Position numbers and translations under genes: made by a program. 64,000 nt of DNA from Verrucomicrobiota bacterium (GTDB lineage Bacteria > Verrucomicrobiota > Verrucomicrobiia > Limisphaerales > UBA9464), in the NCBI GenBank assembly GCA_947454705.1, contig CANGKZ010000002.1, forward strand, positions 204,882 to 268,881, written 5' to 3'. This document shows, in pieces, positions 1 through 64,000 of this stretch (the stretch's first letter is position 1; each line of letters begins with the position of its first letter). The notes under the pieces were generated by a model, which saw only the letters and a list, made by a program, of their open reading frames with translations, was not told the DNA's origin and ran no database searches.

Positions 1-825
1 AACGCCACCGGCGGTTGGGGCCACCTGAATGCCGATCAGTTCGTTCTGTCGGATACGCCGGCCAGCAACGCGCAGGAAGGGGCGTTGTGGGCGGATTACG
101 GAAGCGATTTCTACGCCGGGGTCACCTGGTCGGATGTCCCGGCGCGGGATCGTCGGACCTTGTGGATCGGCTGGATGAGCAACTGGACCTACGCCAACGA
201 TGTCCCCACGAGTCCGTGGCGGAGTGCGATGTCGATCCCGCGCGTCCTGCGCCTGCGCGACACGCCGAACGGATGGCGACTGCTTCAAAAACCGATCCAC
301 GAGATTCAGCGGCAACTCGATTCACCCGACCGGCTGCATCGTTCCTCGGTTGAGGACGCCAATGCGTGGCTCTCTCCGCGCCGATTCCCGGGCGGAGTGG
401 TGGATCTGGAGATGACCATGGATCACCTCTCCCCCACCGGTTCGATGACCCTTGAATGCCGGCACGGAACCAACGCGGTTACCAAACTGATTGTGGATTT
501 CACGCGGCGCGAGCTGCGGCTCGATCGCACGGCTTCGGGTCGAAGCGATTTCTCCCGGACCTTCGCCGCGGTTCACCGGGCGCCGCTTCGGTTTTTCGGA
601 GAAGAGCTCACCTTGCGTGTGCTGCTCGACACCTCATCGATCGAAGTGTTTGCCCAGGGGGGAGAGACCGTGATGACCGATCTGATCCTTCCACCCACCA
701 AAGAAGTGTCCTTTGCCCTGTCGCTCGAGGTCCCGCAGCGCAGCTGCCGGATCACGTCGTTGACGGTGGGGCCGCTCAAGCCTGCACCCGTTAAAATGTC
801 CGGTATTCGTCCCAAAACTCCATGA
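1..825 (+). CDS. GH32 fructan/sucrose hydrolase, C-terminal part (5' end outside window)
   Basis: The reading frame is open from base 1, so the start and the N-terminal catalytic nucleophile region lie upstream. The visible 274 residues show the GH32 signatures [14 protein letters not shown] and [14 protein letters not shown] followed by [13 protein letters not shown]-terminal beta-sandwich module follows, with the family motif [20 protein letters not shown]. Family members are levanases, inulinases and invertases that hydrolyse beta-fructosides; levanase-like is the closest impression, but the substrate cannot be decided from this part. The stop codon overlaps the next start (ATGA at 822-825), and a PfkB fructokinase follows one gene later. 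That fits release of fructose and its phosphorylation. Confidence 0.9.
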
Positions 826-1661
826 ACTCGCATCCATCCCCGGCGCTGAACCCCTCCTCCTCCGCTGGCTCCCCAAGTCTGCCGACTTCCCGGACCGGGC
901 TGCGGTCGGCCTTCACCCTGATTGAGCTGCTGGTGGTCATTGCGATCATCGCCATCCTGGCCGGCATGCTCCTGCCCGCGCTGGCGCTGGCGAAGGAAAA
1001 GGCCAACCGGACGGCGTGCCTCAACAACCTCAAGCAGGTCGCGTTGTTCATGCAGTTTTACACCGATGAGTATCGCGACGTGTTCCCCGCGCATCGGAAC
1101 CAGGGCGAGGCTGACAATCCCACCACGGCGGTCACCAACTGGTGGGGCACTGCGATCGTGGGCAAGGACGCCGGCGCGTCGAATCTCTTCCGCTGCCCCA
1201 GCATCAAGGGCAAGCGCACCGATGCGGGCGTGAAATGGGAATGGAAGTTCAACGCGCACTTGGTGGGCTACGGCTACAACGCGTTTTTCCTCGGCCATTA
1301 CCCCTACGGCCCGGAGTCCGTCACGGTCAGCGGGATCAAATTTGATGTGGCCCCGTGGTTCAAACGGTCGGCCGTGGTGAACCCGACCCAGACACTGATG
1401 TTGGGCGACGGCATTCCCAAATCCGACGGAACCTGGAGCAGCAGCCTTTGGTGGCCGACCAGCGGCATGAACAAGGGCCAGGGCCTGGAGGGCATCGACA
1501 ACAACCGTCACAGGGGCTACGGCGTGGTGGTGTTTGTGGATGGTCACTCTGAGGCGCGTCGTGGCAGCCAGATCAATCCGCCCGTGGATCCCGTCAGTGG
1601 TGGAAGCACTGCGCTGAACAATTCCCAATTCTGGGACCCGCTCAATCGCGCTAATCGCTGA
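822..1661 (+). CDS. Pseudopilin-like protein with prepilin cleavage/methylation domain and H-X9-DG motif
   Basis: This is a 279-residue protein. A polar leader of about 27 residues is followed by the type IV prepilin signal [20 protein letters not shown], with the conserved glutamate at position 5 of the mature part. The C-terminal region has the H-X9-DG motif ([12 protein letters not shown]). Proteins of this architecture are very numerous in Planctomycetes and Verrucomicrobia, and their role (type II secretion-like pseudopilus or surface structure) is not settled. The start overlaps the stop of the upstream GH32 gene by 4 bases, so translation is probably coupled. Why a pseudopilin sits inside a sugar-use operon is unknown. 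Confidence 0.9.
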
Positions 1662-1680
1662 TTCAACGTCGCCTTTCGGA

Positions 1681-2571
1681 ATGAGTTTCCATCTTGTCGG
1701 CCTGGGTGAGGTGTTGTGGGACCTGCTGCCGTCGGGCCCACAACTCGGCGGGGCTCCGGCGAATTTCGCCTGCCATGCCTCGGCCCTCGGTGCGCGCGCA
1801 TCGGTCATTTCCCGCGTCGGCAGCGACACCCTCGGAATGGAGGCGGTCCGATCGCTTCAGGAGCGGGGACTTGATCTGCGAGGACTCGAAACCGATCCCA
1901 CGCTTCCCACCGGGGTGGTCACGGTGACCCTCGCGGCGGATGGACACCCGGAGTTTGCCATCGCTCCGTCGTCCGCCTGGGATGCCCTGGGTTCCACTGC
2001 CGCTTCGATGGAAGTGGCGTCCGGGGCCGATGCCCTGTGCTTCGGTTCCCTCGCCCAGCGGACTCCGGGAGGGTTTGCCGCGGTTCAACGATTGGTCCGG
2101 TCCACACGATCCTCCGCGCTGCGGGTGTTCGACATCAACCTGCGCGCTCCGTACTTCGGCGAGGCACAGATCGTTCAATCGCTCGACGCGGCGAATGTTC
2201 TCAAACTCAACGAGACCGAACTTCCCATCCTCGCCGACATGCTCGGACTGACCGGAAGTGCGGAAGCCCAGATCGAATCGATCGCCCGTCGGTACTCGCT
2301 CTCCGTCGTCGCCCAGACCCTCGGTGCCGCCGGCAGCCGTGTTTGGCGTGACGGGGCGTGTTCGATGGAACCCGGCCGTCCGGTGGTGGTGCGCGATGCC
2401 GTCGGGGCGGGCGATTCCTTCACCGCCGCGCTCGTTCTCGGGCTGCTTCAGGGCTGGGAAACCGCCCCACTTCTGGCCGCGGCGACCGACGTGGCGGCGT
2501 TTGTGTGTACCGAATCTGGTGCGACTCCCCGGCTGCCGGCCGGGTTGACCGCGCAGTTTCTGCGGGCTTGA
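1681..2571 (+). CDS. PfkB-family carbohydrate kinase, probable fructokinase
   Basis: The protein has 296 residues, normal for the family. The N-terminal PfkB signature is the LGGAPANFACHASALGA region (residues 22-38). The C-terminal signature VRDAVGAGDSFTAALV carries the catalytic aspartate at about residue 245 and the anion-hole glycines. It should phosphorylate a sugar with ATP in the cytoplasm. Fructose is the likely substrate because the gene lies 19 bases behind a GH32 fructosidase operon. Other PfkB substrates cannot be excluded from sequence alone. Confidence 0.88.
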   Translation: MSFHLVGLGEVLWDLLPSGPQLGGAPANFACHASALGARASVISRVGSDTLGMEAVRSLQERGLDLRGLETDPTLPTGVVTVTLAADGHPEFAIAPSSAWDALGSTAASMEVASGADALCFGSLAQRTPGGFAAVQRLVRSTRSSALRVFDINLRAPYFGEAQIVQSLDAANVLKLNETELPILADMLGLTGSAEAQIESIARRYSLSVVAQTLGAAGSRVWRDGACSMEPGRPVVVRDAVGAGDSFTAALVLGLLQGWETAPLLAAATDVAAFVCTESGATPRLPAGLTAQFLRA

Positions 2572-2619
2572 GGCTGGGGGACGGGGAATTCCCTGCCGCA
2601 AAACCCCATAAAAACCGCT

Positions 2620-2647
2620 TTGACGGCCCGCCCCCCCCGGGTAATGT
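2620..2647 (+). promoter_or_regulatory. Predicted sigma-70 promoter of tpiA-secG
   Basis: TTGACG at 2620-2625 and TAATGT at 2642-2647 are separated by 16 bases. The motif lies 27 bases before the tpiA start, in the 103-base gap after the fructokinase gene. It suggests that tpiA starts a new transcript. This is recognition by eye only. Confidence 0.45.
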
Positions 2648-2674
2648 CCGCGTTCCGCTTGGGGCGGAAATCGC

Positions 2675-3439
2675 ATGGAAAAAGAACGCAAACTCATCAT
2701 CGCCGGCAACTGGAAGAGCAACAAGACGGTTGCCGAGGGTCTGGCCCTGGTCGCCGATCTGAAGCGCGACCTCGCAGCGGTCAAGGAAGTGGACATCGTC
2801 GTCTGCCCGCCTTACACCGCGCTGGAAAGCGTCTCCAAGGCCATCCTCGATTCCAACATCCGCCTCGGCGCGCAGAACATGAGCGAGAACGGCTACGGCG
2901 CGTTCACCGGTGAAATCGCCGCCGGCATGCTCAAGGAATTTTCCGTCGGCTACGTGATCCTCGGTCACAGCGAACGCCGCCAGTTCCAGAAGGAATCGGA
3001 CGCGCTCGTGGCCCGCAAGGCCGCCGCCGCCCATGCCGCCAATTTGGTTCCGATCGTGTGCGTGGGCGAGACCCTCGCCGAGCGCGAAGCCGGGATCACC
3101 GACACCGTGGTGGAAACCCAGGTGCGCGGTTCCCTCGCCGGCCTCACGCCGGAGCAGGTGGAAAAGACCATCATCGCCTATGAGCCCGTCTGGGCCATCG
3201 GCACCGGCAAGACCGCCACCAGCGCCCAGGCGCAGGAGACGCACGCCGTGATCCGTAAGGTCGTCGCCGCTGCGTTCGGGGATTCGGTGGCCCGCCGGGT
3301 CCGCATCCAGTACGGCGGCAGCGTCAAGGCCGCCAACGCCCGCGAGCTCCTCAGCCAGCCCGACATCGACGGTGCCCTGGTCGGCGGCGCGAGCCTCGAA
3401 GTCCGGTCCTTCGCCGACATCATCAAGAACGCGATCTGA
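2675..3439 (+). CDS. tpiA: Triosephosphate isomerase
   Basis: This cytoplasmic enzyme interconverts dihydroxyacetone phosphate and glyceraldehyde 3-phosphate in glycolysis. The 254-residue TIM barrel is complete. GNWKSN carries the catalytic lysine (K14), GHSERR the catalytic histidine (H98), and AYEPVWAIGTGKTAT the catalytic glutamate (E170) and the flexible loop 6. The phosphate-binding YGGSV is near residue 212. A promoter-like motif lies just upstream and secG follows 53 bases downstream; the tpiA-secG order is common in bacteria. Confidence 0.98.
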   Translation: MEKERKLIIAGNWKSNKTVAEGLALVADLKRDLAAVKEVDIVVCPPYTALESVSKAILDSNIRLGAQNMSENGYGAFTGEIAAGMLKEFSVGYVILGHSERRQFQKESDALVARKAAAAHAANLVPIVCVGETLAEREAGITDTVVETQVRGSLAGLTPEQVEKTIIAYEPVWAIGTGKTATSAQAQETHAVIRKVVAAAFGDSVARRVRIQYGGSVKAANARELLSQPDIDGALVGGASLEVRSFADIIKNAI

Positions 3440-3492
3440 TCGATCCGCGTCGGCACTTCCCCGATTTTAGCTAAACGCCAAGTTTTCGAGTT

Positions 3493-3870
3493 ATGAGTTT
3501 CCTGATTGGTCTCCTGAGTTTCGTGTTGTTCCTGGTCTGCCTGTTCCTCGTGCTGCTGGTGCTTATCCAGCTGCCGAAGAAGGAAGCGGGCATGGGCCAG
3601 GCCTTCGGCGGTGCCACGACCGACGCGCTGTTTGGTGCGGGTTCCGGCAATGCGCTGACCCAGATGACCAAGTACGCCGCCGGCGCCTTCCTGGTCCTCT
3701 GCCTCGTGATCTCGGTGCTCAGCAAACAGTCGAGCAAGGCCAAGACTGATCGCATCCGCGAGCAGCTCTCGCAGCCGACTCCGGCCGCCGCGGCTCCCGC
3801 CCAGGTTCCTGCCGCTGCGTTGAAACCCGCTGCGATGGTTTCCACCAACGCGGTTGCACCCGCGAAGTAA
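3493..3870 (+). CDS. secG: Preprotein translocase subunit SecG
   Basis: SecG is the small membrane subunit of the SecYEG export channel. The 125-residue protein has two membrane helices (about residues 3-25 and 56-75). Between them is the conserved loop with LIQLPKKEAGMGQAFGG, matching the family pattern of a QxxKGxGLxxxFGG loop. A low-complexity Ala/Pro tail of about 40 residues follows. The gene lies directly behind tpiA, its usual partner. Confidence 0.93.
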   Translation: MSFLIGLLSFVLFLVCLFLVLLVLIQLPKKEAGMGQAFGGATTDALFGAGSGNALTQMTKYAAGAFLVLCLVISVLSKQSSKAKTDRIREQLSQPTPAAAAPAQVPAAALKPAAMVSTNAVAPAK

Positions 3871-3892
3871 CCCTCGCACACTGCCGCCAGCC

Positions 3893-5665
3893 ATGCTGCT
3901 GGTGTCGCCCAACGCTCCCGGAACTTCACCGGGGGCGTTTTGCGTTTCGCGGGCCACGGCCTCTGCGGCCCTCGCCCTGACGTTCCTGCTCGCGCTCGTG
4001 TTTGTGGTCGGAACTGGATGCACGCCGCGCAAGCCGGCCGATCTGGTCATCCACAACACGTCGGAACCCGAGACCATCGATCCGCACGTGCTCACCGGGC
4101 AGCCCGACGGCCGCATCGGCAGCGCCTTGTTCGAGGGCCTCACGCGATTCAATCCTGAAACCGGTCGGGCGATTCCCGGACTGGCAGAGCGCTGGGAGGT
4201 CAGCGCCGACGGACGCGTGTACACCTTCCACCTGCGTCCGAAGATTGCCTTCTCCACCGGGGAACCGATCTCGGCCGATGACTTTGTCTGGTCTTGGAAC
4301 CGCGCCGTCGATCCGCTCACCGCGGCCGATTACGCAGGATTCTATTTCTACATCCGCAACGGACGCGCCATCAGCAACTGGACCAACGGCCCCGCCGGCC
4401 GGCCCACGCTGGGCATTCGCGCCGTCGATCCGCGGACGGTCGAGGTGACGCTGGAAAACCCGACCCCGTTTTTTCCCGATCTTTGCGCCATGCGCATCAT
4501 GACCGTCGTGCCCCGGTTCGCGGTGGAACGTTACGGCGACCAGTGGGTGCGGCACTCCCCGCTTCCGTGCAGCGGGCCGTATCAGCTGGTGAGCTGGCGT
4601 CCGAATGACCGCATCCGGCTCAAGAAAAACCCGCTCTACTGGGACGCCGCCAATGTTCCATCGGAAACCATCGATGTGCTCTCGGGCGATTCCCCGTCCA
4701 CCGCGTTGAACCTGTTTCTGACCGGCGAGATTGATTTCATCGTGGACAAAACGGTGATCCCCACCGACCTCGCCGACACCCTGAAGCAACGCCCGGAATT
4801 CCATCCCTACAATTATCTCGGGAACTATTTTGTTCGCTTCAACTGCACGCGGAAACCGCTCGACGATGCGCGGGTCCGTCGGGCCCTCAGCCTGGTGATC
4901 GACAAGCGGCGACTCGTGGACCGCATCACGCGCATGGGCGAGCGGCCGGCCGATGCGTTGGTGCCACCGGGAATGGAAGGCTACGAGGGGGCACGCGGTC
5001 TGGGCCGCAATGCGCTCGATGCCCGGACGCCGGCGGAGTTCGATGCCGCCATGGCTGCGAATGTGGTCGAGGCCAAACGCCTTTTGGCCGAAGCAGGATT
5101 TCCCGAAGGACGCGGCTTTCCACGCCTGAGCTACATGTTCAACGCCGGCGGCGGGGGCGGGGCCCGAATGCACGAGCAGATCGGCATCGAAATGCAGGCC
5201 ATGCTCCAGCGGCATCTGGGCATTGCCATCGACATGCGGCCGGTCGAGTACAAGACCTACCTGATGGAAATGTCGCAGCGGAACTACGACATCTGCCGCG
5301 GATCCTGGATCGGCGACTACAGCGATCCGACCACCTTCCTCGACATGTTCCAGTCGGACAACGGCAACAACCGCACCGGCTGGCGCAATGCGAAGTACGA
5401 CACGCTCCTCGAACGCGCCGCCGCCACCCCCGACACCCGGGAACGCGCGCGACTCCTGCTCGAAGCCGAGACGCTGCTCGTGCGCGATGAGGCTCCCATC
5501 ATGCCCCTGCATTACTACGTCGGCATGTTTGCCTACGATCCGGAGCGTGTGGGCGGGATCTATCCGAACCTGACCGACGAGCACCCGTTCTCCGCCATTT
5601 ACCGAAAGCCCCGGGCTTTGAAGACGGCGGCTGCTGCCGGTGCCGCACCTGCGACGCGAAAGTGA
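3893..5665 (+). CDS. oppA: Oligopeptide ABC transporter substrate-binding protein (SBP family 5)
   Basis: A 590-residue exported solute-binding protein. An export signal ends in ALVFVVGTGC, a weak lipobox, so it may be lipid-anchored. The mature part starts with the family pattern HNTSEPETIDPHVLTGQPDG and continues with GSALFEGLTRFNPETG and WRPNDRIRLKKNPLYWDA, all typical of OppA-like peptide-binding proteins. I chose the ATG at 3893 over the in-frame ATG at 3854, which would overlap secG and add 13 residues before the signal peptide. Two permease genes follow within 3 and -8 bases. The ligand (peptide or other) is inferred from the family. Confidence 0.9.
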   Translation: MLLVSPNAPGTSPGAFCVSRATASAALALTFLLALVFVVGTGCTPRKPADLVIHNTSEPETIDPHVLTGQPDGRIGSALFEGLTRFNPETGRAIPGLAERWEVSADGRVYTFHLRPKIAFSTGEPISADDFVWSWNRAVDPLTAADYAGFYFYIRNGRAISNWTNGPAGRPTLGIRAVDPRTVEVTLENPTPFFPDLCAMRIMTVVPRFAVERYGDQWVRHSPLPCSGPYQLVSWRPNDRIRLKKNPLYWDAANVPSETIDVLSGDSPSTALNLFLTGEIDFIVDKTVIPTDLADTLKQRPEFHPYNYLGNYFVRFNCTRKPLDDARVRRALSLVIDKRRLVDRITRMGERPADALVPPGMEGYEGARGLGRNALDARTPAEFDAAMAANVVEAKRLLAEAGFPEGRGFPRLSYMFNAGGGGGARMHEQIGIEMQAMLQRHLGIAIDMRPVEYKTYLMEMSQRNYDICRGSWIGDYSDPTTFLDMFQSDNGNNRTGWRNAKYDTLLERAAATPDTRERARLLLEAETLLVRDEAPIMPLHYYVGMFAYDPERVGGIYPNLTDEHPFSAIYRKPRALKTAAAAGAAPATRK

Positions 5666-5668
5666 CCC

Positions 5669-6631
5669 ATGGCCATTCTCCGACGCATCCTCGTTCTGAT
5701 TCCGCTGACCTGGTTGATCGTGACCCTGGCGTTCTTCCTCGTGCGCGTCGCGCCCGGCGGCCCGTTCGACAAGGAACGCAAATCCTCCTCCCCGCAGGTC
5801 GAGGCCGCGATCAAGCGCAAGTACCACCTCGACGAATCCCTCGGCTCCCAATACCTCCGCTTTCTCGGGCTCAAATGGGAGCGTACCGAAAATGGAACGC
5901 TTCAACGGGCCGAGGGCGGACTGATCGCGGGCGACTTCGGCCTGTCGCTCAAGTACCGGAATCATTCGGTTTCCGACATCATCCTGCAGGGCCTGCCGGT
6001 TTCGCTGATCCTCGGATGGCTGGCCTTTGGATTTGCGTTGGGAATCGGCGTGCCGCTCGGAGTGTTCGGTGCGGTGCGGGCGCGGGGATGGGTCGGGGGC
6101 GCGAGCGCGATTGTGGCCATTGCGATGGTGTGTGTGCCGGGATTTGTCATCGGACCTGCGCTGGTGCTCGTGGCCGGACTCAAGCTCGGATGGTTCCCGG
6201 TGGGGCTCTGGGGCGGTCCCATGCACGCGGTGCTGCCGATGGTCACGCTCGGGTTGTACTTCAGCGGACGCGTCGCGCGCCTGGCCCGCGAGGGGATGAT
6301 GCAGGCGCTGCAGAGCGAGTTCATCCGCACGGCCCGGGCGAAGGGCGTGAGCGAGTTTTCCGTGGTGGTGCGACATGCGTTCCGATTGGCGATCATGCCG
6401 GTGGTGTCGTACAGCGGCCCCATGCTGGCGGACCTGCTCACCGGATCGTTCGTGGTGGAAAACATCTTCCAGATCCCGGGCATTGGCGTGTTCCTGGTGA
6501 ACGCTTCGCTGTCGCGCGACTATCCCATGGTGGTGGGCCTGGTGCTGCTGTACGCGGTGCTGCTGCTGGTGCTGAATTTGATCGTGGATCTGGCCTACGG
6601 AGTTCTCGACCCCAGGGTGAGCCATGAGTGA
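5669..6631 (+). CDS. oppB: Peptide ABC transporter permease, OppB-like
   Basis: This is a 320-residue inner-membrane protein of the binding-protein-dependent permease family. It has an N-terminal helix (RRILVLIPLTWLIVTLAFFLVRVAPGG region), a long extracytoplasmic loop, then about five helices. The EAA-type cytoplasmic loop that contacts the ATPase is at the RTARAKGVSEFSVVVRHAFR stretch. The order binding protein, OppB, OppC is standard. The gene starts 3 bases after oppA and overlaps oppC by 8 bases. No ATPase genes (oppD/oppF) are in the window. Confidence 0.92.
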   Translation: MAILRRILVLIPLTWLIVTLAFFLVRVAPGGPFDKERKSSSPQVEAAIKRKYHLDESLGSQYLRFLGLKWERTENGTLQRAEGGLIAGDFGLSLKYRNHSVSDIILQGLPVSLILGWLAFGFALGIGVPLGVFGAVRARGWVGGASAIVAIAMVCVPGFVIGPALVLVAGLKLGWFPVGLWGGPMHAVLPMVTLGLYFSGRVARLAREGMMQALQSEFIRTARAKGVSEFSVVVRHAFRLAIMPVVSYSGPMLADLLTGSFVVENIFQIPGIGVFLVNASLSRDYPMVVGLVLLYAVLLLVLNLIVDLAYGVLDPRVSHE

Positions 6632-7556
6632 TTCGAATCAGGAACCCATCGTGTCGCCGCGCCTGAGCCCAGGCGCGCGGGCGTGGCGTCGTTTCCTGGA
6701 CAACCGCCCCGCGACGGCGGCCGCGACGTTCCTGCTTCTGCTTGTGGTGCTCTCGCTGGCCGTTCCGGTGCTCAGTCCGCACGCGTCTGCAGAGGGATCC
6801 GATGCGCAGTTCGCTTCGCCGAGTTTTTCCCACTGGTGGGGAACCGATATTCACGGCCGCGATGTGATGACGCGTGTGTTTGCCGGGGCGAGGTTGTCGT
6901 TCCTGGTTGGAGCGGTCGGAGCGGGCGTGAGCCTCGTGATCGGTGTGTGCTGGGGCATGGTGGCGGGCTACGCCGGGGGGCGGCTCGATGGGGCCATGAT
7001 GCGGTTTGTCGATGTCCTGTATTCGCTGCCGAGCATTGTGTTTGTGATCGTGCTGATCACCACGCTGGAGGATCACCTGAGGGGATTTCTCTCCCACCTT
7101 TCCCCGCAGGCGGGTGGTGTGGCGCGAATGGTGTTCCTCTTTTTTGGTCTCGGTGCGGTGTCGTGGCTGACCATGGCGCGCATTGTCCGGGGACAGGTGC
7201 TGTCGCTGCGGACGCGTCCGTTCGTGCTGGCCAGTCGCGCGCTAGGAGCCGGTCATGCGCGGATTCTGTTCCGTCACATCCTGCCCAATGTCGCGGGGGT
7301 GGTGATTGTGTATCTGACGCTCACGGTTCCCGGGATCATTCTGTACGAGAGCTTCCTGAGCTACCTCGGTCTCGGCATTCAACCGCCGCAGGCCAGTCTG
7401 GGAACGCTGATCGCGGAAGGCGCGGCGCAGATCAATCCAATCCGCACGTATTGGTGGCTGATCGCCTTTCCCGGAGGTGTGCTGGCGTCGGCGCTGCTGG
7501 CGTTGAATCTTCTCGGCGACGGCCTTCGCGACGCGCTCGATCCGCGGCTGGGGTGA
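6624..7556 (+). CDS. oppC: Peptide ABC transporter permease, OppC-like
   Basis: The second inner-membrane permease subunit, 310 residues. The N-terminal cytoplasmic segment and first helix match OppC. FSHWWGTDIHGRDVMTRVFAGARLS is the conserved region (WGTDxxGRD) just after the first periplasmic loop. The EAA loop is near ASRALGAGHARILFRHILPN. Its start overlaps the end of oppB by 8 bases, which indicates coupled translation. A stem-bounded repeat begins 7 bases after the stop codon. The ATPase subunits must be encoded elsewhere. Confidence 0.92.
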   Translation: MSDSNQEPIVSPRLSPGARAWRRFLDNRPATAAATFLLLLVVLSLAVPVLSPHASAEGSDAQFASPSFSHWWGTDIHGRDVMTRVFAGARLSFLVGAVGAGVSLVIGVCWGMVAGYAGGRLDGAMMRFVDVLYSLPSIVFVIVLITTLEDHLRGFLSHLSPQAGGVARMVFLFFGLGAVSWLTMARIVRGQVLSLRTRPFVLASRALGAGHARILFRHILPNVAGVVIVYLTLTVPGIILYESFLSYLGLGIQPPQASLGTLIAEGAAQINPIRTYWWLIAFPGGVLASALLALNLLGDGLRDALDPRLG

Positions 7557-7563
7557 GGGGAAG

Positions 7564-7622
7564 CCGCGGAGCGGCAGTTGAAGGGTTAAAAAGTTGAAGC
7601 GTTGAAGGGTGATGCTCCGCGG
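7564..7622. repeat. Stem-bounded dispersed repeat, copy 1 (3' of oppC)
   Basis: The 59-base unit is closed by a perfect 9-base inverted repeat, CCGCGGAGC at 7564-7572 and GCTCCGCGG at 7614-7622. It encloses near-tandem GTTGAAGGG-type words (7577-7609). The 33-base core recurs in exact inverted orientation at 8074-8106. It starts 7 bases after the oppC stop codon and could act as a transcript 3' end. Confidence 0.75.
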
Positions 7623-7658
7623 TTTTCTTTCGGTGAAAGTTCTTTGCTTGGACAAGAG

Positions 7659-7961
7659 ATGTCCGACCCCGGGTGTGACGATGCGCGCATGGAAACGAAT
7701 CGTGTGCGCGATTATGAGCTCGGAGATGTGGTGGAGGTGAAGCCAGTTTCGGGCGGGTATCCGCTTCCGGATGGGCTTCCGGAAGGAGCGCAGGTGCGGG
7801 TGATCCGCATGACCCCGGGTTGGTGCTCGGTGGAGCGGGATGGGCGCGAATGGGAGGTGTTCACGGGATGTGTGGTGCCGCGTCGAACCCATCGCGTGCG
7901 TCCCACGCTGGCTCCGCGACCTTGCGATCGCGGCCGCTCCGGCGCCTCGGTCCGCCGGTGA
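7659..7961 (+). CDS. Small hypothetical protein, possible KOW/SH3-like fold
   Basis: I do not recognise this gene. The 100-residue product has a central segment rich in beta-type residues (YELGDVVEVKPVSGG, then AQVRVIRMTPGWCSVERDG, then WEVFTGCVVP) that looks like a small SH3/KOW-type barrel. An Arg-rich, probably disordered tail follows. Starts are possible at 7659 (a GGACAAGAG stretch just upstream) or 7689. The gene is enclosed by two inverted copies of a dispersed repeat (7564-7622 and 8061-8123). It could be spurious; the regular beta pattern in the middle is the main argument for it. Confidence 0.45.
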   Translation: MSDPGCDDARMETNRVRDYELGDVVEVKPVSGGYPLPDGLPEGAQVRVIRMTPGWCSVERDGREWEVFTGCVVPRRTHRVRPTLAPRPCDRGRSGASVRR

Positions 7962-8004
7962 TCCCCCCTCTGCCGTCCCTCCGGGGCTAGCAATTCCCGT
8001 CTCA

Positions 8005-8041
8005 TTTGAACCCAGGCCTGAAGGCCGGGGCTATTTTCATT
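8005..8041. repeat. Dispersed repeat-like segment (CCAGGCCTGAAGGCC type)
   Basis: The stretch around CCAGGCCTGAAGGCCGGGGC followed by TATTTTCATTCC is intergenic. It resembles a short word set that I associate with repeated intergenic DNA in planctomycete and verrucomicrobial genomes. It contains the small palindrome AGGCCT and the pair GGCCTGAAGGCC. Only one copy was seen in this window, so its repeat status rests on recollection rather than on the window. Confidence 0.3.
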
Positions 8042-8060
8042 CCCGAACGGCAGAAGCGCA

Positions 8061-8123
8061 GCGCGGAGCCTTCCCCTTCAACGCTTCAACTTTTTAACCC
8101 TTCAACGGCGTCGCGCTCCGCGC
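8061..8123. repeat. Stem-bounded dispersed repeat, copy 2 (3' of the nucleosidase gene)
   Basis: This is the inverted counterpart of the 7564-7622 unit. Its ends are GCGCGGAGC (8061-8069) and GCTCCGCGC (8115-8123), again a perfect 9-base inverted repeat. The outermost stem bases differ from copy 1 but remain paired, which is a compensatory change. The core 8074-8106 is the exact reverse complement of 7577-7609. It lies 6 bases beyond the stop codon of the minus-strand nucleosidase gene. Confidence 0.75.
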
Positions 8124-8128
8124 CGCCC

Positions 8129-9064
8129 TCACCGCGGCAACTCTCTGAGAATTTCCCGGAGTACAATCGCGGCATGCTCCGACACCGGGCCTTCGGTGAA
8201 GTCGGCGGCGTTGATTCCTTCCTGTCCGCCGGCGAGGTCGCTCAGCGAACGAATCACCAGACACGGCTTCCGGTTCGCCCAGCAGACCTGCGCCACCGCG
8301 GTGGATTCCATGTCGAGGCACTCAGCCTGCCACACGCGGAATGCCCATTTTCGGTACTCACGATTGTCCATGAACACCGGTCCCGCGATCGCGTTGCCGC
8401 CGATGGTCACCTTGCTCGGCCGTCCTTCGAAGGTGAGCGCGGGCACGTGTTTCAACGCGCGCCGGGCGGCGTCGAGCAGGCCCGGATCGGCGGCGAAGAA
8501 TTCCTGCCGCTTGGGTTCCGGCATGCCGTCGCGAATGGCCCAGACGTGATCCGGGAAGTGGTACCCGAAGTTCTCGTAGGGGGGCTTAAAGTACTGCGGG
8601 ATGACGTAGCCGGACCCATCTGGTTTTGGATTCAGGTAGGCTCCCTCGCTGTGGTGAAACCATTTTTCCGGAACCACCACGTCGCCGATGTGTCGGTCAG
8701 GATTCATGCTCCCGGCAATCCCGGCGAAGAGCACGTGGGTGATGGGAAAACGATCGATCGCCAACTGGGTGGTCATCGCCGCGTTCACCATGCTGACGCC
8801 GCTTGGGAACAGGATCACGTCGTGTCCCTCGAATTCAAAACGCTTGAACTCGATACCGTGAATCTTCGTGACCTCGATCGGCTGCCGCTTTCCCAGGAGG
8901 GCCGATTCGTTCGCCGCGGTCTCCGGGGTGTAGGCCGACATCACCGCGTACAGCGGGCGTACGGCGGATTTCGCCGTGGAAGGCGCGGAGGTGGCGCAGC
9001 CTGCAAGGAGCGCAATCAGAAGGAAGGCCAGCCACCGTCCGGCAAGGAACGGACGGGCGATCAT
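8129..9064 (-). CDS. Lipoprotein nucleoside phosphorylase/nucleosidase-family protein (MTAN/PNP-like)
   Basis: A 311-residue protein of the purine nucleoside phosphorylase / MTA-SAH nucleosidase superfamily. It begins with a lipoprotein signal, FLLIALLAGC, with a perfect LAGC lipobox. FAGIAGSMNPDRHIGDVVVP matches the family Gly-rich region, and LDMESTAVAQVCW carries the ribose/purine-contact glutamate. RSLSDLAGG carries the aspartate expected in nucleosidases. It should cleave a nucleoside to free base at the cell envelope, but the substrate is not resolved. I chose the ATG at 9062-9064, which overlaps the stop of the upstream purine permease gene by 4 bases; an upstream in-frame extension would read through that permease. 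Confidence 0.85.
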   Translation of the reverse strand: MIARPFLAGRWLAFLLIALLAGCATSAPSTAKSAVRPLYAVMSAYTPETAANESALLGKRQPIEVTKIHGIEFKRFEFEGHDVILFPSGVSMVNAAMTTQLAIDRFPITHVLFAGIAGSMNPDRHIGDVVVPEKWFHHSEGAYLNPKPDGSGYVIPQYFKPPYENFGYHFPDHVWAIRDGMPEPKRQEFFAADPGLLDAARRALKHVPALTFEGRPSKVTIGGNAIAGPVFMDNREYRKWAFRVWQAECLDMESTAVAQVCWANRKPCLVIRSLSDLAGGQEGINAADFTEGPVSEHAAIVLREILRELPR

Positions 9065-10407
9065 TTCCAAATGAGATGCGCGAGGAACAACACTCCGAGG
9101 ATCCATGCAAGAGGCTTTACCTCGCGCGCACGACCGATGCCAAGGGCGAACAATACGTAGACGACGAACCCGAGGGCGATTCCTTCCGCGATGCTGAAGG
9201 TCAGCGGCATCGCCAAAATGGTGATGACCGCAGGTACGGCCTTGGAGAAATCCTTCAGATCGAGCTCTGCAATGCTCTGCATCATGAACACGCCCACGAT
9301 CACCAGCGCGGGCGCGGTGGCGGCGGCCGGAATCACTGCAATGAGCGGGCTGAGGAACAGGGCGAGCAGGAAGCATCCGGCCGTGGTGATGGCGGTCAGA
9401 CCGGTGCGTCCACCGGCTTCGACGCCGGCGGCCGATTCAATGTAGCTGGTGACCGTGGAGGTCCCGAGCGTGGACCCAACCATCGCCGCGGTGGCGTCGG
9501 CGGTGAGGGCGCGTCCGAGCTTCGGCAAATCTCCTTTGGAATCCAGCAGGCCGGCCCGCTGACAGACGCCGATGAGTGTTCCCATGTTGTCGAACAAATC
9601 GACAAACAGCAGCGCGAGCAGCAGCGGCAGGCACTGACGCCAGTGCGCCCAGAAGTAGCCGAGATCGAGCTTCAGGAAGGTGGGGGCGAGCGATGCAGGG
9701 GTGGAGAGGAAGGCCGTCGGAGGTGTGGTGACGGGAACCGGTTTGCCGTCCGCACCGGTCGAGGTGAGGAAGAGGCCAACCACGGTGATGGCGGCGATCA
9801 CGAGGATGATCGCGCCGGGGACCTTCCGCCAAACCAAGATCGCGGTGAACACGATGCCGCCGAGGACGAGCAAAGGTCCGGGCTGGTGCAGGTCGCCGAG
9901 GCTCACAAAGGTGGGCGGGCTGGCCACGATGATGCCGCCGTTCTTGAGTCCGATGAATGCGATGAACAGGCCGATGCCGCAGGTGATGGCGAGTTTGAGT
10001 TCGTGCGGAATGGCCTCGATGATTTTCTTTCGGATGCCGGTGAGCGTGAGGATCAGGAAGATGCATCCGCTGTAGAACACCAGCCCGAGCGCGGCCTGCC
10101 AGGGGATCTTGGCACCGAGGCAGAGGCCGTAGGTGAAGAACGCGTTGAGTCCCATGCCGGGCGCGAGGGCGATCGGATAATTCGTCGCCAGCGCCATCAC
10201 GAGCGTCATCAGTGCCGACGCGAGGGCCGTGGCGGTAATGAGGGCTCCGCGATCCATGCCCGTCTGGCCGAGGATGCCGGGGTTGACCGCCAGGATGTAG
10301 GCCATCGCGGCGAAGGTGGTGATGCCGGCCACGAACTCACGTCGGAACGTGGTCTGGTGACGGCCCAGCTGAAACACGCGCTCGAGCACGGCGCATGATT
10401 CCTTCAT
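9061..10407 (-). CDS. NCS2-family purine permease (AzgA-like)
   Basis: This is a 448-residue inner-membrane transporter with about 12-14 hydrophobic segments. TTFRREFVAGITTFAAMAYILAVNP at the N-terminus and the DLFDNMGTLIGVCQRAGL segment are hallmarks of the AzgA-like branch of NCS2, which imports adenine, guanine or hypoxanthine. The start at 10407 (MKESCAVL) gives a normal length; the longer frame to 10488 adds a non-conserved leader. The gene is translationally coupled (ATGA) to a lipoprotein nucleosidase. That suggests nucleosides are split outside the inner membrane and the base is imported. Confidence 0.9.
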   Translation of the reverse strand: MKESCAVLERVFQLGRHQTTFRREFVAGITTFAAMAYILAVNPGILGQTGMDRGALITATALASALMTLVMALATNYPIALAPGMGLNAFFTYGLCLGAKIPWQAALGLVFYSGCIFLILTLTGIRKKIIEAIPHELKLAITCGIGLFIAFIGLKNGGIIVASPPTFVSLGDLHQPGPLLVLGGIVFTAILVWRKVPGAIILVIAAITVVGLFLTSTGADGKPVPVTTPPTAFLSTPASLAPTFLKLDLGYFWAHWRQCLPLLLALLFVDLFDNMGTLIGVCQRAGLLDSKGDLPKLGRALTADATAAMVGSTLGTSTVTSYIESAAGVEAGGRTGLTAITTAGCFLLALFLSPLIAVIPAAATAPALVIVGVFMMQSIAELDLKDFSKAVPAVITILAMPLTFSIAEGIALGFVVYVLFALGIGRAREVKPLAWILGVLFLAHLIWK

Positions 10408-10705
10408 CGGGGAAACCGAGCCAACAGGAATCCGAGTCGATGAAAAGGTTTCAACCTGGAAGCGGCGGATGAAACCACAGATGGACACAGATTCACACAG
10501 ATGGAGAGAAAGGTGCGTGGCTCAAGAGGTCTCACCTTCTGGGTGATCCATGAATCCCTCCGTTTCGCGCGTTTCCATCTGTGTTTGAACTCCCCTTGAA
10601 CTGCCGTTTTCAGGTTGAAGCGTTGAAGGGTAATCCAACGATTCATCTCCCTCTCCATCCGCGTTTATCTGCGTCCATCTGCGGTTCGAACTGCCGTTTT
10701 TAGGT
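10408..10705. repeat. 298-base intergenic region filled with dispersed repeats
   Basis: There is no gene here. The region holds three blocks of the CACAGATGG/ATCTGTG word family: 10471-10505 in plus orientation, 10565-10620 and 10650-10705 in minus orientation. The last two end in CTGCCGTTTT followed by AGGTT. One also contains the GTTGAAGCGTTGAAGGG words found at 7564-7622. The last block runs into the stop codon of the glycosyltransferase gene (10706-10708). No purine riboswitch-like structure was recognised upstream of the permease. Confidence 0.7.
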
Positions 10706-11887
10706 TCAACTCCGCGTCGCGGAGAATTGCTCCCGTATCTGCTCGAAGTGCCGGAGCAGGCGGTCGAGGTAGGCGTCGAGGGTGAACTGTTTGTACCGAA
10801 TTTGGGCGGCGCGGCCCATGGCGTCGCATCGCTGCGGATCCATCAGCAACTCGCGCAAGGCACGGCCGAGCGCAGCGGGGGATTTCTCGTCCACCTTCAG
10901 TCCGGTCTCCCCGGGCCAGAGCCATTCGTCCACCGCGCCGCCGGCGAAGGCGACGATCGGCTTGCCGTGGGCGAGGGCCTCGACGCCCACCAGTCCAAAC
11001 GGTTCGGCGCGCAGCACGGGGAAGGCCACGAGTTGCGAGCGCGCGTACCACCGGGCGACGTCGTCAGGATGCAGCTCGCCGGGCAGGAGCAGTCGATCGG
11101 CCACTCCGAGACGCTGGGCGAGCGCTTCGAGGTGTGGCTTTTCAGGACCGTTTCCTGGCACGACGAGACGCCACGGAGTGTCCTTCACCGTGTGCAGCGC
11201 TTCGAGGAGCACGGCGATGCCCTTGTGGAAAAACAATCGCGCCGGGGCGACGATCAATCCGGGCTCAGTTGCCGACGCCACGGTGGGTGCGCTGGCGTAA
11301 AGGGGAATGACTTCGATGCGCTCGGGCGGGAATCCGTTTTCGAGGAACCCCTGCCGCATGAAATTCGAGGCGACTTGAAACTCAATCTTCTGGGCGTGGC
11401 CCACCTGAATTCGCTCTCCCACCCGAAGCCATCGCTTCAGGTTGCCCACGGGAGATTTTCCGCCGCAGCCAATGGCGTAGTTCAGCGCCAGGCACGCGAT
11501 CCCGTGCGCCCGATGGCAGTGGGTTAGGGATCGATCCACGCGGTTTCCCCCGGCGCAAAACCAGCTTTCATCGTGGGCGAATTGCGCGGTGGGATACCGC
11601 GGTGCCCAATCTCGATACGATTCCAGAACCTGCGTGCTGTGGCTCTGAATGAAATCGGGTTGGAACTCAGCGATGGCGTCGAGCATCGCGCGGCGGACGG
11701 TTTCTTGTGGTTGCCGATCGTCGACGTGCCGGGTCCAGATCCCCGGGGAAAGTTCGGCGGTTCCGCTGTGAAAGATGCAGCCGACGGTGTGGCCTCGGGC
11801 GTGGAGCCCTTCCAGCGTTTCCACGACCACACGATTCCCGCCGCCGTTGCCGTAGCGGGCGATATCGTTGATCAGGAGGATCCGCAT
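10706..11887 (-). CDS. GT4-family glycosyltransferase
   Basis: A 393-residue cytoplasmic or membrane-associated transferase. The N-terminal Rossmann domain starts MRILLINDIARYGNGGGNRVV, with the glycine-rich acceptor loop. The C-terminal domain has PGLIVAPARLFFHKGIAVLLEAL and the nucleotide-sugar binding EPFGLVGVEALAHGKPIVAF (the E-x7-E motif). It should transfer a sugar from an NDP- or GDP-sugar to a surface glycan or metabolite; the acceptor is unknown. I chose the start at 11887, because the frame is open to 12055 but the extra residues overlap the 3' end of ileS. It lies 62 bases behind ileS on the same strand. Confidence 0.88.
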   Translation of the reverse strand: MRILLINDIARYGNGGGNRVVVETLEGLHARGHTVGCIFHSGTAELSPGIWTRHVDDRQPQETVRRAMLDAIAEFQPDFIQSHSTQVLESYRDWAPRYPTAQFAHDESWFCAGGNRVDRSLTHCHRAHGIACLALNYAIGCGGKSPVGNLKRWLRVGERIQVGHAQKIEFQVASNFMRQGFLENGFPPERIEVIPLYASAPTVASATEPGLIVAPARLFFHKGIAVLLEALHTVKDTPWRLVVPGNGPEKPHLEALAQRLGVADRLLLPGELHPDDVARWYARSQLVAFPVLRAEPFGLVGVEALAHGKPIVAFAGGAVDEWLWPGETGLKVDEKSPAALGRALRELLMDPQRCDAMGRAAQIRYKQFTLDAYLDRLLRHFEQIREQFSATRS

Positions 11888-11949
11888 CGGCGCGGATCCT
11901 AGAGGGATTGGCCCCTGGGATCCAAGCAGGCGATGGAACGAAACGGCGG

Positions 11950-14814
11950 TTAGGCCGCAGTTCCAGCTTCCACGGCTTTCACGCAGCGCGGGCAGAGCTC
12001 GGGGAACGCCGCCACGGAGCCGACATCGGTTTCCCAATGCCAGCAGCGGTCGCACTTCACACCGGCCGCCTTGGACACGATCACCTCGGGCGCAACGGTT
12101 TCCGCCACTTCCCAGGTGAGCTGCGACACATTGGCCAGCTCCTGCAGGGCCAGCGTGGCGGTGCCATCGGGATCCACCGAGGCGCGGACCGCGGCTGTGG
12201 CGCGAAGGGTGACCTGCGCATCCAGCGCCTTGCCGATGACCTTCTCCTGCCGCGCTTTCTCCAGCGGCTTGAGCATGTCTTCACGCAACGCGAGTCGCGC
12301 CACCCACTGCGCTTTTTCGGCATCCGACACGGACACCGTTCCCGGAGTCCATTCGGAGGCGTGTACCGATCCTGAGGCGCGCCCCGGGATGAATTCCCAG
12401 GCTTCCTCGGCGGTGAACACGAGCATCGGGCTGAGCATCTGGCAGAGTCGCGTGACCATGCGGTGCAGTGCGGTCTGCGTGCTGCGACGGCGGGGGGAAT
12501 TCACCGGATCGGTGTAGAGCCGGTCCTTCACCACGTCGTGGTAGGTGGCGCTCAGCTGCACGGCCACGAACTGGGCCAGCTTTTGGTACACCACGTGGAA
12601 CTCGAAAGCGTTGTACGCCGCGTCCACTTCGGCCTCGAGCGCCGAGAATTCGCCGAGGATCCAGCGGTCGAGTCCGGTGAGTTCCGCATCGGGAACGGCA
12701 TCGCGCGCGGGGTCGAAGTCGAACAGATTGCTGAGCTGGTAACGCAGTGTATTGCGGATGAGCCGGTAGGTTTCGCCCACCTTCTTCAGGCGCTCCTCGC
12801 TGACCACGATGTCGTTGCGGTAGTCCTGCGAGGCCACCCAGAGGCGGAGCACGTCGGCACCGTAGTCCTTGATGTAGCGGTCTGCGGTCTGCGGCTTCTG
12901 GTAGCCGCCTTCGCCCTGCTTGGACTTGGAGATCTTCTCGCGGTCCTCATCGACCATGAACCCGTGGGTGAGCACGGTCTTGAACGGGGCGGCGCCGTTG
13001 CCGGCGAGCGACAGCAGCAGCGAGGACTGGAACCAGCCGCGGTGCTGATCGGAGCCTTCGAGATACACATCGGCCTGCCACAGGGCGGCACCGGAGGCAC
13101 CGGGGTGGTGCAATTCCGGGCGACGCGCGAGCACGGCGCGGCTCGAACTTCCGGAATCGATCCACACGTCGAGCGTGTCCTGTCCGCGGGCCACGGCTTC
13201 GGGTCCGGACCAGTTGGCGGGACGGCACTGCTTCCACAGTTCCGCGGCCGGTGTGGCGAACCACACATTGCTGCCGTGTTCCTCGATGAGGGCGGCGGCC
13301 TTGCGCACGATGTCGGCGTTCAGGATCGGTTCGCCCGCGGCGTCGTAGAACGCGGGGATGGGCACGCCCCAGGTGCGTTGACGCGAGATGCACCAGTCGG
13401 GACGCGATTCCACCGCGCCGCGGATGCGGTTCTGGCCCCAGTCGGGCACCCACTTCACGGCCGATGCGATGGTGTCCAACGCGGTCTGACGGAAGGTCGA
13501 ACCGGCTCCGGGCACCGTGTGGTCGATGCGGATGAACCACTGGTCCACCGCGCGAAACACGATCGGCGTCTTGGAACGCCAGCAGTGCGGGTAGCTGTGG
13601 GGATAATCTTCGCGATGCGCGAGGGCCTGCTTCTCGGTGAGCAGCGCGAGGACGGCGTCGTTGGCGTCGGAACGGTTGTTCTTCTCCAACACCGATTTTC
13701 CGACCAGCGACTCGGGGAGCTGCTGCTCGCGCGGCAGATCGGTGGTCGGGGCGAGGCGGCCCTCGTCATCGACCGGGCAGTACACCGGCAGCCCGACCTT
13801 GAGTCCGAGCTGATAGTCATCCGCACCGTGTCCGGGGGCGATGTGAACAAAACCCGTGCCGGTGTCGCTGGTGACGAAATCGGCCGGATGCAGACGTCCG
13901 GTGCGATTGCAGAAGGGGTGCTCGTACTCGAGCTGCGCGAGCTCGTCGGCGTGAAGCGTCCGGACAATCTGGTAGCTCTGCCATCCGAGTTTTTCCGACA
14001 CCACGGAAAGCAGCGGATTGGCGACGATGTAGGAGCCGCCTTCGACGATCACCAGCGAGTAGTGATACACCGGGTTGAAGGCCACCGCGAGATTCGCGGG
14101 GAGCGTCCAGGGCGTGGTGGTCCAGATTAGAACGTAGGTGTTCGGTTCCCCCTTGAGGCGGAACTTCACGTACACGCTCTGGCTGATGTGGTCCTTGTAC
14201 TCGACCTCGGCCTCGGCCAGGGCGGTCTTGAAGGGGATGCTCCAGTACACGGGCTTTTTGCCGCGGTACACGAAGCCCTTTTCCACCAGGTCGGCGAAGA
14301 GCCCGAGCTCGGCGGCTTCATAGCCCTTGTCGAGGGTCAGGTACGGATTGCCCCAATCGCCAAACACGCCGAGGCGTTTGAACTGGCCGCGTTGAAGATC
14401 GATGTACTTGCGCGCGTAGGCGTCGCAGGCGCTGCGGATGGATGCGGCATCGGCACTGGTGTTACCGGCGGCGCGGAGTTCCTGCGTGACCTTCGATTCG
14501 ATCGGCAGGCCGTGGCAGTCCCATCCCGGCACGTACGGCGCGTCGTAGCCGCGCACCGTCTTGTACTTCACGATGAGATCCTTCAGCACCTTGTTCAGCG
14601 CAGTGCCCACGTGGACGTCGCCGTTGGCGAAGGGCGGTCCGTCGTGGAGCACGAACTTGGGCTTCCCGGCGCGGGCGGCACGGATCTGTCCGTAAAGGTC
14701 CGCAGCCTCCCACTGGGCAAGGCGTTGGGGTTCGCGCTGCACGAGGTTTGCCTGCATGGCGAACTCGGTGCGCGGGAGGTTCAGCGTGTATTTTTTTTCC
14801 GGCTTCTGGCTCAT
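11950..14814 (-). CDS. ileS: Isoleucyl-tRNA synthetase
   Basis: This 954-residue class I aminoacyl-tRNA synthetase charges tRNA-Ile. The first signature is the HVGT variant of HIGH (residues 68-71, within NGDVHVGTALNKVLKD). WDCHGLPIE follows, and the second signature is KISKS at about residue 627. The C-terminus has two Cys pairs (CDRCWHW and CPRC), the zinc site typical of bacterial IleS. The CP1 editing domain is present between the signatures. The length is normal. A GT4 gene follows 62 bases downstream, and the BioF-like gene ends 114 bases upstream on the same strand. Confidence 0.98.
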   Translation of the reverse strand: MSQKPEKKYTLNLPRTEFAMQANLVQREPQRLAQWEAADLYGQIRAARAGKPKFVLHDGPPFANGDVHVGTALNKVLKDLIVKYKTVRGYDAPYVPGWDCHGLPIESKVTQELRAAGNTSADAASIRSACDAYARKYIDLQRGQFKRLGVFGDWGNPYLTLDKGYEAAELGLFADLVEKGFVYRGKKPVYWSIPFKTALAEAEVEYKDHISQSVYVKFRLKGEPNTYVLIWTTTPWTLPANLAVAFNPVYHYSLVIVEGGSYIVANPLLSVVSEKLGWQSYQIVRTLHADELAQLEYEHPFCNRTGRLHPADFVTSDTGTGFVHIAPGHGADDYQLGLKVGLPVYCPVDDEGRLAPTTDLPREQQLPESLVGKSVLEKNNRSDANDAVLALLTEKQALAHREDYPHSYPHCWRSKTPIVFRAVDQWFIRIDHTVPGAGSTFRQTALDTIASAVKWVPDWGQNRIRGAVESRPDWCISRQRTWGVPIPAFYDAAGEPILNADIVRKAAALIEEHGSNVWFATPAAELWKQCRPANWSGPEAVARGQDTLDVWIDSGSSSRAVLARRPELHHPGASGAALWQADVYLEGSDQHRGWFQSSLLLSLAGNGAAPFKTVLTHGFMVDEDREKISKSKQGEGGYQKPQTADRYIKDYGADVLRLWVASQDYRNDIVVSEERLKKVGETYRLIRNTLRYQLSNLFDFDPARDAVPDAELTGLDRWILGEFSALEAEVDAAYNAFEFHVVYQKLAQFVAVQLSATYHDVVKDRLYTDPVNSPRRRSTQTALHRMVTRLCQMLSPMLVFTAEEAWEFIPGRASGSVHASEWTPGTVSVSDAEKAQWVARLALREDMLKPLEKARQEKVIGKALDAQVTLRATAAVRASVDPDGTATLALQELANVSQLTWEVAETVAPEVIVSKAAGVKCDRCWHWETDVGSVAAFPELCPRCVKAVEAGTAA

Positions 14815-14928
14815 CGGCGGGCCTTTCTGGAAGCGCAGAACCTAGCGGCCGGGGAATTCAGCGGCAAAGTCCAAAACGGTCAAAATCAGGTCTCCAACGT
14901 GCGCTCCGACCCGTCGGCCCCGGAAATC

Positions 14929-16023
14929 TCACTCCGCTTCCAGCGCCCGAAGCAGTCCGCGAAGCTGCGATGCGCTGTGTTCACTCGAGAGCGCGAACCT
15001 GAACAATCCACTCGCGGGCCCGCCCGGATACCGGATGAACGGCGGATGAATCCCCTCCCGCACCAGCCGTCGCTCGAGCCGCGCACGCTGCGTGGAGGTA
15101 TCAGGAATGATGCAGAAGATCGGGGCGGGCGATGCCGTAACCTGGATGCCGGCCCGGGAGAGGGCGTCGCGGATCTGCCGGATCCGGTCCGTCAAACGCG
15201 TGCGAAGGGTCGGGTCTGATCCGAGCAGTCGCAGTGCGGCCAGGGCTGCAGCGGCAGAGGGAGGCGGAGGCGGCGTGCTGGAGGCAAAGGTGCGGCTGCG
15301 CTGAAGCACGGATCGGATTCGCGCCGACGATCCGAGGATCACGCCGCCATAACTTCCGAAGGCTTTGCTGAGGGTTGCGGTGCGGAGCAGTTGGCGGTTT
15401 CCCACGCCCTCGAGTTGTGCGGTGCCGGCGCCGGTGGAGCCGATCGTTCCCGCACCGTGGCAGTCGTCCACCCACATCCAGGCCGATTCCGGCAGCACGT
15501 CCCGATACTGTCGCAGCGGGGCGATGGCACCGTCGAGCGCGAACACGCCATCCGTCGCGAGGAGCACGTGTGCCGACGACGGAAGCGTGGAGACCCATCG
15601 CTGTACAGATTCCGGGTCGCGATGCGCGAACGGAAGAACGGCGGCGCCCAAACTTGATACAGCATCCTTCAGCGAAGGGTGGGATCGCTCCTCCAGCAGC
15701 ACGTGGGTGAATTCCCCGTGGAGGCTTTCGCCGAGGCAGGCATTGGCGGAGGAGCCGGTCGGGGTGACCACCGCCGCGGGGGCGAGGAGGAAGCGGGCGA
15801 GTTCCCGTTCCAGTTCGACGAGCAGCGGGGAATTGCCGGTGGTGAGACGCGATGCGCCGACGCTGAGGCCGTAGGTGCGGCTGGCTGCAATGGCGGCGCG
15901 GATCGTGTCGGGATGCGTCGAGAGGCGGAAGTAGTCGCATCCTGCGAAGTAGGTCATCCGCCGTCCCCGCCACAGCACCCGGGTGCGACCCGCCGGAGTG
16001 AGAGCCGGGGGCAGGGGATTCAT
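14929..16023 (-). CDS. Alpha-oxoamine synthase family PLP enzyme, BioF-like
   Basis: This 364-residue protein belongs to fold-type I PLP enzymes of the 8-amino-7-oxononanoate synthase family. GASRLTTGNSPLLVELE near residue 56 matches the family substrate region. WVDDCHGAGTIGSTGAG has the PLP-pyridine aspartate and the conserved histidine (residues 186-189). TLSKAFGSYGG carries the PLP lysine, K220. The enzyme would condense an acyl-CoA or acyl-ACP with an amino acid. Biotin synthesis is one option, but no other bio genes are nearby, so another oxoamine product is possible. Its start overlaps the stop of the upstream membrane-protein gene (16020-16023). Confidence 0.82.
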   Translation of the reverse strand: MNPLPPALTPAGRTRVLWRGRRMTYFAGCDYFRLSTHPDTIRAAIAASRTYGLSVGASRLTTGNSPLLVELERELARFLLAPAAVVTPTGSSANACLGESLHGEFTHVLLEERSHPSLKDAVSSLGAAVLPFAHRDPESVQRWVSTLPSSAHVLLATDGVFALDGAIAPLRQYRDVLPESAWMWVDDCHGAGTIGSTGAGTAQLEGVGNRQLLRTATLSKAFGSYGGVILGSSARIRSVLQRSRTFASSTPPPPPSAAAALAALRLLGSDPTLRTRLTDRIRQIRDALSRAGIQVTASPAPIFCIIPDTSTQRARLERRLVREGIHPPFIRYPGGPASGLFRFALSSEHSASQLRGLLRALEAE

Positions 16024-16706
16024 GGGTTGGGACGGAAGACGCTGGCCACGATCACTTCCTTGGTTTTCCAGACCAGTGTCATGGTGAGGGCCACGGGCAG
16101 CAGCGTGAGCACGAGGATGAGCCAGGTCTTGGACGCCTCGAGTCCGTCGCGAATCCGGGCGAGCGGCAGCGGGGCATCGGTCCAGCGTTCCACCAGGAGT
16201 TCCGCGCCCACGAGCAACAGTTGTGAGAGGGCCAGGGCGTGATTGACGCCGGTGAAGAAGCGGGTTTCCGAGCGCAGCGTTTCATCCGGCAGCATGGCCG
16301 AGAGGCGGAGCAGCATGTGGTTCACCACGATGAGGAACACCAGTCCCGACACCACGAGCAGCAGCATGTTTTGCGCGAAGAAGGGCACCTCGGGGTGCCG
16401 GCTGGACCAGGTGGTGAACGGGCTCAGCGCGACGAGGAGCAGGGAGAGGAGGCGTGCGCGGTCGAGGGCGGCGACCCAGATGCGCTCCTGCGATTGGAAG
16501 TGCCGGAGCTGGTGCAGTCCGTAGGCAACCAGCGCGCTCGCGGCCACCGCCGGAAGGGAACCGTAGGTGTTGAAACTGTCGTCCATGGCCGATCGCGCAT
16601 CGGCCAGGAGCATCAAGGGCAGACCCCAGAACAGCGCCGAGAGTCCGCGCACGACGCGCGCCAGCGAGGGGATGATGCCGTGGGGATTCACCGGAGTGAG
16701 TCGCAA
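16020..16706 (-). CDS. Hypothetical membrane protein
   Basis: I do not recognise this 228-residue protein. About six hydrophobic segments are visible: residues 20-36, 50-66, a stretch beginning LLSLLLVALS, then NMLLLVVSGLVFLIVVNHMLL, HALALSQLLLVGAELL, and a C-terminal TWLILVLTLLPVALTMTLVW. No catalytic motif was seen. The gene sits between speA (52 bases) and the BioF-like gene (4-base overlap), so it is co-transcribed and its translation is probably coupled to the PLP enzyme. Confidence 0.75.
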   Translation of the reverse strand: MRLTPVNPHGIIPSLARVVRGLSALFWGLPLMLLADARSAMDDSFNTYGSLPAVAASALVAYGLHQLRHFQSQERIWVAALDRARLLSLLLVALSPFTTWSSRHPEVPFFAQNMLLLVVSGLVFLIVVNHMLLRLSAMLPDETLRSETRFFTGVNHALALSQLLLVGAELLVERWTDAPLPLARIRDGLEASKTWLILVLTLLPVALTMTLVWKTKEVIVASVFRPNP

Positions 16707-16758
16707 CCCGTCGGGACGACCAGGCGGCGCGACCCGCGAATCGGGGCGCGGCCGCGGA

Positions 16759-18714
16759 TCAGCCGATCGACAGATACGTGTAGTCCTTCAGTCCGCGTTC
16801 GTAATCGTCCAGCAACCGCATGCCTTCGCTCGGCTTGAGGCGGTCGGATTTGATCGCCGCATCCACCTGCGCCTTCATCTGGCGCTTCAGCTCGTTCTCG
16901 TCGTACTGAACCGCGCCAAGGCACTGGATGATGGTGTTGCCCTCGATGACTTCCTCGACGTAGTAGCCGGCGGGTTCGTCGGGCTCGAGGAACACGTGCA
17001 GCTCGTTCACGCGGCCGAACAAATTGTGCAGGTCGCCCATGATGTCCTGGTAGGCACCCATGAGGAAGAAGCCGATGTAATAGGGCTCCGGACCGTTTCC
17101 ATTCGACCGCAGCTCGTGCAGCGGGAGGGTGTCGCGCACGTCGCGCAGGTCGATGAACTTGTTGATCGCACCGTCGGAATCGCAGGTGATGTCCACCAGC
17201 GTGGCCTCGCGCGTGGGGCGTTCCTCAAGGCGGCTGATGGGCATGATCGGGAACAACTGCCCGAGCGCCCAGTGATCAAGGAGCGACTGGAACACGGAGA
17301 AATTGCAGAGGTACTGGTCGCCGAGCGAATCCTCGAGTTTGCGGATTTCCTCGGGGATGTAGGCGCTGCCGCGGAAGGATTCGACCACGGCCTTGCTGAT
17401 CTCCCAGTAGAGCGTCTCGATCTTCGCCTTGTCGGGCAATTCCATGAGCCCGAGGGTGAACATGTTGTGGGCGTCCTCCTTGCGCTCCAGCGCGTCGTGA
17501 TACGCTTCCAGCTTGTTCGACTTGGCGAAATTCCGCCGGAGGTCCAACAGTTCGCGAACCAGCGCGTGCTCGTTTTCGCCGAAGGTGAACTGCGGTGAAT
17601 CGGGCGACTTGTGGATGGTGCCAAACACTTCAACCAGCAGCACGGAATGGTGCGCCACGATGGCGCGTCCGCTTTCGCTGATGATGTCGGGATGCGGCAC
17701 CTTCTCCGCGTTGCACACGTCGGCAATGTAATAAACGATGTCGTTCGTGTACTCCTGCAGGGTGTAGTTGGTGGAGCTGTCGAACGCGCTGCGGGAGCCG
17801 TCGTAATCCACACCGAGGCCGCCGCCGACGTCGAGGAATTCAATCGGAAAGCCCATCTTCTGGAGCTTCGCGTAGAACCGGGTGGCCTCCTGGACCGCCT
17901 TTTTCACGGTCAGGATGTCGGGCACCTGCGAACCAATGTGGAAGTGCAGGAGCTTGAAGCAGTGCTCGAGCTTTTCCGCGCGGAGCATTTCGGTGGCGGC
18001 GAGCAATTCGGCCGTGCTCAGACCGAACTTCGCGTTTTCGCCGCCGCTTTCGGCCCACTTGCCGGCGCCCTTGCTGAGCAGTCGGGCGCGAATGCCCACC
18101 AGCGGCTCAACGCCCACCTGGCGCGATACCGTGATGATCTGCCGGAGTTCCTCCAGCTTCTCGACCACCATGATGACCTTCTTGCCCAGCTTGATGCCCT
18201 GGAGGGCGAGCTTGATGAAGGCGGGGTCCTTGTAGCCGTTGCAAATGATGAGTGAGCCCGGCTGGTCCTGAAGCGCCATGCCGATGAACAGCTCGGGCTT
18301 GCTGCCCACTTCGAGTCCGAAATTGTAGGCTTTTCCGGCGTCGAGGATTTCCTCCACCACTTCGCGCAGCTGGTTCACCTTGATCGGGAACACACCGCGG
18401 TAGGTGCCCTGGTAGCTGAACTCCGTGATGCTCGCCCGGAAGGCTTCGTTCAGCGCAGCCACGCGGTCGCGCAGGATGTCTTGGAACCGGATGAGCAGCG
18501 GGAATTTCAGTCCGCGCGCACGGGCCTCCTCGACCACGTCGGTGAGATCGACTGCAGCACCTTTGTCACGCAGCGGACGCGCCACCACGCGGCCGGCGTC
18601 GTTGATGTCGAAATAGCCGGCGCCCCATCGGTCGATGTTGTAGGTGGTGCGGGCAGCAGGAATGTCCCATCCACCGGTGGCGGAAGGGGAGGAGGCGGCG
18701 TTGGAATCGCTCAT
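16759..18714 (-). CDS. speA: Biosynthetic arginine decarboxylase
   Basis: This is a 651-residue PLP enzyme of the alanine-racemase fold that converts arginine to agmatine, the first step of one route to putrescine and spermidine. The N-terminus (WGAGYFDINDAGRVVARP) and RGVFPIKVNQLREVVEEIL, with the PLP lysine K112, are typical of SpeA. HFHIGSQVPDI, the GGGLGVDYDGS phosphate-binding loop and SESGRAIVAHHSVLLVE are also present. The length matches the bacterial biosynthetic enzyme. tRNA-Leu(UAG) lies 125 bases upstream on the same strand. Confidence 0.96.
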   Translation of the reverse strand: MSDSNAASSPSATGGWDIPAARTTYNIDRWGAGYFDINDAGRVVARPLRDKGAAVDLTDVVEEARARGLKFPLLIRFQDILRDRVAALNEAFRASITEFSYQGTYRGVFPIKVNQLREVVEEILDAGKAYNFGLEVGSKPELFIGMALQDQPGSLIICNGYKDPAFIKLALQGIKLGKKVIMVVEKLEELRQIITVSRQVGVEPLVGIRARLLSKGAGKWAESGGENAKFGLSTAELLAATEMLRAEKLEHCFKLLHFHIGSQVPDILTVKKAVQEATRFYAKLQKMGFPIEFLDVGGGLGVDYDGSRSAFDSSTNYTLQEYTNDIVYYIADVCNAEKVPHPDIISESGRAIVAHHSVLLVEVFGTIHKSPDSPQFTFGENEHALVRELLDLRRNFAKSNKLEAYHDALERKEDAHNMFTLGLMELPDKAKIETLYWEISKAVVESFRGSAYIPEEIRKLEDSLGDQYLCNFSVFQSLLDHWALGQLFPIMPISRLEERPTREATLVDITCDSDGAINKFIDLRDVRDTLPLHELRSNGNGPEPYYIGFFLMGAYQDIMGDLHNLFGRVNELHVFLEPDEPAGYYVEEVIEGNTIIQCLGAVQYDENELKRQMKAQVDAAIKSDRLKPSEGMRLLDDYERGLKDYTYLSIG

Positions 18715-18839
18715 CGATCGTTGGTCAGGCAGGCGGACTTTATGAACCGCGGGCGCGGTTTCAAGAAGCGGCTTGCAAAACTTACTGGCCGGTTATTCCG
18801 GGGTCTCGGAGCCGGCGGCCGGTCGCTGAGGATCAAAAC

Positions 18840-18924
18840 TGGTAGGCGAGACAGGACTTGAACCTGCAAGGCTTGCGCCACGGGATCCTAAGTCCCGCGT
18901 GTCTGCCAATTCCACCACTCGCCC
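18840..18924 (-). tRNA. tRNA-Leu (anticodon UAG), CCA encoded
   Basis: Read on the minus strand, the acceptor stem GGGCGAG pairs with CTCGCCT (one G-U at the end), followed by discriminator A and an encoded CCA (18840-18842). The D arm region is TGGTGGAATTGGCAGAC. The anticodon stem-loop is CGGGA-CTTAGGA-TCCCG, giving anticodon UAG. A long variable arm (GTGGCGCAAGCCTT region) marks a class II Leu tRNA, and the T loop is TTCAAGT. The 85-base length is normal. It reads CUA and probably other CUN codons. Confidence 0.95.
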
Positions 18925-19120
18925 ATGCACCAGTTGATTGGCGGGCGAAACCTATCGACCGGAGGATCCGGAGGCAATCTGTGGATCATTGAGAATTGGA
19001 CTCCCGCGCCTCCTCAATTGCCAGCCCCGCTCCCGTAAGCCATCGTCCCGATCCGCGGCCCGGGCCGCACCCTCCAGATCGTTCCACCTCCACCACTGCA
19101 ACGTCCGTTTCCAAATTCCC

Positions 19121-19498
19121 ATGAAACCAAAGCTGATCGGATACTGGGTCTCCACCGTCCTGTTCGCCGGAATGATGGCCATGTCGGGCGCCATGTATTT
19201 CTCTCATTCCCCCGAGGTGACCAAGGGCTTCGCGCATCTTGGTTATCCCCCATACTTCGCCAATCTCCTCGGAGTGGCCAAGATCCTCGGTGCCGTCGCG
19301 TTGCTCGCGCCCCGATTTCCGATCCTCAAGGAATGGGCCTATTCCGGATTCACCATCACCCTGGTTTCCGCCGTGGTTTCGCACGCCGCATCCGGCGATG
19401 GAGCCAAGGAAGTGATGGGACCGTTGATCGGATTGGGAATCATGGCCGCTTCCTACGTCCTACGACCCGAGGGACGCCGCGTCGCGGCAAAAGCCTGA
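19121..19498 (+). CDS. DoxX-like family small membrane protein
   Basis: This 125-residue protein has four predicted membrane helices. It starts KLIGYWVSTVLFAGMMAMSG, followed by HLGYPPYFANLLGVAKILGAVALL with the LGYP and (L)GxxKILG features of the DoxX-like family, then a short C-terminal tail. The function of this family is poorly known; links to quinone or redox homeostasis are suggested for relatives. I chose the ATG at 19121; the longer frame from 18938 adds a Ser/Arg-rich leader. It is probably monocistronic, because a hairpin follows the stop codon. Confidence 0.8.
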   Translation: MKPKLIGYWVSTVLFAGMMAMSGAMYFSHSPEVTKGFAHLGYPPYFANLLGVAKILGAVALLAPRFPILKEWAYSGFTITLVSAVVSHAASGDGAKEVMGPLIGLGIMAASYVLRPEGRRVAAKA

Positions 19499-19504
19499 GT
19501 GCCT

Positions 19505-19534
19505 CCGTGAATCCCCCTTGAATGGGTTTCACGG
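19505..19534 (+). terminator. Hairpin after the DoxX-like gene
   Basis: CCGTGA-A-T-CCC (19505-19515) pairs with GGG-T-T-TCACGG (19524-19534) with one T-T mismatch and an 8-base loop. It lies 6 bases after the stop codon. No T-tract follows, so it may be a processing or weak termination structure. Confidence 0.4.
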
Positions 19535-19565
19535 AACCGACTAACGTCCGCCGGTCTGACCCGGA

Positions 19566-19581
19566 TGGCACGGCCATTGCA
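19566..19581 (+). promoter_or_regulatory. Predicted sigma-54 (-24/-12) promoter of the TonB-receptor locus
   Basis: TGGCACGGCCATTGCA matches the sigma-54 consensus TGGCACRNNNNTTGCW at every defined position, with GG and GC separated by exactly 10 bases. It lies 90 bases before the first TonB-receptor start and points toward it. A sigma-54 promoter needs an enhancer-binding activator; none is encoded in this window. Confidence 0.6.
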
Positions 19582-19671
19582 CACCGGTCCCCCGACTGAA
19601 ATTGGCCTGCAATCCGGACGAACCGCAGTCAATACCACCGCCCTAGCTGTCCCGTTTTTCACAACCTGTCT

Positions 19672-22050
19672 ATGAAGCTGCACCCCCTGACCATAGCCGG
19701 CGCCTGCGCGCTGGCGGTATCCGCCCGCTTTGCGGCGCACGCCCAAACCCCCGCCGCCCCCAAGGTGATGGACAAGTCCGTCATCGAGGGCATCCCGCTC
19801 GAAGAAACCGTCGTTCCCACGGCGCGTCCCTTCAACTCGGTGTACGGCACCGACCGCAGCATCATCGATACGCCGCGCAATGTGACCATCATCTCGCGTG
19901 AGCAGATGGATGCGATCAGCATTCACGACGTCCGTGAGTTCTCGAAGCTCACCTCCAGCTCCTACACCCGTTCCAATTTCGGTGCTCCGACGACGCCTGA
20001 CATCCGCACCCAGTACGCGGACACCTTCGTCAACGGCTCCCGCCTCGGCCTGACCTCCAACGGCAACGGCCTCCCGGTCAACTTCAACTCCGTCGAGTCC
20101 GTCAACATCGTCAAGGGCCCGGCCGGTGTCGTCTATGGCGCCAGCCAGTACGTCGGCGGCTATGTGGACCTCATCACCAAGAAGCCGTTCTTCGATGGTT
20201 TCCACGGCGAGGCCACCGCCGAGGTCGGTATGTTCGACCAGTATCGCTGGGGTCTCGACTTCGGCGCTCCGATCTCCAAGACGCTCGCCTACCGCGTCAG
20301 CTACTCCGGCGAAGAATCCGGCAGCTACTACTACGACGGCTACAAGCACACCCAGGCCGGCTACGCCGCCTTGAGCTGGGTGCCGAATGAGAAGTACGAC
20401 CTCTTCGTCAACGCCGAGTTCTTCCGCGCCGACTACACCGAAAACTTCGGCATCAATCGTCCGACCCAGGACTTGATCGACAAGGGTCTCTACCAAACCG
20501 GTATCAACAACAACCCGGCACCCGACTACGCCGCCTATCCGTTCGGCTACAAGGACGCCGCCGGCAATCCGATCACCTTTGGCAACGTCAACGTGGTCAG
20601 CGGCACGCCCGCTCCGATCTCGGACGCGCAGAATTCCAAGTGGGTCGTGTCCGGCTTCCCGGCGGTCAACAGCATCGCCCTCGGACCGGTGGTGAAGATC
20701 GATCGCCGCCTGCGTCTCCCGACCTCCGGTTCCGATGGCTTCAGCCTCAACCTCCAGGCCATCCAGACGCTCCACATCAGCGACGACACCTCGATCGTCA
20801 ACACCAGCTTCGGACGCTACGTCCGCCGCGACACCCTCAGCCCCTACTACTACTCGGAAATCATCGATCCGAGCTGGGAGATTGAGAACCGCACCGAGCT
20901 GCGCCTGACCAAGGAGAAGCACTCCATCAACACCGGTATCGACCTCAAGTACGTCGATGTCCGCGCGTTCAACGACTTCTTCAACGAGCCTGCCGGCGTT
21001 TGGGACATCACCAAGTCGCTCAAGCCGATCAACATCGCCAACGCCGCGTACTTCCCGAGCCCGTTCACCTCGGTGCCGGTTCCCGGATGGCCCGGCCGCT
21101 ACTACACCCCGGACAACGGCGACTCGGGTGAATCCCACACGATCGACGCCGGCTTGTTCTATCAGCATGACTGGAAGTTCACCGACCAGTTCTCCGCACT
21201 GTTCGGCGGCCGTGGCGACGTCCTGAGCCTGCACTACAAGGATCCCGCCGGGTTCCTCAAGGGCGACTCGACCACCGTCGTGCTCCCGAACGTCAACTCC
21301 AGCTTGGTCTACAAGTGGAAGCCCGAACTCTCGACCTACTTCACCTACAACTGGTCTGAGAACCCCGTGGGCTCCGTCGGCAACGGCGGCGGCTACACCA
21401 CGGCCGGCAACAACAACTTCTCGAATGCGAACCTGCGCAACGAGGCGACGTTGTACGAGCTCGGCACCAAGTGGAGCCTCATCGGCAACCAGCTCTTCCT
21501 GAACACGGCGATCTTCAAGCAGTTCCGCGATGATGCGCAGCTGGACCGCTCGGTGGTCACGTTTGACACCCAGGGCGTCGAGTTCGAGCTCAACTACCAG
21601 CCGAGCCGGAACTTCTACGCCACCATGGGCTACAGCTACACCGACGCCACGGTCAACAAGCCGCAGTTCGATGTGGGCAACACCTCGCTCGTCCCGCCCT
21701 CGAGCCGGTACTTCACCATGTCCGGCGACAGCTTCCGCCGTCAGGGCGTTCCGACCCACCTGCTGAACCTGCTCGGCAGCTACAAGTTCGACAACGGCCT
21801 CGGCGCCAGCGCGAACCTCGTGTTCACCAGCGAGATCAACAACAACGTCGCCGGAACCCTCGTGATTCCGGCCCAGTACACCCTCGACCTCTCGGTCTTC
21901 TACCAGCACAAGCGCTTTGAGGCCCGCCTCTCCGCGCTCAACGTGACCGACGAGAAGAACTGGAGCGCGCCCAACGCGGTGTACGGCAACGAGTCGATCA
22001 TTGCCGACCTTCCGTTCCGCATCGAAGGACGCGTGACGCTGAAGTTCTAA
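19672..22050 (+). CDS. TonB-dependent outer-membrane receptor 1
   Basis: A 792-residue outer-membrane receptor. A signal peptide of about 24 residues ends near AAHAQT. A TonB-box-like stretch (LEETVVPTARP) precedes the plug domain, which has TDRSIIDTPRNVTIISREQM, SVNIVKGPAGVVYGASQYVG and GGYVDLITKKP. The rest is a beta barrel of about 22 strands ending in the aromatic C-terminal signature GRVTLKF. It imports a substrate across the outer membrane using TonB energy. The fold resembles siderophore receptors, but the neighbours (NUP-family protein, exported adenosine deaminase) suggest nucleosides. It is a tandem paralogue of the next gene. A sigma-54-type promoter lies upstream and a terminator follows. 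Confidence 0.93.
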   Translation: MKLHPLTIAGACALAVSARFAAHAQTPAAPKVMDKSVIEGIPLEETVVPTARPFNSVYGTDRSIIDTPRNVTIISREQMDAISIHDVREFSKLTSSSYTRSNFGAPTTPDIRTQYADTFVNGSRLGLTSNGNGLPVNFNSVESVNIVKGPAGVVYGASQYVGGYVDLITKKPFFDGFHGEATAEVGMFDQYRWGLDFGAPISKTLAYRVSYSGEESGSYYYDGYKHTQAGYAALSWVPNEKYDLFVNAEFFRADYTENFGINRPTQDLIDKGLYQTGINNNPAPDYAAYPFGYKDAAGNPITFGNVNVVSGTPAPISDAQNSKWVVSGFPAVNSIALGPVVKIDRRLRLPTSGSDGFSLNLQAIQTLHISDDTSIVNTSFGRYVRRDTLSPYYYSEIIDPSWEIENRTELRLTKEKHSINTGIDLKYVDVRAFNDFFNEPAGVWDITKSLKPINIANAAYFPSPFTSVPVPGWPGRYYTPDNGDSGESHTIDAGLFYQHDWKFTDQFSALFGGRGDVLSLHYKDPAGFLKGDSTTVVLPNVNSSLVYKWKPELSTYFTYNWSENPVGSVGNGGGYTTAGNNNFSNANLRNEATLYELGTKWSLIGNQLFLNTAIFKQFRDDAQLDRSVVTFDTQGVEFELNYQPSRNFYATMGYSYTDATVNKPQFDVGNTSLVPPSSRYFTMSGDSFRRQGVPTHLLNLLGSYKFDNGLGASANLVFTSEINNNVAGTLVIPAQYTLDLSVFYQHKRFEARLSALNVTDEKNWSAPNAVYGNESIIADLPFRIEGRVTLKF

Positions 22051-22075
22051 GCCAACGCTTCAGGACCCTTCGCAG

Positions 22076-22112
22076 AACGGCCGCCGGATTCCCTCCGGCG
22101 GCCGTTTTCTAT
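22076..22112 (+). terminator. Rho-independent terminator after TonB receptor 1
   Basis: A perfect 13-base stem is formed by AACGGCCGCCGGA (22076-22088) and TCCGGCGGCCGTT (22094-22106), with a 5-base loop. TTTTCTATTT follows. It lies 26 bases after the receptor stop, so much of the transcription should end here and the second receptor likely has its own promoter or relies on read-through. Confidence 0.85.
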
Positions 22113-22223
22113 TTCCGGCATCCGATCTGCTTTTTGTCGAACGGGCGTTTTGTTGACCCACAAAACGTGCCCGGCTGCCGCCCTCTGGGCAGTTCCGTGT
22201 CCAGAAACAACCATCCTGCCCAA

Positions 22224-24599
22224 ATGAAAACCCACCGTCTCACCGTGGCCGGCGCGTGTGCGCTGGCCGTTGCGTTCCGTTTCAGCAGCCAGGCGCAAAC
22301 TGCCACCAACTCCCCCTCGGTGATGCAGAAGTCCGTCATCGAGGGAATCCCCATCGAGGAAACCGTCGTCCCCACGGCGCGTCCGTTCAACTCCGTGTAC
22401 GGCACCGACCGCTCCATCCTCGATACCCCGCGCAACGTCACCATCATCTCGCGCGAACAGCTCGATGCCATCTCGATCAAGGACGTCCGCGATTTCACCA
22501 AGCTCACCACGTCGAGTTATACGCGTTCCAATTTTGGTGCCCCCACCACGCCCGACATCCGCGGGCAGAGTGCCGACACCTTCGTGAACGGAATGCGAAA
22601 GGGGCTCACCTCCAACGGCAACGGCCTGCCGGTCAATTTCAACTCCGTCGAATCGGTCAACATCGTCAAAGGCCCCGCCTCCGTCGTGTATGGCGCCAGC
22701 CAGTACGTTGGCGGTTATGTGGACCTCATCACCAAGAAGCCGTATTTCGACGACTTCCGCGGCACCGCCTCCGGCACCGTGGGCATGTATGATCTCAACC
22801 AGTGGAACCTCGATTTCGGCGGTCCGATTGGTGACAGCAAGAAGGCCGGTTATCGCATCAGTTACTCCGGTGAGGATTCGGGAAGTTATTACTTCGACGC
22901 CTTCAAGAAGAGCCAGGCGATCTATGGCGCTCTGGGCTGGCAGGTGTCCGACAACTACAGCATCGATTTTAACGCCGAATACTTCCAGTCCTCTTACACC
23001 GAGAACTGGGGCATCAATCGTCCCACCCAGCTTCTGATCGACCAGGGGCTGTATCGCACCGGCATCAACATCAACAACGGCGCTGGCAACCCGCCCTCCG
23101 ATCCGCAGAACTCGCTCAATGTAAAAGCCTCGGGCAACACCATTGCCTACGGACCGGATGTGCTCATCGATCGACGCATCCGTCTGCTCAAGCCAAACGA
23201 CGGCTCCTTCGGTCAGAATTTCAACGCCCAGCTCCTGCAGAAGGTGAACCTCGGGGAACACCTCGAGATCGTGAACAACACCTTCGGAAGCTGGATCGAT
23301 CGCAACACCCTCAGCGACTACTACTATTCCGAAATCCTGAAGGACAACTGGAGCGTCGAGAACCGCACCGAAACCCGCTTCTCCTTCACGTTGCTCAACC
23401 TGGAAAACTCGGTGAACACCGGCATCTCGGAGCGATACCAGGATGTGGAAACCTTCGTGGATTTCGCCAACGAACCGGCTGCCGTGTGGGACCTGACCAA
23501 GGATCGCAACTTCATCTATTTCCCCGACGCCACCAAGCTCGCCAATAAATCGCTTCCGGTTCCGGGATACTTCAATCGATATGCGACGCCCGGTTCCACA
23601 TACGTAGACCCGGTCACCGGAAAGACCTTTGTTGGCGGCAACGGTTCCACCGCGCATTCCCAAGCGTTCCAGGTAGGACCGTTCTTTGAGGACGACCTCA
23701 AGATCACCGACAAGCTCAGCCTCCTTTACGGCGGCAGGGTGGACATGCTCTGGGTCAGCTATGTCGATCCGCTCGCCCCGGCCGGGTACGTGGCGAAATC
23801 CGACAACACTTCGGCGGCACTCCCGAACGCCAACGCCAGCTTGGTGTACAAGCTCACTCCGAAGGTCAGCAGCTACGTCACCTACAACTACAGTCAGTCC
23901 ACCGGCGCCTCCACCGGCGGCGGCTACTCGACCAGCGGTTCGCAGTTCCAAAGCCGGTACTTCCACCGCGCCAGCGACCTGTACGAGGGCGGGTTCAAGT
24001 TCAGTTCCTCTGACAACAAGTTCTTCGCCAGCGTCGCCGGCTTCCAGCAGAACCGGATCATCAGCTCACTCGGCAACATCGCTCCCAACGAGGTACTCTA
24101 CCGTGGCGCGGAGTTTGAAGTGAACTACCAGCCCGACCGGCATTTCTACACCACCTTCGGGTACTCGTTCATTCAGGGCACGCTGCTCAACCAAGCGCCG
24201 TTCTCGGTGCGCAACGTGACGCCGAATCCCGACAACCTGCCGTCCAAGCAGCTCGGCTTCGGTGGGTATCCGCTTGGCGACTACGATCAACCCGGGCTGC
24301 CCAGCCACATCTTCAACTTTCTCGCCACCTACAAACTCCCCGGAGGTCTGGGCCTGAGTTTCGGCGGAACCGTGACCAGCGATTGGAACCAGACCTACGA
24401 CGGAAACATTGTGGTTCCGTGGCAGTTCAGCCTCGATGGACGCGTGTTCTACGACACCAAGCGCTTCCGCGCCGAAGTGGCCTTCTTCAACATCACCGAC
24501 GAGAAGAACTGGAGCCCGCCCAATGCGACCTACGCCACCGAGTCGATCTATGCGGAACCTCCCTTCCGCATCGAGGGACGCGTGACCGTCAAGTTCTGA
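22224..24599 (+). CDS. TonB-dependent outer-membrane receptor 2
   Basis: This 791-residue protein is clearly paralogous to the preceding receptor. The export signal region (THRLTVAGACALAVAFRFSSQA) and plug domain (PFNSVYGTDRSILDTPRN, SVNIVKGPASVVYGASQYVG) are nearly identical to it. The extracellular loops of the barrel differ strongly (for example residues 270-310 and 450-500), which suggests different ligand specificity. It ends with the same C-terminal strand (RIEGRVTVKF). I chose the ATG at 22224, which puts the signal peptide at the N-terminus. It lies 78 bases before the NUP-family gene. Confidence 0.93.
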   Translation: MKTHRLTVAGACALAVAFRFSSQAQTATNSPSVMQKSVIEGIPIEETVVPTARPFNSVYGTDRSILDTPRNVTIISREQLDAISIKDVRDFTKLTTSSYTRSNFGAPTTPDIRGQSADTFVNGMRKGLTSNGNGLPVNFNSVESVNIVKGPASVVYGASQYVGGYVDLITKKPYFDDFRGTASGTVGMYDLNQWNLDFGGPIGDSKKAGYRISYSGEDSGSYYFDAFKKSQAIYGALGWQVSDNYSIDFNAEYFQSSYTENWGINRPTQLLIDQGLYRTGININNGAGNPPSDPQNSLNVKASGNTIAYGPDVLIDRRIRLLKPNDGSFGQNFNAQLLQKVNLGEHLEIVNNTFGSWIDRNTLSDYYYSEILKDNWSVENRTETRFSFTLLNLENSVNTGISERYQDVETFVDFANEPAAVWDLTKDRNFIYFPDATKLANKSLPVPGYFNRYATPGSTYVDPVTGKTFVGGNGSTAHSQAFQVGPFFEDDLKITDKLSLLYGGRVDMLWVSYVDPLAPAGYVAKSDNTSAALPNANASLVYKLTPKVSSYVTYNYSQSTGASTGGGYSTSGSQFQSRYFHRASDLYEGGFKFSSSDNKFFASVAGFQQNRIISSLGNIAPNEVLYRGAEFEVNYQPDRHFYTTFGYSFIQGTLLNQAPFSVRNVTPNPDNLPSKQLGFGGYPLGDYDQPGLPSHIFNFLATYKLPGGLGLSFGGTVTSDWNQTYDGNIVVPWQFSLDGRVFYDTKRFRAEVAFFNITDEKNWSPPNATYATESIYAEPPFRIEGRVTVKF

Positions 24600-24628
24600 A
24601 CCCCGATCCCAACCTCAATCTTCTGTGA

Positions 24629-24664
24629 ACGCCTGCGGACTGGATTTTGCCGGTCCGCAGGCGT
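24629..24664 (+). terminator. Hairpin after TonB receptor 2
   Basis: ACGCCTGCGGAC (24629-24640) pairs perfectly with GTCCGCAGGCGT (24653-24664) around a 12-base loop. Only CTCCTT follows, so termination may be partial. It ends 13 bases before the next start codon. Confidence 0.55.
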
Positions 24665-24677
24665 CTCCTTATCCACC

Positions 24678-25772
24678 ATGACGCTGCTTCCGCGATCGCG
24701 CTCCCACTGGCTTGCCTGCCTCTGCCTCTGCCTCGGTTGGGCCAGCCTGATGCCTGCCCATGCCGAGCTCTCCGCCGCATCACCGCTGAAGGTGAAGGTG
24801 GTGGTCGTCACGCTTTTCGAAATCGGAGAAGACACCGGGGACCGTCCGGGCGAGTACCAATACTGGGTCGAACGGGAACACCTGACCAATCGCGTCGCCG
24901 TGCCCGGCGCCTGGCGACCGGTGCGCTATCGGGACGATGGCGTGGTGGGCATCTGTACCGGGGGTGGTACAGCCCGCAGCGCCGCGAGCATCACCGCCAT
25001 GGGGCTCGATCCGCGCTTCGACTGCTCGAAGGCCTACTGGGTCACCGCGGGAATCGCCGGCATTGATCCCGCCGACGGAACGCTCGGCTGCGCTGCATGG
25101 GCGGAGAACATCGTCGATGGTGATCTCGCTTACGAAATCGATGCCCGCGAAATCCCCTCGGACTGGCCCACGGGCTACATCCCCCTGAGCCAGCAGCGTC
25201 CGTACGCGCTTCCCAAAAAGAACCGCGGCATCGGCAACGTGGCCTTCACACTCAACAAGCCGTTCGTGGAATGGGCCTACCAGCTCACCCGCGACACTCC
25301 GCTGATGGAGAACGACGTGATGAAGGTCAACCGGGCCCGCTACACCAATCATCCCGCCGCCCTGCGCGCCCCCTTTGTGCTGAAGGGCGACAACCTGGCC
25401 GGGTCCACCTTCTGGCACGGAAAGTTGCTGAACCAGTGGGCCAACGATTGGGTGAAATACTGGACCGACGGCACGGGCAACTACGTGACCACGGCGATGG
25501 AAGACAGCGGCACGTTGCAGGCGCTGACCTTTCTTTCCGCGGCTGGAAAGGCCGATACGAATCGCGTTCTCGTCCTTCGAACCGCTTCGAACTTCGATCA
25601 GCAACCTCCGGGAAAAACCGCCGCGGAAAGCCTGGCCGAGGAAAACGACGGCAAATACTCCGCCTACATTCCCAGCCTCGAGGCCGCGTATCGGGTCGGG
25701 AGCAAGGTCGTGCACACGCTTGTCGATCGCTGGAGCGAGTACGGGGTCACCATCCCCACCGCGAAGCCGTGA
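24678..25772 (+). CDS. Purine nucleoside permease (NUP) family protein, exported
   Basis: A 364-residue protein of the NUP family, first described as a yeast purine nucleoside permease. By fold the family appears related to nucleoside phosphorylases rather than to multi-span transporters. A signal peptide (HWLACLCLCLGWASLMPAHA) is followed by LKVKVVVVTLFEIGEDTGDRPGE, ICTGGGTARSAASITAMGLD and YWVTAGIAGIDPADGTLGCA, the family core. There are no other membrane helices, so it is likely periplasmic. It probably binds or cleaves purine nucleosides. It sits between the two TonB receptors and an exported adenosine deaminase. Confidence 0.88.
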   Translation: MTLLPRSRSHWLACLCLCLGWASLMPAHAELSAASPLKVKVVVVTLFEIGEDTGDRPGEYQYWVEREHLTNRVAVPGAWRPVRYRDDGVVGICTGGGTARSAASITAMGLDPRFDCSKAYWVTAGIAGIDPADGTLGCAAWAENIVDGDLAYEIDAREIPSDWPTGYIPLSQQRPYALPKKNRGIGNVAFTLNKPFVEWAYQLTRDTPLMENDVMKVNRARYTNHPAALRAPFVLKGDNLAGSTFWHGKLLNQWANDWVKYWTDGTGNYVTTAMEDSGTLQALTFLSAAGKADTNRVLVLRTASNFDQQPPGKTAAESLAEENDGKYSAYIPSLEAAYRVGSKVVHTLVDRWSEYGVTIPTAKP

Positions 25773-25871
25773 TGCCTGTTTGAACGATTACGCGGCCAAC
25801 CCATGATGCCGTTGAGTCGGACCCCGTTCTGATCTTTCGGTGAAGATTTCCCTGTGATCCCACGATCCTCC

Positions 25872-27281
25872 ATGAACCTGTTCTCCAAGTGCTGCCTTGT
25901 CTCGGCGTTGCTCGCTTCCGTCGTCGTTCGCGCTGCGGGATTCGGCGAAGTCTTCGAACGCCTCAAGACCCAATCCTCCAAGGCGGATTTGTTCCGCTTT
26001 CTCTACGCCGTTCCCAAGGCCGGAGACCTGCACCACCACAGCGGTGGATGTTGGCAGATGGACTCGCTCTACCAGGTGGCCACCAACACCGCACGCAACG
26101 GCGGCAATCGGTTCTACACCCGCGTGCGTGCGGGCACATGCGAGGGCGACACCAATGCGTGGCGCCAGTTCCAGACCATTGCGGCCTACACCTGGAAGGC
26201 GCTTCCGGAATGCCAGCAGAAGGAATTCGCGGCACTCGATGAACTCACTCCGACCCAGCGTGTCGCGTTCGTGAATTCGCTTCGACTCGATCAACCGGGC
26301 GAAGGACGCAACGAGTTCTTCGAGGAGATCTGGCCTCGATTCGGCGCGATGGGTCGCAGCCTCGACGTGTTCCTCGAAATGACGGTCGAGACCATGAAGC
26401 GCTACGGCGCCGAGGGGGTTCGCTATTTGGAGCCGCAGACCATTCCCGTGGGATTCGTTCTCGCCGATGGCACCGCGGTGGACCCCGACGAGATGAGCCG
26501 CCGGTTGAAGGCCCGCCTTGAGCAGCCCGATGCGCGGGCCACCGGCGTTGAAGTCCGCTGGCAGGTGGTCGTGCTCCGCTTCACCCCGGTGGCGGAGAAA
26601 AAAGTGGAGGAAGCCTACGACTTCGTGTCACGTCATCACGACATCTGGGTGGGCATCAACATGGCCGGCCGTGAAGACAACGATAAGGGCCATCCCCGCC
26701 GCTTCCTGGAGACCTACCGCCGCATGCGCCACAAGTATTCGGGCGTTGGTCTTTCGATCCACGCGGGCGAAGTCGATGAACCTAATCCCCACATGCGGGA
26801 CACACTTTTGCTCGGAGCAACGCGCCTGGGTCACGGCAACAATGTCCTCACCGACGACGAACTCGTGCTGCACCTGCGCAGCGGCATCGCTTACGTGGAG
26901 ATCAATCTGGTGAGCAATCTCCTCCTGGAGTACGTGACCAATTACTCGCAGCACCATTTCGCGGAAATGCTCCGCCTGGGAATTCCGTGCGGTCTGTCCA
27001 CCGATGATTCCGGCATGTGGGATTCCGGCATGACCGACGAGTACATGACCGCGGTCACCGAGTTCAACCTCACTTGGGACGAACTCATCCAGTGCGGTCG
27101 CAACTCGTTGAAGTGGTCCTTCGCCGAGCCGGCGTTGAAGCAACGGATGCTGGAGGACTACGAACGCTCGGTGAAGGCGTTCGAACAGAAATGGTCCACG
27201 GGCGAAGTGAAGGACCTGCTCGCGCAGGTTCATCCTGTTGCCTACGGCTATGCCGCACGCCGTTGGGGAATTCGCTACTGA
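25872..27281 (+). CDS. Exported adenosine deaminase family protein
   Basis: This is a 469-residue metallo-hydrolase of the adenosine deaminase family, with a signal peptide (SKCCLVSALLASVVVRAAG). KAGDLHHHSGG supplies the HxH zinc ligands (residues 54 and 56). SIHAGEVDEPN carries the zinc histidine and catalytic glutamate, TRLGHGNN the catalytic histidine, and CGLSTDDSGMW the zinc-binding and neighbouring aspartates. It should convert adenosine to inosine outside the cytoplasm, as ADGF/CECR1-type enzymes do in animals. I chose the ATG at 25872, which puts the hydrophobic core of the signal near the N-terminus. The gene ends 25 bases from the convergent DUF885 gene. Confidence 0.88.
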   Translation: MNLFSKCCLVSALLASVVVRAAGFGEVFERLKTQSSKADLFRFLYAVPKAGDLHHHSGGCWQMDSLYQVATNTARNGGNRFYTRVRAGTCEGDTNAWRQFQTIAAYTWKALPECQQKEFAALDELTPTQRVAFVNSLRLDQPGEGRNEFFEEIWPRFGAMGRSLDVFLEMTVETMKRYGAEGVRYLEPQTIPVGFVLADGTAVDPDEMSRRLKARLEQPDARATGVEVRWQVVVLRFTPVAEKKVEEAYDFVSRHHDIWVGINMAGREDNDKGHPRRFLETYRRMRHKYSGVGLSIHAGEVDEPNPHMRDTLLLGATRLGHGNNVLTDDELVLHLRSGIAYVEINLVSNLLLEYVTNYSQHHFAEMLRLGIPCGLSTDDSGMWDSGMTDEYMTAVTEFNLTWDELIQCGRNSLKWSFAEPALKQRMLEDYERSVKAFEQKWSTGEVKDLLAQVHPVAYGYAARRWGIRY

Positions 27282-27306
27282 TTCGCCTCGGCGGTCGGAC
27301 TGCCGA

Positions 27307-29097
27307 TCAGAACAATTCCCCGTGGAGGCTTGAATCCTTGAGCATCGCCTCCCGCAGCAGTCGCAGCGGAGGCGCGCCGTGCCGGAGCGCCTCGTCGTGG
27401 AATCGCTGGAGTGAGAAGGCGCTTCCCTCCTGGCGTTTCCAGTCCTCGCGCAGCTTGAGGAACTGGAGCTTGCCCAGCGTGTAAAAGCAGTAGCCAGGAT
27501 CAAAGGTGCCGCGAATCGCCTCCTGGCGCGCCGGCTTGGCCTCGTAGTGACAGTGCTCGATGAAGAACTTCGTGGCTTCATCCAGGCTCATGCCGAAGCA
27601 GTGCATCTGCACCGAGGCGCAAAGCCGGCAAACCCGCAGCAGTGCTTCGTCCGATTGCGCGAGACGGTACTTCGCCGCGCGAATCCGCTCCGCTTCGCTC
27701 GCGCGCGATGGATCCTTCGGCTGGGCAAATCCTTCGGCGAGCAGCATCTGCTCGGTGTAGTGAGCCCAGCCCTCGGCGAAGGCATAGCTGTAGAACGCCT
27801 TCTGTCCGGGCGTCGCCTTCGAGGCATTCAACGCGAGGAACTGCACGTAGTGGCCCGGATACGCCTCGTGGATGCTAACCACATCGGTCGTGTAGTAATT
27901 GAACGCCGTGAGCCACTCCTCCTGCTGGGCCGCGGGCCACTGAGGCTCGACCGGCGTGACGTAGTAGTAAGCCTGCGTGGCCTTGGTTTCGAACGGTCCC
28001 GGCGTGTCCATCGAGGCGAAACTCGTGGCGCGGAATGGAGGGAGCGTCTCGGTCACCTGAGCCCGCACTTCGCTGGGGATGGTCAGAATCTTGTGGTCCA
28101 CCACGAATTGCCGGATGGCCTCCAGCGTTCGGCGCGTTTCCGGAATCAAATTGGGTGCCGTCGGATGGTCGTGCTGGATTTGCTTGAAGACCTCGGTTGC
28201 GGATCGCGTGGGATCAATCTCACGCGCCGCCGCCTGGAACCGTTGCTCCTCGGCCTTCAACTCGGCCATGCCGATCGCCAGGATACGCTCCGGGGACAGA
28301 TCGATGAGCTCGTTGGCCAGCATCCGTGAGTAATTGGCGCGGCCGATGGCGAATTCGGGGGTCGCAGTCGGAAGCCGGTTCGCTGTGAGCCAGGCTGCAA
28401 ACTCGCGGTGTTCCTTCGCCGCCGTGCGGACCGTCTGGTTGAAGGCGTCCCGGATTCCGGCGTCCTTGCACCCTGCTCCCGCGGTCAGGACTTCGTTTTC
28501 AAGGAACCCGGCCGTGGCACCGGCGATCTCAATGGCGGTTTCCACCCACGGTTTCGGGAGCAGGGGTTCGAGCTGGTTTCTCGCAGTCGAGAAAAGGGTC
28601 TGCGATCCGGAGAGAATCGCGGTCATGTCGCGCATCCGCTCGGGGAGCGGCTTCCAATCGCGCTTCAAATAAAGGCTCACGTCGAGCGCGCTGGCGTAAT
28701 AGGCCGGATTCCGATACGGGGTTCGGACCCCCTCCACCTGCAGCAACTCGCCATCGGTCACGGTTCGCAGCATGCGGAGTTCGCGCAGGCGTTCTGCGGG
28801 CAGTGCCTTGCGCTGGATCTCGGCGGCGAACAGGGCGTCGAACTGGCGGAGTTCTGCGATCTCCTTGTTCAAGTTGTCGCGGGACGGCAGCCAGCTCTTG
28901 CCGTCGAATTCATGCAGCCCCAGGGCGCTGCCCCCCGCGGGCTGCACGACATAGCGCGCGTGGATGAAGCGATCGATCGACGATGCAATCGCTGTGGAGG
29001 TGGAATCCGTCGATCCGTTCGAGCGACTGGATTGTGTCCCGTGGCTGCAACCGGCGAGGACGAGTCCAACGAGGGGAATCCATGCGAGCTTCTGCAT
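27307..29097 (-). CDS. DUF885 family lipoprotein (putative metallopeptidase)
   Basis: A 596-residue lipoprotein: the signal LAWIPLVGLVLAGC ends in a perfect LAGC lipobox, and a Ser/Thr-rich linker follows. The DUF885 family motif HEAYPGHYVQF (HExxPGH type) is at about residue 400, followed by YAFAEGWAHYTEQMLLAEG, which supplies the expected third ligand glutamate. The family is predicted to contain zinc carboxypeptidase-like enzymes, but the substrate is unknown. It is transcribed divergently from an AraC-family regulator, with 111 bases between the longest annotated starts. Confidence 0.88.
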   Translation of the reverse strand: MQKLAWIPLVGLVLAGCSHGTQSSRSNGSTDSTSTAIASSIDRFIHARYVVQPAGGSALGLHEFDGKSWLPSRDNLNKEIAELRQFDALFAAEIQRKALPAERLRELRMLRTVTDGELLQVEGVRTPYRNPAYYASALDVSLYLKRDWKPLPERMRDMTAILSGSQTLFSTARNQLEPLLPKPWVETAIEIAGATAGFLENEVLTAGAGCKDAGIRDAFNQTVRTAAKEHREFAAWLTANRLPTATPEFAIGRANYSRMLANELIDLSPERILAIGMAELKAEEQRFQAAAREIDPTRSATEVFKQIQHDHPTAPNLIPETRRTLEAIRQFVVDHKILTIPSEVRAQVTETLPPFRATSFASMDTPGPFETKATQAYYYVTPVEPQWPAAQQEEWLTAFNYYTTDVVSIHEAYPGHYVQFLALNASKATPGQKAFYSYAFAEGWAHYTEQMLLAEGFAQPKDPSRASEAERIRAAKYRLAQSDEALLRVCRLCASVQMHCFGMSLDEATKFFIEHCHYEAKPARQEAIRGTFDPGYCFYTLGKLQFLKLREDWKRQEGSAFSLQRFHDEALRHGAPPLRLLREAMLKDSSLHGELF

Positions 29098-29208
29098 GGA
29101 CGGCGACTCTACGCGGTTCCCACGGGACGGAAAGGTTGTTCCGGTTTTCAGGCGTGAGCGTTTTGCGGAAGCTCGTGTTCGGGCCGGGGCGAGTGTCTGC
29201 CTTGCTGG

Positions 29209-30240
29209 ATGCGCGGGATGCAGTTACGGTCCGGAATCGTGGCCTCCTCACCCCGCATGCACCCCGGACTCATGGATGGTGGAGAAGCCGTATTGTGGCG
29301 CTCGGCCGGGGCGCGTTGGCGTCAGCTGTTCGGCGATTTCGCAAAACTGGGAGTGAGTTTCGAGTGGCACGAACTCCCTGCGGATCGCGAGGTGGATTGG
29401 GCACCGAGTTTTCATCCGGAAAGCCTCGAACTCTGCCTGAATCTCAGCGGGACCGGGGAGTTGGTCCTTGGCGATAGGAAGCTCCAGTTGTCTTCGGGGA
29501 CCGCCGGTTTTTATCGTCAGGGTGCCCAGTCGTTCCAAGCTCGACGCCTTTCCGGGCAGATCCATCGCTTCATCACCGTCGAATTCTCTGCCGCCTTCCT
29601 CGCCGCGCATTTGGACGGAGTGGACGGGGCGCTGCATCCCGTAGTGAGGGATACTTTCCGAGGCAAAAGCCGCGATTCCGCGCTGGGCGGACTCGAATCC
29701 CTCGGACCCCGTCATCGGGATTTGGTCACCAGCCTGCATCAGCCGCCGGTCCTCGCGGCAGCCCAGGCCCTTTGGTACAAGGCCAAGGCGGTCGAACTCA
29801 TGGGGGAGTTCCTCTTCAGCCCTCCGTCGGATCAGGAGCTTTTCTGCCACCGACAGATGCGAATGGCCCGCAGCCGCGTGGATCGCGTGGTGGATTGCAT
29901 CAAGCGGGATCTCACGCAACCGCCCACCTTGGAGGCACTTGGGAAGGAAGTGGGATGCAGCCCGTTCTATCTGAGTCGCACCTTTTCCAAGGAAATGGGG
30001 GTGACCATTCCCCAGTACGTTCGCCAACTTCGCCTTGAGAAGGCGGCCGACCTGCTCCGAGCGGGGCATCACAACGTGACCGAAGTGGCTTTGGAAGTGG
30101 GCTACAACAGCCTGAGTCACTTCAGCCAGGCGTTTCATCAGCACTTTGGCTGCTGTCCTGGGCTGTTTCCTACCTCTACCTCCACCCAACGCGCAGCAAT
30201 TCGGCCCGATGCAGAAGGGCCGAGACCGCGTGGATCATGA
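29209..30240 (+). CDS. AraC-family transcriptional regulator
   Basis: A DNA-binding protein of up to 343 residues. The C-terminal 100 residues form two helix-turn-helix motifs of the AraC type (LEALGKEVGCSPFYLSRTFS and NVTEVALEVGYNSLSHFSQAF). The N-terminal part has a cupin-like sensor feel (LELCLNLSGTGELVLGDRK, then FYRQGAQSFQARRLSGQIHRF), as in PchR-type regulators that sense small molecules. Starts at 29209, 29218, 29257 and 29272 are all possible; the last two remove a leader that looks unstructured. Its 3' end overlaps the convergent M50-like gene by 65 bases. Targets are unknown; the divergent DUF885 gene is a candidate. Confidence 0.88.
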   Translation: MRGMQLRSGIVASSPRMHPGLMDGGEAVLWRSAGARWRQLFGDFAKLGVSFEWHELPADREVDWAPSFHPESLELCLNLSGTGELVLGDRKLQLSSGTAGFYRQGAQSFQARRLSGQIHRFITVEFSAAFLAAHLDGVDGALHPVVRDTFRGKSRDSALGGLESLGPRHRDLVTSLHQPPVLAAAQALWYKAKAVELMGEFLFSPPSDQELFCHRQMRMARSRVDRVVDCIKRDLTQPPTLEALGKEVGCSPFYLSRTFSKEMGVTIPQYVRQLRLEKAADLLRAGHHNVTEVALEVGYNSLSHFSQAFHQHFGCCPGLFPTSTSTQRAAIRPDAEGPRPRGS

Positions 30241-30874
30241 GGTCGACGCTCCGGCCAGTATTGAGAAAGACGGAGTGCAGGGGCTCCCATGGAGGCCCAA
30301 GGCCGGTGAGAATTGGCACCGCGACGACCACCGTCAGCACGTTCCCAAGCCAAATCACCGCGGCAGACAGCAAATAGCCTTCGCCGGTGATGTCGGATTG
30401 GCGAATTCTAAGAATCCACAGGGTGAGGGTTGCGTGAAACGCATAGGTCATCCCAAGCCCGAAGTGAAAGAGGGGATCCATCCATGGATGCTTCCAAATG
30501 AGCCGGATACCGAACATCACGACGGCAAAAACGATCGTGTAGAACGGGAAAAAGTACGGTGCCAACGCGATGACCGTGTTGCTCCGTGAGAGGACGACTT
30601 GTCCCCCCTTGGAGGTAGCGCGAAGGGATTTGATGCGGGCACCGAACAGGAGTCCCCAGATTGCGTGGGTAAGTTCGTGTCCTACCACGTAGAGCCACAA
30701 GGGTTTAGGAAGTAGCGTGAAGACAAGGATCCAAGCTGCTCCTCCTGCTCCGAAGGCGAACCAGAATTCCATTGCCCGGCCACTTCCCTTCAGGACATCG
30801 ACCGCGGAAAGGGTGGCTCCGACTCCGATTGGCAGCAGCGCCAGTGCGGCTAATCCGCGCAGAAAGCGAAGCAT
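30176..30874 (-). CDS. Membrane protein with HELTH motif (M50-like metallopeptidase)
   Basis: A 232-residue membrane protein with about six hydrophobic segments. VVGHELTHAIWGLLFGARIKS contains an HExxH zinc motif (HELTH) at the end of a membrane segment, as in site-2-protease-like M50 peptidases. A clear second-ligand aspartate motif was not seen, so activity is uncertain. GYLLSAAVIWLGNVLTVVVAVPIL is a long later helix. The last 65 bases overlap the AraC gene on the other strand. An M50-like or M50B-related assignment is the best guess. Confidence 0.65.
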   Translation of the reverse strand: MLRFLRGLAALALLPIGVGATLSAVDVLKGSGRAMEFWFAFGAGGAAWILVFTLLPKPLWLYVVGHELTHAIWGLLFGARIKSLRATSKGGQVVLSRSNTVIALAPYFFPFYTIVFAVVMFGIRLIWKHPWMDPLFHFGLGMTYAFHATLTLWILRIRQSDITGEGYLLSAAVIWLGNVLTVVVAVPILTGLGPPWEPLHSVFLNTGRSVDLMIHAVSALLHRAELLRVGWR

Positions 30875-30943
30875 GGTGCCTGGCGGTTATCAAATGTGCG
30901 AATCTGACGCAAGCGGTGCCCGACAGATTGGCGTCTCGAAAAA

Positions 30944-30976
30944 CAAAAAAGGCCTGTCCAGTAGGACAGGCCTTTT
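30944..30976 (-). terminator. Rho-independent terminator of the alanine-rich protein gene
   Basis: GGCCTGTCC (30951-30959) pairs perfectly with GGACAGGCC (30964-30972) around a 4-base loop. On the minus strand the stem is followed by TTTTTTGTTTTTC, a strong T-tract. It lies about 20 bases beyond the stop codon at 30992. The plus-strand side also has TTTT after the stem. Confidence 0.9.
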
Positions 30977-30991
30977 CGAGAAAGGAATCGA

Positions 30992-31585
30992 TCAGGGATT
31001 GCCGTAGACGGTGCCGCGAACAGTCGCATTGGTCGTCGTGAGCACAGTCGCGGTTCCGGTACCCTTGTTCGTGGTGGTAACGCCGGCGTCACTGATCAAC
31101 GCAGCGCTACCGAGCGCCTGACGGCCGCGAACCACGGAGGCTTCGCGTTCGAACGCAGCAGCGCGGCTCGGCATCTGGGAAGAGGCGGCGGCAACGATCA
31201 GATCGGAATTCTTCGGAGCGCCCTGCACAGCGGCAGCGACGATCGAGAGTGCGCTGTCAGGAGCAGCTTCGATCGCGGCGGCGACCACTGCGCTGGCAGT
31301 CTGAGGCGCCACCTTGACCACAGCGGTGATCACAGGGCTGGCAGAAGAAGGATAGGAGCGAATCGCGGAAAGAACGGCAGCAACAGCAACCTGCTGCTTG
31401 TCTTCCTTTGCAGCGTGCGAGACGAGCTTGGCCGCAACCGAGGGAATCTCAACAACCTTAGCAGAAGCAACGGTCTTGGAAACCTTCTGGAGCTCGGCAG
31501 TACCGAGGGCAAAAGCCGGAGCAAAGGTCACGGTTGAAGCGGCAAACAGCGTGACAGCAAACTGTTTCATGGAAGTGGTTTTCAT
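30992..31585 (-). CDS. Small exported Ala/Val-rich repeat protein, unknown function
   Basis: I do not recognise this 197-residue protein. A signal peptide (KQFAVTLFAASTVTFAPAFA) is followed by at least three helix-like repeats of 15 residues in the middle: VKVAPQTASAVVAA, IEAAPDSALSIVAA and VQGAPKNSDLIVAA. Each has the pattern AP-x-SA-xx-IVAA. The C-terminus is Thr/Gly-rich (VTTTNKGTGTATVLTTTNAT). The unit is monocistronic, with a promoter-like motif upstream and a strong terminator downstream, which suggests substantial expression. Starts at 31585 or 31570 are both possible. Confidence 0.75.
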   Translation of the reverse strand: MKTTSMKQFAVTLFAASTVTFAPAFALGTAELQKVSKTVASAKVVEIPSVAAKLVSHAAKEDKQQVAVAAVLSAIRSYPSSASPVITAVVKVAPQTASAVVAAAIEAAPDSALSIVAAAVQGAPKNSDLIVAAASSQMPSRAAAFEREASVVRGRQALGSAALISDAGVTTTNKGTGTATVLTTTNATVRGTVYGNP

Positions 31586-31621
31586 AGGCAAGTGTTTGGA
31601 ACATCAACCAACGCGGGCGTA

Positions 31622-31650
31622 GTTATGGCTAAAAGGATTTGCTGAGTCAA
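31622..31650 (-). promoter_or_regulatory. Predicted promoter of the Ala/Val-rich protein gene
   Basis: On the minus strand TTGACT (31645-31650) and CATAAC (31622-31627) are separated by 17 bases, a good vegetative-type spacing. The -10 box is 37 bases upstream of the start at 31585. The remaining bases up to 31882 contain no gene that I can support. Confidence 0.5.
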
Positions 31651-31882
31651 CGTTTAGTTTTTTTCGGAACTGTCGTCTCTCCTGCAGCCGCATCCTCCAT
31701 GCCATTCACAGCATGAAAACTCGGCCAGCGCCGAACCCGACACCTCGGAGGCCCTGGGTATTGTGGAACCCTCCGGCATTTTCCGAACTAACACCGACAG
31801 ACTAGGGCGAATGCAAGCTGTCATGCAAGCCCAATCAATTATGGCAGGTGAGTTGCTTGTTCTAGCGTCACTCTCAACGACC

Positions 31883-34393
31883 ATGAACACTTTTCCCAAC
31901 CTCCACTTGGTTCGACTCGGCGCACTGTTGCTTGCCTGCGGATTCGCCTCGATTAGGGGTTTTGCGGCTCCATTGGTTTCCTCAGTTCAGGTCGAGCCAC
32001 TCTCAGGAAAGGCGACGTTGTCGTTTGAGCCTTCCCCTGCTGCGATGGAGTATCGCGTCCTGCGCACCCCAAGACTAGGGCTGCCGTTTCAGACTGACAC
32101 CTCGGGTGTACTCGATCAATTCACGTGGACCGGCGGGCTGCCGGCGGCGGATTCCGGGTTCTTTGAAGTGGAGGCAATCGATATTCCGCGTGATTCGTTG
32201 ACCGGAACCACCCTCCTTCAACGGGTCGCCTATGGGCCGAGTCCCGATGACTTGGAACGCGTGCGTTTGATCGGCCCGGATGCCTATATCAGTGAACAGC
32301 TCGCTCCTGAGACGATATTGGAGTCGATCGATGCCTCCGCTCCCGCTCCGGTTTGGCGCAAGGTTACCGCTTCTGGCACCGGGTCCTCGCCCAAGCTTTA
32401 CATCTACCTCGATGGGGCCGGTGAGACCTACCTCGATGATTTGCGGCTGATCGAAGGCAGCGCGGAGGATGCTTCGAAGCCGAACCTCATCGTCAACGGG
32501 ACCTTCGAGACCGCGCTGGGGACCAATTGGATCGTTTCCACCAACCTGATTGGCTCGGCGCTTTCACCAGATCAGGTGCATCAGGGGGCGTTGGCACTTC
32601 ACGTGGTGTCGTCGGCTGCCGGTTCTTCCGAAACCACCTCGATCCACCAGAATCTCCCTGCCACGGTGGTGGCCACCAAGACCTACACGCTTTCGTTTTG
32701 GTACCTTGCCCAACCTGCGCAGTCGGCCCGGTTGACTGTTCGACTCTCGGGAAGCGGCATCACCAGCACCACCTCGCTCGCGGCTGGCGCCGATTCCCCC
32801 CAACCCTTGTTTGCGAAGCTTGCCGAGGGCAGCGCAACGATGAGCGAGCTCCGCCGATGGCACCTGCTCCACGCCGTGCAGTCGAAACGGCAGCTTACCG
32901 AAGTGCTGCGCCAGTTCTGGGAAAACCACTTCGTCACGCAGTATTCCAAGACGCGCGACTACTTCGACAACCTCGGCTACGACACCGTCACCGCCGGAAT
33001 CATCGCGACCCAGGCCGAGTTCCGCGAAAACCAGAAATGGAACGATGCCATGCTCCGGCCCAACTGCACGTTCCTTGATCTGCTACGGATCAGCGCCGAG
33101 AGCCCGGCGATGATCATCTACCTCGATACCGTCGGGTCGAAGGGCAATGGCGGCAACATCGCCAATGAGAACTACGCCCGCGAACTGTGCGAGCTGTTCT
33201 GCTTCGGCGTGGACAACGGATACGACCAGCAGGACATCGTGCAGATCTCCCGCATCTGGACCGGCTGGTCCATGGATCTCGTGGCCAGCAACAACGTGGC
33301 GAATCCCTTCGCGACGCGATCCACCAACTACCTCGATCCCTCGGTGGTCACCAACAAGACCGCGGTGACCAACGTGCTTGGGACCTGGTCGTTCGTGTAC
33401 AAATCCGGCAACCACAACACCGGGATCAAAAAGGTGTTCTTCAATCATGACACCAACGGTGCGGCCACTACGCCCAAGCTGGTCCCGGACCGTTTTGGCG
33501 CGCCTTGGGCCAAGCGCGACTATTCCTTCTCCGTCGCGGCCGCCACCGGCACCAACACCATTCAGGAGGCCTACAAGCTCATCGACCACATGGCCAACCA
33601 GCCCTTCACCCAGGAGTATCTGTCGGTGAAGCTCTGCCGGCTGTTTGTTCACGAAGGATTCCAGATCGGCTACGACTTCACCGATGCGGACACCTCCCCC
33701 GAGGAGGAACTCGTTCACGCGTGCATGCTCGCGTGGGAGAACCCGTCCAATGGCGGACCCAAGGGGCAGATCCGCGAAGTCCTCAAGGTCATCTTCAACT
33801 CGGAGCTCTTCCGTTCGCATCAGGCATCGCAGCAAAAGGTGCGAACCCCTCTGGAATTCGTGGTGGGCACGATCCGGGCACTGCGTGCAGCACGACCGGA
33901 TGGCTCGTACACCGCAAACACCGATGGCGACCTCGCCTTCGCTCTTTCGCGAATGGGGCTGATGCTTCTGTTCGACCGCGCCGAACCCAATGGATATCCG
34001 GAGACTGCCGACGCCTGGATCAGCGCCGGAACGCTCGCTGAACGCCTCCGGTTTGTGCAGGCCGCACTTATGCCCGCATCCATGACTGGCAAGGGTGACG
34101 GCGGAGCCACCACCTCCATCGATCCAGCCGCCCTGCTTCAACTCAAGGCCCCGTCCGCCGTCCGCGATTCCGCGCTCGCGGTCGATTACTTCCTCGACCT
34201 CCTCTTCCCTGCCGAGGGTCGGGCCAACCTCGGTGCCTACCGCGCCATGGCGATCCACTGGCTGGACACTGCGGATGACGGCACCACGGCCTCCCCGTTC
34301 TCGGCGCTGGTTCCGGGGAGTACCGATTATGATACGCGACTTCGCGGCATGGTGGCGGCATTGATGACCACGCAGCGATTCCAGGAGCAATGA
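31883..34393 (+). CDS. DUF1800 family protein with inserted jelly-roll-like domain
   Basis: An 836-residue exported protein. A signal peptide (LVRLGALLLACGFASIRGFA) and a fibronectin-like segment come first. The DUF1800 region starts near residue 103 (LLQRVAYGPSPDDLERVRLIG). It is interrupted at about residues 155-306 by a carbohydrate-binding-like jelly roll (NLIVNGTFETALGTNWIVST, TYTLSFWYLAQPAQSARLTV). DUF1800 then resumes with LRRWHLLHAVQSKRQLTEVL, FWENHFVTQYSKTRDYF, NYARELCELFCFGVDNGY and ISRIWTGW. The family role is unknown; it is almost always paired with a DUF1501 protein, as here. I chose the ATG at 31883 because it places the signal peptide correctly. Confidence 0.88.
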   Translation: MNTFPNLHLVRLGALLLACGFASIRGFAAPLVSSVQVEPLSGKATLSFEPSPAAMEYRVLRTPRLGLPFQTDTSGVLDQFTWTGGLPAADSGFFEVEAIDIPRDSLTGTTLLQRVAYGPSPDDLERVRLIGPDAYISEQLAPETILESIDASAPAPVWRKVTASGTGSSPKLYIYLDGAGETYLDDLRLIEGSAEDASKPNLIVNGTFETALGTNWIVSTNLIGSALSPDQVHQGALALHVVSSAAGSSETTSIHQNLPATVVATKTYTLSFWYLAQPAQSARLTVRLSGSGITSTTSLAAGADSPQPLFAKLAEGSATMSELRRWHLLHAVQSKRQLTEVLRQFWENHFVTQYSKTRDYFDNLGYDTVTAGIIATQAEFRENQKWNDAMLRPNCTFLDLLRISAESPAMIIYLDTVGSKGNGGNIANENYARELCELFCFGVDNGYDQQDIVQISRIWTGWSMDLVASNNVANPFATRSTNYLDPSVVTNKTAVTNVLGTWSFVYKSGNHNTGIKKVFFNHDTNGAATTPKLVPDRFGAPWAKRDYSFSVAAATGTNTIQEAYKLIDHMANQPFTQEYLSVKLCRLFVHEGFQIGYDFTDADTSPEEELVHACMLAWENPSNGGPKGQIREVLKVIFNSELFRSHQASQQKVRTPLEFVVGTIRALRAARPDGSYTANTDGDLAFALSRMGLMLLFDRAEPNGYPETADAWISAGTLAERLRFVQAALMPASMTGKGDGGATTSIDPAALLQLKAPSAVRDSALAVDYFLDLLFPAEGRANLGAYRAMAIHWLDTADDGTTASPFSALVPGSTDYDTRLRGMVAALMTTQRFQEQ

Positions 34394-34449
34394 ACGGATC
34401 CTGAAAAACCAAGTCCGCAAACCAACCCAACTTCTTTCGCTGACACGCC

Positions 34450-36060
34450 ATGAACATCATCAACCGCCGTTCCTTCCTGACCCAGACTTCCACCCTCGGC
34501 ATGGGCGCCGCGCTGGCGAGCCTGGTGGACATTCCACTGGTCATGAAGCGCGCGCTGGCCGAGGGCACCATCGGACAACCCGGGCCCAACGGTCGCGTGA
34601 AGAAGCTCTTCTTCATCTTCCTCCGCGGAGCGAATGACGGCCTCAACACCGTCGTGCCCCTGGGCGACACCGCCTACAACGCGACCAACCGGAAATCGAT
34701 CCTCATCGAGTCGGATCCCGGAAATCCCTTCACCGCCAAGGGCCGTGCGCTGTTTCCCGAGAGCGGACCGACGAAGGCGACCTTCGACTACAACTACGGG
34801 CTTTCCCTCGGCAACGGATTCGCCGGGCTGCATCCGGCGCTCAAGTTCCTTTCGCCGATTTACAACGCTGGCGACCTCGCCGTGATTCATCGCGTGGGAT
34901 ATCCGCGTCAGTCGCGTTCCCATTTTGATTCGCAAAACTACTGGGAAAACGGTGCGCCCAACAACAACCAGACCCACGATGGTCTCCTGTACCGGGCGAT
35001 GATCGAATCGGGTCTGGCCAACAAGCTTCCGCTCACCGCCGTGAGTATTGGATCGTCGCTGCCGCTGATCCTTCGCGGATCCAAGGCGGCGATGACCAAC
35101 CTGAACGATCCCACGCGCTACAACCTCCTCGCCGTTCCCAACACCGCTGCCGGAAATGCCAAGGCCGATGCCGCCCTGGCCGCGGCGAATGCGGCGCGCT
35201 TCGCCGACAAGCGGGATCGCGAGCTCCTGACACTCCAGTACCAGAATCTCTCCAGCACGCTCGACATCTTCGCGCACTTGGATTTCTCGGAGGCCGGCAA
35301 CACGTTCGTGGATGACGTGTCCACCGACGGCGACCAGCCCTACTACCTGTTCCCCACCACCAACGACAAAAACGGCGGCTACTCCCGTGCGAAGGATGCG
35401 GCGAAATACGTGGTGCCCACCAGCGCCTACGGCCACTTCCAGAACCTCAAGTCCGCCGCCATGGTGCTCAACAAAACCTCCGCGTTGGTGGCGGGCGTTT
35501 CAATCGATGGCTGGGACACCCACAGCAAGCAGGGCGGGGCAACCGGGTCGCAGGCCAATCTTCTGCGGCGCGTTGGTTGGTCCATGTACGCGCTGCAAAA
35601 GTATTTCAAGAAGTACGCCGACCAATGCCGCTGGGAGGACCTGGTGGTGGTGACCCTCAGTGAGTTTGGCCGTACCTCCATTGAGAATTCCGACGGCGGA
35701 ACCGACCACGCCGAAGCCAGTGCCATGCTCGTGGCCGGTGGCGGGATCAAGGGATTCCAGGCCGATGTTCTCGGCGGTGTGAAGCGAACCGGCGTGTTCA
35801 ACTGCGGAGGCGACGCGGATCCGATCCCGTGGCAGGTCGGTCCCACCGGCGCGATGTTCCAAGCTCAGAGCCGGTACCTGAAGCGAAACACCGACTACCG
35901 CAGCGTGCTGGGCAAGCTCATCCGCGACCATCTCGGGGCAACGCCAAGCCAGCTCGAGCGCATCATCCCCGGCTACGCGAATCCTAAAGAAAGCCTGGCC
36001 ACTCGAGGAATCCAGACCGCCGACAAGACGGAAGTCATCGGCGAGCCGGACCTGATCTGA
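34450..36060 (+). CDS. DUF1501 family protein, Tat-type signal
   Basis: A 536-residue protein. The N-terminus NRRSFLTQTSTLGMGAAL looks like a Tat signal (RRSFL). Family motifs are present: LRGANDGLNTVVP near residue 60, RQSRSHFDSQNYWENG, SIDGWDTHSKQG and TLSEFGRTSIENSDGGTDH. DUF1501 proteins belong to the alkaline phosphatase/sulfatase superfamily by fold prediction, and their substrate is unknown. The gene lies 56 bases after the DUF1800 partner. The stop codon is immediately followed by an AT-rich inverted repeat. Confidence 0.9.
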   Translation: MNIINRRSFLTQTSTLGMGAALASLVDIPLVMKRALAEGTIGQPGPNGRVKKLFFIFLRGANDGLNTVVPLGDTAYNATNRKSILIESDPGNPFTAKGRALFPESGPTKATFDYNYGLSLGNGFAGLHPALKFLSPIYNAGDLAVIHRVGYPRQSRSHFDSQNYWENGAPNNNQTHDGLLYRAMIESGLANKLPLTAVSIGSSLPLILRGSKAAMTNLNDPTRYNLLAVPNTAAGNAKADAALAAANAARFADKRDRELLTLQYQNLSSTLDIFAHLDFSEAGNTFVDDVSTDGDQPYYLFPTTNDKNGGYSRAKDAAKYVVPTSAYGHFQNLKSAAMVLNKTSALVAGVSIDGWDTHSKQGGATGSQANLLRRVGWSMYALQKYFKKYADQCRWEDLVVVTLSEFGRTSIENSDGGTDHAEASAMLVAGGGIKGFQADVLGGVKRTGVFNCGGDADPIPWQVGPTGAMFQAQSRYLKRNTDYRSVLGKLIRDHLGATPSQLERIIPGYANPKESLATRGIQTADKTEVIGEPDLI

Positions 36061-36063
36061 ATC

Positions 36064-36161
36064 AATTAAAAATTCGGAATGAAAAATTAAAAATGGGAGA
36101 GCGGATCCCCGTCGTGGGGTTCACCGCATTTTTCATTTTTCATTACCCATTTTTAATTTCC
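36064..36161. repeat. AT-rich inverted repeat between convergent genes
   Basis: The left arm 36064-36098 (AATTAAAAATTCGGAATG and following) is about 85% complementary to the right arm 36127-36161, with a GC-rich 28-base spacer. It starts 4 bases after the DUF1501 stop and ends at the stop codon of the convergent SDR gene. The words ATTAAAAATG and CATTTTTCAT recur within each arm. It could terminate transcription from both sides. Confidence 0.75.
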
Positions 36162-36162
36162 C

Positions 36163-36903
36163 TCACCTGGGACGGACAATCATTTCCTCGATGATGGCCC
36201 GCGGGGGAAGTTCGATGCAGAGGATGGCGCAATCGGCGATGTCCTCGGGGCGCATCATGCGCGCGCGGGCTTCGGCATCGGGCACCACGGGACGCTTGGC
36301 AAGAAGCGGAGTGTCGATGTCGCCCGGGAAGATCGCGCTCGCGCGAACGCCGCGTCCGCGTTCCTCCGCGTTGATGGCCTGGGTGAGTCCCGCCATGCCG
36401 AACTTGCTGATCACGTAGCCCGGCCCGGCCTTCGGGGACGCCTGCTTTCCAGCGTCGGACACGATGTTGACGATCGTGCCGTTCCCGCGCTGCCGCATGC
36501 CCGGGAGAAACGCCTGCACGCAGTAATACGCGCCGTTGAGATTCGCGTTCATCATCCCGTGGTAGTCTTCGAGCGACAACACCTCGAGCGCGCGCTTCGG
36601 AGCGTTCGTGCCCGCGGCGTTTACCAGTACGTCCACGACGCCGCCCGATTCGGCCAGGATCGCGCTGCCGACGGAAGCCACGGCGGAAGCGTCCCCGATG
36701 TCGCACGGATGCACTCCGATTCGCACGCCCGGCTTGGCGGCGAGTGCGGCGGTTTCCTGGAGGACTTCGGCACGACGTCCGATCAGCGCGAGGTTCCATC
36801 CCTTGGCGGCCAGCGCGATGGCGACCGCGCGACCCACGCCGCTTCCGGCACCCGTGATGACGGCCGTGCGATTCGTGGCAGCGGCCGGTGAATTCGAAGA
36901 CAT
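36163..36903 (-). CDS. Short-chain dehydrogenase/reductase
   Basis: A 246-residue NAD(P)-dependent oxidoreductase of the classical SDR type. The dinucleotide-binding TGAGSGVGRAVA motif is near residue 17, NAAG near residue 95, the catalytic serine at about S149, and YVISK (Y163, K167) completes the active site. The substrate is unknown. It ends at the AT-rich inverted repeat shared with the convergent DUF1501 gene. Confidence 0.92.
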   Translation of the reverse strand: MSSNSPAAATNRTAVITGAGSGVGRAVAIALAAKGWNLALIGRRAEVLQETAALAAKPGVRIGVHPCDIGDASAVASVGSAILAESGGVVDVLVNAAGTNAPKRALEVLSLEDYHGMMNANLNGAYYCVQAFLPGMRQRGNGTIVNIVSDAGKQASPKAGPGYVISKFGMAGLTQAINAEERGRGVRASAIFPGDIDTPLLAKRPVVPDAEARARMMRPEDIADCAILCIELPPRAIIEEMIVRPR

Positions 36904-36969
36904 GGCCGGGAGGCTGTCCGAGTGTCCCGTCGGAATCCAGTCTCAGATCAATCCCTCCATGACTCGGGT

Positions 36970-36992
36970 CTCGGAGATCGGAGTTCGAAGAG
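36970..36992. repeat. Dispersed GATCGGAGTTCGAAG repeat, copy 1
   Basis: TCGGAGATCGGAGTTCGAAG lies in the 244-base gene-free gap between the SDR gene and tRNA-Leu. Related words occur at 57513-57543 and 63775-63808. The rest of the gap holds only the tRNA promoter-like motif. Confidence 0.55.
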
Positions 36993-37106
36993 TGAGATTG
37001 GAAACTGGAAGCAGCCGGTCGTCGCGATTGGGGTATAGGAGCGCTTTTCCGGTCGGAATGGGGACCTGGAAAGGGTGGGCTTTGGGGGATGGGGCTGGAA
37101 AAAGAC

Positions 37107-37134
37107 TTGTCCGGGGCAACAGGGGTGCTATTCC
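37107..37134 (+). promoter_or_regulatory. Predicted promoter of tRNA-Leu(CAG)
   Basis: TTGTCC (37107-37112) and TATTCC (37129-37134) are separated by 16 bases. The predicted transcription start near 37141 would be about 7 bases before the mature tRNA 5' end. Confidence 0.4.
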
Positions 37135-37147
37135 AACCCCTCTACGG

Positions 37148-37232
37148 GCGCCCGTGGCGGAATTGGCAGACGCGCTAGATTCAGGTTCTAGTGAGTAACA
37201 TCGTACAGGTTCAAGTCCTGTCGGGCGCACCA
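37148..37232 (+). tRNA. tRNA-Leu (anticodon CAG), CCA encoded
   Basis: The acceptor stem GCGCCCG (37148-37154) pairs with CGGGCGC (37222-37228), followed by discriminator A and encoded CCA. The D-arm region is TGGCGGAATTGGCAGAC. The anticodon stem-loop is CTAGA-TTCAGGT-TCTAG, giving anticodon CAG. There is a long class II variable arm, and the T arm is ACAGG-TTCAAGT-CCTGT. It reads CUG, a frequent codon in this GC-rich genome. Confidence 0.96.
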
Positions 37233-37312
37233 CTTCGAAGCGTCTTCAACTTCCAGAAGACGGCACTTTCTCCGGAACTTCCCACGCAGCTTCAGCGTGC
37301 CGTCGTGCATCA

Positions 37313-39130
37313 CTACCCCCGCCGCGGTAGACTTAGAATGAACGCGGCACCGTCGCGCACGGTTCGATCGTGTCGGAGATCGCCGCCGAGGCTCCGGCTC
37401 AAATTCCGGCAGAGCGACAGCCCAAGTCCCACGCCCGGGGCTGATCCAGCCGCTTTTTCCGCGGAACGATGGAACGGCTCGAACAATCGGCCCACGAGGT
37501 CGGCGTCGATGCCCTGGCCGTGGTCGCGCACCCGCAGGAAGGCGAATTTGCCGCGCACGGGCAGCGCCTCCAGATGAATCGTCCGTTCGCCCGGGCCACC
37601 GCCCGCGTACTTCGCGGCGTTGTCCACGAGGTTGAACAGGATTTGCTCCACCACGCTGACATCCACGTCGACCTCGCTCGCGGCGACCGACGGCTCCGCC
37701 TCAACTCGGAGCTCAAACCCCGCCTGGCGCGCGCGTTCCTGCAGGGGCGGGAGGACACGGTCGATCAGCGCCTCGAGCGATACGCCCTCGCGACGGTTGC
37801 GCGCGCTGCCGCGTTCGAGACGTGCGTAGGCGAGGACGTTTTCCACCAGATGCCCGAGCCGGGTGGATTCGGAACAAAGCGTGGCGAGGTACTGACGGCG
37901 TTGTTCCGCGTCGGGGACCATGTCGTCTGCAAGCATCTCGCTGTAGATCCGAAAGGTGGTGAGTGGGGTGCGAAGTTCGTGGGTGACTGCAGACACGAAT
38001 TCGGCGCGGCGTTCGCTGAGATCCAGCGCACCCCGCAGCAATCCGGCGATGGCGAGGATGGCCAGGCCGAGTCCGATCCACGCGGCGAGCAACGCCAGCT
38101 GGAGGGCCGACCAGGGTGCCATCACCGCGACGGAAATCTCCCCGGCGACCAGCGTCAAGGGGAGCGATGCCACGTGGCGTTCGCCGTCGGCCGATGTGGA
38201 GACGGCCGGGACGAGATCCGCCTCGGGAACGAGATCGAGAACGCTGGCGAGCAGCGACCGCCGCAGCTGGGGCCAATCGAGCCACACGCCCTGCACTCGC
38301 GGGCCATCGGGGGCAGTCAGGCGACGGACGAGGAATAATTCCTTGCCGAGCCAGGCCGGGACCATCCGGCCGACCACCGTGGTGTCGGCGCCCGGCAGGG
38401 ATTCGACCTTGGGAGTGTCATTCTTGGCGGCCGACTTCGTGGTGTACCGATTGGCCTGCTGCGCGTTCATGAAATTCTGCGCGCGGGCCTGGACTTCGGA
38501 TTGGCTCAGATCGTTGCCTCGTGCGCTGCGGGACGGAGCGGCTGCCTGCGGAATGGGTGCTGATCTCGAGGAGGCAACCGCCTGCACGGTGCCGGCACCG
38601 GCCGCCAGCAAGCGCGAGCTGTTGCCACCGGTTCCTGCAGGTTGGGCCAGGAGTTCGCGGAGCTTTTCGAGTTGCACCTCCGCAGCAGATAGGCTGGCGG
38701 CCGACTCCACCTGGGTAAGCGCGAGCGACCGGAGCGCCAGCGGCGGCACCTGCGGCGAGACGATCGGACGGCCGGGCGTAAATTCGAAGTGGAGACGGTG
38801 GTTGGTGGACGGCACCTCCAGCAGGGACGAAGGCACCAGCAATGCTCCGGGAGCGACCGGCGACTGGTCCGGCAGCCACGCGTGCGCGGGACTGTAGAAG
38901 GCAGCAAACTCCGAGGGCGACCGCGCGTTCTCATCGGCCACCAGCAACGCGAGCGCGGAATCGATTCGCCAGAGCGCCAGCCGAACCTTCTCCTCGCGCT
39001 CCGCCGCGGCCGCAGAGCGGCGTTGCTCGGCGTCGAGACGCAACACATCCCGGCTCAGCCAGCCCAACGACAGCGCCGCGACGAGCGCAAGGCCTCCGAA
39101 GGTGATCCAGGTTTTCGACAAGCGCTTCAT
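37313..39130 (-). CDS. Sensor histidine kinase with large extracytoplasmic domain
   Basis: A 605-residue membrane kinase. Helix 1 is at residues 8-25 and a large sensor region spans about 30-335. Helix 2 is at 341-367, followed by HisKA with VTHELRTPL (phospho-acceptor H384), and HATPase_c with NLVDNAAKYAGG and VGLGLSLCRNL. It phosphorylates the response regulator encoded just upstream; its start overlaps that gene's stop by 4 bases (39127-39130). The signal is unknown, because the sensor region is not a recognisable domain. It is convergent with tRNA-Leu. Confidence 0.93.
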   Translation of the reverse strand: MKRLSKTWITFGGLALVAALSLGWLSRDVLRLDAEQRRSAAAAEREEKVRLALWRIDSALALLVADENARSPSEFAAFYSPAHAWLPDQSPVAPGALLVPSSLLEVPSTNHRLHFEFTPGRPIVSPQVPPLALRSLALTQVESAASLSAAEVQLEKLRELLAQPAGTGGNSSRLLAAGAGTVQAVASSRSAPIPQAAAPSRSARGNDLSQSEVQARAQNFMNAQQANRYTTKSAAKNDTPKVESLPGADTTVVGRMVPAWLGKELFLVRRLTAPDGPRVQGVWLDWPQLRRSLLASVLDLVPEADLVPAVSTSADGERHVASLPLTLVAGEISVAVMAPWSALQLALLAAWIGLGLAILAIAGLLRGALDLSERRAEFVSAVTHELRTPLTTFRIYSEMLADDMVPDAEQRRQYLATLCSESTRLGHLVENVLAYARLERGSARNRREGVSLEALIDRVLPPLQERARQAGFELRVEAEPSVAASEVDVDVSVVEQILFNLVDNAAKYAGGGPGERTIHLEALPVRGKFAFLRVRDHGQGIDADLVGRLFEPFHRSAEKAAGSAPGVGLGLSLCRNLSRSLGGDLRHDRTVRDGAAFILSLPRRG

Positions 39131-39825
39131 GGCGCGTGGGCCAGCAGATAACCCTTGCCGCGGGCGGTCAAAATCACCCGGGGGACGGCACCGGTGTCCC
39201 GCAGTTTTGCGCGCAGGTTGCCGACGTGGACGTCGATGGTTCGCGTTTCAAGGTGCGTCGGATCGAGCCGCCAGACGTGCCGAAGAATTTCGTCGCGCGA
39301 GAGGGCACGGCCCGGATGGGAGGCGAGGTAACGGAGCAACTCCACTTCCCGTTCGGAGAGCTCGACGCGGGAGCCGTCGTCAAATCGAACTTCGCGTCGC
39401 TCCAGATCGGCGGTTCCACCGGGAATGGAGACCGCGGCGATCGGTTGGGGACGCTCGGGCGAGCGGCGGAGCACGGCATCGACGCGGGCGAGCAGCTCCC
39501 GAATGCTGAACGGCTTCACCACGTAGTCGTCCGCCCCGAGCCGCAGCCCCTGCACACGATCATCCTCCGCACCTCGCGCGGTGAGGATGATCACCGGGAG
39601 CGTGGGACGGGTCTCGCGAACGGCTCGGAGGATGTCGAATCCGCCGGCGCCGGGCAGCACGAGGTCGAGGAGGATGAGGTCCAGGGTGGCGGTGGTGGCG
39701 AGACACATGCCCTCGCCGCCCTTGCCCGTTTGGAGCGTTGAATAACCGGCAAACGCGAGGGCATCGACCACGCCCCGGCGGATGGCCGAGTCGTCCTCGA
39801 CGACAAGCACGCAGCGGGAACTCAT
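39127..39825 (-). CDS. OmpR/PhoB-type response regulator
   Basis: A 232-residue DNA-binding regulator. The receiver domain has VVEDDS (acidic pocket), LILLDLVLP (phospho-acceptor Asp) and VIILTAR plus DDYVVKPFS (conserved Thr and Lys). The C-terminal winged helix runs from ELSEREVELLRYLASHPGRA to VHVGNLRAKLRD. I chose the start at 39825 (MSSRCVLVVEDD); the open frame to 39996 runs through a dispersed repeat. It forms a coupled operon with the histidine kinase. Confidence 0.93.
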   Translation of the reverse strand: MSSRCVLVVEDDSAIRRGVVDALAFAGYSTLQTGKGGEGMCLATTATLDLILLDLVLPGAGGFDILRAVRETRPTLPVIILTARGAEDDRVQGLRLGADDYVVKPFSIRELLARVDAVLRRSPERPQPIAAVSIPGGTADLERREVRFDDGSRVELSEREVELLRYLASHPGRALSRDEILRHVWRLDPTHLETRTIDVHVGNLRAKLRDTGAVPRVILTARGKGYLLAHAP

Positions 39826-40188
39826 GGGTTTCAATATGGGGGATGCCGACAGCGAAGTCGATCCGGGGACGCAGCTAGATCCGGCAGTTGAAGGGTTAAA
39901 AAGTTGAAAGGTTGAAGGGGAAATCGGCCCCGCGGCGTGGCAATGCCTTCGTTTCGTCGGTTGGTAGGGCGGCGTTGCGCGCCGCCGAAACTCCAAAATC
40001 GACCAGCGATAGCGCCGTCGTTTTCAGATTGGAAACCACGCGTCAGAAACTGAAGACCGCTCGTGACTCACCCAGCAGGCGAACGATTCGGAAACGCATC
40101 CCTTGCTCTTTTTCCCTGCCCATCTGTGTTCATCCGTGTCCATCTGTGGTTGAACTCTTCTTGAACTGCCGTTTTTAGGTTCATGCGT
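39826..40188. repeat. 363-base gene-free region with dispersed repeats
   Basis: There is no supportable gene. At 39888-39922 lies a copy of the CGGCAGTTGAAGGG/TTAAAAAG words seen at 7564-7622, flanked by CGGGG and CCCCG. At 40119-40184 lies the ATCTGTG/ATCCGTG block ending in GAACTGCCGTTTTTAGGTT. That block ends about 5 bases from the stop codon of the SIMPL-domain gene. The 88-residue open frame here is made of repeat sequence and is not annotated. Confidence 0.7.
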
Positions 40189-40983
40189 TCACTCCGTTTC
40201 GAAGGTCACCGACACCATCGCGCTCACTCGAATTTGTCCGGGAGCAAACGTGGTGGAGGAAGCCTCGGGTCCGGCAGATTCGCCGGAGGGCGCCGACGCG
40301 AACGAATTCTGTGCCGCGTATCCACCACCGCCCCGGAACTGGGAATAATATCCGCCGCCATAGGAGCTGTAATAATTGTAGCTCGACCAGCCGTAGTCCT
40401 GCGATTGCTCGCTGATCTGGATGGGGCGCCCGAGTTTGACGCCCAGTTCTCCGGTCATGAGTTGCGCCTTTTCGCGGGCCGCGCGCACGGCCATCTGACG
40501 CGCCTGATCTCGGTATTTGCGGAGTTCGGTGGTGCAGAACTGGATGTTCAACACCTCGTTGGCCCCCGCATCGAGAGCCGACTGCAGCAACGTCTCGAAC
40601 TTCGCGACGTTGCGGAGGGTGACCACCACGTGGCGTTGCACATGGTAGCGCACGAGTTCGGGGGGACGGTTGTTGTCGGACCGGTACTCCGGTTGCACGT
40701 GCAGGGCGTCGGTCTGAATGTCGCGCGCGGGCAGGCCGAGTTCTCGCAGACGCGACAGGACCGCGGAGGCGCGTGTGTCGTTGTCGGCCTTGGCCTTGGC
40801 GAGCGCGGGATCGTAACTCAGGATTCCGATGCGGAGTTCAATCTGGTCGGGAACCACCAGAACCTGGGCATTGCCTGAGACTGCAATGGTGCCGTGTGCA
40901 TTCCCACTGCGCGGCGGGGCGGCGAAGGCCATGAGCGCACCGAGGGCGCTGGAGGCGAGCAGGGCAAGGATTCGGGATTTCAT
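40189..40983 (-). CDS. SIMPL-domain (DUF541) protein, exported
   Basis: A 264-residue protein with a signal peptide (RILALLASSALGALMAFAAP). The SIMPL/DUF541 domain follows: GTIAVSGNAQVLVVPDQIELRIGI, then DIQTDALHVQPEY, then a second half to about residue 200. A Gly/Tyr/Ser-rich insertion (SSYNYYSSYGGGYYSQFRGGG) precedes a last strand, GQIRVSAMVSVTFE. Relatives include the E. coli oxidative-stress protein YggE, and they act in the periplasm or outer membrane. It overlaps the end of the vWA gene by 4 bases, so the two are co-expressed. Confidence 0.88.
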   Translation of the reverse strand: MKSRILALLASSALGALMAFAAPPRSGNAHGTIAVSGNAQVLVVPDQIELRIGILSYDPALAKAKADNDTRASAVLSRLRELGLPARDIQTDALHVQPEYRSDNNRPPELVRYHVQRHVVVTLRNVAKFETLLQSALDAGANEVLNIQFCTTELRKYRDQARQMAVRAAREKAQLMTGELGVKLGRPIQISEQSQDYGWSSYNYYSSYGGGYYSQFRGGGGYAAQNSFASAPSGESAGPEASSTTFAPGQIRVSAMVSVTFETE

Positions 40984-42194
40984 GGGTGGTTGGGGAATTC
41001 GAAGTGGCGTTGGATGGCTTGGGAGCGCACGACCTCGGAGAAGGCTCGATCGAGGGTCGCTGCAGCAGTCGATGCCGGTCGGTTCACTTCCAGCCATCGG
41101 TTGCGCTCCCGGTTGAGCGAGTCGATTTCCCCCTGGATCCTGGCGCGCTCGGAAGTTTTTGCGGCGATGTACTCGCGCTTCTCGGCGACCGATCTGCCGC
41201 GGAGTTCCGCGGGGAGCCGGGAGTCGTCGAGTTCCTCGAGCGTTACGGTTTTCTCCCGATAGGCGTCCACCAGATCCCAGGTCGAATTCCGGTAGTTGGA
41301 CGAAGCCTTGGTGAGGGCACGTTCCACACTGGAACCCGCGAGGCGGTTGGCGTTGGCCCCGGCATCCTGTGCCGACTGGCGGTTTTGTGCCGCGAGCGCC
41401 GCCGTAGGATCGCCATACGGAATGTAGGTCCGGTTGAGCTCGATCCCGAGGGCCGCAATGCGGTCGTCGTAAGGGGTGGGGACGTGGGCAACCGCAGCGT
41501 CCTGATTGATGACCATGAAGCGACCTTCGGCGAGTTTTGCGCCGTCCATCCAGTGCCCTTCACGGCCTTCGGCTTCGGATCCGCAGTGGATCGTGTTCAC
41601 CACGATGCCGCGTCCGATCGCCGAACGGCAGGCATCGACGTAGCTCACGGTTCCCTGTGTGAAAGGTTCGTTGCCCGCGATGAAGATGGCCTTGTAGTCG
41701 TTGCCTGCATGACTCCACTGAAGGTCACGAACGGCGTCCCGGATGACCCATCCGCAGTATTCCTCGCCCCCATTGGTGACGAGCCGGAACAGTTCCTCGG
41801 AGACGCGGTCGAGGTCCGTGGTGAACGCGAGAATTTGTCGGACATAACCGTTGATCGGTGAGAGCCGGCTGTTCCCGTATTCGTAGAGGGCGACCTGCAC
41901 GATGGGCGTTTGTCCATCGCGTCGGGAGTCCTTGAACTCGTTGACGATTCTCCAGAGCTGGGACTTCGTCTGGGCGATGAGACCGTCCATGCTGGTGCTG
42001 GTGTCGAGCAGCAGGGCGATCTGAACGAGCGGGCGAGCAACCGCGGGACGCGGGGCGTCGAGAGTCGCGGCGGCGTAATTCAGAGGTTTCGGAGCGGGAT
42101 CGCCAAGGCCGGCATGGACTGCAATGGCCATGATTCCTGCGGCGGCGAGCCAGCGGAGTTTGGGGAAGCGAGCGTTTGAGGAGTGTGGATTCAT
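40980..42194 (-). CDS. Exported von Willebrand factor A domain protein
   Basis: A 404-residue protein with a signal peptide (LRWLAAAGIMAIAVHAGLG). The vWA domain starts at LVQIALLLDTSTSMDGLI, which has the DxSxS metal-site motif. IFIAGNEPFTQG and GIVVNTIHCG follow. The C-terminal third is a charged, probably helical region (RGRSVAEKREYIAAKTSERA). The start at 42194 gives the signal peptide; a longer frame to 42281 is unlikely. It is the first gene of a two-gene operon with the SIMPL-domain protein. Such pairs may work on envelope proteins, but the role is unknown. Confidence 0.87.
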   Translation of the reverse strand: MNPHSSNARFPKLRWLAAAGIMAIAVHAGLGDPAPKPLNYAAATLDAPRPAVARPLVQIALLLDTSTSMDGLIAQTKSQLWRIVNEFKDSRRDGQTPIVQVALYEYGNSRLSPINGYVRQILAFTTDLDRVSEELFRLVTNGGEEYCGWVIRDAVRDLQWSHAGNDYKAIFIAGNEPFTQGTVSYVDACRSAIGRGIVVNTIHCGSEAEGREGHWMDGAKLAEGRFMVINQDAAVAHVPTPYDDRIAALGIELNRTYIPYGDPTAALAAQNRQSAQDAGANANRLAGSSVERALTKASSNYRNSTWDLVDAYREKTVTLEELDDSRLPAELRGRSVAEKREYIAAKTSERARIQGEIDSLNRERNRWLEVNRPASTAAATLDRAFSEVVRSQAIQRHFEFPNHP

Positions 42195-42446
42195 GATGTC
42201 GGTCGTCTTGACCAACACCAGTATGGGCGCGTCTCCCCTCGCGTGTGTAAGCTGTACGTAAAGAGCCCTGCATCGAGCCAACGATTGGTAACCATTGATT
42301 GGAGGCTTGGGGAAATTCCGACCGCTTTGGTGACAATTTCACTGATTCGCAGCCGGTTTCGGATTCTCATGGATTGCATCCGATGGAGACGGGTTGAACA
42401 GTGGGCGGGGTTGTGGGGTCGGAAGGCGGAAGGTTTAGCGTTCCAA

Positions 42447-44609
42447 ATGAAAATCCAACGGATGCGGTTTGCTCGCAACTTCTGCTCCTTCTTCTTCGTC
42501 GCCGCGCTCTGGATGGGTGCGATGCCCGGGCGCCCGTTGGCAGCTGCTGCCCCAGCCGGGGCTTCTTCTGCCGGAGCCGATTCGCGAATGCTTCGAGCCC
42601 TCTCCCATGCACCGCAGCAGCCCAGGGCGGGGCAGCCTGTTCGGGTGTCGGTCAAAGTGTCCAAGGCCGTCGGCGTTCGGTCCGTTGCCTTGGAATATCA
42701 GAGCGTCGATCCGGGGAAGTATATCGCGTTGGCCGATCCTGCGTTTCGGACGAAGTGGATTTCCGCGCCCATGACGGAGACCTCAACCGCGGGTGAGTAT
42801 GCAGCCGTTCTGCCCGGGGAACTTCAGGTCAATCGCCGGCTGATTCGCTATCGCGTGGTGGCCACGAATTCCAGCGGCGTGCGGGTTCAGTTCCCGTCGG
42901 CGAAGGATTCGCAGCCCAATGAGGCCTACTTCGTGTACGACGGAATTCCCGCGTGGAAGGGAGCCATCGATTCCAAAGGCCCCGATCCCAAGCGCAATGC
43001 GGCCACGACGTTTTCCCCCGAGATCATGAGCCGTGTGCAGTCGTACCATTTGATCTCCTCGGCGAGCGCCGTGGAGAAGGCCACCTGGACGGAACGCTCC
43101 GGCGACAAGGAGTATCATCACACCGGCACGCTCGTGGCCGATGGCCGGGTGTACGACCACGTGCGGTTTCGGGCGCGCGGGGGCGTCTGGCGTCACGCCA
43201 TGGGCAAGAACATGTGGAAGGTGGATTTCAATTCCGGTCACGCCTTCGAGGCGCGGGATGACTACGGCCGCCCGTATCAGGTGAAATGGGGCAAACTCAA
43301 TTTGCGGGCGTGCATCCAGCAGGGCGATTACGGGCATCGGGGCGAGCAGGGGATGTTTGAAGCAGTCGGGTTTCGCCTGTTCAACCTCGCGGGAGTGGAG
43401 TCGCCGAGGACGCATTGGGTGCAGATGCGTTTCGTCACCGACGCCGAGGAATCGCCTGCCGATCAATATCGCGGGGACTATTGGGGATTGTACCTCGCCA
43501 TTGAGAACGAGGACGGACGTTTTCTAAAGGAGCACGGTCTGCCTGACGGCAATCTCTATAAAATGATGGGCGGGGGAATCCTGAGTCACCAAGGCGCGGG
43601 GCAGGCAACCAACCAGTCGGATGTGAATGCCTTCCTCGCCGGAATCCAGGGGCCCACGACCGAAGCGTGGTGGAGGGAGAACGTCGATTTGGCGCGCTAT
43701 TATAGCTATCGAACGATCCTCGAAGGGATTCACCATTATGATGTCGATTCGGGAAAGAATTATGACTTCTACCTGAATCCGTTGACCCACCGATGGGTGC
43801 AGGTGCCGTGGGACATTGACCTGACCTGGGCGGACAATATGTACGGCTGGGGGCAGGATCCGTTTGTTCGCGGTGTGACGGGATTTCCAGCGCTCCGCCG
43901 CGAGTTGGGTCAACGCGCGCAGGAGATCCGCGACCTGCTCTTCAATTCGGAGCAGGTGGGTCAGTTGATCGATGAATGTGCCTCGCTCATTGCCGATCCT
44001 TCGGGCAGGCCATCGGTCGTGGATGCCGACCGCGCGAAGTGGGATTTTCATCCGGTGATGACGTCGCCGCATGTGTTGGAGGACAAGGCGGGGAAGGGGC
44101 TGTTTTACCAGGCGTCTCGATCGGGCGACTTTGCCGGAATGGTCCGGTTGATGAAGGACTATGTGGAGGCCCGGTCGCAGTTGCTGGACCAGATGATCAG
44201 GGCGAGCGGGGTTACGTTCCCGGCATCACCAGAAATCCAGTCGGTCTCCTCCGATGGGTCCGCCGCGGTGGACGCGTCGAAGCTTCAGTTCAAGGCGTCA
44301 TTGGTCACCGGATCGGATGCCGCTTCAATTGCCGCCACCGAATGGCGAGTGGGTGAGATCAATGATTTGAAGACCCTGGGTCACACGAAGGGAAAGCCTG
44401 GCCACTATGAGATCGCGCCGGTGTGGCTGAGCGGCGAGAAACCGGGATTTCAATCCTTGGTGAACCTCCCGGCGAATGCGGTTCAACCCGGACATGTGTA
44501 CCGGGCCCGGGTGCGCGTGCGCACGGTGACAGGAGCATGGAGCCGGTGGTCCAAGCCCGCGGAGTTTGTGGTCGCCGGGGCCGCGCGTGGTGCGGGGCCT
44601 CGGCAGTAG
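42447..44609 (+). CDS. CotH-family protein kinase, exported
   Basis: A 720-residue protein of the CotH kinase family, first known from Bacillus spore-coat protein H, an atypical protein kinase. A signal peptide (FCSFFFVAALWMGAMPGRPLA) is followed by an N-terminal beta domain. CotH motifs follow: FRARGGVWRHAMGKNMWKVDF, DYWGLYLAIENEDGRFLKE, and SGKNYDFYLNPLTHRWVQVP leading to WDIDLTWADN (catalytic aspartates). The C-terminal part looks like a fibronectin-like module. I chose the ATG at 42447. No obvious substrate is encoded next to it. It is divergent from the vWA operon, with a 252-base gap in which I see no further signal. Confidence 0.85.
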   Translation: MKIQRMRFARNFCSFFFVAALWMGAMPGRPLAAAAPAGASSAGADSRMLRALSHAPQQPRAGQPVRVSVKVSKAVGVRSVALEYQSVDPGKYIALADPAFRTKWISAPMTETSTAGEYAAVLPGELQVNRRLIRYRVVATNSSGVRVQFPSAKDSQPNEAYFVYDGIPAWKGAIDSKGPDPKRNAATTFSPEIMSRVQSYHLISSASAVEKATWTERSGDKEYHHTGTLVADGRVYDHVRFRARGGVWRHAMGKNMWKVDFNSGHAFEARDDYGRPYQVKWGKLNLRACIQQGDYGHRGEQGMFEAVGFRLFNLAGVESPRTHWVQMRFVTDAEESPADQYRGDYWGLYLAIENEDGRFLKEHGLPDGNLYKMMGGGILSHQGAGQATNQSDVNAFLAGIQGPTTEAWWRENVDLARYYSYRTILEGIHHYDVDSGKNYDFYLNPLTHRWVQVPWDIDLTWADNMYGWGQDPFVRGVTGFPALRRELGQRAQEIRDLLFNSEQVGQLIDECASLIADPSGRPSVVDADRAKWDFHPVMTSPHVLEDKAGKGLFYQASRSGDFAGMVRLMKDYVEARSQLLDQMIRASGVTFPASPEIQSVSSDGSAAVDASKLQFKASLVTGSDAASIAATEWRVGEINDLKTLGHTKGKPGHYEIAPVWLSGEKPGFQSLVNLPANAVQPGHVYRARVRVRTVTGAWSRWSKPAEFVVAGAARGAGPRQ

Positions 44610-44620
44610 TCATGCGTTCG

Positions 44621-44722
44621 AAAGCGCCAGAGGACTGGCGCACTCCACGACGCTGTCGCGACCTGGTCCTCCGCGCGGCGAACTCCGCCAGGTCTTGGAC
44701 TGCGGTAGTCCTCTACCGCTTT
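44621..44722. repeat. Double-hairpin REP/BIME-like element
   Basis: AAAGCG at the left end pairs with CGCTTT at the right end. The left hairpin is GCGCCAG-AGGA-CTGGCGC (44624-44641) and the right hairpin is GCGGTAG-TCCT-CTACCGC (44702-44719). The right one read in reverse complement is the left one with four paired, compensatory changes. Between them ACCTGG (44661-44666) pairs with CCAGGT (44688-44693). It lies 12 bases after the CotH stop codon. Confidence 0.75.
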
Positions 44723-44968
44723 AAACGGAGCAACCGCCGCCAACTTGAACCCCTTTTTGGAAATTGAAGGGCGACGCGGATTCCAAACGGGATGATGGGC
44801 AGGATAAGCCCAGAATCCTTCGCCTCTTTGGTGAGCCTTCAATCCCTCCCGTTCCCGCTTTTGAATCTGCGTTCATCCGCGTTGCTCTGCGGTTTCAAAA
44901 CGGGGTGTGGGGCGGGCGGGTAGCAGTTCCTGCTTGAGTCGGCGGGCGGTTGGATTCCACATCTTCGC
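44723..44968. other. Gene-free rest of the CotH-esterase gap
   Basis: The 359-base gap holds the double-hairpin element at its left end. At 44868-44900 it has a degenerate block of the ATCTGCGTTCATCCGCG family, also seen near 10.6 and 40.1 kb. A short inverted pair, TGGGC/GCCCA, lies near 44793-44811. No gene or clear promoter was recognised. Confidence 0.5.
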
Positions 44969-46051
44969 ATGTCGTTCCCCGGAATTCGCCTTCGTCGCCA
45001 CGCCTTGGCCCTGGTCGCCTCGGCGCTTGTTTCAGGAGTGGTCCATTCCCCCGCGCTCTCCACCGCCTCGGCCGCGGAGGCGTATCGCGAGTTCCCCGGG
45101 GCCGATGGGGACGGACAGTTCGTGGTCGGGCCCGCGTATCAGATCGATCCCGATCTCACCGACCGCGGCAACCCGCAGGGAAAACAGTTCGTGTTCTCCA
45201 TGCGCCTCGCCGACAGTAAGATCTTCCGCGGCGATGACACCACGCTCGAGCCGGCCAAGAAGGCGGTTCGCACCGAGCGCAAAATCTACGTGTACATCCC
45301 CGCGGCGTATCGCGATGGGACCCCGGCTCCGGTGCTCGTGACCCACGACGGTCCGAGCCAACTCAAACTGGTCAGCCGCGCGCTCGACAACCTCACCGTG
45401 TCCAAGAACCCGAAGCGGAAGCTCCCGGCGTTCATCGTCATCGCCGTGGAAAACGGCGGCAACGATGGCAAGAACAGCGAACGCGGGCTGGAGTACGACA
45501 CAATGTCCGACCGTTACGCGCGCTTCATCAACGACGAGGTGTTCCCGGCGGTGTTGTCCGACGCCACCATCCGCGCCGCGTATCCGAAGTTGTCCATCAC
45601 TTCCAATCCCTGGGGCCGCGCCACGATGGGCTGCAGCTCCGGCGGCGCCGCAGCGCTGACCATGGGATGGTTCCGTCCCGACCTGTTCCGCCGCATCGTT
45701 GCCTACTCCGGCACGTTCGTGGATCAGCAGGACGACGACGCGCCGGAGGAGGCAAAGTTCCCGCTCGGCGCCTGGGAGTATCACTCGGGCATGAAGCTGA
45801 TCGAGAACAGCGACAAGAAGCCGCTTCGCATCTTCACCCACGTGTCGGAAAACGACCTTCGCGCGAAGGATCCCGAGAACACGTATCACAATTGGGTCAT
45901 GGCTGGCGGTCGCACTGCCGATGCGCTCCAGAAGAAGGGCTATCATCACCGCTACGTCTTCAGCAAGGCGACCGGTCACTGCGACGGACGGGTGTTTGAA
46001 TCGACGCTTGCCGACACCCTGGTGTGGCTGTGGCGCGGGTATCACGAGTGA
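44969..46051 (+). CDS. Exported esterase, enterochelin-esterase-like alpha/beta hydrolase
   Basis: A 360-residue exported hydrolase. A signal sequence (RRHALALVASALVSGVVHSP) precedes the esterase-D-like fold. RKIYVYIPAAYRDGTPAPVLVTHDG is the typical first core strand region. RATMGCSSGGAAALTMGWF has the nucleophile elbow GCSSG (S223), and KATGHCDG supplies a plausible catalytic histidine. The family hydrolyses esters of siderophores, feruloyl or acetyl-xylan type substrates; which one is used here cannot be decided. A hairpin without a T-tract follows the stop codon. Confidence 0.85.
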   Translation: MSFPGIRLRRHALALVASALVSGVVHSPALSTASAAEAYREFPGADGDGQFVVGPAYQIDPDLTDRGNPQGKQFVFSMRLADSKIFRGDDTTLEPAKKAVRTERKIYVYIPAAYRDGTPAPVLVTHDGPSQLKLVSRALDNLTVSKNPKRKLPAFIVIAVENGGNDGKNSERGLEYDTMSDRYARFINDEVFPAVLSDATIRAAYPKLSITSNPWGRATMGCSSGGAAALTMGWFRPDLFRRIVAYSGTFVDQQDDDAPEEAKFPLGAWEYHSGMKLIENSDKKPLRIFTHVSENDLRAKDPENTYHNWVMAGGRTADALQKKGYHHRYVFSKATGHCDGRVFESTLADTLVWLWRGYHE

Positions 46052-46052
46052 C

Positions 46053-46073
46053 GCGCCCGCGCGCTGCGGGCGC
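46053..46073 (+). terminator. GC-rich hairpin after the esterase gene
   Basis: GCGCCCGC (46053-46060) pairs with GCGGGCGC (46066-46073) around a 5-base loop, directly after the stop codon at 46049-46051. There is no T-tract. The following bases (46079-46111) are near-tandem GGCGAAG words. Confidence 0.4.
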
Positions 46074-46244
46074 GAAGGAAGAAGGCGAAAGGCGAAGGGA
46101 AAAGGCGAAGCAGAGGCGGTGGCACCGCTTCTCGCCTTGCCTCCCTTCGGGCCCTTTTCCCCGGAGGGGCGGTGTTCGTAGGGTTACGTAGGGAGTGGGT
46201 TGGCTCTCGCGTGGCGGGGGGCGAAGGGCGTAGGACTCGGGGTG

Positions 46245-49200
46245 ATGAAACTTTGTCTCGTCTTCGCCCTGGCCGCCCTGTTGGGAACGACGCTCCGTGT
46301 CGCGGCGCAGCTGCCCGGTCAGCTCGACACCAACTATTTTACGGCCCCCGGCAGTGACGCCACGCCGAATTATCTGCTTCCGCTGGCGGACGGAAAGTTG
46401 CTGGCAACCGGGTTCTTCACCAACTACGGCGGTGTGGGGCGCGCGAGCTTGGTCCGGTTGAACAATAATGGGAGCGTGGACCTGACCTTCAACGTCCCCA
46501 AGCCCATCAGCATTACTGATCCGGTGATCTTCAATGGTCAGGTTCTGGCCCCCGGTTCCACCAATGCCGCAGGGCTCACCCGGGTGATCCAGCGTCCAGA
46601 CGGGAAAATCCTCTTTGCAGGCCCGGTGACGCATCTCGGGACGCAGAAGCTCACCACGCCCCGCATTGCGATGGTGAATCCGGACGGTTCACCGGTGGCG
46701 TTCAACGCGGCGGTGGAAAAGGTGAGTCCGGGGAGCTTGTTGAACGCCTCAGGAAACAGCATTTACGTGGGTGGAAACGGGACCTTCGATGGCGGGACGC
46801 GGCTCGCCCTGGTGCGGTTGAACGCGGATGGCTCGCGCGATACCGGATTCACTCCCCCCACACTCGCCACGCTCGGGTACCTGAGCGCGAACGTCACCAC
46901 GCTGTATCCCGGACCGGGCGATACACTCTATGCAGCGGTAGCCGCGGCGATCGGGTTTCAGGGGCAGTACGAGCTGCTGCGTCTCACCTCTTCGGGCGCC
47001 CTCGATCTGAGCTTTGCCGACTCGGGCAAGGCGAACTGCGGGACGGCGTTGAGCCTGAATTTTGTGCCCATGACGGACGGGCGGATGTTCATTCTCAACA
47101 ATCAGTATGCCACGGTTAAATATCGCGGCGCCGCCCTGCAGTCGGGGGTGGTGCGGCTGAATTTAAACGGAGCGATCGACACCAGCTACACTCCGCCTCC
47201 CGGGTTGTCCCTCATTACCGGGGGTGTGGTGCAGCCGGACAACAAGGTGATCGTGCTCAACACTCCCCTCGGATCCGCCGCGCGATTGAACGAGAATGGA
47301 TCGACCGATTCCGGGTATGTGAATCCGGGCAAAGTACCGGTGGTGCAGTCGTTTTTCCTGCCGGTGAACATTGCGCTGGCTCCGGACGGTTCCACCTATG
47401 TATCCGCCACCTCCTATTCGGCGACGTTCCAAGCGATCCAGGGAGTGTACCACATTTTTGGGGATCCCAAAAGCGCACCCGTGATCGCCACGCAGCCGCT
47501 GGCGCAAACCAACACGCTGGGGGCGCGTGCGCGTCTGAGTGTGGTCGCGCAGGGCGAGGCTCCATTGAAGTACCAGTGGTTCCGCGGAACGACCGCCATT
47601 CCGGGCGCGACGCTTCCCGATCTCGTGATTCCCTCGGTCGGCCCGGCGGATGATGCCGACTATCATTGCGAGGTGACCAACGCTCGAGGGTCTTCTCCGA
47701 CTGCTACGGTGCATTTGACGGTGCTCAGCCCAACCCCGGGTTCGGTGTTCCGTGAAACGGATGTGGCGGTCGGGCCCAACGGCACGGTCAATGAACTTGT
47801 GCTGGACGCGAAGGAGGGCCTCTACGCCGTGGGATCGTTTACAACGTGGAACAACACCAACCGGGTGGGAATTGCCCGGGTGCTGCCGGGGGTGTCGGAC
47901 TTGGATCCGGCCTTCAGTGTTTCGGCGTTGACCGGCAACAGCGGGAATCCGTACAGCGACATCCTTCCGTTGGCGAACGGACAGGTGTTTGTCACTGGCC
48001 AGGTGGAATACACGGTCGGCGGTCAGAAGTTCGGCGGCCTTCGCTTCAATGCCGATGGTTCGATCGACAGCGGATTCAAACCGCATTCCTCCACCACGGC
48101 GTTCACAACGGGTGTGACCAAGGCGCGTTCCACCGTTGGACCCGATGGAAAGGTTGTGCTGTGGGCGAGCTATTGGAATGGGGAGAATGTGGGATCCTCG
48201 TTCATCCGCATCAATCCGGATGGAACGCGCGACACGACGTTCGCGCTTCGGGGTTCGAGCTACGCGCTTTCCGGCTATGCGATCACTGCGCTGCCCGATG
48301 GGCGCTATTTGGCGGCCGCGCGTCCGAATGCCACCACGCAGGCGAGCGGGGTGCTTCGTCTCAACGCCAACGGCACGGTTGATCCCACCTTCACCGGGGC
48401 GTTCGACAACAAGAGCCTCTTCACCGTAGCGGGCGATGTGAACCAGATCCTCGTGCAGCCCGATGGAAAGATCCTGATCGGTGGAACCTTCAAATATCGG
48501 TACAACACCCCGAGCCCGGATCTGTATCTCGGGCTGTTGCGGGTGATGCCGGATGGCGCGCTGGATCCCTCGTTCAATCCGGTGCCGCAGCTCTCACAAT
48601 CATCCGAGTTTAAGAATGGGCTGGTTCGCCGCATCGCGCTTCAGGGGGATGGACGCATCCTCGCGGTGAGCTACGGGCAGAACAATTCCTCGGGGAACTT
48701 TCCGCGCAGCCAGCTGATTCGGTTCTGGCCGAACGGGACGCTCGATCCGGAGTTTCAACTGGCGACCAATGTTTCGAAGACGGGTCTTCCCAACTTGGTC
48801 GCCCTCGCGGTGCGTCCGTCGGACAACGCGATTTTCGTGGGCGGCACCTTCAACGAGCTCTCCGGATTCCCACGGACCAACTTCGCGCGGGTGAATGCGG
48901 GTCCGATGCGACCTACGCCCGCGGCACCGACGATTGCAAGCCAGTCGACACGCGTGGTGGCGGCGGCGGGTTCGAACGCCACGTGCACCGTCGAGCCGGG
49001 TGGGAATGGCCCGTTCCAATTTCAGTGGCGACGCAGCACCTCGACGGGATCGACCAATCTGGTGGACATCGTCGGGGCCACGAATGCCACGCTGGTGATC
49101 CCTGGCGTGAAGCTCCAGCCGCAGGATTCCGGATTGTTGCAATGCGCGGTGGTGAATCCCGGCGGGGTGGCGTTCACGAGTTACATCACGTTGTTGGTGG

Positions 49201-50483
49201 AGCCCAATCCCGCAGTGCCGGGTCAGATCGACACGTCGCTCGTGGCTCCGGTGTTTCAGGGAATCCTGACCGGGCAGTACCAGATCACGGAGTCGAATCC
49301 CGATGGGATGATCTACGGATCGGTTGGCAATACCCTCGTGCGCTTGCGTGAAGACGGAACTCCGGACGTCGGATTCGTCCCGCCCGCGGACCTGGTTCCG
49401 CCGGGTGGTGGCATCAACGTGGTGAAGCGCCAGCCGGATGGAAAGATCCTGATCGCGGGTCGCCTCAAGGATGGGGCGCTTGCTCGGTTGATGCCGGATG
49501 GCAGCTACGATCCGGGATTTGTGCGCACCAACAATTACACCGGTGCGTTCCAGGATGTGCCGCAGGAGATGGGATTGCAGAGCGATGGAAAGATCATCCT
49601 GGGCGGGACCTTTGCGAACTTTGCAGGACGCGCGGTGACCGGGCTGATTCGCTTCCTGCCCGACGGACGCGTGGACACCTCGTTCCCGGTGACCGGAATT
49701 GAAAACGTGAATCCGGGAACCGGAGCGCTTCCGGGCCGGATCGCCGCAGTGCGGGTGTTGCCGGACGACCGGATCTACATCGGCGGTGGGTTCAGCCACG
49801 TCCGCGGTGCGGTGCGTTACGGTGTGGCGCGACTCAATGCTGATGGATCGCTCGACACCAGCTTCGTCCCGCCGACCAACGGGTCCACGTCGGGTGGCAC
49901 TTCGGGCGGGATGCTGTTTTATCAGCTCGGACCGGTCGCCCCGGGAGGCGGGGTTTATATCTTCGGTCAGTTCCGACCGAATTTGAGTCAGCCGGGGGAC
50001 ACCGTGCTGCGTTTGCAGAACGATGGTTCGGCGGATCCAACGTTCCACGTGCTGACCGACTTCCAGGTCAACTCGGGCGTGGTTCAGCCGGATGGAAAAC
50101 TGATCGTCACCGGGCAGTTTGGTCAAGTGAACGGACAATCGCGCGGCGGGTTTGCGCGACTCAACCCTGATGGGTCACTCGACACTACCTTCACCCAGGG
50201 CAGCACCTTCGGGGTGGGGGTACCGATGATCCTGCTCGCCGACGGAAAACTCCTGGCCGGGAACCGACGGTTCTTCACTGGCAGCGGTCCCGCGCCGGTG
50301 GTGCCGAACGTGAACTTCCAGCCGACCACCACCGGGCTCACCTTGAGCTGGCCGAGTGGATTCAAACTCCAGCGGACGGCATCGCTTGCTTCGCCTGTCT
50401 GGGTGGACATGCCGGTGACTTCGCCATTCTCGGTGCCGGCGAGCACGCCCGGGGAGTTCTTCCGGATCGTGCCGGTTCAATGA
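46245..50483 (+). CDS. Giant exported delta-60 repeat protein with two Ig-like domains
   Basis: A 1412-residue exported protein. A signal peptide (LCLVFALAALLGTTLRVAAQ) is followed by beta-propeller-like delta-60 repeats with units such as RLNADGSLDTSFVPP and QPDGKILIAGR, about 50-60 residues each. Two Ig-like modules interrupt them at about residues 410-500 (PVIATQPLAQTN, YQWFRGTTAIPGAT, DYHCEVTN) and about 890-985 (IASQSTRVVAAAG, FQFQWRRSTSTGST). The C-terminus has the phylum-type module LTLSWPSGFKLQRTASLASP. The function is unknown; it is probably an extracellular or outer-membrane adhesin-like protein. I chose the ATG at 46245. Confidence 0.88.
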   Translation: MKLCLVFALAALLGTTLRVAAQLPGQLDTNYFTAPGSDATPNYLLPLADGKLLATGFFTNYGGVGRASLVRLNNNGSVDLTFNVPKPISITDPVIFNGQVLAPGSTNAAGLTRVIQRPDGKILFAGPVTHLGTQKLTTPRIAMVNPDGSPVAFNAAVEKVSPGSLLNASGNSIYVGGNGTFDGGTRLALVRLNADGSRDTGFTPPTLATLGYLSANVTTLYPGPGDTLYAAVAAAIGFQGQYELLRLTSSGALDLSFADSGKANCGTALSLNFVPMTDGRMFILNNQYATVKYRGAALQSGVVRLNLNGAIDTSYTPPPGLSLITGGVVQPDNKVIVLNTPLGSAARLNENGSTDSGYVNPGKVPVVQSFFLPVNIALAPDGSTYVSATSYSATFQAIQGVYHIFGDPKSAPVIATQPLAQTNTLGARARLSVVAQGEAPLKYQWFRGTTAIPGATLPDLVIPSVGPADDADYHCEVTNARGSSPTATVHLTVLSPTPGSVFRETDVAVGPNGTVNELVLDAKEGLYAVGSFTTWNNTNRVGIARVLPGVSDLDPAFSVSALTGNSGNPYSDILPLANGQVFVTGQVEYTVGGQKFGGLRFNADGSIDSGFKPHSSTTAFTTGVTKARSTVGPDGKVVLWASYWNGENVGSSFIRINPDGTRDTTFALRGSSYALSGYAITALPDGRYLAAARPNATTQASGVLRLNANGTVDPTFTGAFDNKSLFTVAGDVNQILVQPDGKILIGGTFKYRYNTPSPDLYLGLLRVMPDGALDPSFNPVPQLSQSSEFKNGLVRRIALQGDGRILAVSYGQNNSSGNFPRSQLIRFWPNGTLDPEFQLATNVSKTGLPNLVALAVRPSDNAIFVGGTFNELSGFPRTNFARVNAGPMRPTPAAPTIASQSTRVVAAAGSNATCTVEPGGNGPFQFQWRRSTSTGSTNLVDIVGATNATLVIPGVKLQPQDSGLLQCAVVNPGGVAFTSYITLLVEPNPAVPGQIDTSLVAPVFQGILTGQYQITESNPDGMIYGSVGNTLVRLREDGTPDVGFVPPADLVPPGGGINVVKRQPDGKILIAGRLKDGALARLMPDGSYDPGFVRTNNYTGAFQDVPQEMGLQSDGKIILGGTFANFAGRAVTGLIRFLPDGRVDTSFPVTGIENVNPGTGALPGRIAAVRVLPDDRIYIGGGFSHVRGAVRYGVARLNADGSLDTSFVPPTNGSTSGGTSGGMLFYQLGPVAPGGGVYIFGQFRPNLSQPGDTVLRLQNDGSADPTFHVLTDFQVNSGVVQPDGKLIVTGQFGQVNGQSRGGFARLNPDGSLDTTFTQGSTFGVGVPMILLADGKLLAGNRRFFTGSGPAPVVPNVNFQPTTTGLTLSWPSGFKLQRTASLASPVWVDMPVTSPFSVPASTPGEFFRIVPVQ

Positions 50484-50502
50484 GCCGGCTGGCGCTGTCG
50501 GA

Positions 50503-51405
50503 CTAGACGGCGTCGAATCGATCGCGGGCGGTCTGCGTGATGAGCGTGACCGCCGGGTGGTGAATGCGCCGCTCGGCGGTGATGGCGTGGAGTCGGAAGC
50601 GACAGGTCTTGGCGCGGCCGACCACGCGGAAGCCGTAGCGCTTGGTGGCTTCGTCCATGGTGATGTCCGGGACGGCGATGAATCCGCGTCCCTCCGCGGC
50701 CATCACCTTCATCAGGGCGAGATCCTCGCATTCCGCCACCACCGAGGGCTGAACGTGATGGTCGGCGAACCACACATCGAGCGAGCGCCGCAACGAGGTG
50801 TTGCCCGCGGGCAGCAGGGCCGGGGCGCCGTGGAGTGATTTCGGGAATCCGCGCCGGAGTTTGGCGGCAAGGCGCTGTTCGGCGCAGAGGGTTGAACCGG
50901 ATTCGCCGAGAAGGTGGCTGAAGGTTTTGAAGGCGCTGTTGTTGGCGGCGGTTTCGTCCGACAGCAACAGATCCAACCGGTGGGCGGCGAGCTGTGGCAG
51001 GAGTTCCTCCATGCGTCCCTCGCGGCAGACCACATGAACCGGTGTGGACATGGAGAACACCGGTTTGAGGATCTCGTTGGTGATCAATTTTGGGATGGAA
51101 TCCACCACCCCGATGCTGAGCCGGAGCGTCTTGCTTCCGGGGCGCTGCTTCACCGCGTTCATCAGCTCGCTGCCGAGGGCGAAGATCTCCTCCGCATAGC
51201 CGAACACCATCTGCCCGGCATCGGTAAGCCGGTTGTTGCGCCCCTCGCGTCGGAACAGCGGCTCGCCCAGCGATGACTCCAGTTCTCGGATCTGTTCCGA
51301 GATGGACGGCGCCGACACGTGAAGCCGCTCCGCCGCCTTGGCCAGGCTTCCCTCGCGGGCCACGGTCCAGAAATACCGGAGGTGATGATAGTTAAGCCAT
51401 TCCAT
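50503..51405 (-). CDS. LysR-family transcriptional regulator, NhaR-like
   Basis: A 300-residue regulator. The N-terminal winged helix-turn-helix begins NYHHLRYFWTVAREGSLAKA, closely resembling NhaR, the Na+/H+-stress activator. A LysR effector-binding domain follows (TLRLSIGVVDSIPKLITNEI). It is divergent from an HPF-like gene. The 17-base perfect inverted repeat GTTAGG-N5-CCTAAC lies 17 bases before its start and is a likely operator for itself and for the divergent gene. Confidence 0.9.
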   Translation of the reverse strand: MEWLNYHHLRYFWTVAREGSLAKAAERLHVSAPSISEQIRELESSLGEPLFRREGRNNRLTDAGQMVFGYAEEIFALGSELMNAVKQRPGSKTLRLSIGVVDSIPKLITNEILKPVFSMSTPVHVVCREGRMEELLPQLAAHRLDLLLSDETAANNSAFKTFSHLLGESGSTLCAEQRLAAKLRRGFPKSLHGAPALLPAGNTSLRRSLDVWFADHHVQPSVVAECEDLALMKVMAAEGRGFIAVPDITMDEATKRYGFRVVGRAKTCRFRLHAITAERRIHHPAVTLITQTARDRFDAV

Positions 51406-51421
51406 GATGCAGGGAGTGATA

Positions 51422-51438
51422 GTTAGGGAAATCCTAAC
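51422..51438. promoter_or_regulatory. Predicted LysR operator (GTTAGG-N5-CCTAAC)
   Basis: GTTAGGGAAATCCTAAC is a perfect inverted repeat with a 5-base centre. It sits 17 bases upstream of the LysR-type gene, in the 192-base divergent region. LysR regulators usually bind such imperfect dyads next to their own gene. Confidence 0.55.
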
Positions 51439-51536
51439 AGTCCATTCGGAAAGGCGTACTCATCGGAAACGAGGGGAAGGTCTAGGTTCGCTGCGTCAGG
51501 AACGGCGGCTCCTCCCGGGGAGCCCACCGAATCCGA

Positions 51537-51558
51537 CCGGACGGAGAAAGCCGTCCGG
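51537..51558 (+). promoter_or_regulatory. Hairpin in the leader of the HPF-like gene
   Basis: CCGGACGG (51537-51544) pairs perfectly with CCGTCCGG (51551-51558) around a 6-base loop. It ends 39 bases before the start codon. Its role is unknown; it could affect mRNA stability or translation. Confidence 0.35.
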
Positions 51559-51597
51559 ATCACAGCAACCAGAATCAACGCAGTAGGACGACACGTC

Positions 51598-51948
51598 ATG
51601 ACAACCACGATTCGACTGAATGTGCAGAGGCTGAATCTGCATTCGATCCACGGTCTGGAAACCTGGATGGAACGGCAGCTGCAGGCGCTCGGGGCGGTGC
51701 GACGCATCGATGAGGCACGCATCCAGCTGGCGCGACTGGAGAATGCCAGTCCGGCGTATGAGGTGCGGGCGCACCTGGTGACACCAGGGCCAGACTTGAT
51801 CGTCGGCGAGCGGGATCACACCTTGCGCGCCGCGTTTTCGAAGGTGATCGCGAGATTGCGCGAACAGATTGCGCACCGCGCGGACCGCCGCCGCCACCGA
51901 GGCCGGGGGAAACAGAATGTGACGGTGCCCCGTGGGCAGCGTTCGTAG
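51598..51948 (+). CDS. HPF/RaiA-family ribosome-associated protein (probable)
   Basis: A 116-residue protein. IRLNVQRLNLHSIHGLETWM, then DEARIQLARLENASPAYEVRAHLVTPGPDLIVGERDHT, then AAFSKVIARLREQI, give the beta-alpha-beta-beta-beta-alpha order of ribosome hibernation factors. A basic Arg/His-rich tail follows, as in such factors. It would bind the 30S subunit in stationary phase. It is preceded by a divergent NhaR-like regulator and followed by a terminator, so it is probably a single-gene unit. Confidence 0.65.
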   Translation: MTTTIRLNVQRLNLHSIHGLETWMERQLQALGAVRRIDEARIQLARLENASPAYEVRAHLVTPGPDLIVGERDHTLRAAFSKVIARLREQIAHRADRRRHRGRGKQNVTVPRGQRS

Positions 51949-51966
51949 GTTGGGTAGTGGGCGGTG

Positions 51967-52008
51967 CCCGCGGGATGGGTTTGTGTGGCCTGTCCCGCGG
52001 GATTTTTT
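51967..52008 (+). terminator. Rho-independent terminator after the HPF-like gene
   Basis: CCCGCGGGA (51967-51975) pairs with TCCCGCGGG (51993-52001) around a 17-base loop, followed by ATTTTTT. It lies 19 bases after the stop codon. Confidence 0.8.
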
Positions 52009-52022
52009 GGCCGCTGGGCGGA

Positions 52023-52054
52023 GGGTAAGTAGGCGAGTGGGTAAGTAGGCGAGT
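52023..52054. repeat. Tandem repeat upstream of the TerC-family gene
   Basis: The 16-base unit GGGTAAGTAGGCGAGT occurs twice in direct, gap-free tandem, followed by a partial GGGCGA. It ends 28 bases before the TerC start codon. No yybP-ykoY-type manganese riboswitch was seen in this leader. Confidence 0.75.
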
Positions 52055-52082
52055 GGGCGAAACTGAATTTTATTCTTAAACT

Positions 52083-53045
52083 ATGACTGATACGACGTGG
52101 CTTTGGGTCGGCTTCAATCTCTTCATTTTGCTGATGCTCGCGCTGGATCTCGGCGTGTTTCATCGGAAGTCGCACGTCGTGTCGCTGCGCGAATCGCTGA
52201 CCTGGACCTTTGTCTGGATCGGTCTCGCCCTGGCCTTCAATGGCGCGGTGTGGCACTTCGCCGGCTCGACCAAGGCGCTCGAGTTCTTCACCGGTTACGT
52301 GATCGAGAAGTCCCTCAGCGTGGACAACGTCTTCGTGTTCGCGCTGCTCTTCTCCTACTTCGCGGTGCCCCTGGTCCATCAGCACAAGGTGCTCTTTTGG
52401 GGCATTCTCGGAGCGCTGGTGTTGCGTGCGATCATGATCGTGGTCGGTGCCGCGCTGATCGAGCGCTTCACCTGGATCATCTACGTCTTCGGCGCGTTCC
52501 TCATCCTCACCGGCGTGAAGATGGTGGTGAAGCGCGAGGAGACGATGGATCCCGGCGCGAATCCGCTGGTGGGATGGTTGAAGCGCTTCATGGCGGTGAC
52601 ACCTGACTTCCGGGGCGATGCGTTTTTCGTCCGCGAGAATGGCGTTCGGATGGCGACGCCCCTGTTCGTGGTGCTGGTGCTCGTGGAGTTCACCGACCTG
52701 ATCTTTGCGGTGGATTCCATCCCGGCGATCTTCGCGGTGTCGAAGGATCCGTTCATTGTCTACACCTCGAATGTGTTCGCGATCCTTGGATTGCGCTCGC
52801 TGTACTTCGCGCTCGCCGGGGTGATGGACAAGTTCCACTACCTGAAGGTGGGTCTCGGTGTGGTGCTGTCGTTCGTCGGGGTGAAGATGGTGCTGTCCCA
52901 CACGCCTTGGAAGATCGACACGCTCATCTCGCTCGGCGTGATCGTCGGAATCCTGGCGATCAGCATGGTGTGGTCGCTGCTTCGTCCGCGGACGACTGCG
53001 GTGGACCGGGTTCCGGCCCTGCCCAAGACGGTGCCTCTGGCCTGA
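52083..53045 (+). CDS. TerC/Alx-family integral membrane protein
   Basis: A 320-residue inner-membrane protein with about eight to nine helices. The family acidic motifs EKSLSVDNVFVFALLFSYF and VLVEFTDLIFAVDSIPAIFAVSKD are both present, as is HKVLFWGILGALVLRAIMI. Family members (TerC, Alx) export manganese or respond to alkaline or tellurite stress. The neighbouring NhaR-like regulator fits an ion or pH stress theme. The PGPGW protein follows 19 bases downstream. Confidence 0.93.
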   Translation: MTDTTWLWVGFNLFILLMLALDLGVFHRKSHVVSLRESLTWTFVWIGLALAFNGAVWHFAGSTKALEFFTGYVIEKSLSVDNVFVFALLFSYFAVPLVHQHKVLFWGILGALVLRAIMIVVGAALIERFTWIIYVFGAFLILTGVKMVVKREETMDPGANPLVGWLKRFMAVTPDFRGDAFFVRENGVRMATPLFVVLVLVEFTDLIFAVDSIPAIFAVSKDPFIVYTSNVFAILGLRSLYFALAGVMDKFHYLKVGLGVVLSFVGVKMVLSHTPWKIDTLISLGVIVGILAISMVWSLLRPRTTAVDRVPALPKTVPLA

Positions 53046-53064
53046 GGGCTCGAAGGATGGAAAT

Positions 53065-53331
53065 GTGAATACTGCCGTCGCTGGAATGAAGAAATCCCTG
53101 ATTGCCCTGGGTGGAGCCGGATTGCTGCTCGTGGGAGCGGTGATGCTGGTCCTCCCAGGGCCCGGATTGCCGATCGTGGTGGCCGGGGTGGCGTTGCTGG
53201 CCACGGAGTTTCCCTGGGCCCGGAATGCGATGCGGCGCATCCGACGGTGGGTTGCCTGGGGGCGTCGGCGAACCGGGCTGCTCAACTGGCTGCGGTCGCG
53301 AAGAAGGGGACGAATTGGTGCCGTGGCTTGA
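53065..53331 (+). CDS. PGPGW-type small membrane protein
   Basis: This 88-residue protein has two adjacent hydrophobic segments with the family motif VMLVLPGPGLPIVVAG, followed by an Arg-rich cytoplasmic tail. It matches the putative transmembrane PGPGW family, whose function is unknown. The GTG start at 53065 has AAGGATGG about 7 bases upstream and is preferred; an ATG at 53086 is the alternative. It is likely co-transcribed with the TerC-family gene. Confidence 0.75.
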   Translation: MNTAVAGMKKSLIALGGAGLLLVGAVMLVLPGPGLPIVVAGVALLATEFPWARNAMRRIRRWVAWGRRRTGLLNWLRSRRRGRIGAVA

Positions 53332-53391
53332 GGTCGGGAGCGCGGGTGGGCCGTAAAACTGGGTTCACTCTGCGAAAAGAGGCATGTAACT

Positions 53392-53420
53392 TTGGGGAGT
53401 CGGTGGCGTAACTCTCCCAA
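53392..53420 (+). promoter_or_regulatory. Hairpin upstream of the RCC1-repeat gene
   Basis: TTGGGGAGT (53392-53400) pairs with ACTCTCCCAA (53411-53420) with one bulge. It overlaps an AAGGAG sequence (53419-53424) that lies 24 bases before the annotated start and is too far away for a normal ribosome-binding site. The remaining gap bases show no other signal. Confidence 0.3.
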
Positions 53421-53447
53421 GGAGCATTCTCCCGCACCTCAATTCGC

Positions 53448-56400
53448 ATGGCCTTTTTTTCAATGGTTCGCTCATTCCGGGGCGCCGCATGGTTTGGCTC
53501 TTTTTGTTTAATTGCCGCGCACTGTATTGCCGGCCCGGAATCGGGGTCCTCGGTGCTGGTTTGGGGTGAGTTTTTGGATAGCCGCGGGTTGATGCCAGAC
53601 AGCGTCCGATCCGGAGTGATCAGCGTTGCGGTTGGCGATGTCCACGGGGTGGCGGTGAAATTGGATGGAAGCGTGGTGGTGTGGGGAGACGGGACGTATG
53701 GTCAGTTGAAGATCCCTCCCGCTGCGCAGACCAACGCCGTGGCGGTCGCAGCCAGTCGGTCGCATTCCGTGGTGTTGAAGGCCGATGGCTCGGTCGTGGA
53801 TTTTGGCACCTATAACAATGGAGACTTCAAAGTCCCGACGCTTTCGATCACCGATGCCACGGCGGTGGCGGCCGCCCCGCTGACCGGCATGGCGTTGAAG
53901 CGGGATGGTTCGGTGGTGGTCTGGGGGAAAACCAACTTGGGGCAGGCAGCGGTCCCGATTGCTGCACAGAGTGGCGTGAAAGCTATCGCCGCCGGGTACT
54001 CCCACTGCATGGCTCTCAAGGACGATGGAACAATCGTTGCCTGGGGAACCGACCTTTTCGGCGAAACGATAATTCCTGCTGAAGCTCAGCGCGGTGTGAA
54101 GGCCATCGCGGCGGGCAGTGGGATCAGTTTCGCGTTGAAGGAAGACGGCACGGTCATTCATTGGGGCAATAAGTACTTTGGCGAAACTGGAATTCCGTTG
54201 GAACAACGTCAGGGCGTCGCGGCCATGGCCATGGGCGACAACCACGTGGTGTTTCTCAAAACGGACGGAAGTGTCGCGGTCTTTGGTTCCAATTACTGGG
54301 GACAGCAGACTCCCCCACCTTCATTCACCGGGCCGGCGACGGCGATTGCTGCAGGCGGCGCAAGCACCGCCGTGTTGGTCTCCACCACGCCTCCACGGAT
54401 CAAGGCGCTCTCGTCCGATCTGAACCTGGCGGCTGGACAATCGGGTGCGGTGAGTGTCACCGCCACGGGGTATCCGCTCACGTACCAATGGTTCCGCGAT
54501 GGCATTCCGGTGAGCGGCGCGACCGGTTCCACCCTGCCCATTCCTGCGGTGCGCGAGACGGGCGCATGGAATTACACCGTCACCGTGACGAGCCCGCTGG
54601 GCAGTGTGTCGAGCCAAGTACCAATCGTGGTACGCAGGGCGGGATCGCTTTCCGCAGGTGCGGTGATTGGGTGGGGATTGAACGATCAGGGGCAGACACA
54701 GATTCCGTCCGAGGCCTTGGAGAATGTGATTTCCGTGGCCGCGGGCGGACGGCATGGACTGGCGTTGAAGGCGGATGGCAGCGTCCTCGCGTGGGGGGAT
54801 AACATTCGCGGTCAAACGATGCTTCCGGCGGGGCTGCAATCCGGGGTGAAGGCGATCGCTGCGGGCGATGCGATCAGCCTCGCACTTCGGGAGGACGGAT
54901 CGGTGGTGGCGTGGGGCGAGGTGGGGACGCGCGTGCTGTCCGTGCCGCCCTCGGCGCAAAAGGACGTGGTCCAAATTGCTGCGGGTGCCGCCTTCGCAGT
55001 GGCACTCAAGGCGGATGGTTCCGTGGTGGTGTGGGGACAAAATCTCAACGGAGAATTCAACATTCCCGCCCGGGCGCAGGCGGGAGTTGTTTCCGTTGCC
55101 GCAGGAACTGGTCACGTGGTGGCCCTGCGGGCGGATGGCGGAGTCGTGGCGTGGGGGGATGGGCTGTACAATCAAAGATATGCGCCGGTGGAGACGCTCT
55201 CCGAAGTGGTGGCCATTGCCGCCGGTGGAGTGCACAGCGTGGCGATGAAGCGGGATGGAAAGTTGGTGTTGTGGGGAGACCGAGTGATTGGCCAGGGCAC
55301 GAATCTCCCGGCCAGTGGCACTCGCATTCGCAGCCTCGCCGCTGGCGGCGTGCACACAATGGGATTGACCTCGCAGGGAACTCTCGTGGGTTGGGGCGAG
55401 GATTCATCGACGCAATTGGAGGTTCCCCTCGGAGCGTCGCGCGATGTCCTGGCCGTGTCGGCGGGACAGGCATTCAATCTCGCGGTGGTGGTTCCCGCAC
55501 CGCCCGTCGCGGCGGACCTGCCGCCCACGTTGGAAGTGCCGATGGGCAGTCCAGCGTGGTTGTCGGTGCGCGCGACCGGCTATCCGATCTCGTTTCAGTG
55601 GTTCAAAAATGGACAGGAAATACCCGGTGCGACGGCGTCCACCTTGAGTCTCGGTCAAATGCAGCCTCTGGTAGAAGGGCAGTACTCGGTCACCGTGAGT
55701 GGCATCGGTGGCAACCGACGGACCTCCCGAACGGTGAGTGTTTCGGGAATCCCGGTGGTGGGTTCGATGGTCCGGTGGGGATTTCCGTTTTATGATCTCA
55801 CCAATATTCCGCCGGCGGCTTTGGGGCCCATTTCCTCGGTGGCGGTCGGGCGCTACAACGAAGCCGTTGTGACCACCAACCACCTCGCGGTCCTTTGGGG
55901 CAATGCGGGCGATGGGGGCTACACAAACCTGTCGGTTGCCGATCGTTCCCAGGTGCTCGACCTCGCCCTTGGAACGGGGTTCGCACTCGCCCGACGGTTG
56001 GATGGACGCATGGTCGTGTGGCCCACGAACACGGCGGCCCTGCCTCCGATTCCTGCTGCGGTTCAGGAGGGAGCCCGCGCGATTGCAGCGTCGGAACGCC
56101 TCGCGCTCGCAGTGAGTGGTGAAGGGCAAGTCGTGGTGTGGGGCAGTGATTTCTTCAATCAGAAGGCGGTGCCGGTTTCCGCGCAAAGCGGAGTGGTGGC
56201 TGTGGTCGGCGGTGGCGAGCACGTGCTCGCATTGAAGAACGATGGGTCGGTTGTGGCCTGGGGATCGACGAACAACGGTCGATCCCAGATTCCCCCGCAG
56301 GCGCAGCAGGACGTGGTGGCGATCGCCGCCAGCTTCAGCTACTCGCTTGCGCTCAAGAACGATGGCTCTGTGGTTCAGTGGGGTGGCATTTTCAAACCCT

Positions 56401-56804
56401 TTCCCGCCGCGGCGAGCCAGGACGCCGTCGCCCTCTCGAGCGGCCCGGAGGTCGCGGTTGCCATTCGCGACGGGGGAGTCGCCGTCCTGTGGCCGGAGAG
56501 TTCGTCGTTAATTCCCGCCCTCCAGGAATATCAGGGCGCGTATCGCCAGATTGCCGGCAGCGCCTCGCATTCGATCGCCCTGGTGGATTTGCCGAATTCC
56601 CTGCGCGTTCAACGTTCGGCCGGCGAGGTGGTTCTCCGCTGGCCGCAGGCGTTGTTTCGGGCACGTTTGCAGGCCACTCCCAGCTTGAGTTCTCCCGTGG
56701 TGTGGACGGATCGGGCGGGGGCTCCGGCATTTACCGCCGAGGGCTATGTGCTGACCAACCGCATCGGCTCCGGTTCGGAGTGGTTCCGATTGGTTTTACC
56801 CTGA
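53448..56804 (+). CDS. Exported RCC1-repeat protein with Ig-like domains
   Basis: An 1118-residue exported protein. A signal region (FRGAAWFGSFCLIAAHCIAG) is followed by three blocks of RCC1-type repeats with units such as AIAAGYSHCMALKDDGTIVAWG, about 45-50 residues each. The blocks are separated by Ig-like modules near residues 330-400 (TATGYPLTYQWFRDGIPVSG) and 700-765 (YPISFQWFKNGQEIPG). The C-terminus carries the same kind of phylum-type module (VVLRWPQALFRARLQATPSL) as the delta-60 protein at 46.2-50.5 kb. The function is unknown; it is probably a surface-displayed beta-propeller array. Confidence 0.88.
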   Translation: MAFFSMVRSFRGAAWFGSFCLIAAHCIAGPESGSSVLVWGEFLDSRGLMPDSVRSGVISVAVGDVHGVAVKLDGSVVVWGDGTYGQLKIPPAAQTNAVAVAASRSHSVVLKADGSVVDFGTYNNGDFKVPTLSITDATAVAAAPLTGMALKRDGSVVVWGKTNLGQAAVPIAAQSGVKAIAAGYSHCMALKDDGTIVAWGTDLFGETIIPAEAQRGVKAIAAGSGISFALKEDGTVIHWGNKYFGETGIPLEQRQGVAAMAMGDNHVVFLKTDGSVAVFGSNYWGQQTPPPSFTGPATAIAAGGASTAVLVSTTPPRIKALSSDLNLAAGQSGAVSVTATGYPLTYQWFRDGIPVSGATGSTLPIPAVRETGAWNYTVTVTSPLGSVSSQVPIVVRRAGSLSAGAVIGWGLNDQGQTQIPSEALENVISVAAGGRHGLALKADGSVLAWGDNIRGQTMLPAGLQSGVKAIAAGDAISLALREDGSVVAWGEVGTRVLSVPPSAQKDVVQIAAGAAFAVALKADGSVVVWGQNLNGEFNIPARAQAGVVSVAAGTGHVVALRADGGVVAWGDGLYNQRYAPVETLSEVVAIAAGGVHSVAMKRDGKLVLWGDRVIGQGTNLPASGTRIRSLAAGGVHTMGLTSQGTLVGWGEDSSTQLEVPLGASRDVLAVSAGQAFNLAVVVPAPPVAADLPPTLEVPMGSPAWLSVRATGYPISFQWFKNGQEIPGATASTLSLGQMQPLVEGQYSVTVSGIGGNRRTSRTVSVSGIPVVGSMVRWGFPFYDLTNIPPAALGPISSVAVGRYNEAVVTTNHLAVLWGNAGDGGYTNLSVADRSQVLDLALGTGFALARRLDGRMVVWPTNTAALPPIPAAVQEGARAIAASERLALAVSGEGQVVVWGSDFFNQKAVPVSAQSGVVAVVGGGEHVLALKNDGSVVAWGSTNNGRSQIPPQAQQDVVAIAASFSYSLALKNDGSVVQWGGIFKPFPAAASQDAVALSSGPEVAVAIRDGGVAVLWPESSSLIPALQEYQGAYRQIAGSASHSIALVDLPNSLRVQRSAGEVVLRWPQALFRARLQATPSLSSPVVWTDRAGAPAFTAEGYVLTNRIGSGSEWFRLVLP

Positions 56805-56854
56805 GCGTCGTTCACGGGCTTGAAACCGGACCGGTTCCGGGTGAGGTTGCGGGC

Positions 56855-57502
56855 GTGGAACCCCCGGCCCTGTCAGCGCGTCGAGCCACTGTCGAGGATC
56901 TGCCGTCGTTGCGGCTGCTCTGGCAGTCCGCCGGCCTTCCCTGGGATCAGCTCGACCGCTTCGTGACCGAATTCCAGGTGGTCCCCGGTCCCGACGATTC
57001 CCTTCTGGGCGCCATCGGTTTTCTCGTCGAAGACGGCGACGGATTGCTCCACAGCGAATCCCTCGGCGCTCTCTCCGAGGAAACACTCGATGAGGTCCGC
57101 ATGACTCTTTGGCGGCGAATCCAGATCATCGGACGCAACCAGGGGGTGCATCGAATTTGGACCCAAGAGGATGCGCCGTACTGGCCGACTTGCGGGTTCA
57201 ACACAGCCACCGAGGCGGATCTCACCGCGTGTCGGGCCACCTTCCTGGATCGCACCGCGAGCTGGCTCCGCTTTGAGTATCCGGCTCCGGAAAACGTGAA
57301 GGCCCGCGTGGATGAACAGATGGCCATCTGGCAGGCCACCCGTGCGATGGAAGCCGAGGCGCTTCAGCAAAAGATCCGCAACATGCGCAACCTGGCGGTG
57401 CTGGTGGCGGCGGTGGTGATCGGCATCATGATCGTGATGCTCTCCATCATCATGCGACGGAATCCCGAACTCCTGCAGCGCCTTATCCACGGCGGGAAAT
57501 AG
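56855..57502 (+). CDS. GNAT-like protein with C-terminal membrane anchor
   Basis: A 215-residue protein. The start is a GTG at 56855 with GAGG 8 bases upstream; an earlier start would overlap the RCC1 gene. SARRATVEDLPSLRLLWQSAGL is the first GNAT strand-helix, and a divergent acetyltransferase-like fold follows to about residue 140 without a clear RxxGxG/A motif. A charged helix and a C-terminal membrane helix (LAVLVAAVVIGIMIVMLSII) end the protein. It looks like a tail-anchored, perhaps degenerate GNAT protein; activity is uncertain. Confidence 0.65.
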   Translation: MEPPALSARRATVEDLPSLRLLWQSAGLPWDQLDRFVTEFQVVPGPDDSLLGAIGFLVEDGDGLLHSESLGALSEETLDEVRMTLWRRIQIIGRNQGVHRIWTQEDAPYWPTCGFNTATEADLTACRATFLDRTASWLRFEYPAPENVKARVDEQMAIWQATRAMEAEALQQKIRNMRNLAVLVAAVVIGIMIVMLSIIMRRNPELLQRLIHGGK

Positions 57503-57512
57503 GAACCGGGTT

Positions 57513-57543
57513 CGAAGATCGAAGATCGGAGTTCGAAGATCGC
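57513..57543. repeat. Dispersed GATCGGAGTTCGAAG repeat, copy 2
   Basis: TTCGAAGATCGAAGATCGGA is followed by GTTCGAAGATCGC. It lies between two convergent genes, 11 bases after the GNAT-like stop. It shares words with 36970-36992 and 63775-63808. Confidence 0.6.
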
Positions 57544-57557
57544 AAAACGAAGCGGAA

Positions 57558-58739
57558 TCAGTTTCGAGCGGGGAGGGTGTAGAAGAAGGTGCAGCCCTTG
57601 CCGGGTTCGGATTGGAGACGCACCTCGCCGCCGTGGCTTTGCACGATGTGCTTCACGATGCTGAGGCCCAGCCCCGTCCCGCCCGCGTCGCGCGAACGGG
57701 CGCGATCCACTCGGAAGAATCGTTCGAACACCCGCTCGCTCGCCTCGGCGGGAATGCCGGGACCGTCGTCCGCCACCCAGCCCTCGACGCGGTCGCCATC
57801 CATCCGACGCGCCCCCAGACGAACACTTCCGCCCTGGCGGCCGTACTTCACCGCGTTGTCCACGAGGTTGAACAACACCTGCTGGAACCGATCGCCGTCG
57901 GCATTCACCAGCAGCCCGGTTGAAACTTCGTTGACGAGTGTAATGGATCGTTCCGCCGCGCGGGCGTGGAGGTCGCGGATGACCTGGTCCACCTGTTCCC
58001 CGAGCTCGAGGGGTTGCTGGTTGAGGACGATCTGGCCGGACTCAAGTTGGGAGATGGTGAGGAGGTCCTCGATGAGGAACGACAGGCGATCGGCGTGCTT
58101 CTCGATGGTCTGGAGAAAGCGGAGCGCGATGGCGGGGTCGTCCTTGGCACCGTCGATGAGGGTTTCGACGTAGCCCTTGATCAGGGAAAGCGGCGTTCGG
58201 AGTTCGTGGCTGACGTTGGCGACGAATTCCTTGCGGACGTTCTCGAGCTGTTTAATGCGGGTGAGGTCGTGGAAGACGAGGATGGTGCCGGCGTGCGCGC
58301 GGTCGCGGTCGCGGAAGCTGGCGGCGTTCACCTCGAGCACGCGCGTCTCGCGTCCGCTCAGGGTGAGCTCGAAATCGGTGACCCGGCCCTCCACCAGTGA
58401 GCGCTCGGCAACGGCCTTGAGTTCGTGGTGACGCAGGGCTTCAAGGAGCGTCTTGCCGCGGATGTCGCCGTGGAGGTCGAACAGAGTTCCCAACGTGGGA
58501 TTGGAGAATTGGACCTGTCCGTTTTCATCCAGGATCAGCAGGCCTTCGACCATGCTGTTGAAGACGGTCTGTTGTTTGTCCTGTTCCTCGACCAGCGCGA
58601 GGTTGCGCGCGGCCTTGACCTCGGCGAGTTCGAGCTGGCTCTGACGAAGCCGGTTCTCCAGCTGCCGTTCCCGGGTGAGCCAGATCCAGACGACGACTCC
58701 CAGGGCAACCGCCAGTGCGATCGTCAATAAGGTGAGCAT
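57558..58739 (-). CDS. PhoR-like sensor histidine kinase
   Basis: A 393-residue membrane kinase. One N-terminal helix (residues 3-21) and a coiled coil are followed by a PAS domain (about 55-150). HisKA has NVSHELRTPLSLIKGYVETL (H178), and HATPase_c has NLVDNAVKYG, DDGPGIP and GTGLGLSIVKHI. The arrangement is that of PhoR-type phosphate-sensing kinases, but no pst genes are in the window. It pairs with the PhoB-like gene upstream (97 bases between them). Confidence 0.92.
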   Translation of the reverse strand: MLTLLTIALAVALGVVVWIWLTRERQLENRLRQSQLELAEVKAARNLALVEEQDKQQTVFNSMVEGLLILDENGQVQFSNPTLGTLFDLHGDIRGKTLLEALRHHELKAVAERSLVEGRVTDFELTLSGRETRVLEVNAASFRDRDRAHAGTILVFHDLTRIKQLENVRKEFVANVSHELRTPLSLIKGYVETLIDGAKDDPAIALRFLQTIEKHADRLSFLIEDLLTISQLESGQIVLNQQPLELGEQVDQVIRDLHARAAERSITLVNEVSTGLLVNADGDRFQQVLFNLVDNAVKYGRQGGSVRLGARRMDGDRVEGWVADDGPGIPAEASERVFERFFRVDRARSRDAGGTGLGLSIVKHIVQSHGGEVRLQSEPGKGCTFFYTLPARN

Positions 58740-58835
58740 GAAAAGGGCAGTGAGAAACCCCGACGGACCGGAGGCCGTCCCTTCGGAGTCACTTCAAAAC
58801 CGGATTCAACCGCCAACGCCGGCGGTGGAGTCCGA

Positions 58836-59516
58836 TCAGTTTTCGACGAAGCGATATCCCACTCCGCGAACCGTGTCGAGGTAGCGGCAGGCGGTGCCGA
58901 GTTTCTCACGCAGACGGCGCATGTGGGTGTCCACGGTGCGGGTGTCGATGATGTTGTCGTACTCCCACACGTCCCGGAGGAGTTGCTCGCGCGACTGCAC
59001 GCGCCCGCGCCGCGACGCCAGGGTGGTCAGGAGCTTGAATTCGGTCGCGGTCAGGTCAATGCGGCGGCGGGCCACGGTGACGAGGTGGCGGGGAACGTCG
59101 ATGTAGAGATCGCCCACGTTCAACTGCTCGGGCTTCTCATCGGTCGTGGACTGGCGCTTGAGGAGGTTCTTCACGCGCAGGACGAGTTCCCGCGGGCTGA
59201 AGGGCTTGGTCACGTAGTCATCGGCCCCGAGTTCGAGTCCGAGCACTCGATCGATCTCGGCCGCCTTGGCGGTGAGCATGATGACAGGAATGCCGGCGGT
59301 GGCCGGATCGCGTCGGAGCAGCTTGCAGACTTCCAATCCATCGACCTCGGGCAGCATGACATCGAGGAGGATCAAATCCGGGGAATGCTGACGGGCGCGC
59401 TTGAGCGCTTCGCTGCCGTCATCGGCCGTCACGACTTCGTAGCCGGCCGCCTTGAGATTAAAACTGACGAGCTCCAGCGCATCCGGTTCATCGTCCACCA
59501 CGAGGATCTTTGCCAT
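58836..59516 (-). CDS. PhoB-like response regulator
   Basis: A 226-residue regulator. The receiver has VVDDEPD, LILLDVMLP (phospho-Asp), MLTAKAAE and DDYVTKPFSPREL. The OmpR-type winged helix runs from IDLTATEFKLLTTLASRRG to VDTHMRRLREKLG, ending VRGVGYRF. The start at 59516 (MAKILVVDDEPD) is preferred over 59537, which adds seven residues before the receiver. It is transcribed ahead of the PhoR-like kinase. Confidence 0.93.
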   Translation of the reverse strand: MAKILVVDDEPDALELVSFNLKAAGYEVVTADDGSEALKRARQHSPDLILLDVMLPEVDGLEVCKLLRRDPATAGIPVIMLTAKAAEIDRVLGLELGADDYVTKPFSPRELVLRVKNLLKRQSTTDEKPEQLNVGDLYIDVPRHLVTVARRRIDLTATEFKLLTTLASRRGRVQSREQLLRDVWEYDNIIDTRTVDTHMRRLREKLGTACRYLDTVRGVGYRFVEN

Positions 59517-59595
59517 AACGCGAGATGTCGTAGCCATGGCGGAACGCTAACCGATGTCAGTTCCGTTACAAGCCGGTGACAAACGCAAAAAATGG

Positions 59596-59625
59596 AAACG
59601 GCGGACACCGGAGTGTCCGCCGTTT
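59596..59625 (-). terminator. Rho-independent terminator after pilT
   Basis: AAACGGCGGACAC (59596-59608) and GTGTCCGCCGTTT (59613-59625) form a perfect 13-base stem with a 4-base loop. On the minus strand it is followed by CCATTTTTTGCG. It lies 38 bases beyond the pilT stop. Confidence 0.85.
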
Positions 59626-59662
59626 GAAAACGTTCGACCAAAAAAGAGGCAGTCGGTCGGGC

Positions 59663-60751
59663 TTACGACAGGATGCGGCGGCCTTCGTCGAGGAAGATGC
59701 CCTTGAACATCATGTCGAGGGCCTGCGGGTTGCTGGCCTTGGCGAGGGCTTCGGCCTCGGTGACCTTGCGGGCCTTGACCAGGTCGTAGAGCGCCTGGTT
59801 GAAGGTCTGCATGCCGTCGTCACGGCCGGTCTCGATGGCGGCACCGATCTTCTCCAGCCGGTTTTCCTCGAGCATTTTCCGGACGGTCGGCGTGTTGATC
59901 AGGATTTCCAGCGACGGAGTGATGCCTCCGGTCACGGTCTGGATCATGCGCTGGCAAACGACGGCCTTCAGCGTGTTGGCGAGCTGGCGGCGGACCTGTT
60001 CGCGCTCGTCCGGACGGAAGAAGTCGAGAATACGGCCGATGGACTGCGACGCGTTCTGCGTGTGGAGCGTGGAGAGCACCAAGTGGCCGGTGTCCGCGGC
60101 CTGCATGGCGGCGCCGAAGCTGGTGGCATCGCGCATTTCACCGACCATGATGATGTCGGGATCCTGACGCAGCACGTGCTTGAGGCCGTGTTCGAAACTC
60201 TGGGTGTCGAGGCCGATCTCGCGCTGTTCGATCACCGACTGGTTGTCCTCGAAGACGAATTCAATCGGGTCTTCGAGCGTGACCACGTGCTTTTTGAAGT
60301 TCGCGTTGATGTGCTCGAGCATGGCCGCGAGCGTCGTGGACTTGCCGGAGCCGGTGGTGCCGGCGACCAGCACGATGCCGCGGGCGGCACCGGCGATGTC
60401 CTTCAACACGGGCAGCAATCCCAGCTCCTCGAAGCTCGGCACCTGGGTCTTCACGTACCGCATGGCGAACGCGTAGGAACCCTTCTGCTGAAACACGTTG
60501 GTACGGAAGCGGCCCACGCCAGGCTCGAAGTAGCTGAAGTCCACCTCGCGATCCTGCTCCAGCTTCTTGCTGGCGTGGAACGGCACCATCTTGGCGACGA
60601 TGTTGTTGATCCACTGCTCGGTCGGGACCGGGGCCTCGATGGCCACGAGCTGACGGTTGATCCGGAATACCACCGGATAGCCGACCTTGATGTGGACGTC
60701 AGACGCTCCGCCTTCGACAGCGGCCTTCAGGATGCCTCGCAACAGTTCCAT
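59663..60751 (-). CDS. pilT: Type IV pilus retraction ATPase PilT
   Basis: A 362-residue cytoplasmic hexameric ATPase that powers pilus retraction and twitching motility. The Walker A box GTTGSGKST is at about residue 131. The Asp/His boxes (VTLEDPIEFVF, GEMRDATSFGAAMQAADTGHLVLSTLHTQNA) and AVVCQRM identify PilT rather than PilB. The length is normal. I chose the ATG at 60751. It is a single-gene unit, with a terminator downstream and a possible sigma-54 motif upstream (60772-60787). Confidence 0.96.
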   Translation of the reverse strand: MELLRGILKAAVEGGASDVHIKVGYPVVFRINRQLVAIEAPVPTEQWINNIVAKMVPFHASKKLEQDREVDFSYFEPGVGRFRTNVFQQKGSYAFAMRYVKTQVPSFEELGLLPVLKDIAGAARGIVLVAGTTGSGKSTTLAAMLEHINANFKKHVVTLEDPIEFVFEDNQSVIEQREIGLDTQSFEHGLKHVLRQDPDIIMVGEMRDATSFGAAMQAADTGHLVLSTLHTQNASQSIGRILDFFRPDEREQVRRQLANTLKAVVCQRMIQTVTGGITPSLEILINTPTVRKMLEENRLEKIGAAIETGRDDGMQTFNQALYDLVKARKVTEAEALAKASNPQALDMMFKGIFLDEGRRILS

Positions 60752-60771
60752 AGATAACGGGTGCAAACGCT

Positions 60772-60787
60772 AGCAGGTGCGTTGCCA
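60772..60787 (-). promoter_or_regulatory. Possible sigma-54 promoter of pilT
   Basis: On the minus strand TGGCAACGCACCTGCT has GG and GC separated by exactly 10 bases and matches the -24/-12 consensus in most positions. The leader would be only about 10 bases before the pilT start, which weakens the call. Confidence 0.3.
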
Positions 60788-60804
60788 CGTGGAATGATAA
60801 ACTG

Positions 60805-60819
60805 GGTGGGAATCACCCG
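60805..60819 (-). terminator. Hairpin after the fabH cluster
   Basis: GGGTG and CACCC flank a 5-base loop in the 142-base gap downstream of fabH. On the minus strand it is followed by AGTTTATC, so the T-tract is weak. Confidence 0.35.
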
Positions 60820-60893
60820 GAGTCGGACGAAATTGGGCGAAATCGGACGAAGATGCCGAAGCGGGACGCACTGCGGCCCCGAACGTGCGCCCG

Positions 60894-61913
60894 TCACCAC
60901 TCAATGATGGCGGCGCCCCAGGTCAATCCGGCGCCGAACACCACCATCAGCACGAGATCCCCGCGCTGGATCCGGCCCGCCGTGGCGGCTTCATCGAGGG
61001 CGATGGCCACGCTCGCGGCACTGGTGTTGCCGAAGCGGTCCACGTTCACGAACACCTGTCCCTCCGCCGCGCCGAGTTGTTCGGACACCGCAGTAATGAT
61101 GCGCTGATTGGCCTGGTGCGGGATGATGCACCGAATTTGGTCCACCTTGAGTCCGCACCGGTCGAGCGCGTCGTGGGCTGCCGAGACCATGGCGTTCACC
61201 GCGTTCTTGAAGGTCTGTTTGCCGTCCATCCGCAGGTAATGCATGCGGTTGGCCACGCTGTCCGCGGTCGGGGGGCAGGCGCTGCCGCCGCCGGGGAGCT
61301 CGAGGAGACCGGCCTTGGTGCCGTCGGATCCGAGGCAGGTGGTGAGCAGTCCGTGGGCGTTGGGACGGTTCTGAAGCACGGCGGCTCCGGCTCCATCGCC
61401 AAAGAGCACGCAGGTGTTGCGGTCGGTCCAGTCGATGACCGAGGACATCTTTTCGGCCCCGATCACCAGCACGGTCTCGTAGGTGTGGGAGGCGACGAAG
61501 TGGCTCGCGATGTCGAGGGCGTACACGAATCCGCTGCAGGCGGCCTCGATGTCGAACGCCGCGGCGCGGGTGGCTCCCAGCTTCTGCTGCACGAGGCAGG
61601 CGGTGCTGGGGAAGGGCATGTCCGGCGTGATGGTCGCAACGATGATCAGGTCGATCTGCTCCGGAGTGATCCCGGCGCGCGTGATCGCGTGACGGGCCGC
61701 GGCCACGGCCATGTCGGAAGTGGTTTCACCGGCGGCGGCGATGCGGCGTTCCCGGATGCCGGTCCGGGTGGTGATCCATTCGTCACTGGTTTCCACCATC
61801 CGCTCCAACTCGGCGTTGGTGAGGATGCGCTCCGGAACATACGATCCCACGCCGGTGATCGACACCGTGCGCAGGTGAGGCCGGTGGGTGCGTGGATGTT
61901 TGAACGGGGCCAT
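60894..61913 (-). CDS. fabH: Beta-ketoacyl-ACP synthase III
   Basis: A 339-residue enzyme that starts fatty-acid synthesis by condensing acetyl-CoA with malonyl-ACP. The catalytic cysteine is C126 (DIEAACSGF), the histidine H266 (IIPHQANQRI) and the asparagine N296 (DRFGNTSAAS). The N-terminus carries about 14 extra residues (HPRTHRPH) before the usual first strand SITGVGSYVPER. It is the last gene of the cluster coaD-yceD-rpmF-plsX-fabH, 25 bases after plsX. Confidence 0.97.
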   Translation of the reverse strand: MAPFKHPRTHRPHLRTVSITGVGSYVPERILTNAELERMVETSDEWITTRTGIRERRIAAAGETTSDMAVAAARHAITRAGITPEQIDLIIVATITPDMPFPSTACLVQQKLGATRAAAFDIEAACSGFVYALDIASHFVASHTYETVLVIGAEKMSSVIDWTDRNTCVLFGDGAGAAVLQNRPNAHGLLTTCLGSDGTKAGLLELPGGGSACPPTADSVANRMHYLRMDGKQTFKNAVNAMVSAAHDALDRCGLKVDQIRCIIPHQANQRIITAVSEQLGAAEGQVFVNVDRFGNTSAASVAIALDEAATAGRIQRGDLVLMVVFGAGLTWGAAIIEW

Positions 61914-61938
61914 CTAAAAATCGGGCGATCGGGTCGGG

Positions 61939-62970
61939 TCAGGTGGGACCGGCCGGTGCTGCGGGTTCGGGAGCGGAGAACCGGGCGATGTCGCGAACAA
62001 TGGCATCGTTCAGCTGAAGCTCAACGAAACGTCGCGTCTGGGAAATCGCGTGCCGGAGCGTGTCGCGCTTGGCCCCGCCGTGAATCTTGACCGCGCATCC
62101 GTCCAGGCCGAGCAGCAGGGCACCGCCGTACACCTCGGGGTTCATGCGGGCGGCGATGCGGCGGAGTCCCCCCTCGGCCAGCTTGGCGCCGAGCATTCGG
62201 ATCCAGTGCGAGGTGAGTTCTTCCTTCAGCATGGCGCGAACCGCCTTGCCGAGGCTCTCCGCCGATTTCAACACGATGTTGCCGACGAAGCCGTCGCAGA
62301 CCGCGACATCCACGCCATCGAGAAAGAGGTCGTATCCCTCGCAATAGCCGGCGCAGTTCAGGTCGGTCTTGCGGATCAGGGCCACGGTGGCGCGAGTGAG
62401 CTCGTTGCCCTTGGCGTCCTCGGATCCGTTGCTGAGCACGCCCACTCGCGGGGATTCCACGCCGAGCATGGCGCGGGAATAGGCGGATCCCATGATGGCG
62501 AACTGCAGGAGCATTTCCGGATTTCCCTCCGGATTCGCGCCGCCATCGATGAGCACCCACGCGCCTTTCAGCGTGGGAAGGATGCAGGCGAGGGCGGGAC
62601 GGCGGACTCCCTTCAAGCGGCCGAGCCGAATGGTAGCGCCCGCGAGGAGACCCCCGGTGTTGCCGGAGGAAATAACCGCATCGGCAGCCCCTTCACGCAC
62701 GAGCTCAATGGCCCGGAGGAGGGAACTGTCCTTTTTGCGCCGGACTGCGAGCCCGGGATCGTCCTCCATGGAGAGGACTTCGCTGGCGTGATGGATCTTG
62801 AGCCGCGGATCAGTCAGGCCGATGCGCGAGCATGCGGCTTCCAGGTCGGGCTTGGGTCCAACGACGTAGAGCTCAACTACTCCAGGTTCGGCCGCGAGGG
62901 CGAGCTTCACGCCCTGGAGGAGTTCCTCCGGGCCGTGATCGCCTCCCATCACGTCCACAGCCAGCCGCAT
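61939..62970 (-). CDS. plsX: Phosphate acyltransferase PlsX
   Basis: A 343-residue peripheral membrane enzyme that makes acyl-phosphate from acyl-ACP for phospholipid synthesis. The family start LAVDVMGGDHGPEELLQG, SSGNTGGLLAGATIRLGR, and VAVCDGFVGNIVLKSAESL are all present. The start at 62970 (MRLAVDVMGGD) is the natural one; the two residues before it would need a TTG. It lies 69 bases after rpmF and 25 before fabH. Confidence 0.97.
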   Translation of the reverse strand: MRLAVDVMGGDHGPEELLQGVKLALAAEPGVVELYVVGPKPDLEAACSRIGLTDPRLKIHHASEVLSMEDDPGLAVRRKKDSSLLRAIELVREGAADAVISSGNTGGLLAGATIRLGRLKGVRRPALACILPTLKGAWVLIDGGANPEGNPEMLLQFAIMGSAYSRAMLGVESPRVGVLSNGSEDAKGNELTRATVALIRKTDLNCAGYCEGYDLFLDGVDVAVCDGFVGNIVLKSAESLGKAVRAMLKEELTSHWIRMLGAKLAEGGLRRIAARMNPEVYGGALLLGLDGCAVKIHGGAKRDTLRHAISQTRRFVELQLNDAIVRDIARFSAPEPAAPAGPT

Positions 62971-63039
62971 AGCCAACGTCCGATCAAACGACAGAGCGCC
63001 GGCCCGCTTGCGGCGTGGCTCGGCGCTCCGTGGAACGGG

Positions 63040-63228
63040 TTAGGCCAGGGCGCTGACGTTCAGCACCTGCCGGCTGTTGTAGTACCCGCAAGCCGGGCAA
63101 ACCCGGTGGGGAACATACGGAGCCGCGCATTGCGGGCATGAGGAAATCTGAGGCAGATGCAGCACGCTGTTGTAAGCGCGGCGCATGCGCTGGCGGCTGG
63201 TCGACGGTTTGCGTTTCGGAACACCCAT
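63040..63228 (-). CDS. rpmF: Ribosomal protein L32
   Basis: A 62-residue protein of the large ribosomal subunit. The start GVPKRKPSTSRQRMRRA is the family signature, and the zinc-ribbon cysteines are in CPQC and CPACG. It sits between yceD (13 bases) and plsX, the usual gene order. Confidence 0.97.
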   Translation of the reverse strand: MGVPKRKPSTSRQRMRRAYNSVLHLPQISSCPQCAAPYVPHRVCPACGYYNSRQVLNVSALA

Positions 63229-63241
63229 GGTTCGGGTCGGT

Positions 63242-63724
63242 TTACAGTTTCAGTTGATCCAAGGCGGCCCACGGGGACTCACCGGACTCCGCCGGCGGTT
63301 CACTGTCAGACACCCCCGCCGCAGACTTTTTTACGAGCCCGCGACAGTTCGGACTGCACAACGGATTCGTTGGCAGAACGAGATAGATGTCTTCTCGCAG
63401 AAATGGCGTCAAGTCGGCAAAATCTCCTTCACAGGTTATTGCCTCCTCTCCCTCGAGGGGTGCGAGGGCTGCGAAATCGGGTATTTCCACCGTTTCTTCG
63501 AAGGATTTGAGGCATCTGCGGCACTGGCAGGTGATCGAAATCTGCAGTTCCCCGGTCATTAAAATTCCTTCGCCCTGAAGCTCCACTTCGAGGTCGTAGG
63601 TCAGCGGATTGCTGAAAGTGATGAGGTCGTCCCGGTATCCTTCGGCGAGTTCCTCGCCCGGAAGTTCGCCCGTGAGATGCTCGGAATCGCGTTCGAGCAG
63701 CTGCTTGTTGACCTTGATCGGCAT
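63242..63724 (-). CDS. yceD: YceD/DUF177 family protein
   Basis: A 160-residue protein. A TCQCRRCLKSFEE cysteine motif near the middle and CSPNCRGL near the C-terminus are typical of the family. DLTPFLREDIYLVLPTNPLCSPNC is the conserved region. YceD is linked to 23S rRNA accumulation and is nearly always encoded just before rpmF, as here. Confidence 0.92.
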   Translation of the reverse strand: MPIKVNKQLLERDSEHLTGELPGEELAEGYRDDLITFSNPLTYDLEVELQGEGILMTGELQISITCQCRRCLKSFEETVEIPDFAALAPLEGEEAITCEGDFADLTPFLREDIYLVLPTNPLCSPNCRGLVKKSAAGVSDSEPPAESGESPWAALDQLKL

Positions 63725-63774
63725 GGGTGGAGTGTCGGCCGACCGGCCCTCCGCCGCAACTCTCGGAATGAGGG

Positions 63775-63808
63775 CTTCGAAGATCGGAGATCGGAGATCG
63801 CAGTTCGA
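63775..63808. repeat. Dispersed GATCGGAGATCGGAG repeat, copy 3
   Basis: The stretch TTCGAAGATCGGAGATCGGA plus GATCGCAGTTCG lies in the 98-base gap between coaD and yceD. It shares words with 36970-36992 and 57513-57543. Confidence 0.6.
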
Positions 63809-63822
63809 AAACTAAACCTTGA

Positions 63823-64000
<178 letters not shown>

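Follow-up and report, generated by a model that had tools for sequence, protein, structure and literature searches.

Two TonB-dependent receptors, a NUP-family protein and an adenosine-deaminase-superfamily protein are encoded consecutively on one strand of a Verrucomicrobia draft genome (5.4 Mb, 80 contigs, 95.7% complete); with an NCS2-type permease and a putative lipoprotein nucleosidase encoded nearby, they probably form an envelope system for scavenging purine nucleosides. The stretch of that genome analysed here, 64,000 nucleotides long, is referred to as the window. For this scavenging system we infer the substrates, the order of steps, catalysis by NUP and import of the base, as follows: the receptors would carry purine nucleosides, or a nucleoside-releasing compound, over the outer membrane; once in the periplasm, adenosine would be converted to inosine by the exported deaminase (ADA), and NUP, as a soluble protein, would cleave 6-oxopurine nucleosides to release their base; adenine-type (thio)nucleosides would fall to the lipoprotein nucleosidase; and the NCS2 permease would import the base for cytoplasmic salvage.

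Gene order in the window and in relatives

The arrangement of the four genes, proposed originally from the DNA alone, is real. All lie on the + strand: the first receptor, TBDR1 (19672..22050; 792 aa), has the domains PF07715 and PF00593 over cut-off; the second, TBDR2 (22224..24599; 791 aa from the likely ATG at 22224, with an alternative TTG start upstream at 22134), has PF07715 over cut-off; NUP (24678..25772; PF06516) is a putative enzyme of the MTAN/phosphorylase fold; and ADA (25854..27281, the likelier start being ATG 25872) belongs to PF00962. Each protein begins with a signal-peptide-like stretch, which agrees with the export signals that had been predicted for all four. The original prediction also placed an NCS2 permease pair nearby; it is actually a single NCS2 permease (9061..10488, − strand; PF00860, 163 bits) with a lipoprotein of the MTA/SAH-nucleosidase family (8129..9064, − strand; LLAGC, PF01048), whose start overlaps the permease stop by 4 bases. 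A glycosyltransferase gene occupies the other flank of the permease gene, which is the only one of its type found in the genome. With this detail corrected, the earlier functional reading is partly supported, its receptor ligand, deaminase substrate and NUP activity being putative.

Gene order, on which the original prediction had been staked, is conserved far above chance. The order TBDR-NUP-ADA was found on one strand in 13 genomes besides that of the window (GTDB collection included), with NUP and ADA overlapping by 4 bases in most relatives that keep it; tandem receptors like those of the window occur at one other locus, L142. Of 286 genomes sampled from the class, 29 have NUP, and all 17 genomes with an orthologue of the window ADA also have NUP (hypergeometric P ~5e-20, a value overstated since the genomes are related and come from three families). 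Within the window's own family, the same-strand order is seen in 7/7 NUP-bearing genomes, the window's included; seven genomes of this family have receptor, NUP, ADA and nucleosidase, and three have none of the four, so the set is present or absent as a whole. In G073 (L031), G201 (L035) and G219 (L036), the permease gene lies directly downstream of ADA and the nucleosidase gene comes next, giving a single row TBDR-NUP-ADA-NCS2-nucleosidase; their permeases and nucleosidases are 71-81% and 52-68% identical, respectively, to those of the window. The window encodes the same five functions, split into two blocks.

Beyond the window's group, the majority of NUP loci have no recognised ADA nearby, a point against the scavenging reading; among 80 GTDB loci around NUP, 26 had ADA near, 20 had NCS2 and 4 had adenine deaminase. 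Elsewhere, too, NUP has purine genes for partners: NCS2, adenine deaminase, an ADA of another subfamily, and an MTA/SAH-type nucleosidase. Loci of the Pelagicoccus type have a double NUP beside a TBDR, adenine deaminase, ADA and NCS2. At the Bacteroidota loci L106, L124 and L138 (Hymenobacter and relatives), a different ADA subfamily is found with NUP, NCS2 and an Oar-type outer-membrane receptor unrelated to the TBDRs of the window. The strongest argument for purine handling at the outer membrane is this second assembly, in which neither the receptor family nor the ADA subfamily is that of the window.

The only matches to RNA families (Rfam) in the window were two tRNAs. Among the clusters of neighbouring genes, RecF-like ones and antisense ORFs were dropped as irrelevant or spurious, and the AraC gene at 29209-30240 was rejected as a dedicated regulator, no counterpart being seen at the relatives' loci. 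A hairpin of 15 bp with a T-rich stretch behind it lies after TBDR1 (22074..22110, +; RNA fold z −4.3) and is either terminator-like or a 3' stabiliser; it was absent from the output of the consensus terminator scan. A second, long hairpin, lacking a strong T run, lies between TBDR2 and NUP (24627..24667, +; z −5.5). The promoter scan returned no sigma-70-like promoter in the locus, and the two hairpins may set the ratio of receptor to enzyme or separate transcripts.

NUP and its partner deaminase

NUP, the most interesting element of the locus, is probably misnamed as a permease. It matches PF06516 with 370 bits (cut-off 27) over profile positions 1-311 of 313. The membrane permease that its name implies was rejected: beyond the signal sequence, no transmembrane segment was found (no 19-residue window above 1.6), and the modelled structure is a soluble alpha/beta fold. 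A sequence search of the PDB returned no relatives of NUP, and its kinship is visible in fold search only. The AlphaFold2 model, built from an alignment of 66 sequences (window and GTDB), had a pLDDT of 92 and a pTM of 0.89; compared with the PDB (Foldseek, VIA-align 2), it matched MTA/SAH nucleosidases with Z scores of 20-24 over ~225 residues at 2.4-3.2 A. Membership of NUP in the MTAN / purine-uridine phosphorylase superfamily is well supported by this predicted fold, and a survey of fungal domains also places NUP among the purine/uridine phosphorylases (PMC9815663). The earlier expectation of cleavage or binding in the periplasm can be sharpened because NUP has this fold: going by the model, it is a probable nucleosidase or phosphorylase.

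Which residues would perform catalysis was judged from a profile alignment of NUP with the window's own lipoprotein nucleosidase. The GIAG motif aligned, M274-E275 of NUP fell on M252-E253, and S304-N305 fell on S275-D276; the motif R-x-x-S-[N/D] is equally spaced in the two proteins. The correspondence of Asn305 to the catalytic Asp of MTA/SAH nucleosidases is moderately supported, based on this one alignment (probability 46%, E 2e-4) and motif spacing; repeats, including a local hhalign of NUP against the lipoprotein family, in which the profile had 10 sequences did not reach significance. Of 66 NUP sequences, 61 have Asn and 5 have Asp at position 305, and the acidic and ribose-site residues E48, E59, M274, E275 and R301 are invariant.

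In this superfamily, Asp at the corresponding position marks the 6-aminopurine nucleosidases and the hexameric phosphorylases, and Asn marks the 6-oxopurine-specific trimeric phosphorylases. If Asn305 carries a 6-oxopurine preference, NUP would need inosine or guanosine, and its partnership with an exported deaminase would be explained. Both that preference and the catalysis itself are predictions. Pressed further, the scavenging reading would turn the NUP family into nucleosidases or phosphorylases of 6-oxopurine nucleosides, exported for the most part and bearing a natural change from Asp to Asn; here NUP would work with a periplasmic ADA behind dedicated TonB-dependent nucleoside receptors, so that nucleosides are actively captured and their base is freed wholly outside the cytoplasm; we give this fuller version somewhat less than an even chance. 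The idea that Asp-type NUPs dispense with ADA was abandoned: ADA accompanied 0/6 of them (all Acidobacteriota) and 39/110 of the Asn type, a sample too small and too closely related.

Asn at the presumed proton-donor position also speaks against the scavenging reading, in that NUP might be a poor catalyst or serve for binding. Taken to its end, this would make NUP a periplasmic nucleoside-binding protein that kept its fold, lost catalysis and passes nucleosides to an inner-membrane carrier, leaving the deaminase as the sole enzyme. Asp-to-Asn variants of MTA/SAH nucleosidase do bind substrate, and crystal structures contain the two together (1z5o, 4p54, 4oy3), as would suit the Asn aligned with the catalytic Asp, and the Candida NUP was named as a transport protein (PMC9431476); however, the invariance of E48, E59, M274, E275 and R301 would be unusual in a dead enzyme, and the partners of NUP are NCS2-type base permeases rather than nucleoside carriers. 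We consider a pure binding role unlikely.

The Candida protein bears on activity as well. With it, an adenine-requiring yeast grew on adenosine and was not sensitised to the nucleoside toyocamycin, a result its authors read as narrow transport specificity (PMC9431476). In our reading, not theirs, the yeast data fit extracellular cleavage too. Activity of the Candida NUP on adenosine is at odds with a strict 6-oxopurine preference, unless that protein has a different residue at this position.

The deaminase matches PF00962 with 113 bits (cut-off 27) and has the metal-binding and catalytic motifs HxH, HAGE, GHG and TDD; residues H60, H62, H303, E306, H327, D384 and D385 were invariant in 11 sequences. 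Judged by sequence, it is a divergent member of the adenosine-deaminase superfamily with a conserved active site.

Nucleosidase, permease and receptors

The lipoprotein scores above the cut-off of TIGR01704 (75.1 bits vs. 73.8) and below that of NF004079 (108.1 vs. 169). Another candidate explanation is that the locus targets S-adenosyl-derived thionucleosides (MTA, SAH, SAM products), with the lipoprotein as main enzyme and the "ADA" deaminating MTA or SAH. An MTAN-like partner would be expected on this account, ADA falls under the curated adenosine-deaminase cut-off (TIGR01430, 110.7 vs. 216.55), and in Opitutia loci a SAM hydrolase with an export signal is encoded close to TBDR and NUP. Seven genomes, however, have NUP and this ADA without a close homologue of the nucleosidase, and the adenine deaminase and NCS2 partners suggest ordinary purine bases; a thionucleoside target is improbable, in our estimate about as much so as a purely binding NUP. 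The SAM hydrolase of the Opitutia also suits the scavenging reading, as it would yield adenosine.

On the scavenging reading, the base is more likely to be salvaged than oxidised completely, and deamination would release ammonia on the side. A search for molybdenum-hydroxylase domains of the xanthine dehydrogenase type, positive in control genomes, returned none from the 96%-complete genome, which makes it unlikely that the purine ring serves as a nitrogen source via xanthine.

The two receptors are 52% identical, and the plug domain identifies both as TonB-dependent; a search of the whole genome turned up only 11 such TonB-receptor plug domains. TBDR1 has a TonB-box-like EETVVPTA close to its N terminus, and its orthologues adjoin NUP in relatives (the G079 copy is 91% identical). 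In a tree that combined the NUP-linked receptors with the remaining receptors of the genome, TBDR1 clustered with the NUP-adjacent receptors of relatives, and TBDR2 and the L142 receptor formed a separate lineage inside the same larger NUP-linked group; the deep forks of this tree are weak, and several of the other receptors sit on long branches. Scanned flanks of the receptors (DoxX, NUP, ADA, DUF885, AraC, arginine decarboxylase) held no SusD-like lipoprotein.

Two observations run against the scavenging reading here: the PDB neighbours of the receptors are siderophore or metallophore receptors, and the permease unit lies 9 kb from the locus on the opposite strand. That the receptors serve a siderophore, metallophore or cofactor, with purine genes as incidental neighbours, is nevertheless the least probable of the explanations considered: their nearest named families are siderophore receptors and their nearest PDB sequences are the enantio-pyochelin and pseudopaline receptors, but they score about half the siderophore-receptor cut-off (TIGR01783, 121 and 113 vs. 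223.5), occur with NUP/ADA in 14 genomes of a single family as well as in further families, and have no Fur-like site upstream beyond those in shuffles (clean upstream stretches in the window, L031, L035, L036 and L066; stretches partly coding, from a start set at an internal Met, in L032, L034, L069, L070 and L142). The most parsimonious guess for the ligand is a nucleoside, but a nucleotide, a SAM-like compound or another nucleoside-bearing ligand is possible.

Comparison with known systems

The gene set would combine TonB-dependent capture with processing in the envelope. The original prediction named no described system of this composition, and the literature searched, mostly papers available without subscription, contained no TonB-linked nucleoside system with a matching gene set. 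The SusCD-type ribose and nucleoside utilisation loci of Bacteroides combine a TonB-dependent receptor with nucleoside-cleaving enzymes and resemble the window in having receptor and nucleoside enzymes at one locus; they differ in that the scanned neighbours in the window include no SusD-like protein and its enzymes are NUP and an exported ADA. In Xanthomonas albilineans, a TBDT pair with a putative nucleoside hydrolase (XALc_0643/XALc_0646) has been proposed to take up carbohydrate (PMC3542200). Two TonB-dependent transporters thus adjoin a nucleoside-cleaving enzyme there, as predicted in the window, but that enzyme was called a nucleoside hydrolase, and neither an exported deaminase nor NUP is mentioned.

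Among characterised enzymes, the periplasmic MtaN-2 of Aeromonas hydrophila (PDB 5b7p/5b7q/6if8) is likewise exported and shares the fold (NUP model vs. 5b7q, Z 24.1, 3.1 A); NUP, in contrast, is 14% identical to it and exceeds it by ~100 residues, with Asn in place of the presumed catalytic Asp. The protein that gave the NUP family its name, CaNUP of Candida albicans (PMC9431476), is eukaryotic and a reported transporter, and is likened to the window protein by family name. If NUP is an exported enzyme, the name of a family annotated in bacteria and fungi alike, and passed on from genome to genome, would be corrected; a conserved TonB-dependent route, if true, would add purine nucleosides to the cargoes of TonB.

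Nucleosides are a labile fraction of dissolved organic matter, and their textbook route over the outer membrane is the passive porin Tsx. The system proposed for the window resembles Tsx of E. coli in offering nucleosides an outer-membrane route, but Tsx is a passive porin that does not depend on TonB and has no dedicated exported enzymes (PMC11658791).

Domain organisation of the NUP homologues

Two NUP domains were fused in a single ORF of 680-714 aa in L049, L114, L126 and L137, loci of Pelagicoccus/DG1235-type genomes; these double-NUP ORFs adjoin a TonB-dependent receptor (TBDR), an adenine deaminase, an adenosine-deaminase-superfamily protein (ADA) and an NCS2 permease. The homologues in L044 and L052 are probably cytoplasmic, because the domain begins directly at the N terminus, without a signal peptide. 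Position 305 (window NUP numbering) was occupied by Asp, not Asn, in L081, L097, L125, L140, L141 and L143, all from Bryobacterales/Terriglobia, and a recognised ADA was located near none of these six NUPs.

Neighbouring envelope proteins

An Oar-type outer-membrane protein was located close to NUP in the Acidobacteriota loci L078, L083 and L141, with no recognised ADA or NCS2 permease among the neighbours. The gene directly downstream of ADA in the window (27307-29097, minus strand) encodes a DUF885 lipoprotein-like protein; among Opitutaceae, several loci (L080, L088, L094, L101 and L103) likewise have distant DUF885 proteins close to NUP.

Exported SAM hydrolases in Opitutia

In the Opitutia loci L041, L050, L057 and L086, an exported SAM hydrolase (PF01887/PF20257; for example, L086:6022-6939, minus strand), a possible extracytoplasmic source of adenosine, was found close to TBDR and NUP.

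Follow-up and report, generated by a model that had tools for sequence, protein, structure and literature searches.

What kind of element lies between two protein-coding genes of this Verrucomicrobiota contig, and what placed it there? Judged from the ORFs and their Pfam matches, the element (44621-44722 of the window, which is the whole 64,000-nt stretch analysed) is intergenic. Upstream of it, on the plus strand at 42183-44609, lies a gene for a CotH kinase-like protein (PF08757 CotH, 73 bits), whose stop codon is found 11 nt ahead of the element, and the downstream gene, on the same strand at 44969-46051 and 246 nt past the element end, encodes a putative esterase (PF00756 Esterase, 60 bits). 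An earlier note on this DNA had recognized the architecture of a REP pair, of the sort that a RAYT transposase usually spreads. We consider it very probable that we are dealing with a REP doublet (REPIN), in which two related, inverted units with outward feet and a fixed spacing are set just 3' of a gene and were spread by the action of a RAYT, the partner of the target's own unit type (hereafter A-type) probably being missing from its genome (hereafter G000). This reading is carried by the copy number, the fixed doublet length, the occurrence of solo units, the covarying stems and the RAYT genes of related genomes, which have units with this layout on their flanks.

The doublet, whose 102 nt were delimited by the count of doublets in the genome and by the edges of blastn matches, is composed of two units. 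Unit 1 (44621-44661, plus strand) has a foot, AAA, followed by the hairpin GCGCCAG-AGGA-CTGGCGC (44624-44641), the motif ACTCCA and the tail CGACGCTGTCGCGA. Unit 2 (44684-44722, minus strand) is inverted and has the foot AAA, the hairpin GCGGTAG-AGGA-CTACCGC (44702-44719; GCGGTAG-TCCT-CTACCGC on the forward strand of the window), the motif AGTCCA and the tail AGACCTGGCGGA. The inverted pair of 18-base hairpins with AGGA/TCCT loops that the earlier note described can be read directly at these positions, as can the outer ends it named, AAAGCG (44621-44626) and CGCTTT (44717-44722), with the AAAG feet pointing outward. Both tails are separated by a spacer (44662-44683), which on comparison of copies varies in sequence and is nearly constant in length, and the 31-nt arms of the element are 81% complementary. 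Inside the window the hairpin pattern has two matches, both of them the hairpins of the target, and a plasmid collection searched with the element gave no match.

The element is far from being single in G000 (5.4 Mb in 80 contigs, 95.7% complete). With at most two mismatches allowed, 78 unit matches were counted genome-wide compared with 3 for the reversed pattern, and blastn of a 108-nt query against the whole genome returned 45 matches, two of which represent the opposite strand of doublets already counted. The matches begin and end at query positions 4-105 in many copies, which indicates sharp ends. Full inverted doublets number 28, and 26 of them are exactly 102 nt long, the remaining ones measuring 101 and 104 nt. 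Altogether, the first type was recovered as 39 distinct units and the second as 32, most of them within the 28 full doublets; some units of both types stand alone, and others are arranged in the opposite order with feet inward. At one locus (L066, G000:C65:14000-18498), several units follow each other in one direction at distances of about 0.7-0.85 kb with shared sequence after each, an arrangement reminiscent of tandem duplication of a larger segment. Partial similarity between copies was also seen beyond the 102 nt, at window positions 44606-44620 (near cgtCc.GCaTtC) and 44723-44780 (near gAcggaGCcaatgcCgcc), so some copies sit inside a larger repeat mosaic.

Inverted pairing is kept in the other doublets as well. 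Hairpin 1 is paired at 7/7 positions in 23 of the 28 doublets and hairpin 2 in 20 of them, and the outer ends AAAGCG/CGCTTT are paired 6/6 in 24. When 106 distinct units from all loci were collected by a pattern that did not fix the two inner stem positions, these positions were found to be paired in 91 and 88 units, counts that are inflated by the relatedness of the units, while in the shuffled control the means were 48 and 54 and the highest counts 64 and 67. The pair types present at the inner stem were CC/GG, GC/GC, GT/AC and CG/CG. Both the 28 doublets and the comparison of the 106 units with shuffles support the earlier proposal that stem changes preserve pairing. The inner ACCTGG/CCAGGT helix that completed the proposed structure (44660-44666 with 44688-44694) does exist in the target, but it is fully paired in just 2 of the 28 doublets, and for this reason it lies outside the element proper. 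Neither outcome that would have refuted the earlier note, a single copy in the genome or other copies devoid of inverted pairing, was observed. Taken as an architecture, the REP pair of the earlier note stands, and the target is a REP doublet resembling REPINs and BIMEs.

Clustering of the ORFs located beside units revealed one protein adjoining units, or lying between them, at four loci (L135, L141, L160 and L282), and inspection by eye of the 40 largest ORF clusters showed this RAYT to be the sole recurrent mobiliser-like gene between units. Profile scans covered two relatives of the protein encoded on contig C20 of G000, the L282 and L135 proteins; these scored 76.7 and 70.3 bits against NCBIfam NF047646, under its cut-off of 80, and neither had a hit in Pfam, PF01797 included, at E 0.001. 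A profile built from 16 proteins had one match in the PDB, namely 4er8, the E. coli TnpA-REP (E 3.5e-9), and 4er8 was also the best match of the structure predicted for the C20 protein (mean pLDDT 82.7), followed by the ISDra2 and IS608 transposases. The alignment of 16 RAYTs contains an NHYH motif (NYYH in one of the 16) plus Y-x-H. Judged by sequence and predicted structure, with the HUH motif, a putative catalytic tyrosine and the predicted TnpA-REP fold all present, the C20 gene and its relatives are RAYTs.

The protein was detected in 22 of 58 genomes searched at E 1e-6, and its close members comprise 18 genes with at least 49% identity to the query in 16 of the 58; in an even draw of the phylum, the gene was present in 37 of 288 genomes at E 1e-20. 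RAYT frames with an in-frame stop were observed at L299-L302 (in G035, G037, G025 and G026) and at several phylum-draw loci, which is consistent with decay, and G025 and G026 still carry A-type units. In G002 and G004, about 1 kb at most separates an A-type RAYT from the sliding-clamp gene dnaN (L135 2326-2895 and 3724-5235; L399 and L400). At the corresponding place in other members of the genus, the neighbouring cytochrome c gene was present, and neither the RAYT nor dnaN was found within the stretch fetched. An IS200-like Y1 gene was also considered as the partner and rejected. The sole PF01797 gene in G000, on contig C26, has no unit in the 10 kb around it; 9 of 81 stretches around such genes (one genome place being counted twice, as L084 and inside L277) contained an A-type match at up to 5 mismatches, which a rough reckoning judged unenriched, the distance to the gene being hundreds of bases to kilobases for most of these matches and the match itself poor in several.

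Linkage of RAYT and repeat was assessed by looking within 400 nt of each RAYT for units of the frame A[AGT]A-GC-hairpin-GC-A[CG]TCC[AG]. All 18 close RAYT loci were flanked by such units, 14 of them on both sides (reversed control, 0/18), and so were 20 of the 21 phylum-draw loci, 16 of them on both sides (reversed control, 0), amounting to 38 of 39 loci, 30 on both sides, and 0/39 for the reversed control. The phylum set represents 21 of 29 loci, the other eight (L355, L361, L365, L368, L371, L377, L379 and L381) having been left out since there the gene is close to the end of a contig and its position within the locus is uncertain. The frame was set on the loci of the relatives and was later given its present foot, A[AGT]A, and end, TCC[AG], in the light of a first scan of the phylum loci, which had given some hit at 24 of 29 loci, several of them unconvincing, and 6 hits over 29 in the reversed control. 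Units of the general frame were absent from all 22 other Y1 loci scanned (those longer than 3200 nt, out of 30) and from the distant RAYT matches L303-L305. In a test free of the frame, a repeat of at least 14 nt was common to both flanks at 35 of the 39 loci, and 32 of these 35 repeats carried a foot or tail motif, itself short and loose, compared with 6/39 when flanks of different loci were paired in a single random draw.

In two genomes of the same genus as G000 (G002 and G004), the RAYT lies between GACGCT-tailed and CCTCGCGGA-tailed units, which are the two tail classes of the target, and the adjoining A-type units have an identical GCGGTAGAGGACTACCGC head. Close A-type variants adjoin the RAYT in G005, G016, G017 and G030, the RAYT of G017 being surrounded by eleven units, and alternating arrays occur in relatives. 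A Y1-type RAYT with the same hairpin at its ends, which the earlier note had named as the gene to look for, is thus present in sister genomes. The exact unit core was found in 20 of 39 genomes, G000 counted, and the reversed pattern in none of the 39. A stricter pattern compared with GTDB genomes gave at least 115 stretches, nearly all titled Verrucomicrobia or a subgroup of it; Alphaproteobacteria, Acidimicrobiia or Proteobacteria appear in the titles of a few, which come from metagenome bins and may have been binned wrongly. Among 165 units taken from the first 80 of these loci, the AGAGGACT core is present in 122, and the stem letters vary, with the foot and TCCA mostly constant. Of the CotH orthologues examined, at 72-73% identity, 3/3 have no copy of the element downstream; the gene that follows is a different one as well, so these places are not clean empty sites. 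All genomes compared are drafts.

Only one RAYT of the clade was found in G000 (G000:C20:484-1035). The REP units on its flanks (L297, G000:C20:195-1116) have a longer loop, AAAGCGGTG-TCGACGCTCCGCTCTGC-CACCGCACTCCA, and represent a subfamily that outnumbers the A-type; units of this C20 type reach 144 copies in G000 at up to 3 mismatches, with none in the control. They share the frame AAAGCG...CGCACTCCA, the foot, stem base and 3' motif being as in A-type units, and differ in inner stem and loop. An A-type RAYT was sought in G000 and none was found; it may have been lost or may lie in the unassembled part of the genome. Given that the sole clade RAYT found is flanked by another hairpin subfamily, the target subfamily in G000 is probably an inherited population without its RAYT partner. 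The interpretation of the earlier note is supported by the relatives, where the gene is flanked by the units, with the qualification that the RAYT found in G000 has units of another subfamily beside it.

The distribution of copy numbers was examined in the 39 genomes common to the unit and RAYT searches, using exact-pattern counts taken by hand. At least 10 exact A-type units were present in 5 of the 6 genomes that carry an A-type RAYT, in 3 of the 8 whose RAYT is of another type and in 4 of the 25 where no clade member was detected at high score, and the difference between the first group and the rest (5/6 vs 7/33) gave a Fisher p of 0.007. Sizeable A-type populations with another RAYT or none detected, as in G003, G007, G010, G015, G025 and G026, count against the reading of a doublet spread by its RAYT. 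So does the RAYT tree, which is poorly resolved and in which the A-type RAYTs do not form one clade (3 changes, with 13 of 500 shuffles as low); hairpin type clusters weakly on it.

It is conceivable, though we doubt it, that the A-type units of G000 are not orphaned at all and that the resident C20 RAYT also acts on them. The foot, stem base and 3' motif common to the two subfamilies would allow this, and a single REPtron of E. coli is described in PMC6006769 as holding two REP subtypes, Y and Z2. However, the 2.5 kb around the C20 RAYT contain no A-type unit, whereas RAYTs of the sister genomes have such units as their flanks, and G006, which carries the RAYT nearest to that of C20 (support 90/90), has zero exact A-type units.

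We infer the mobility and function of these REPs, and the course of events under the preferred reading, that of a REP doublet spread by a RAYT, is modelled on E. coli TnpA-REP and IS608 (as treated in PMC8266576). Each unit would fold into a hairpin whenever the region is single-stranded, for instance on the lagging strand. The RAYT would recognize the foot (AAAG) together with the hairpin, cut nearby and rejoin the strands, with the foot guiding cleavage. By the same analogy, the doublet would be the form that spreads, reaching further intergenic sites by being copied there or by moving. The target subfamily would have been spread by an A-type RAYT like that of the two same-genus genomes, and would persist in G000 without this partner.

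An element that acts mainly as RNA, and is retained because it terminates transcription or shields the upstream message at its 3' end, seems unlikely to us. REPs elsewhere are credited with transcript-end roles (in the account of PMC3733652), and the target both begins just past a stop codon and folds more stably than all 200 shuffles (z -4.9 as DNA and -5.2 as RNA). But no terminator-like site was found in 44560-44980, an Rfam scan of the window returned two tRNAs only and no match at the element, and solo units and many-unit arrays occur; moreover, an RNA role could coexist with mobility. Very unlikely is a MITE of a DDE transposon with the 31-nt arms as terminal inverted repeats, for although the target is an imperfect palindrome with sharp edges, like the ERIC or RUP elements, half-elements are found alone and in opposite order and the recurrent mobiliser-like gene between units is, among the 40 largest ORF clusters, the RAYT.

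The foot of the units departs from the usual guide of RAYT-linked REPs, GT[AG]G, on which the automatic REP search described in PMC6006769 was built. Hairpins preceded at 0-2 nt by a GT[AG]G foot were present at 4 of 39 RAYT loci vs 8 of 39 reversed controls, and those with an A[AGT]A-GC foot at 25 of 39 vs 2 of 39; in the comparison of feet over 80 units, most frame positions were fixed by the search itself. By its foot, the target falls outside the GTAG REP superfamily. The CGTC superfamily, which has a CGTC foot and no linked transposase, was rejected too: the target has AAA 5' of its hairpin, and a RAYT is linked to it in relatives. Five positions of E. coli TnpA-REP are tied to GTAG reading (PMC6006769), and in our alignment with 4er8 (numbering by eye) W94 and E100 are kept and Q95, H101 and R104 are replaced.

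A non-GTAG REP is in itself not unheard of, such hairpins being recorded for TnpA-Y1 subclass 2.6 and class 3 (PMC6006769). As far as the text of that published classification goes, an AAAG foot and Verrucomicrobiota were not found in it, the string 'verrucomicrobi' being absent from its main text. A literature search for RAYT, REP or REPIN in Verrucomicrobiota, with supplementary files and subscription journals outside its scope, gave one relevant title, PMC3733652, which reports GTAG repeats in Opitutus terrae. We lean towards the view that GTAG and CGTC are not the only REP superfamilies and that Verrucomicrobiota hold another, which would be defined by the AAAG foot and the A[CG]TCCA 3' motif and read by a RAYT lineage with three of the five GTAG-reading positions changed. 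Loops and inner stems diverge between genomes and the frame is fixed, so in such a superfamily the frame would be the part that the enzyme reads. According to PMC8266576, A3G4 of GTAG pairs with the CT cleavage dinucleotide, and AAAG has A3G4 in common with GTAG. Just 3' of the hairpin, CT (in ACTCCA) occurs in many units and GT (in AGTCCA) in others; since some units carry GT instead, pairing of the AAAG foot with this CT through A3G4 is only a suggestion by analogy.

A phylum-wide RAYT lineage with a different foot provides a natural experiment on the reading and cutting of REPs by RAYTs. Such a lineage also shows why standard models miss both the repeat and the enzyme, as seen with the two scanned proteins, and same-genus genomes with differing RAYTs allow one to ask how long REPs persist without a partner.

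Compared with known systems, the target resembles the REPIN/BIME elements of Pseudomonas and E. coli with their RAYT/TnpA-REP in its short hairpin units, fixed-length inverted doublets and high copy number, and further in heterodimers of two unit types and in a RAYT flanked by units, but has the foot AAAG (A[AGT]A before GC) and a conserved 3' A[CG]TCCA where those elements have GT[AG]G. The GTAG REP superfamily as presented by Di Nocera 2013 (PMC3733652) includes a Verrucomicrobiota species, Opitutus terrae, and is alike in heterodimers and RAYT-linked REPtrons, whereas its GTAG/GTGG foot was not found beside the RAYTs studied here. Among the TnpA-Y1 groups characterized in PMC6006769, with motifs compared by eye for both subclasses, subclass 2.8 is similar in NHYH and a proline-rich N-terminus and differs in its GT[AG]G REPs; subclass 2.6 is similar in YIH[QN]NP, a length of about 179 aa and atypical flanking hairpins, and differs in NH[LIV]H and in being mostly from Bacteroidetes; and class 3 is similar in having a non-GTAG foot (CnGA) and differs in its Y----Q motif. 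The element is ordinary in kind and soundly observed, and it belongs to a system of RAYT and REP that has a recognition frame of its own.
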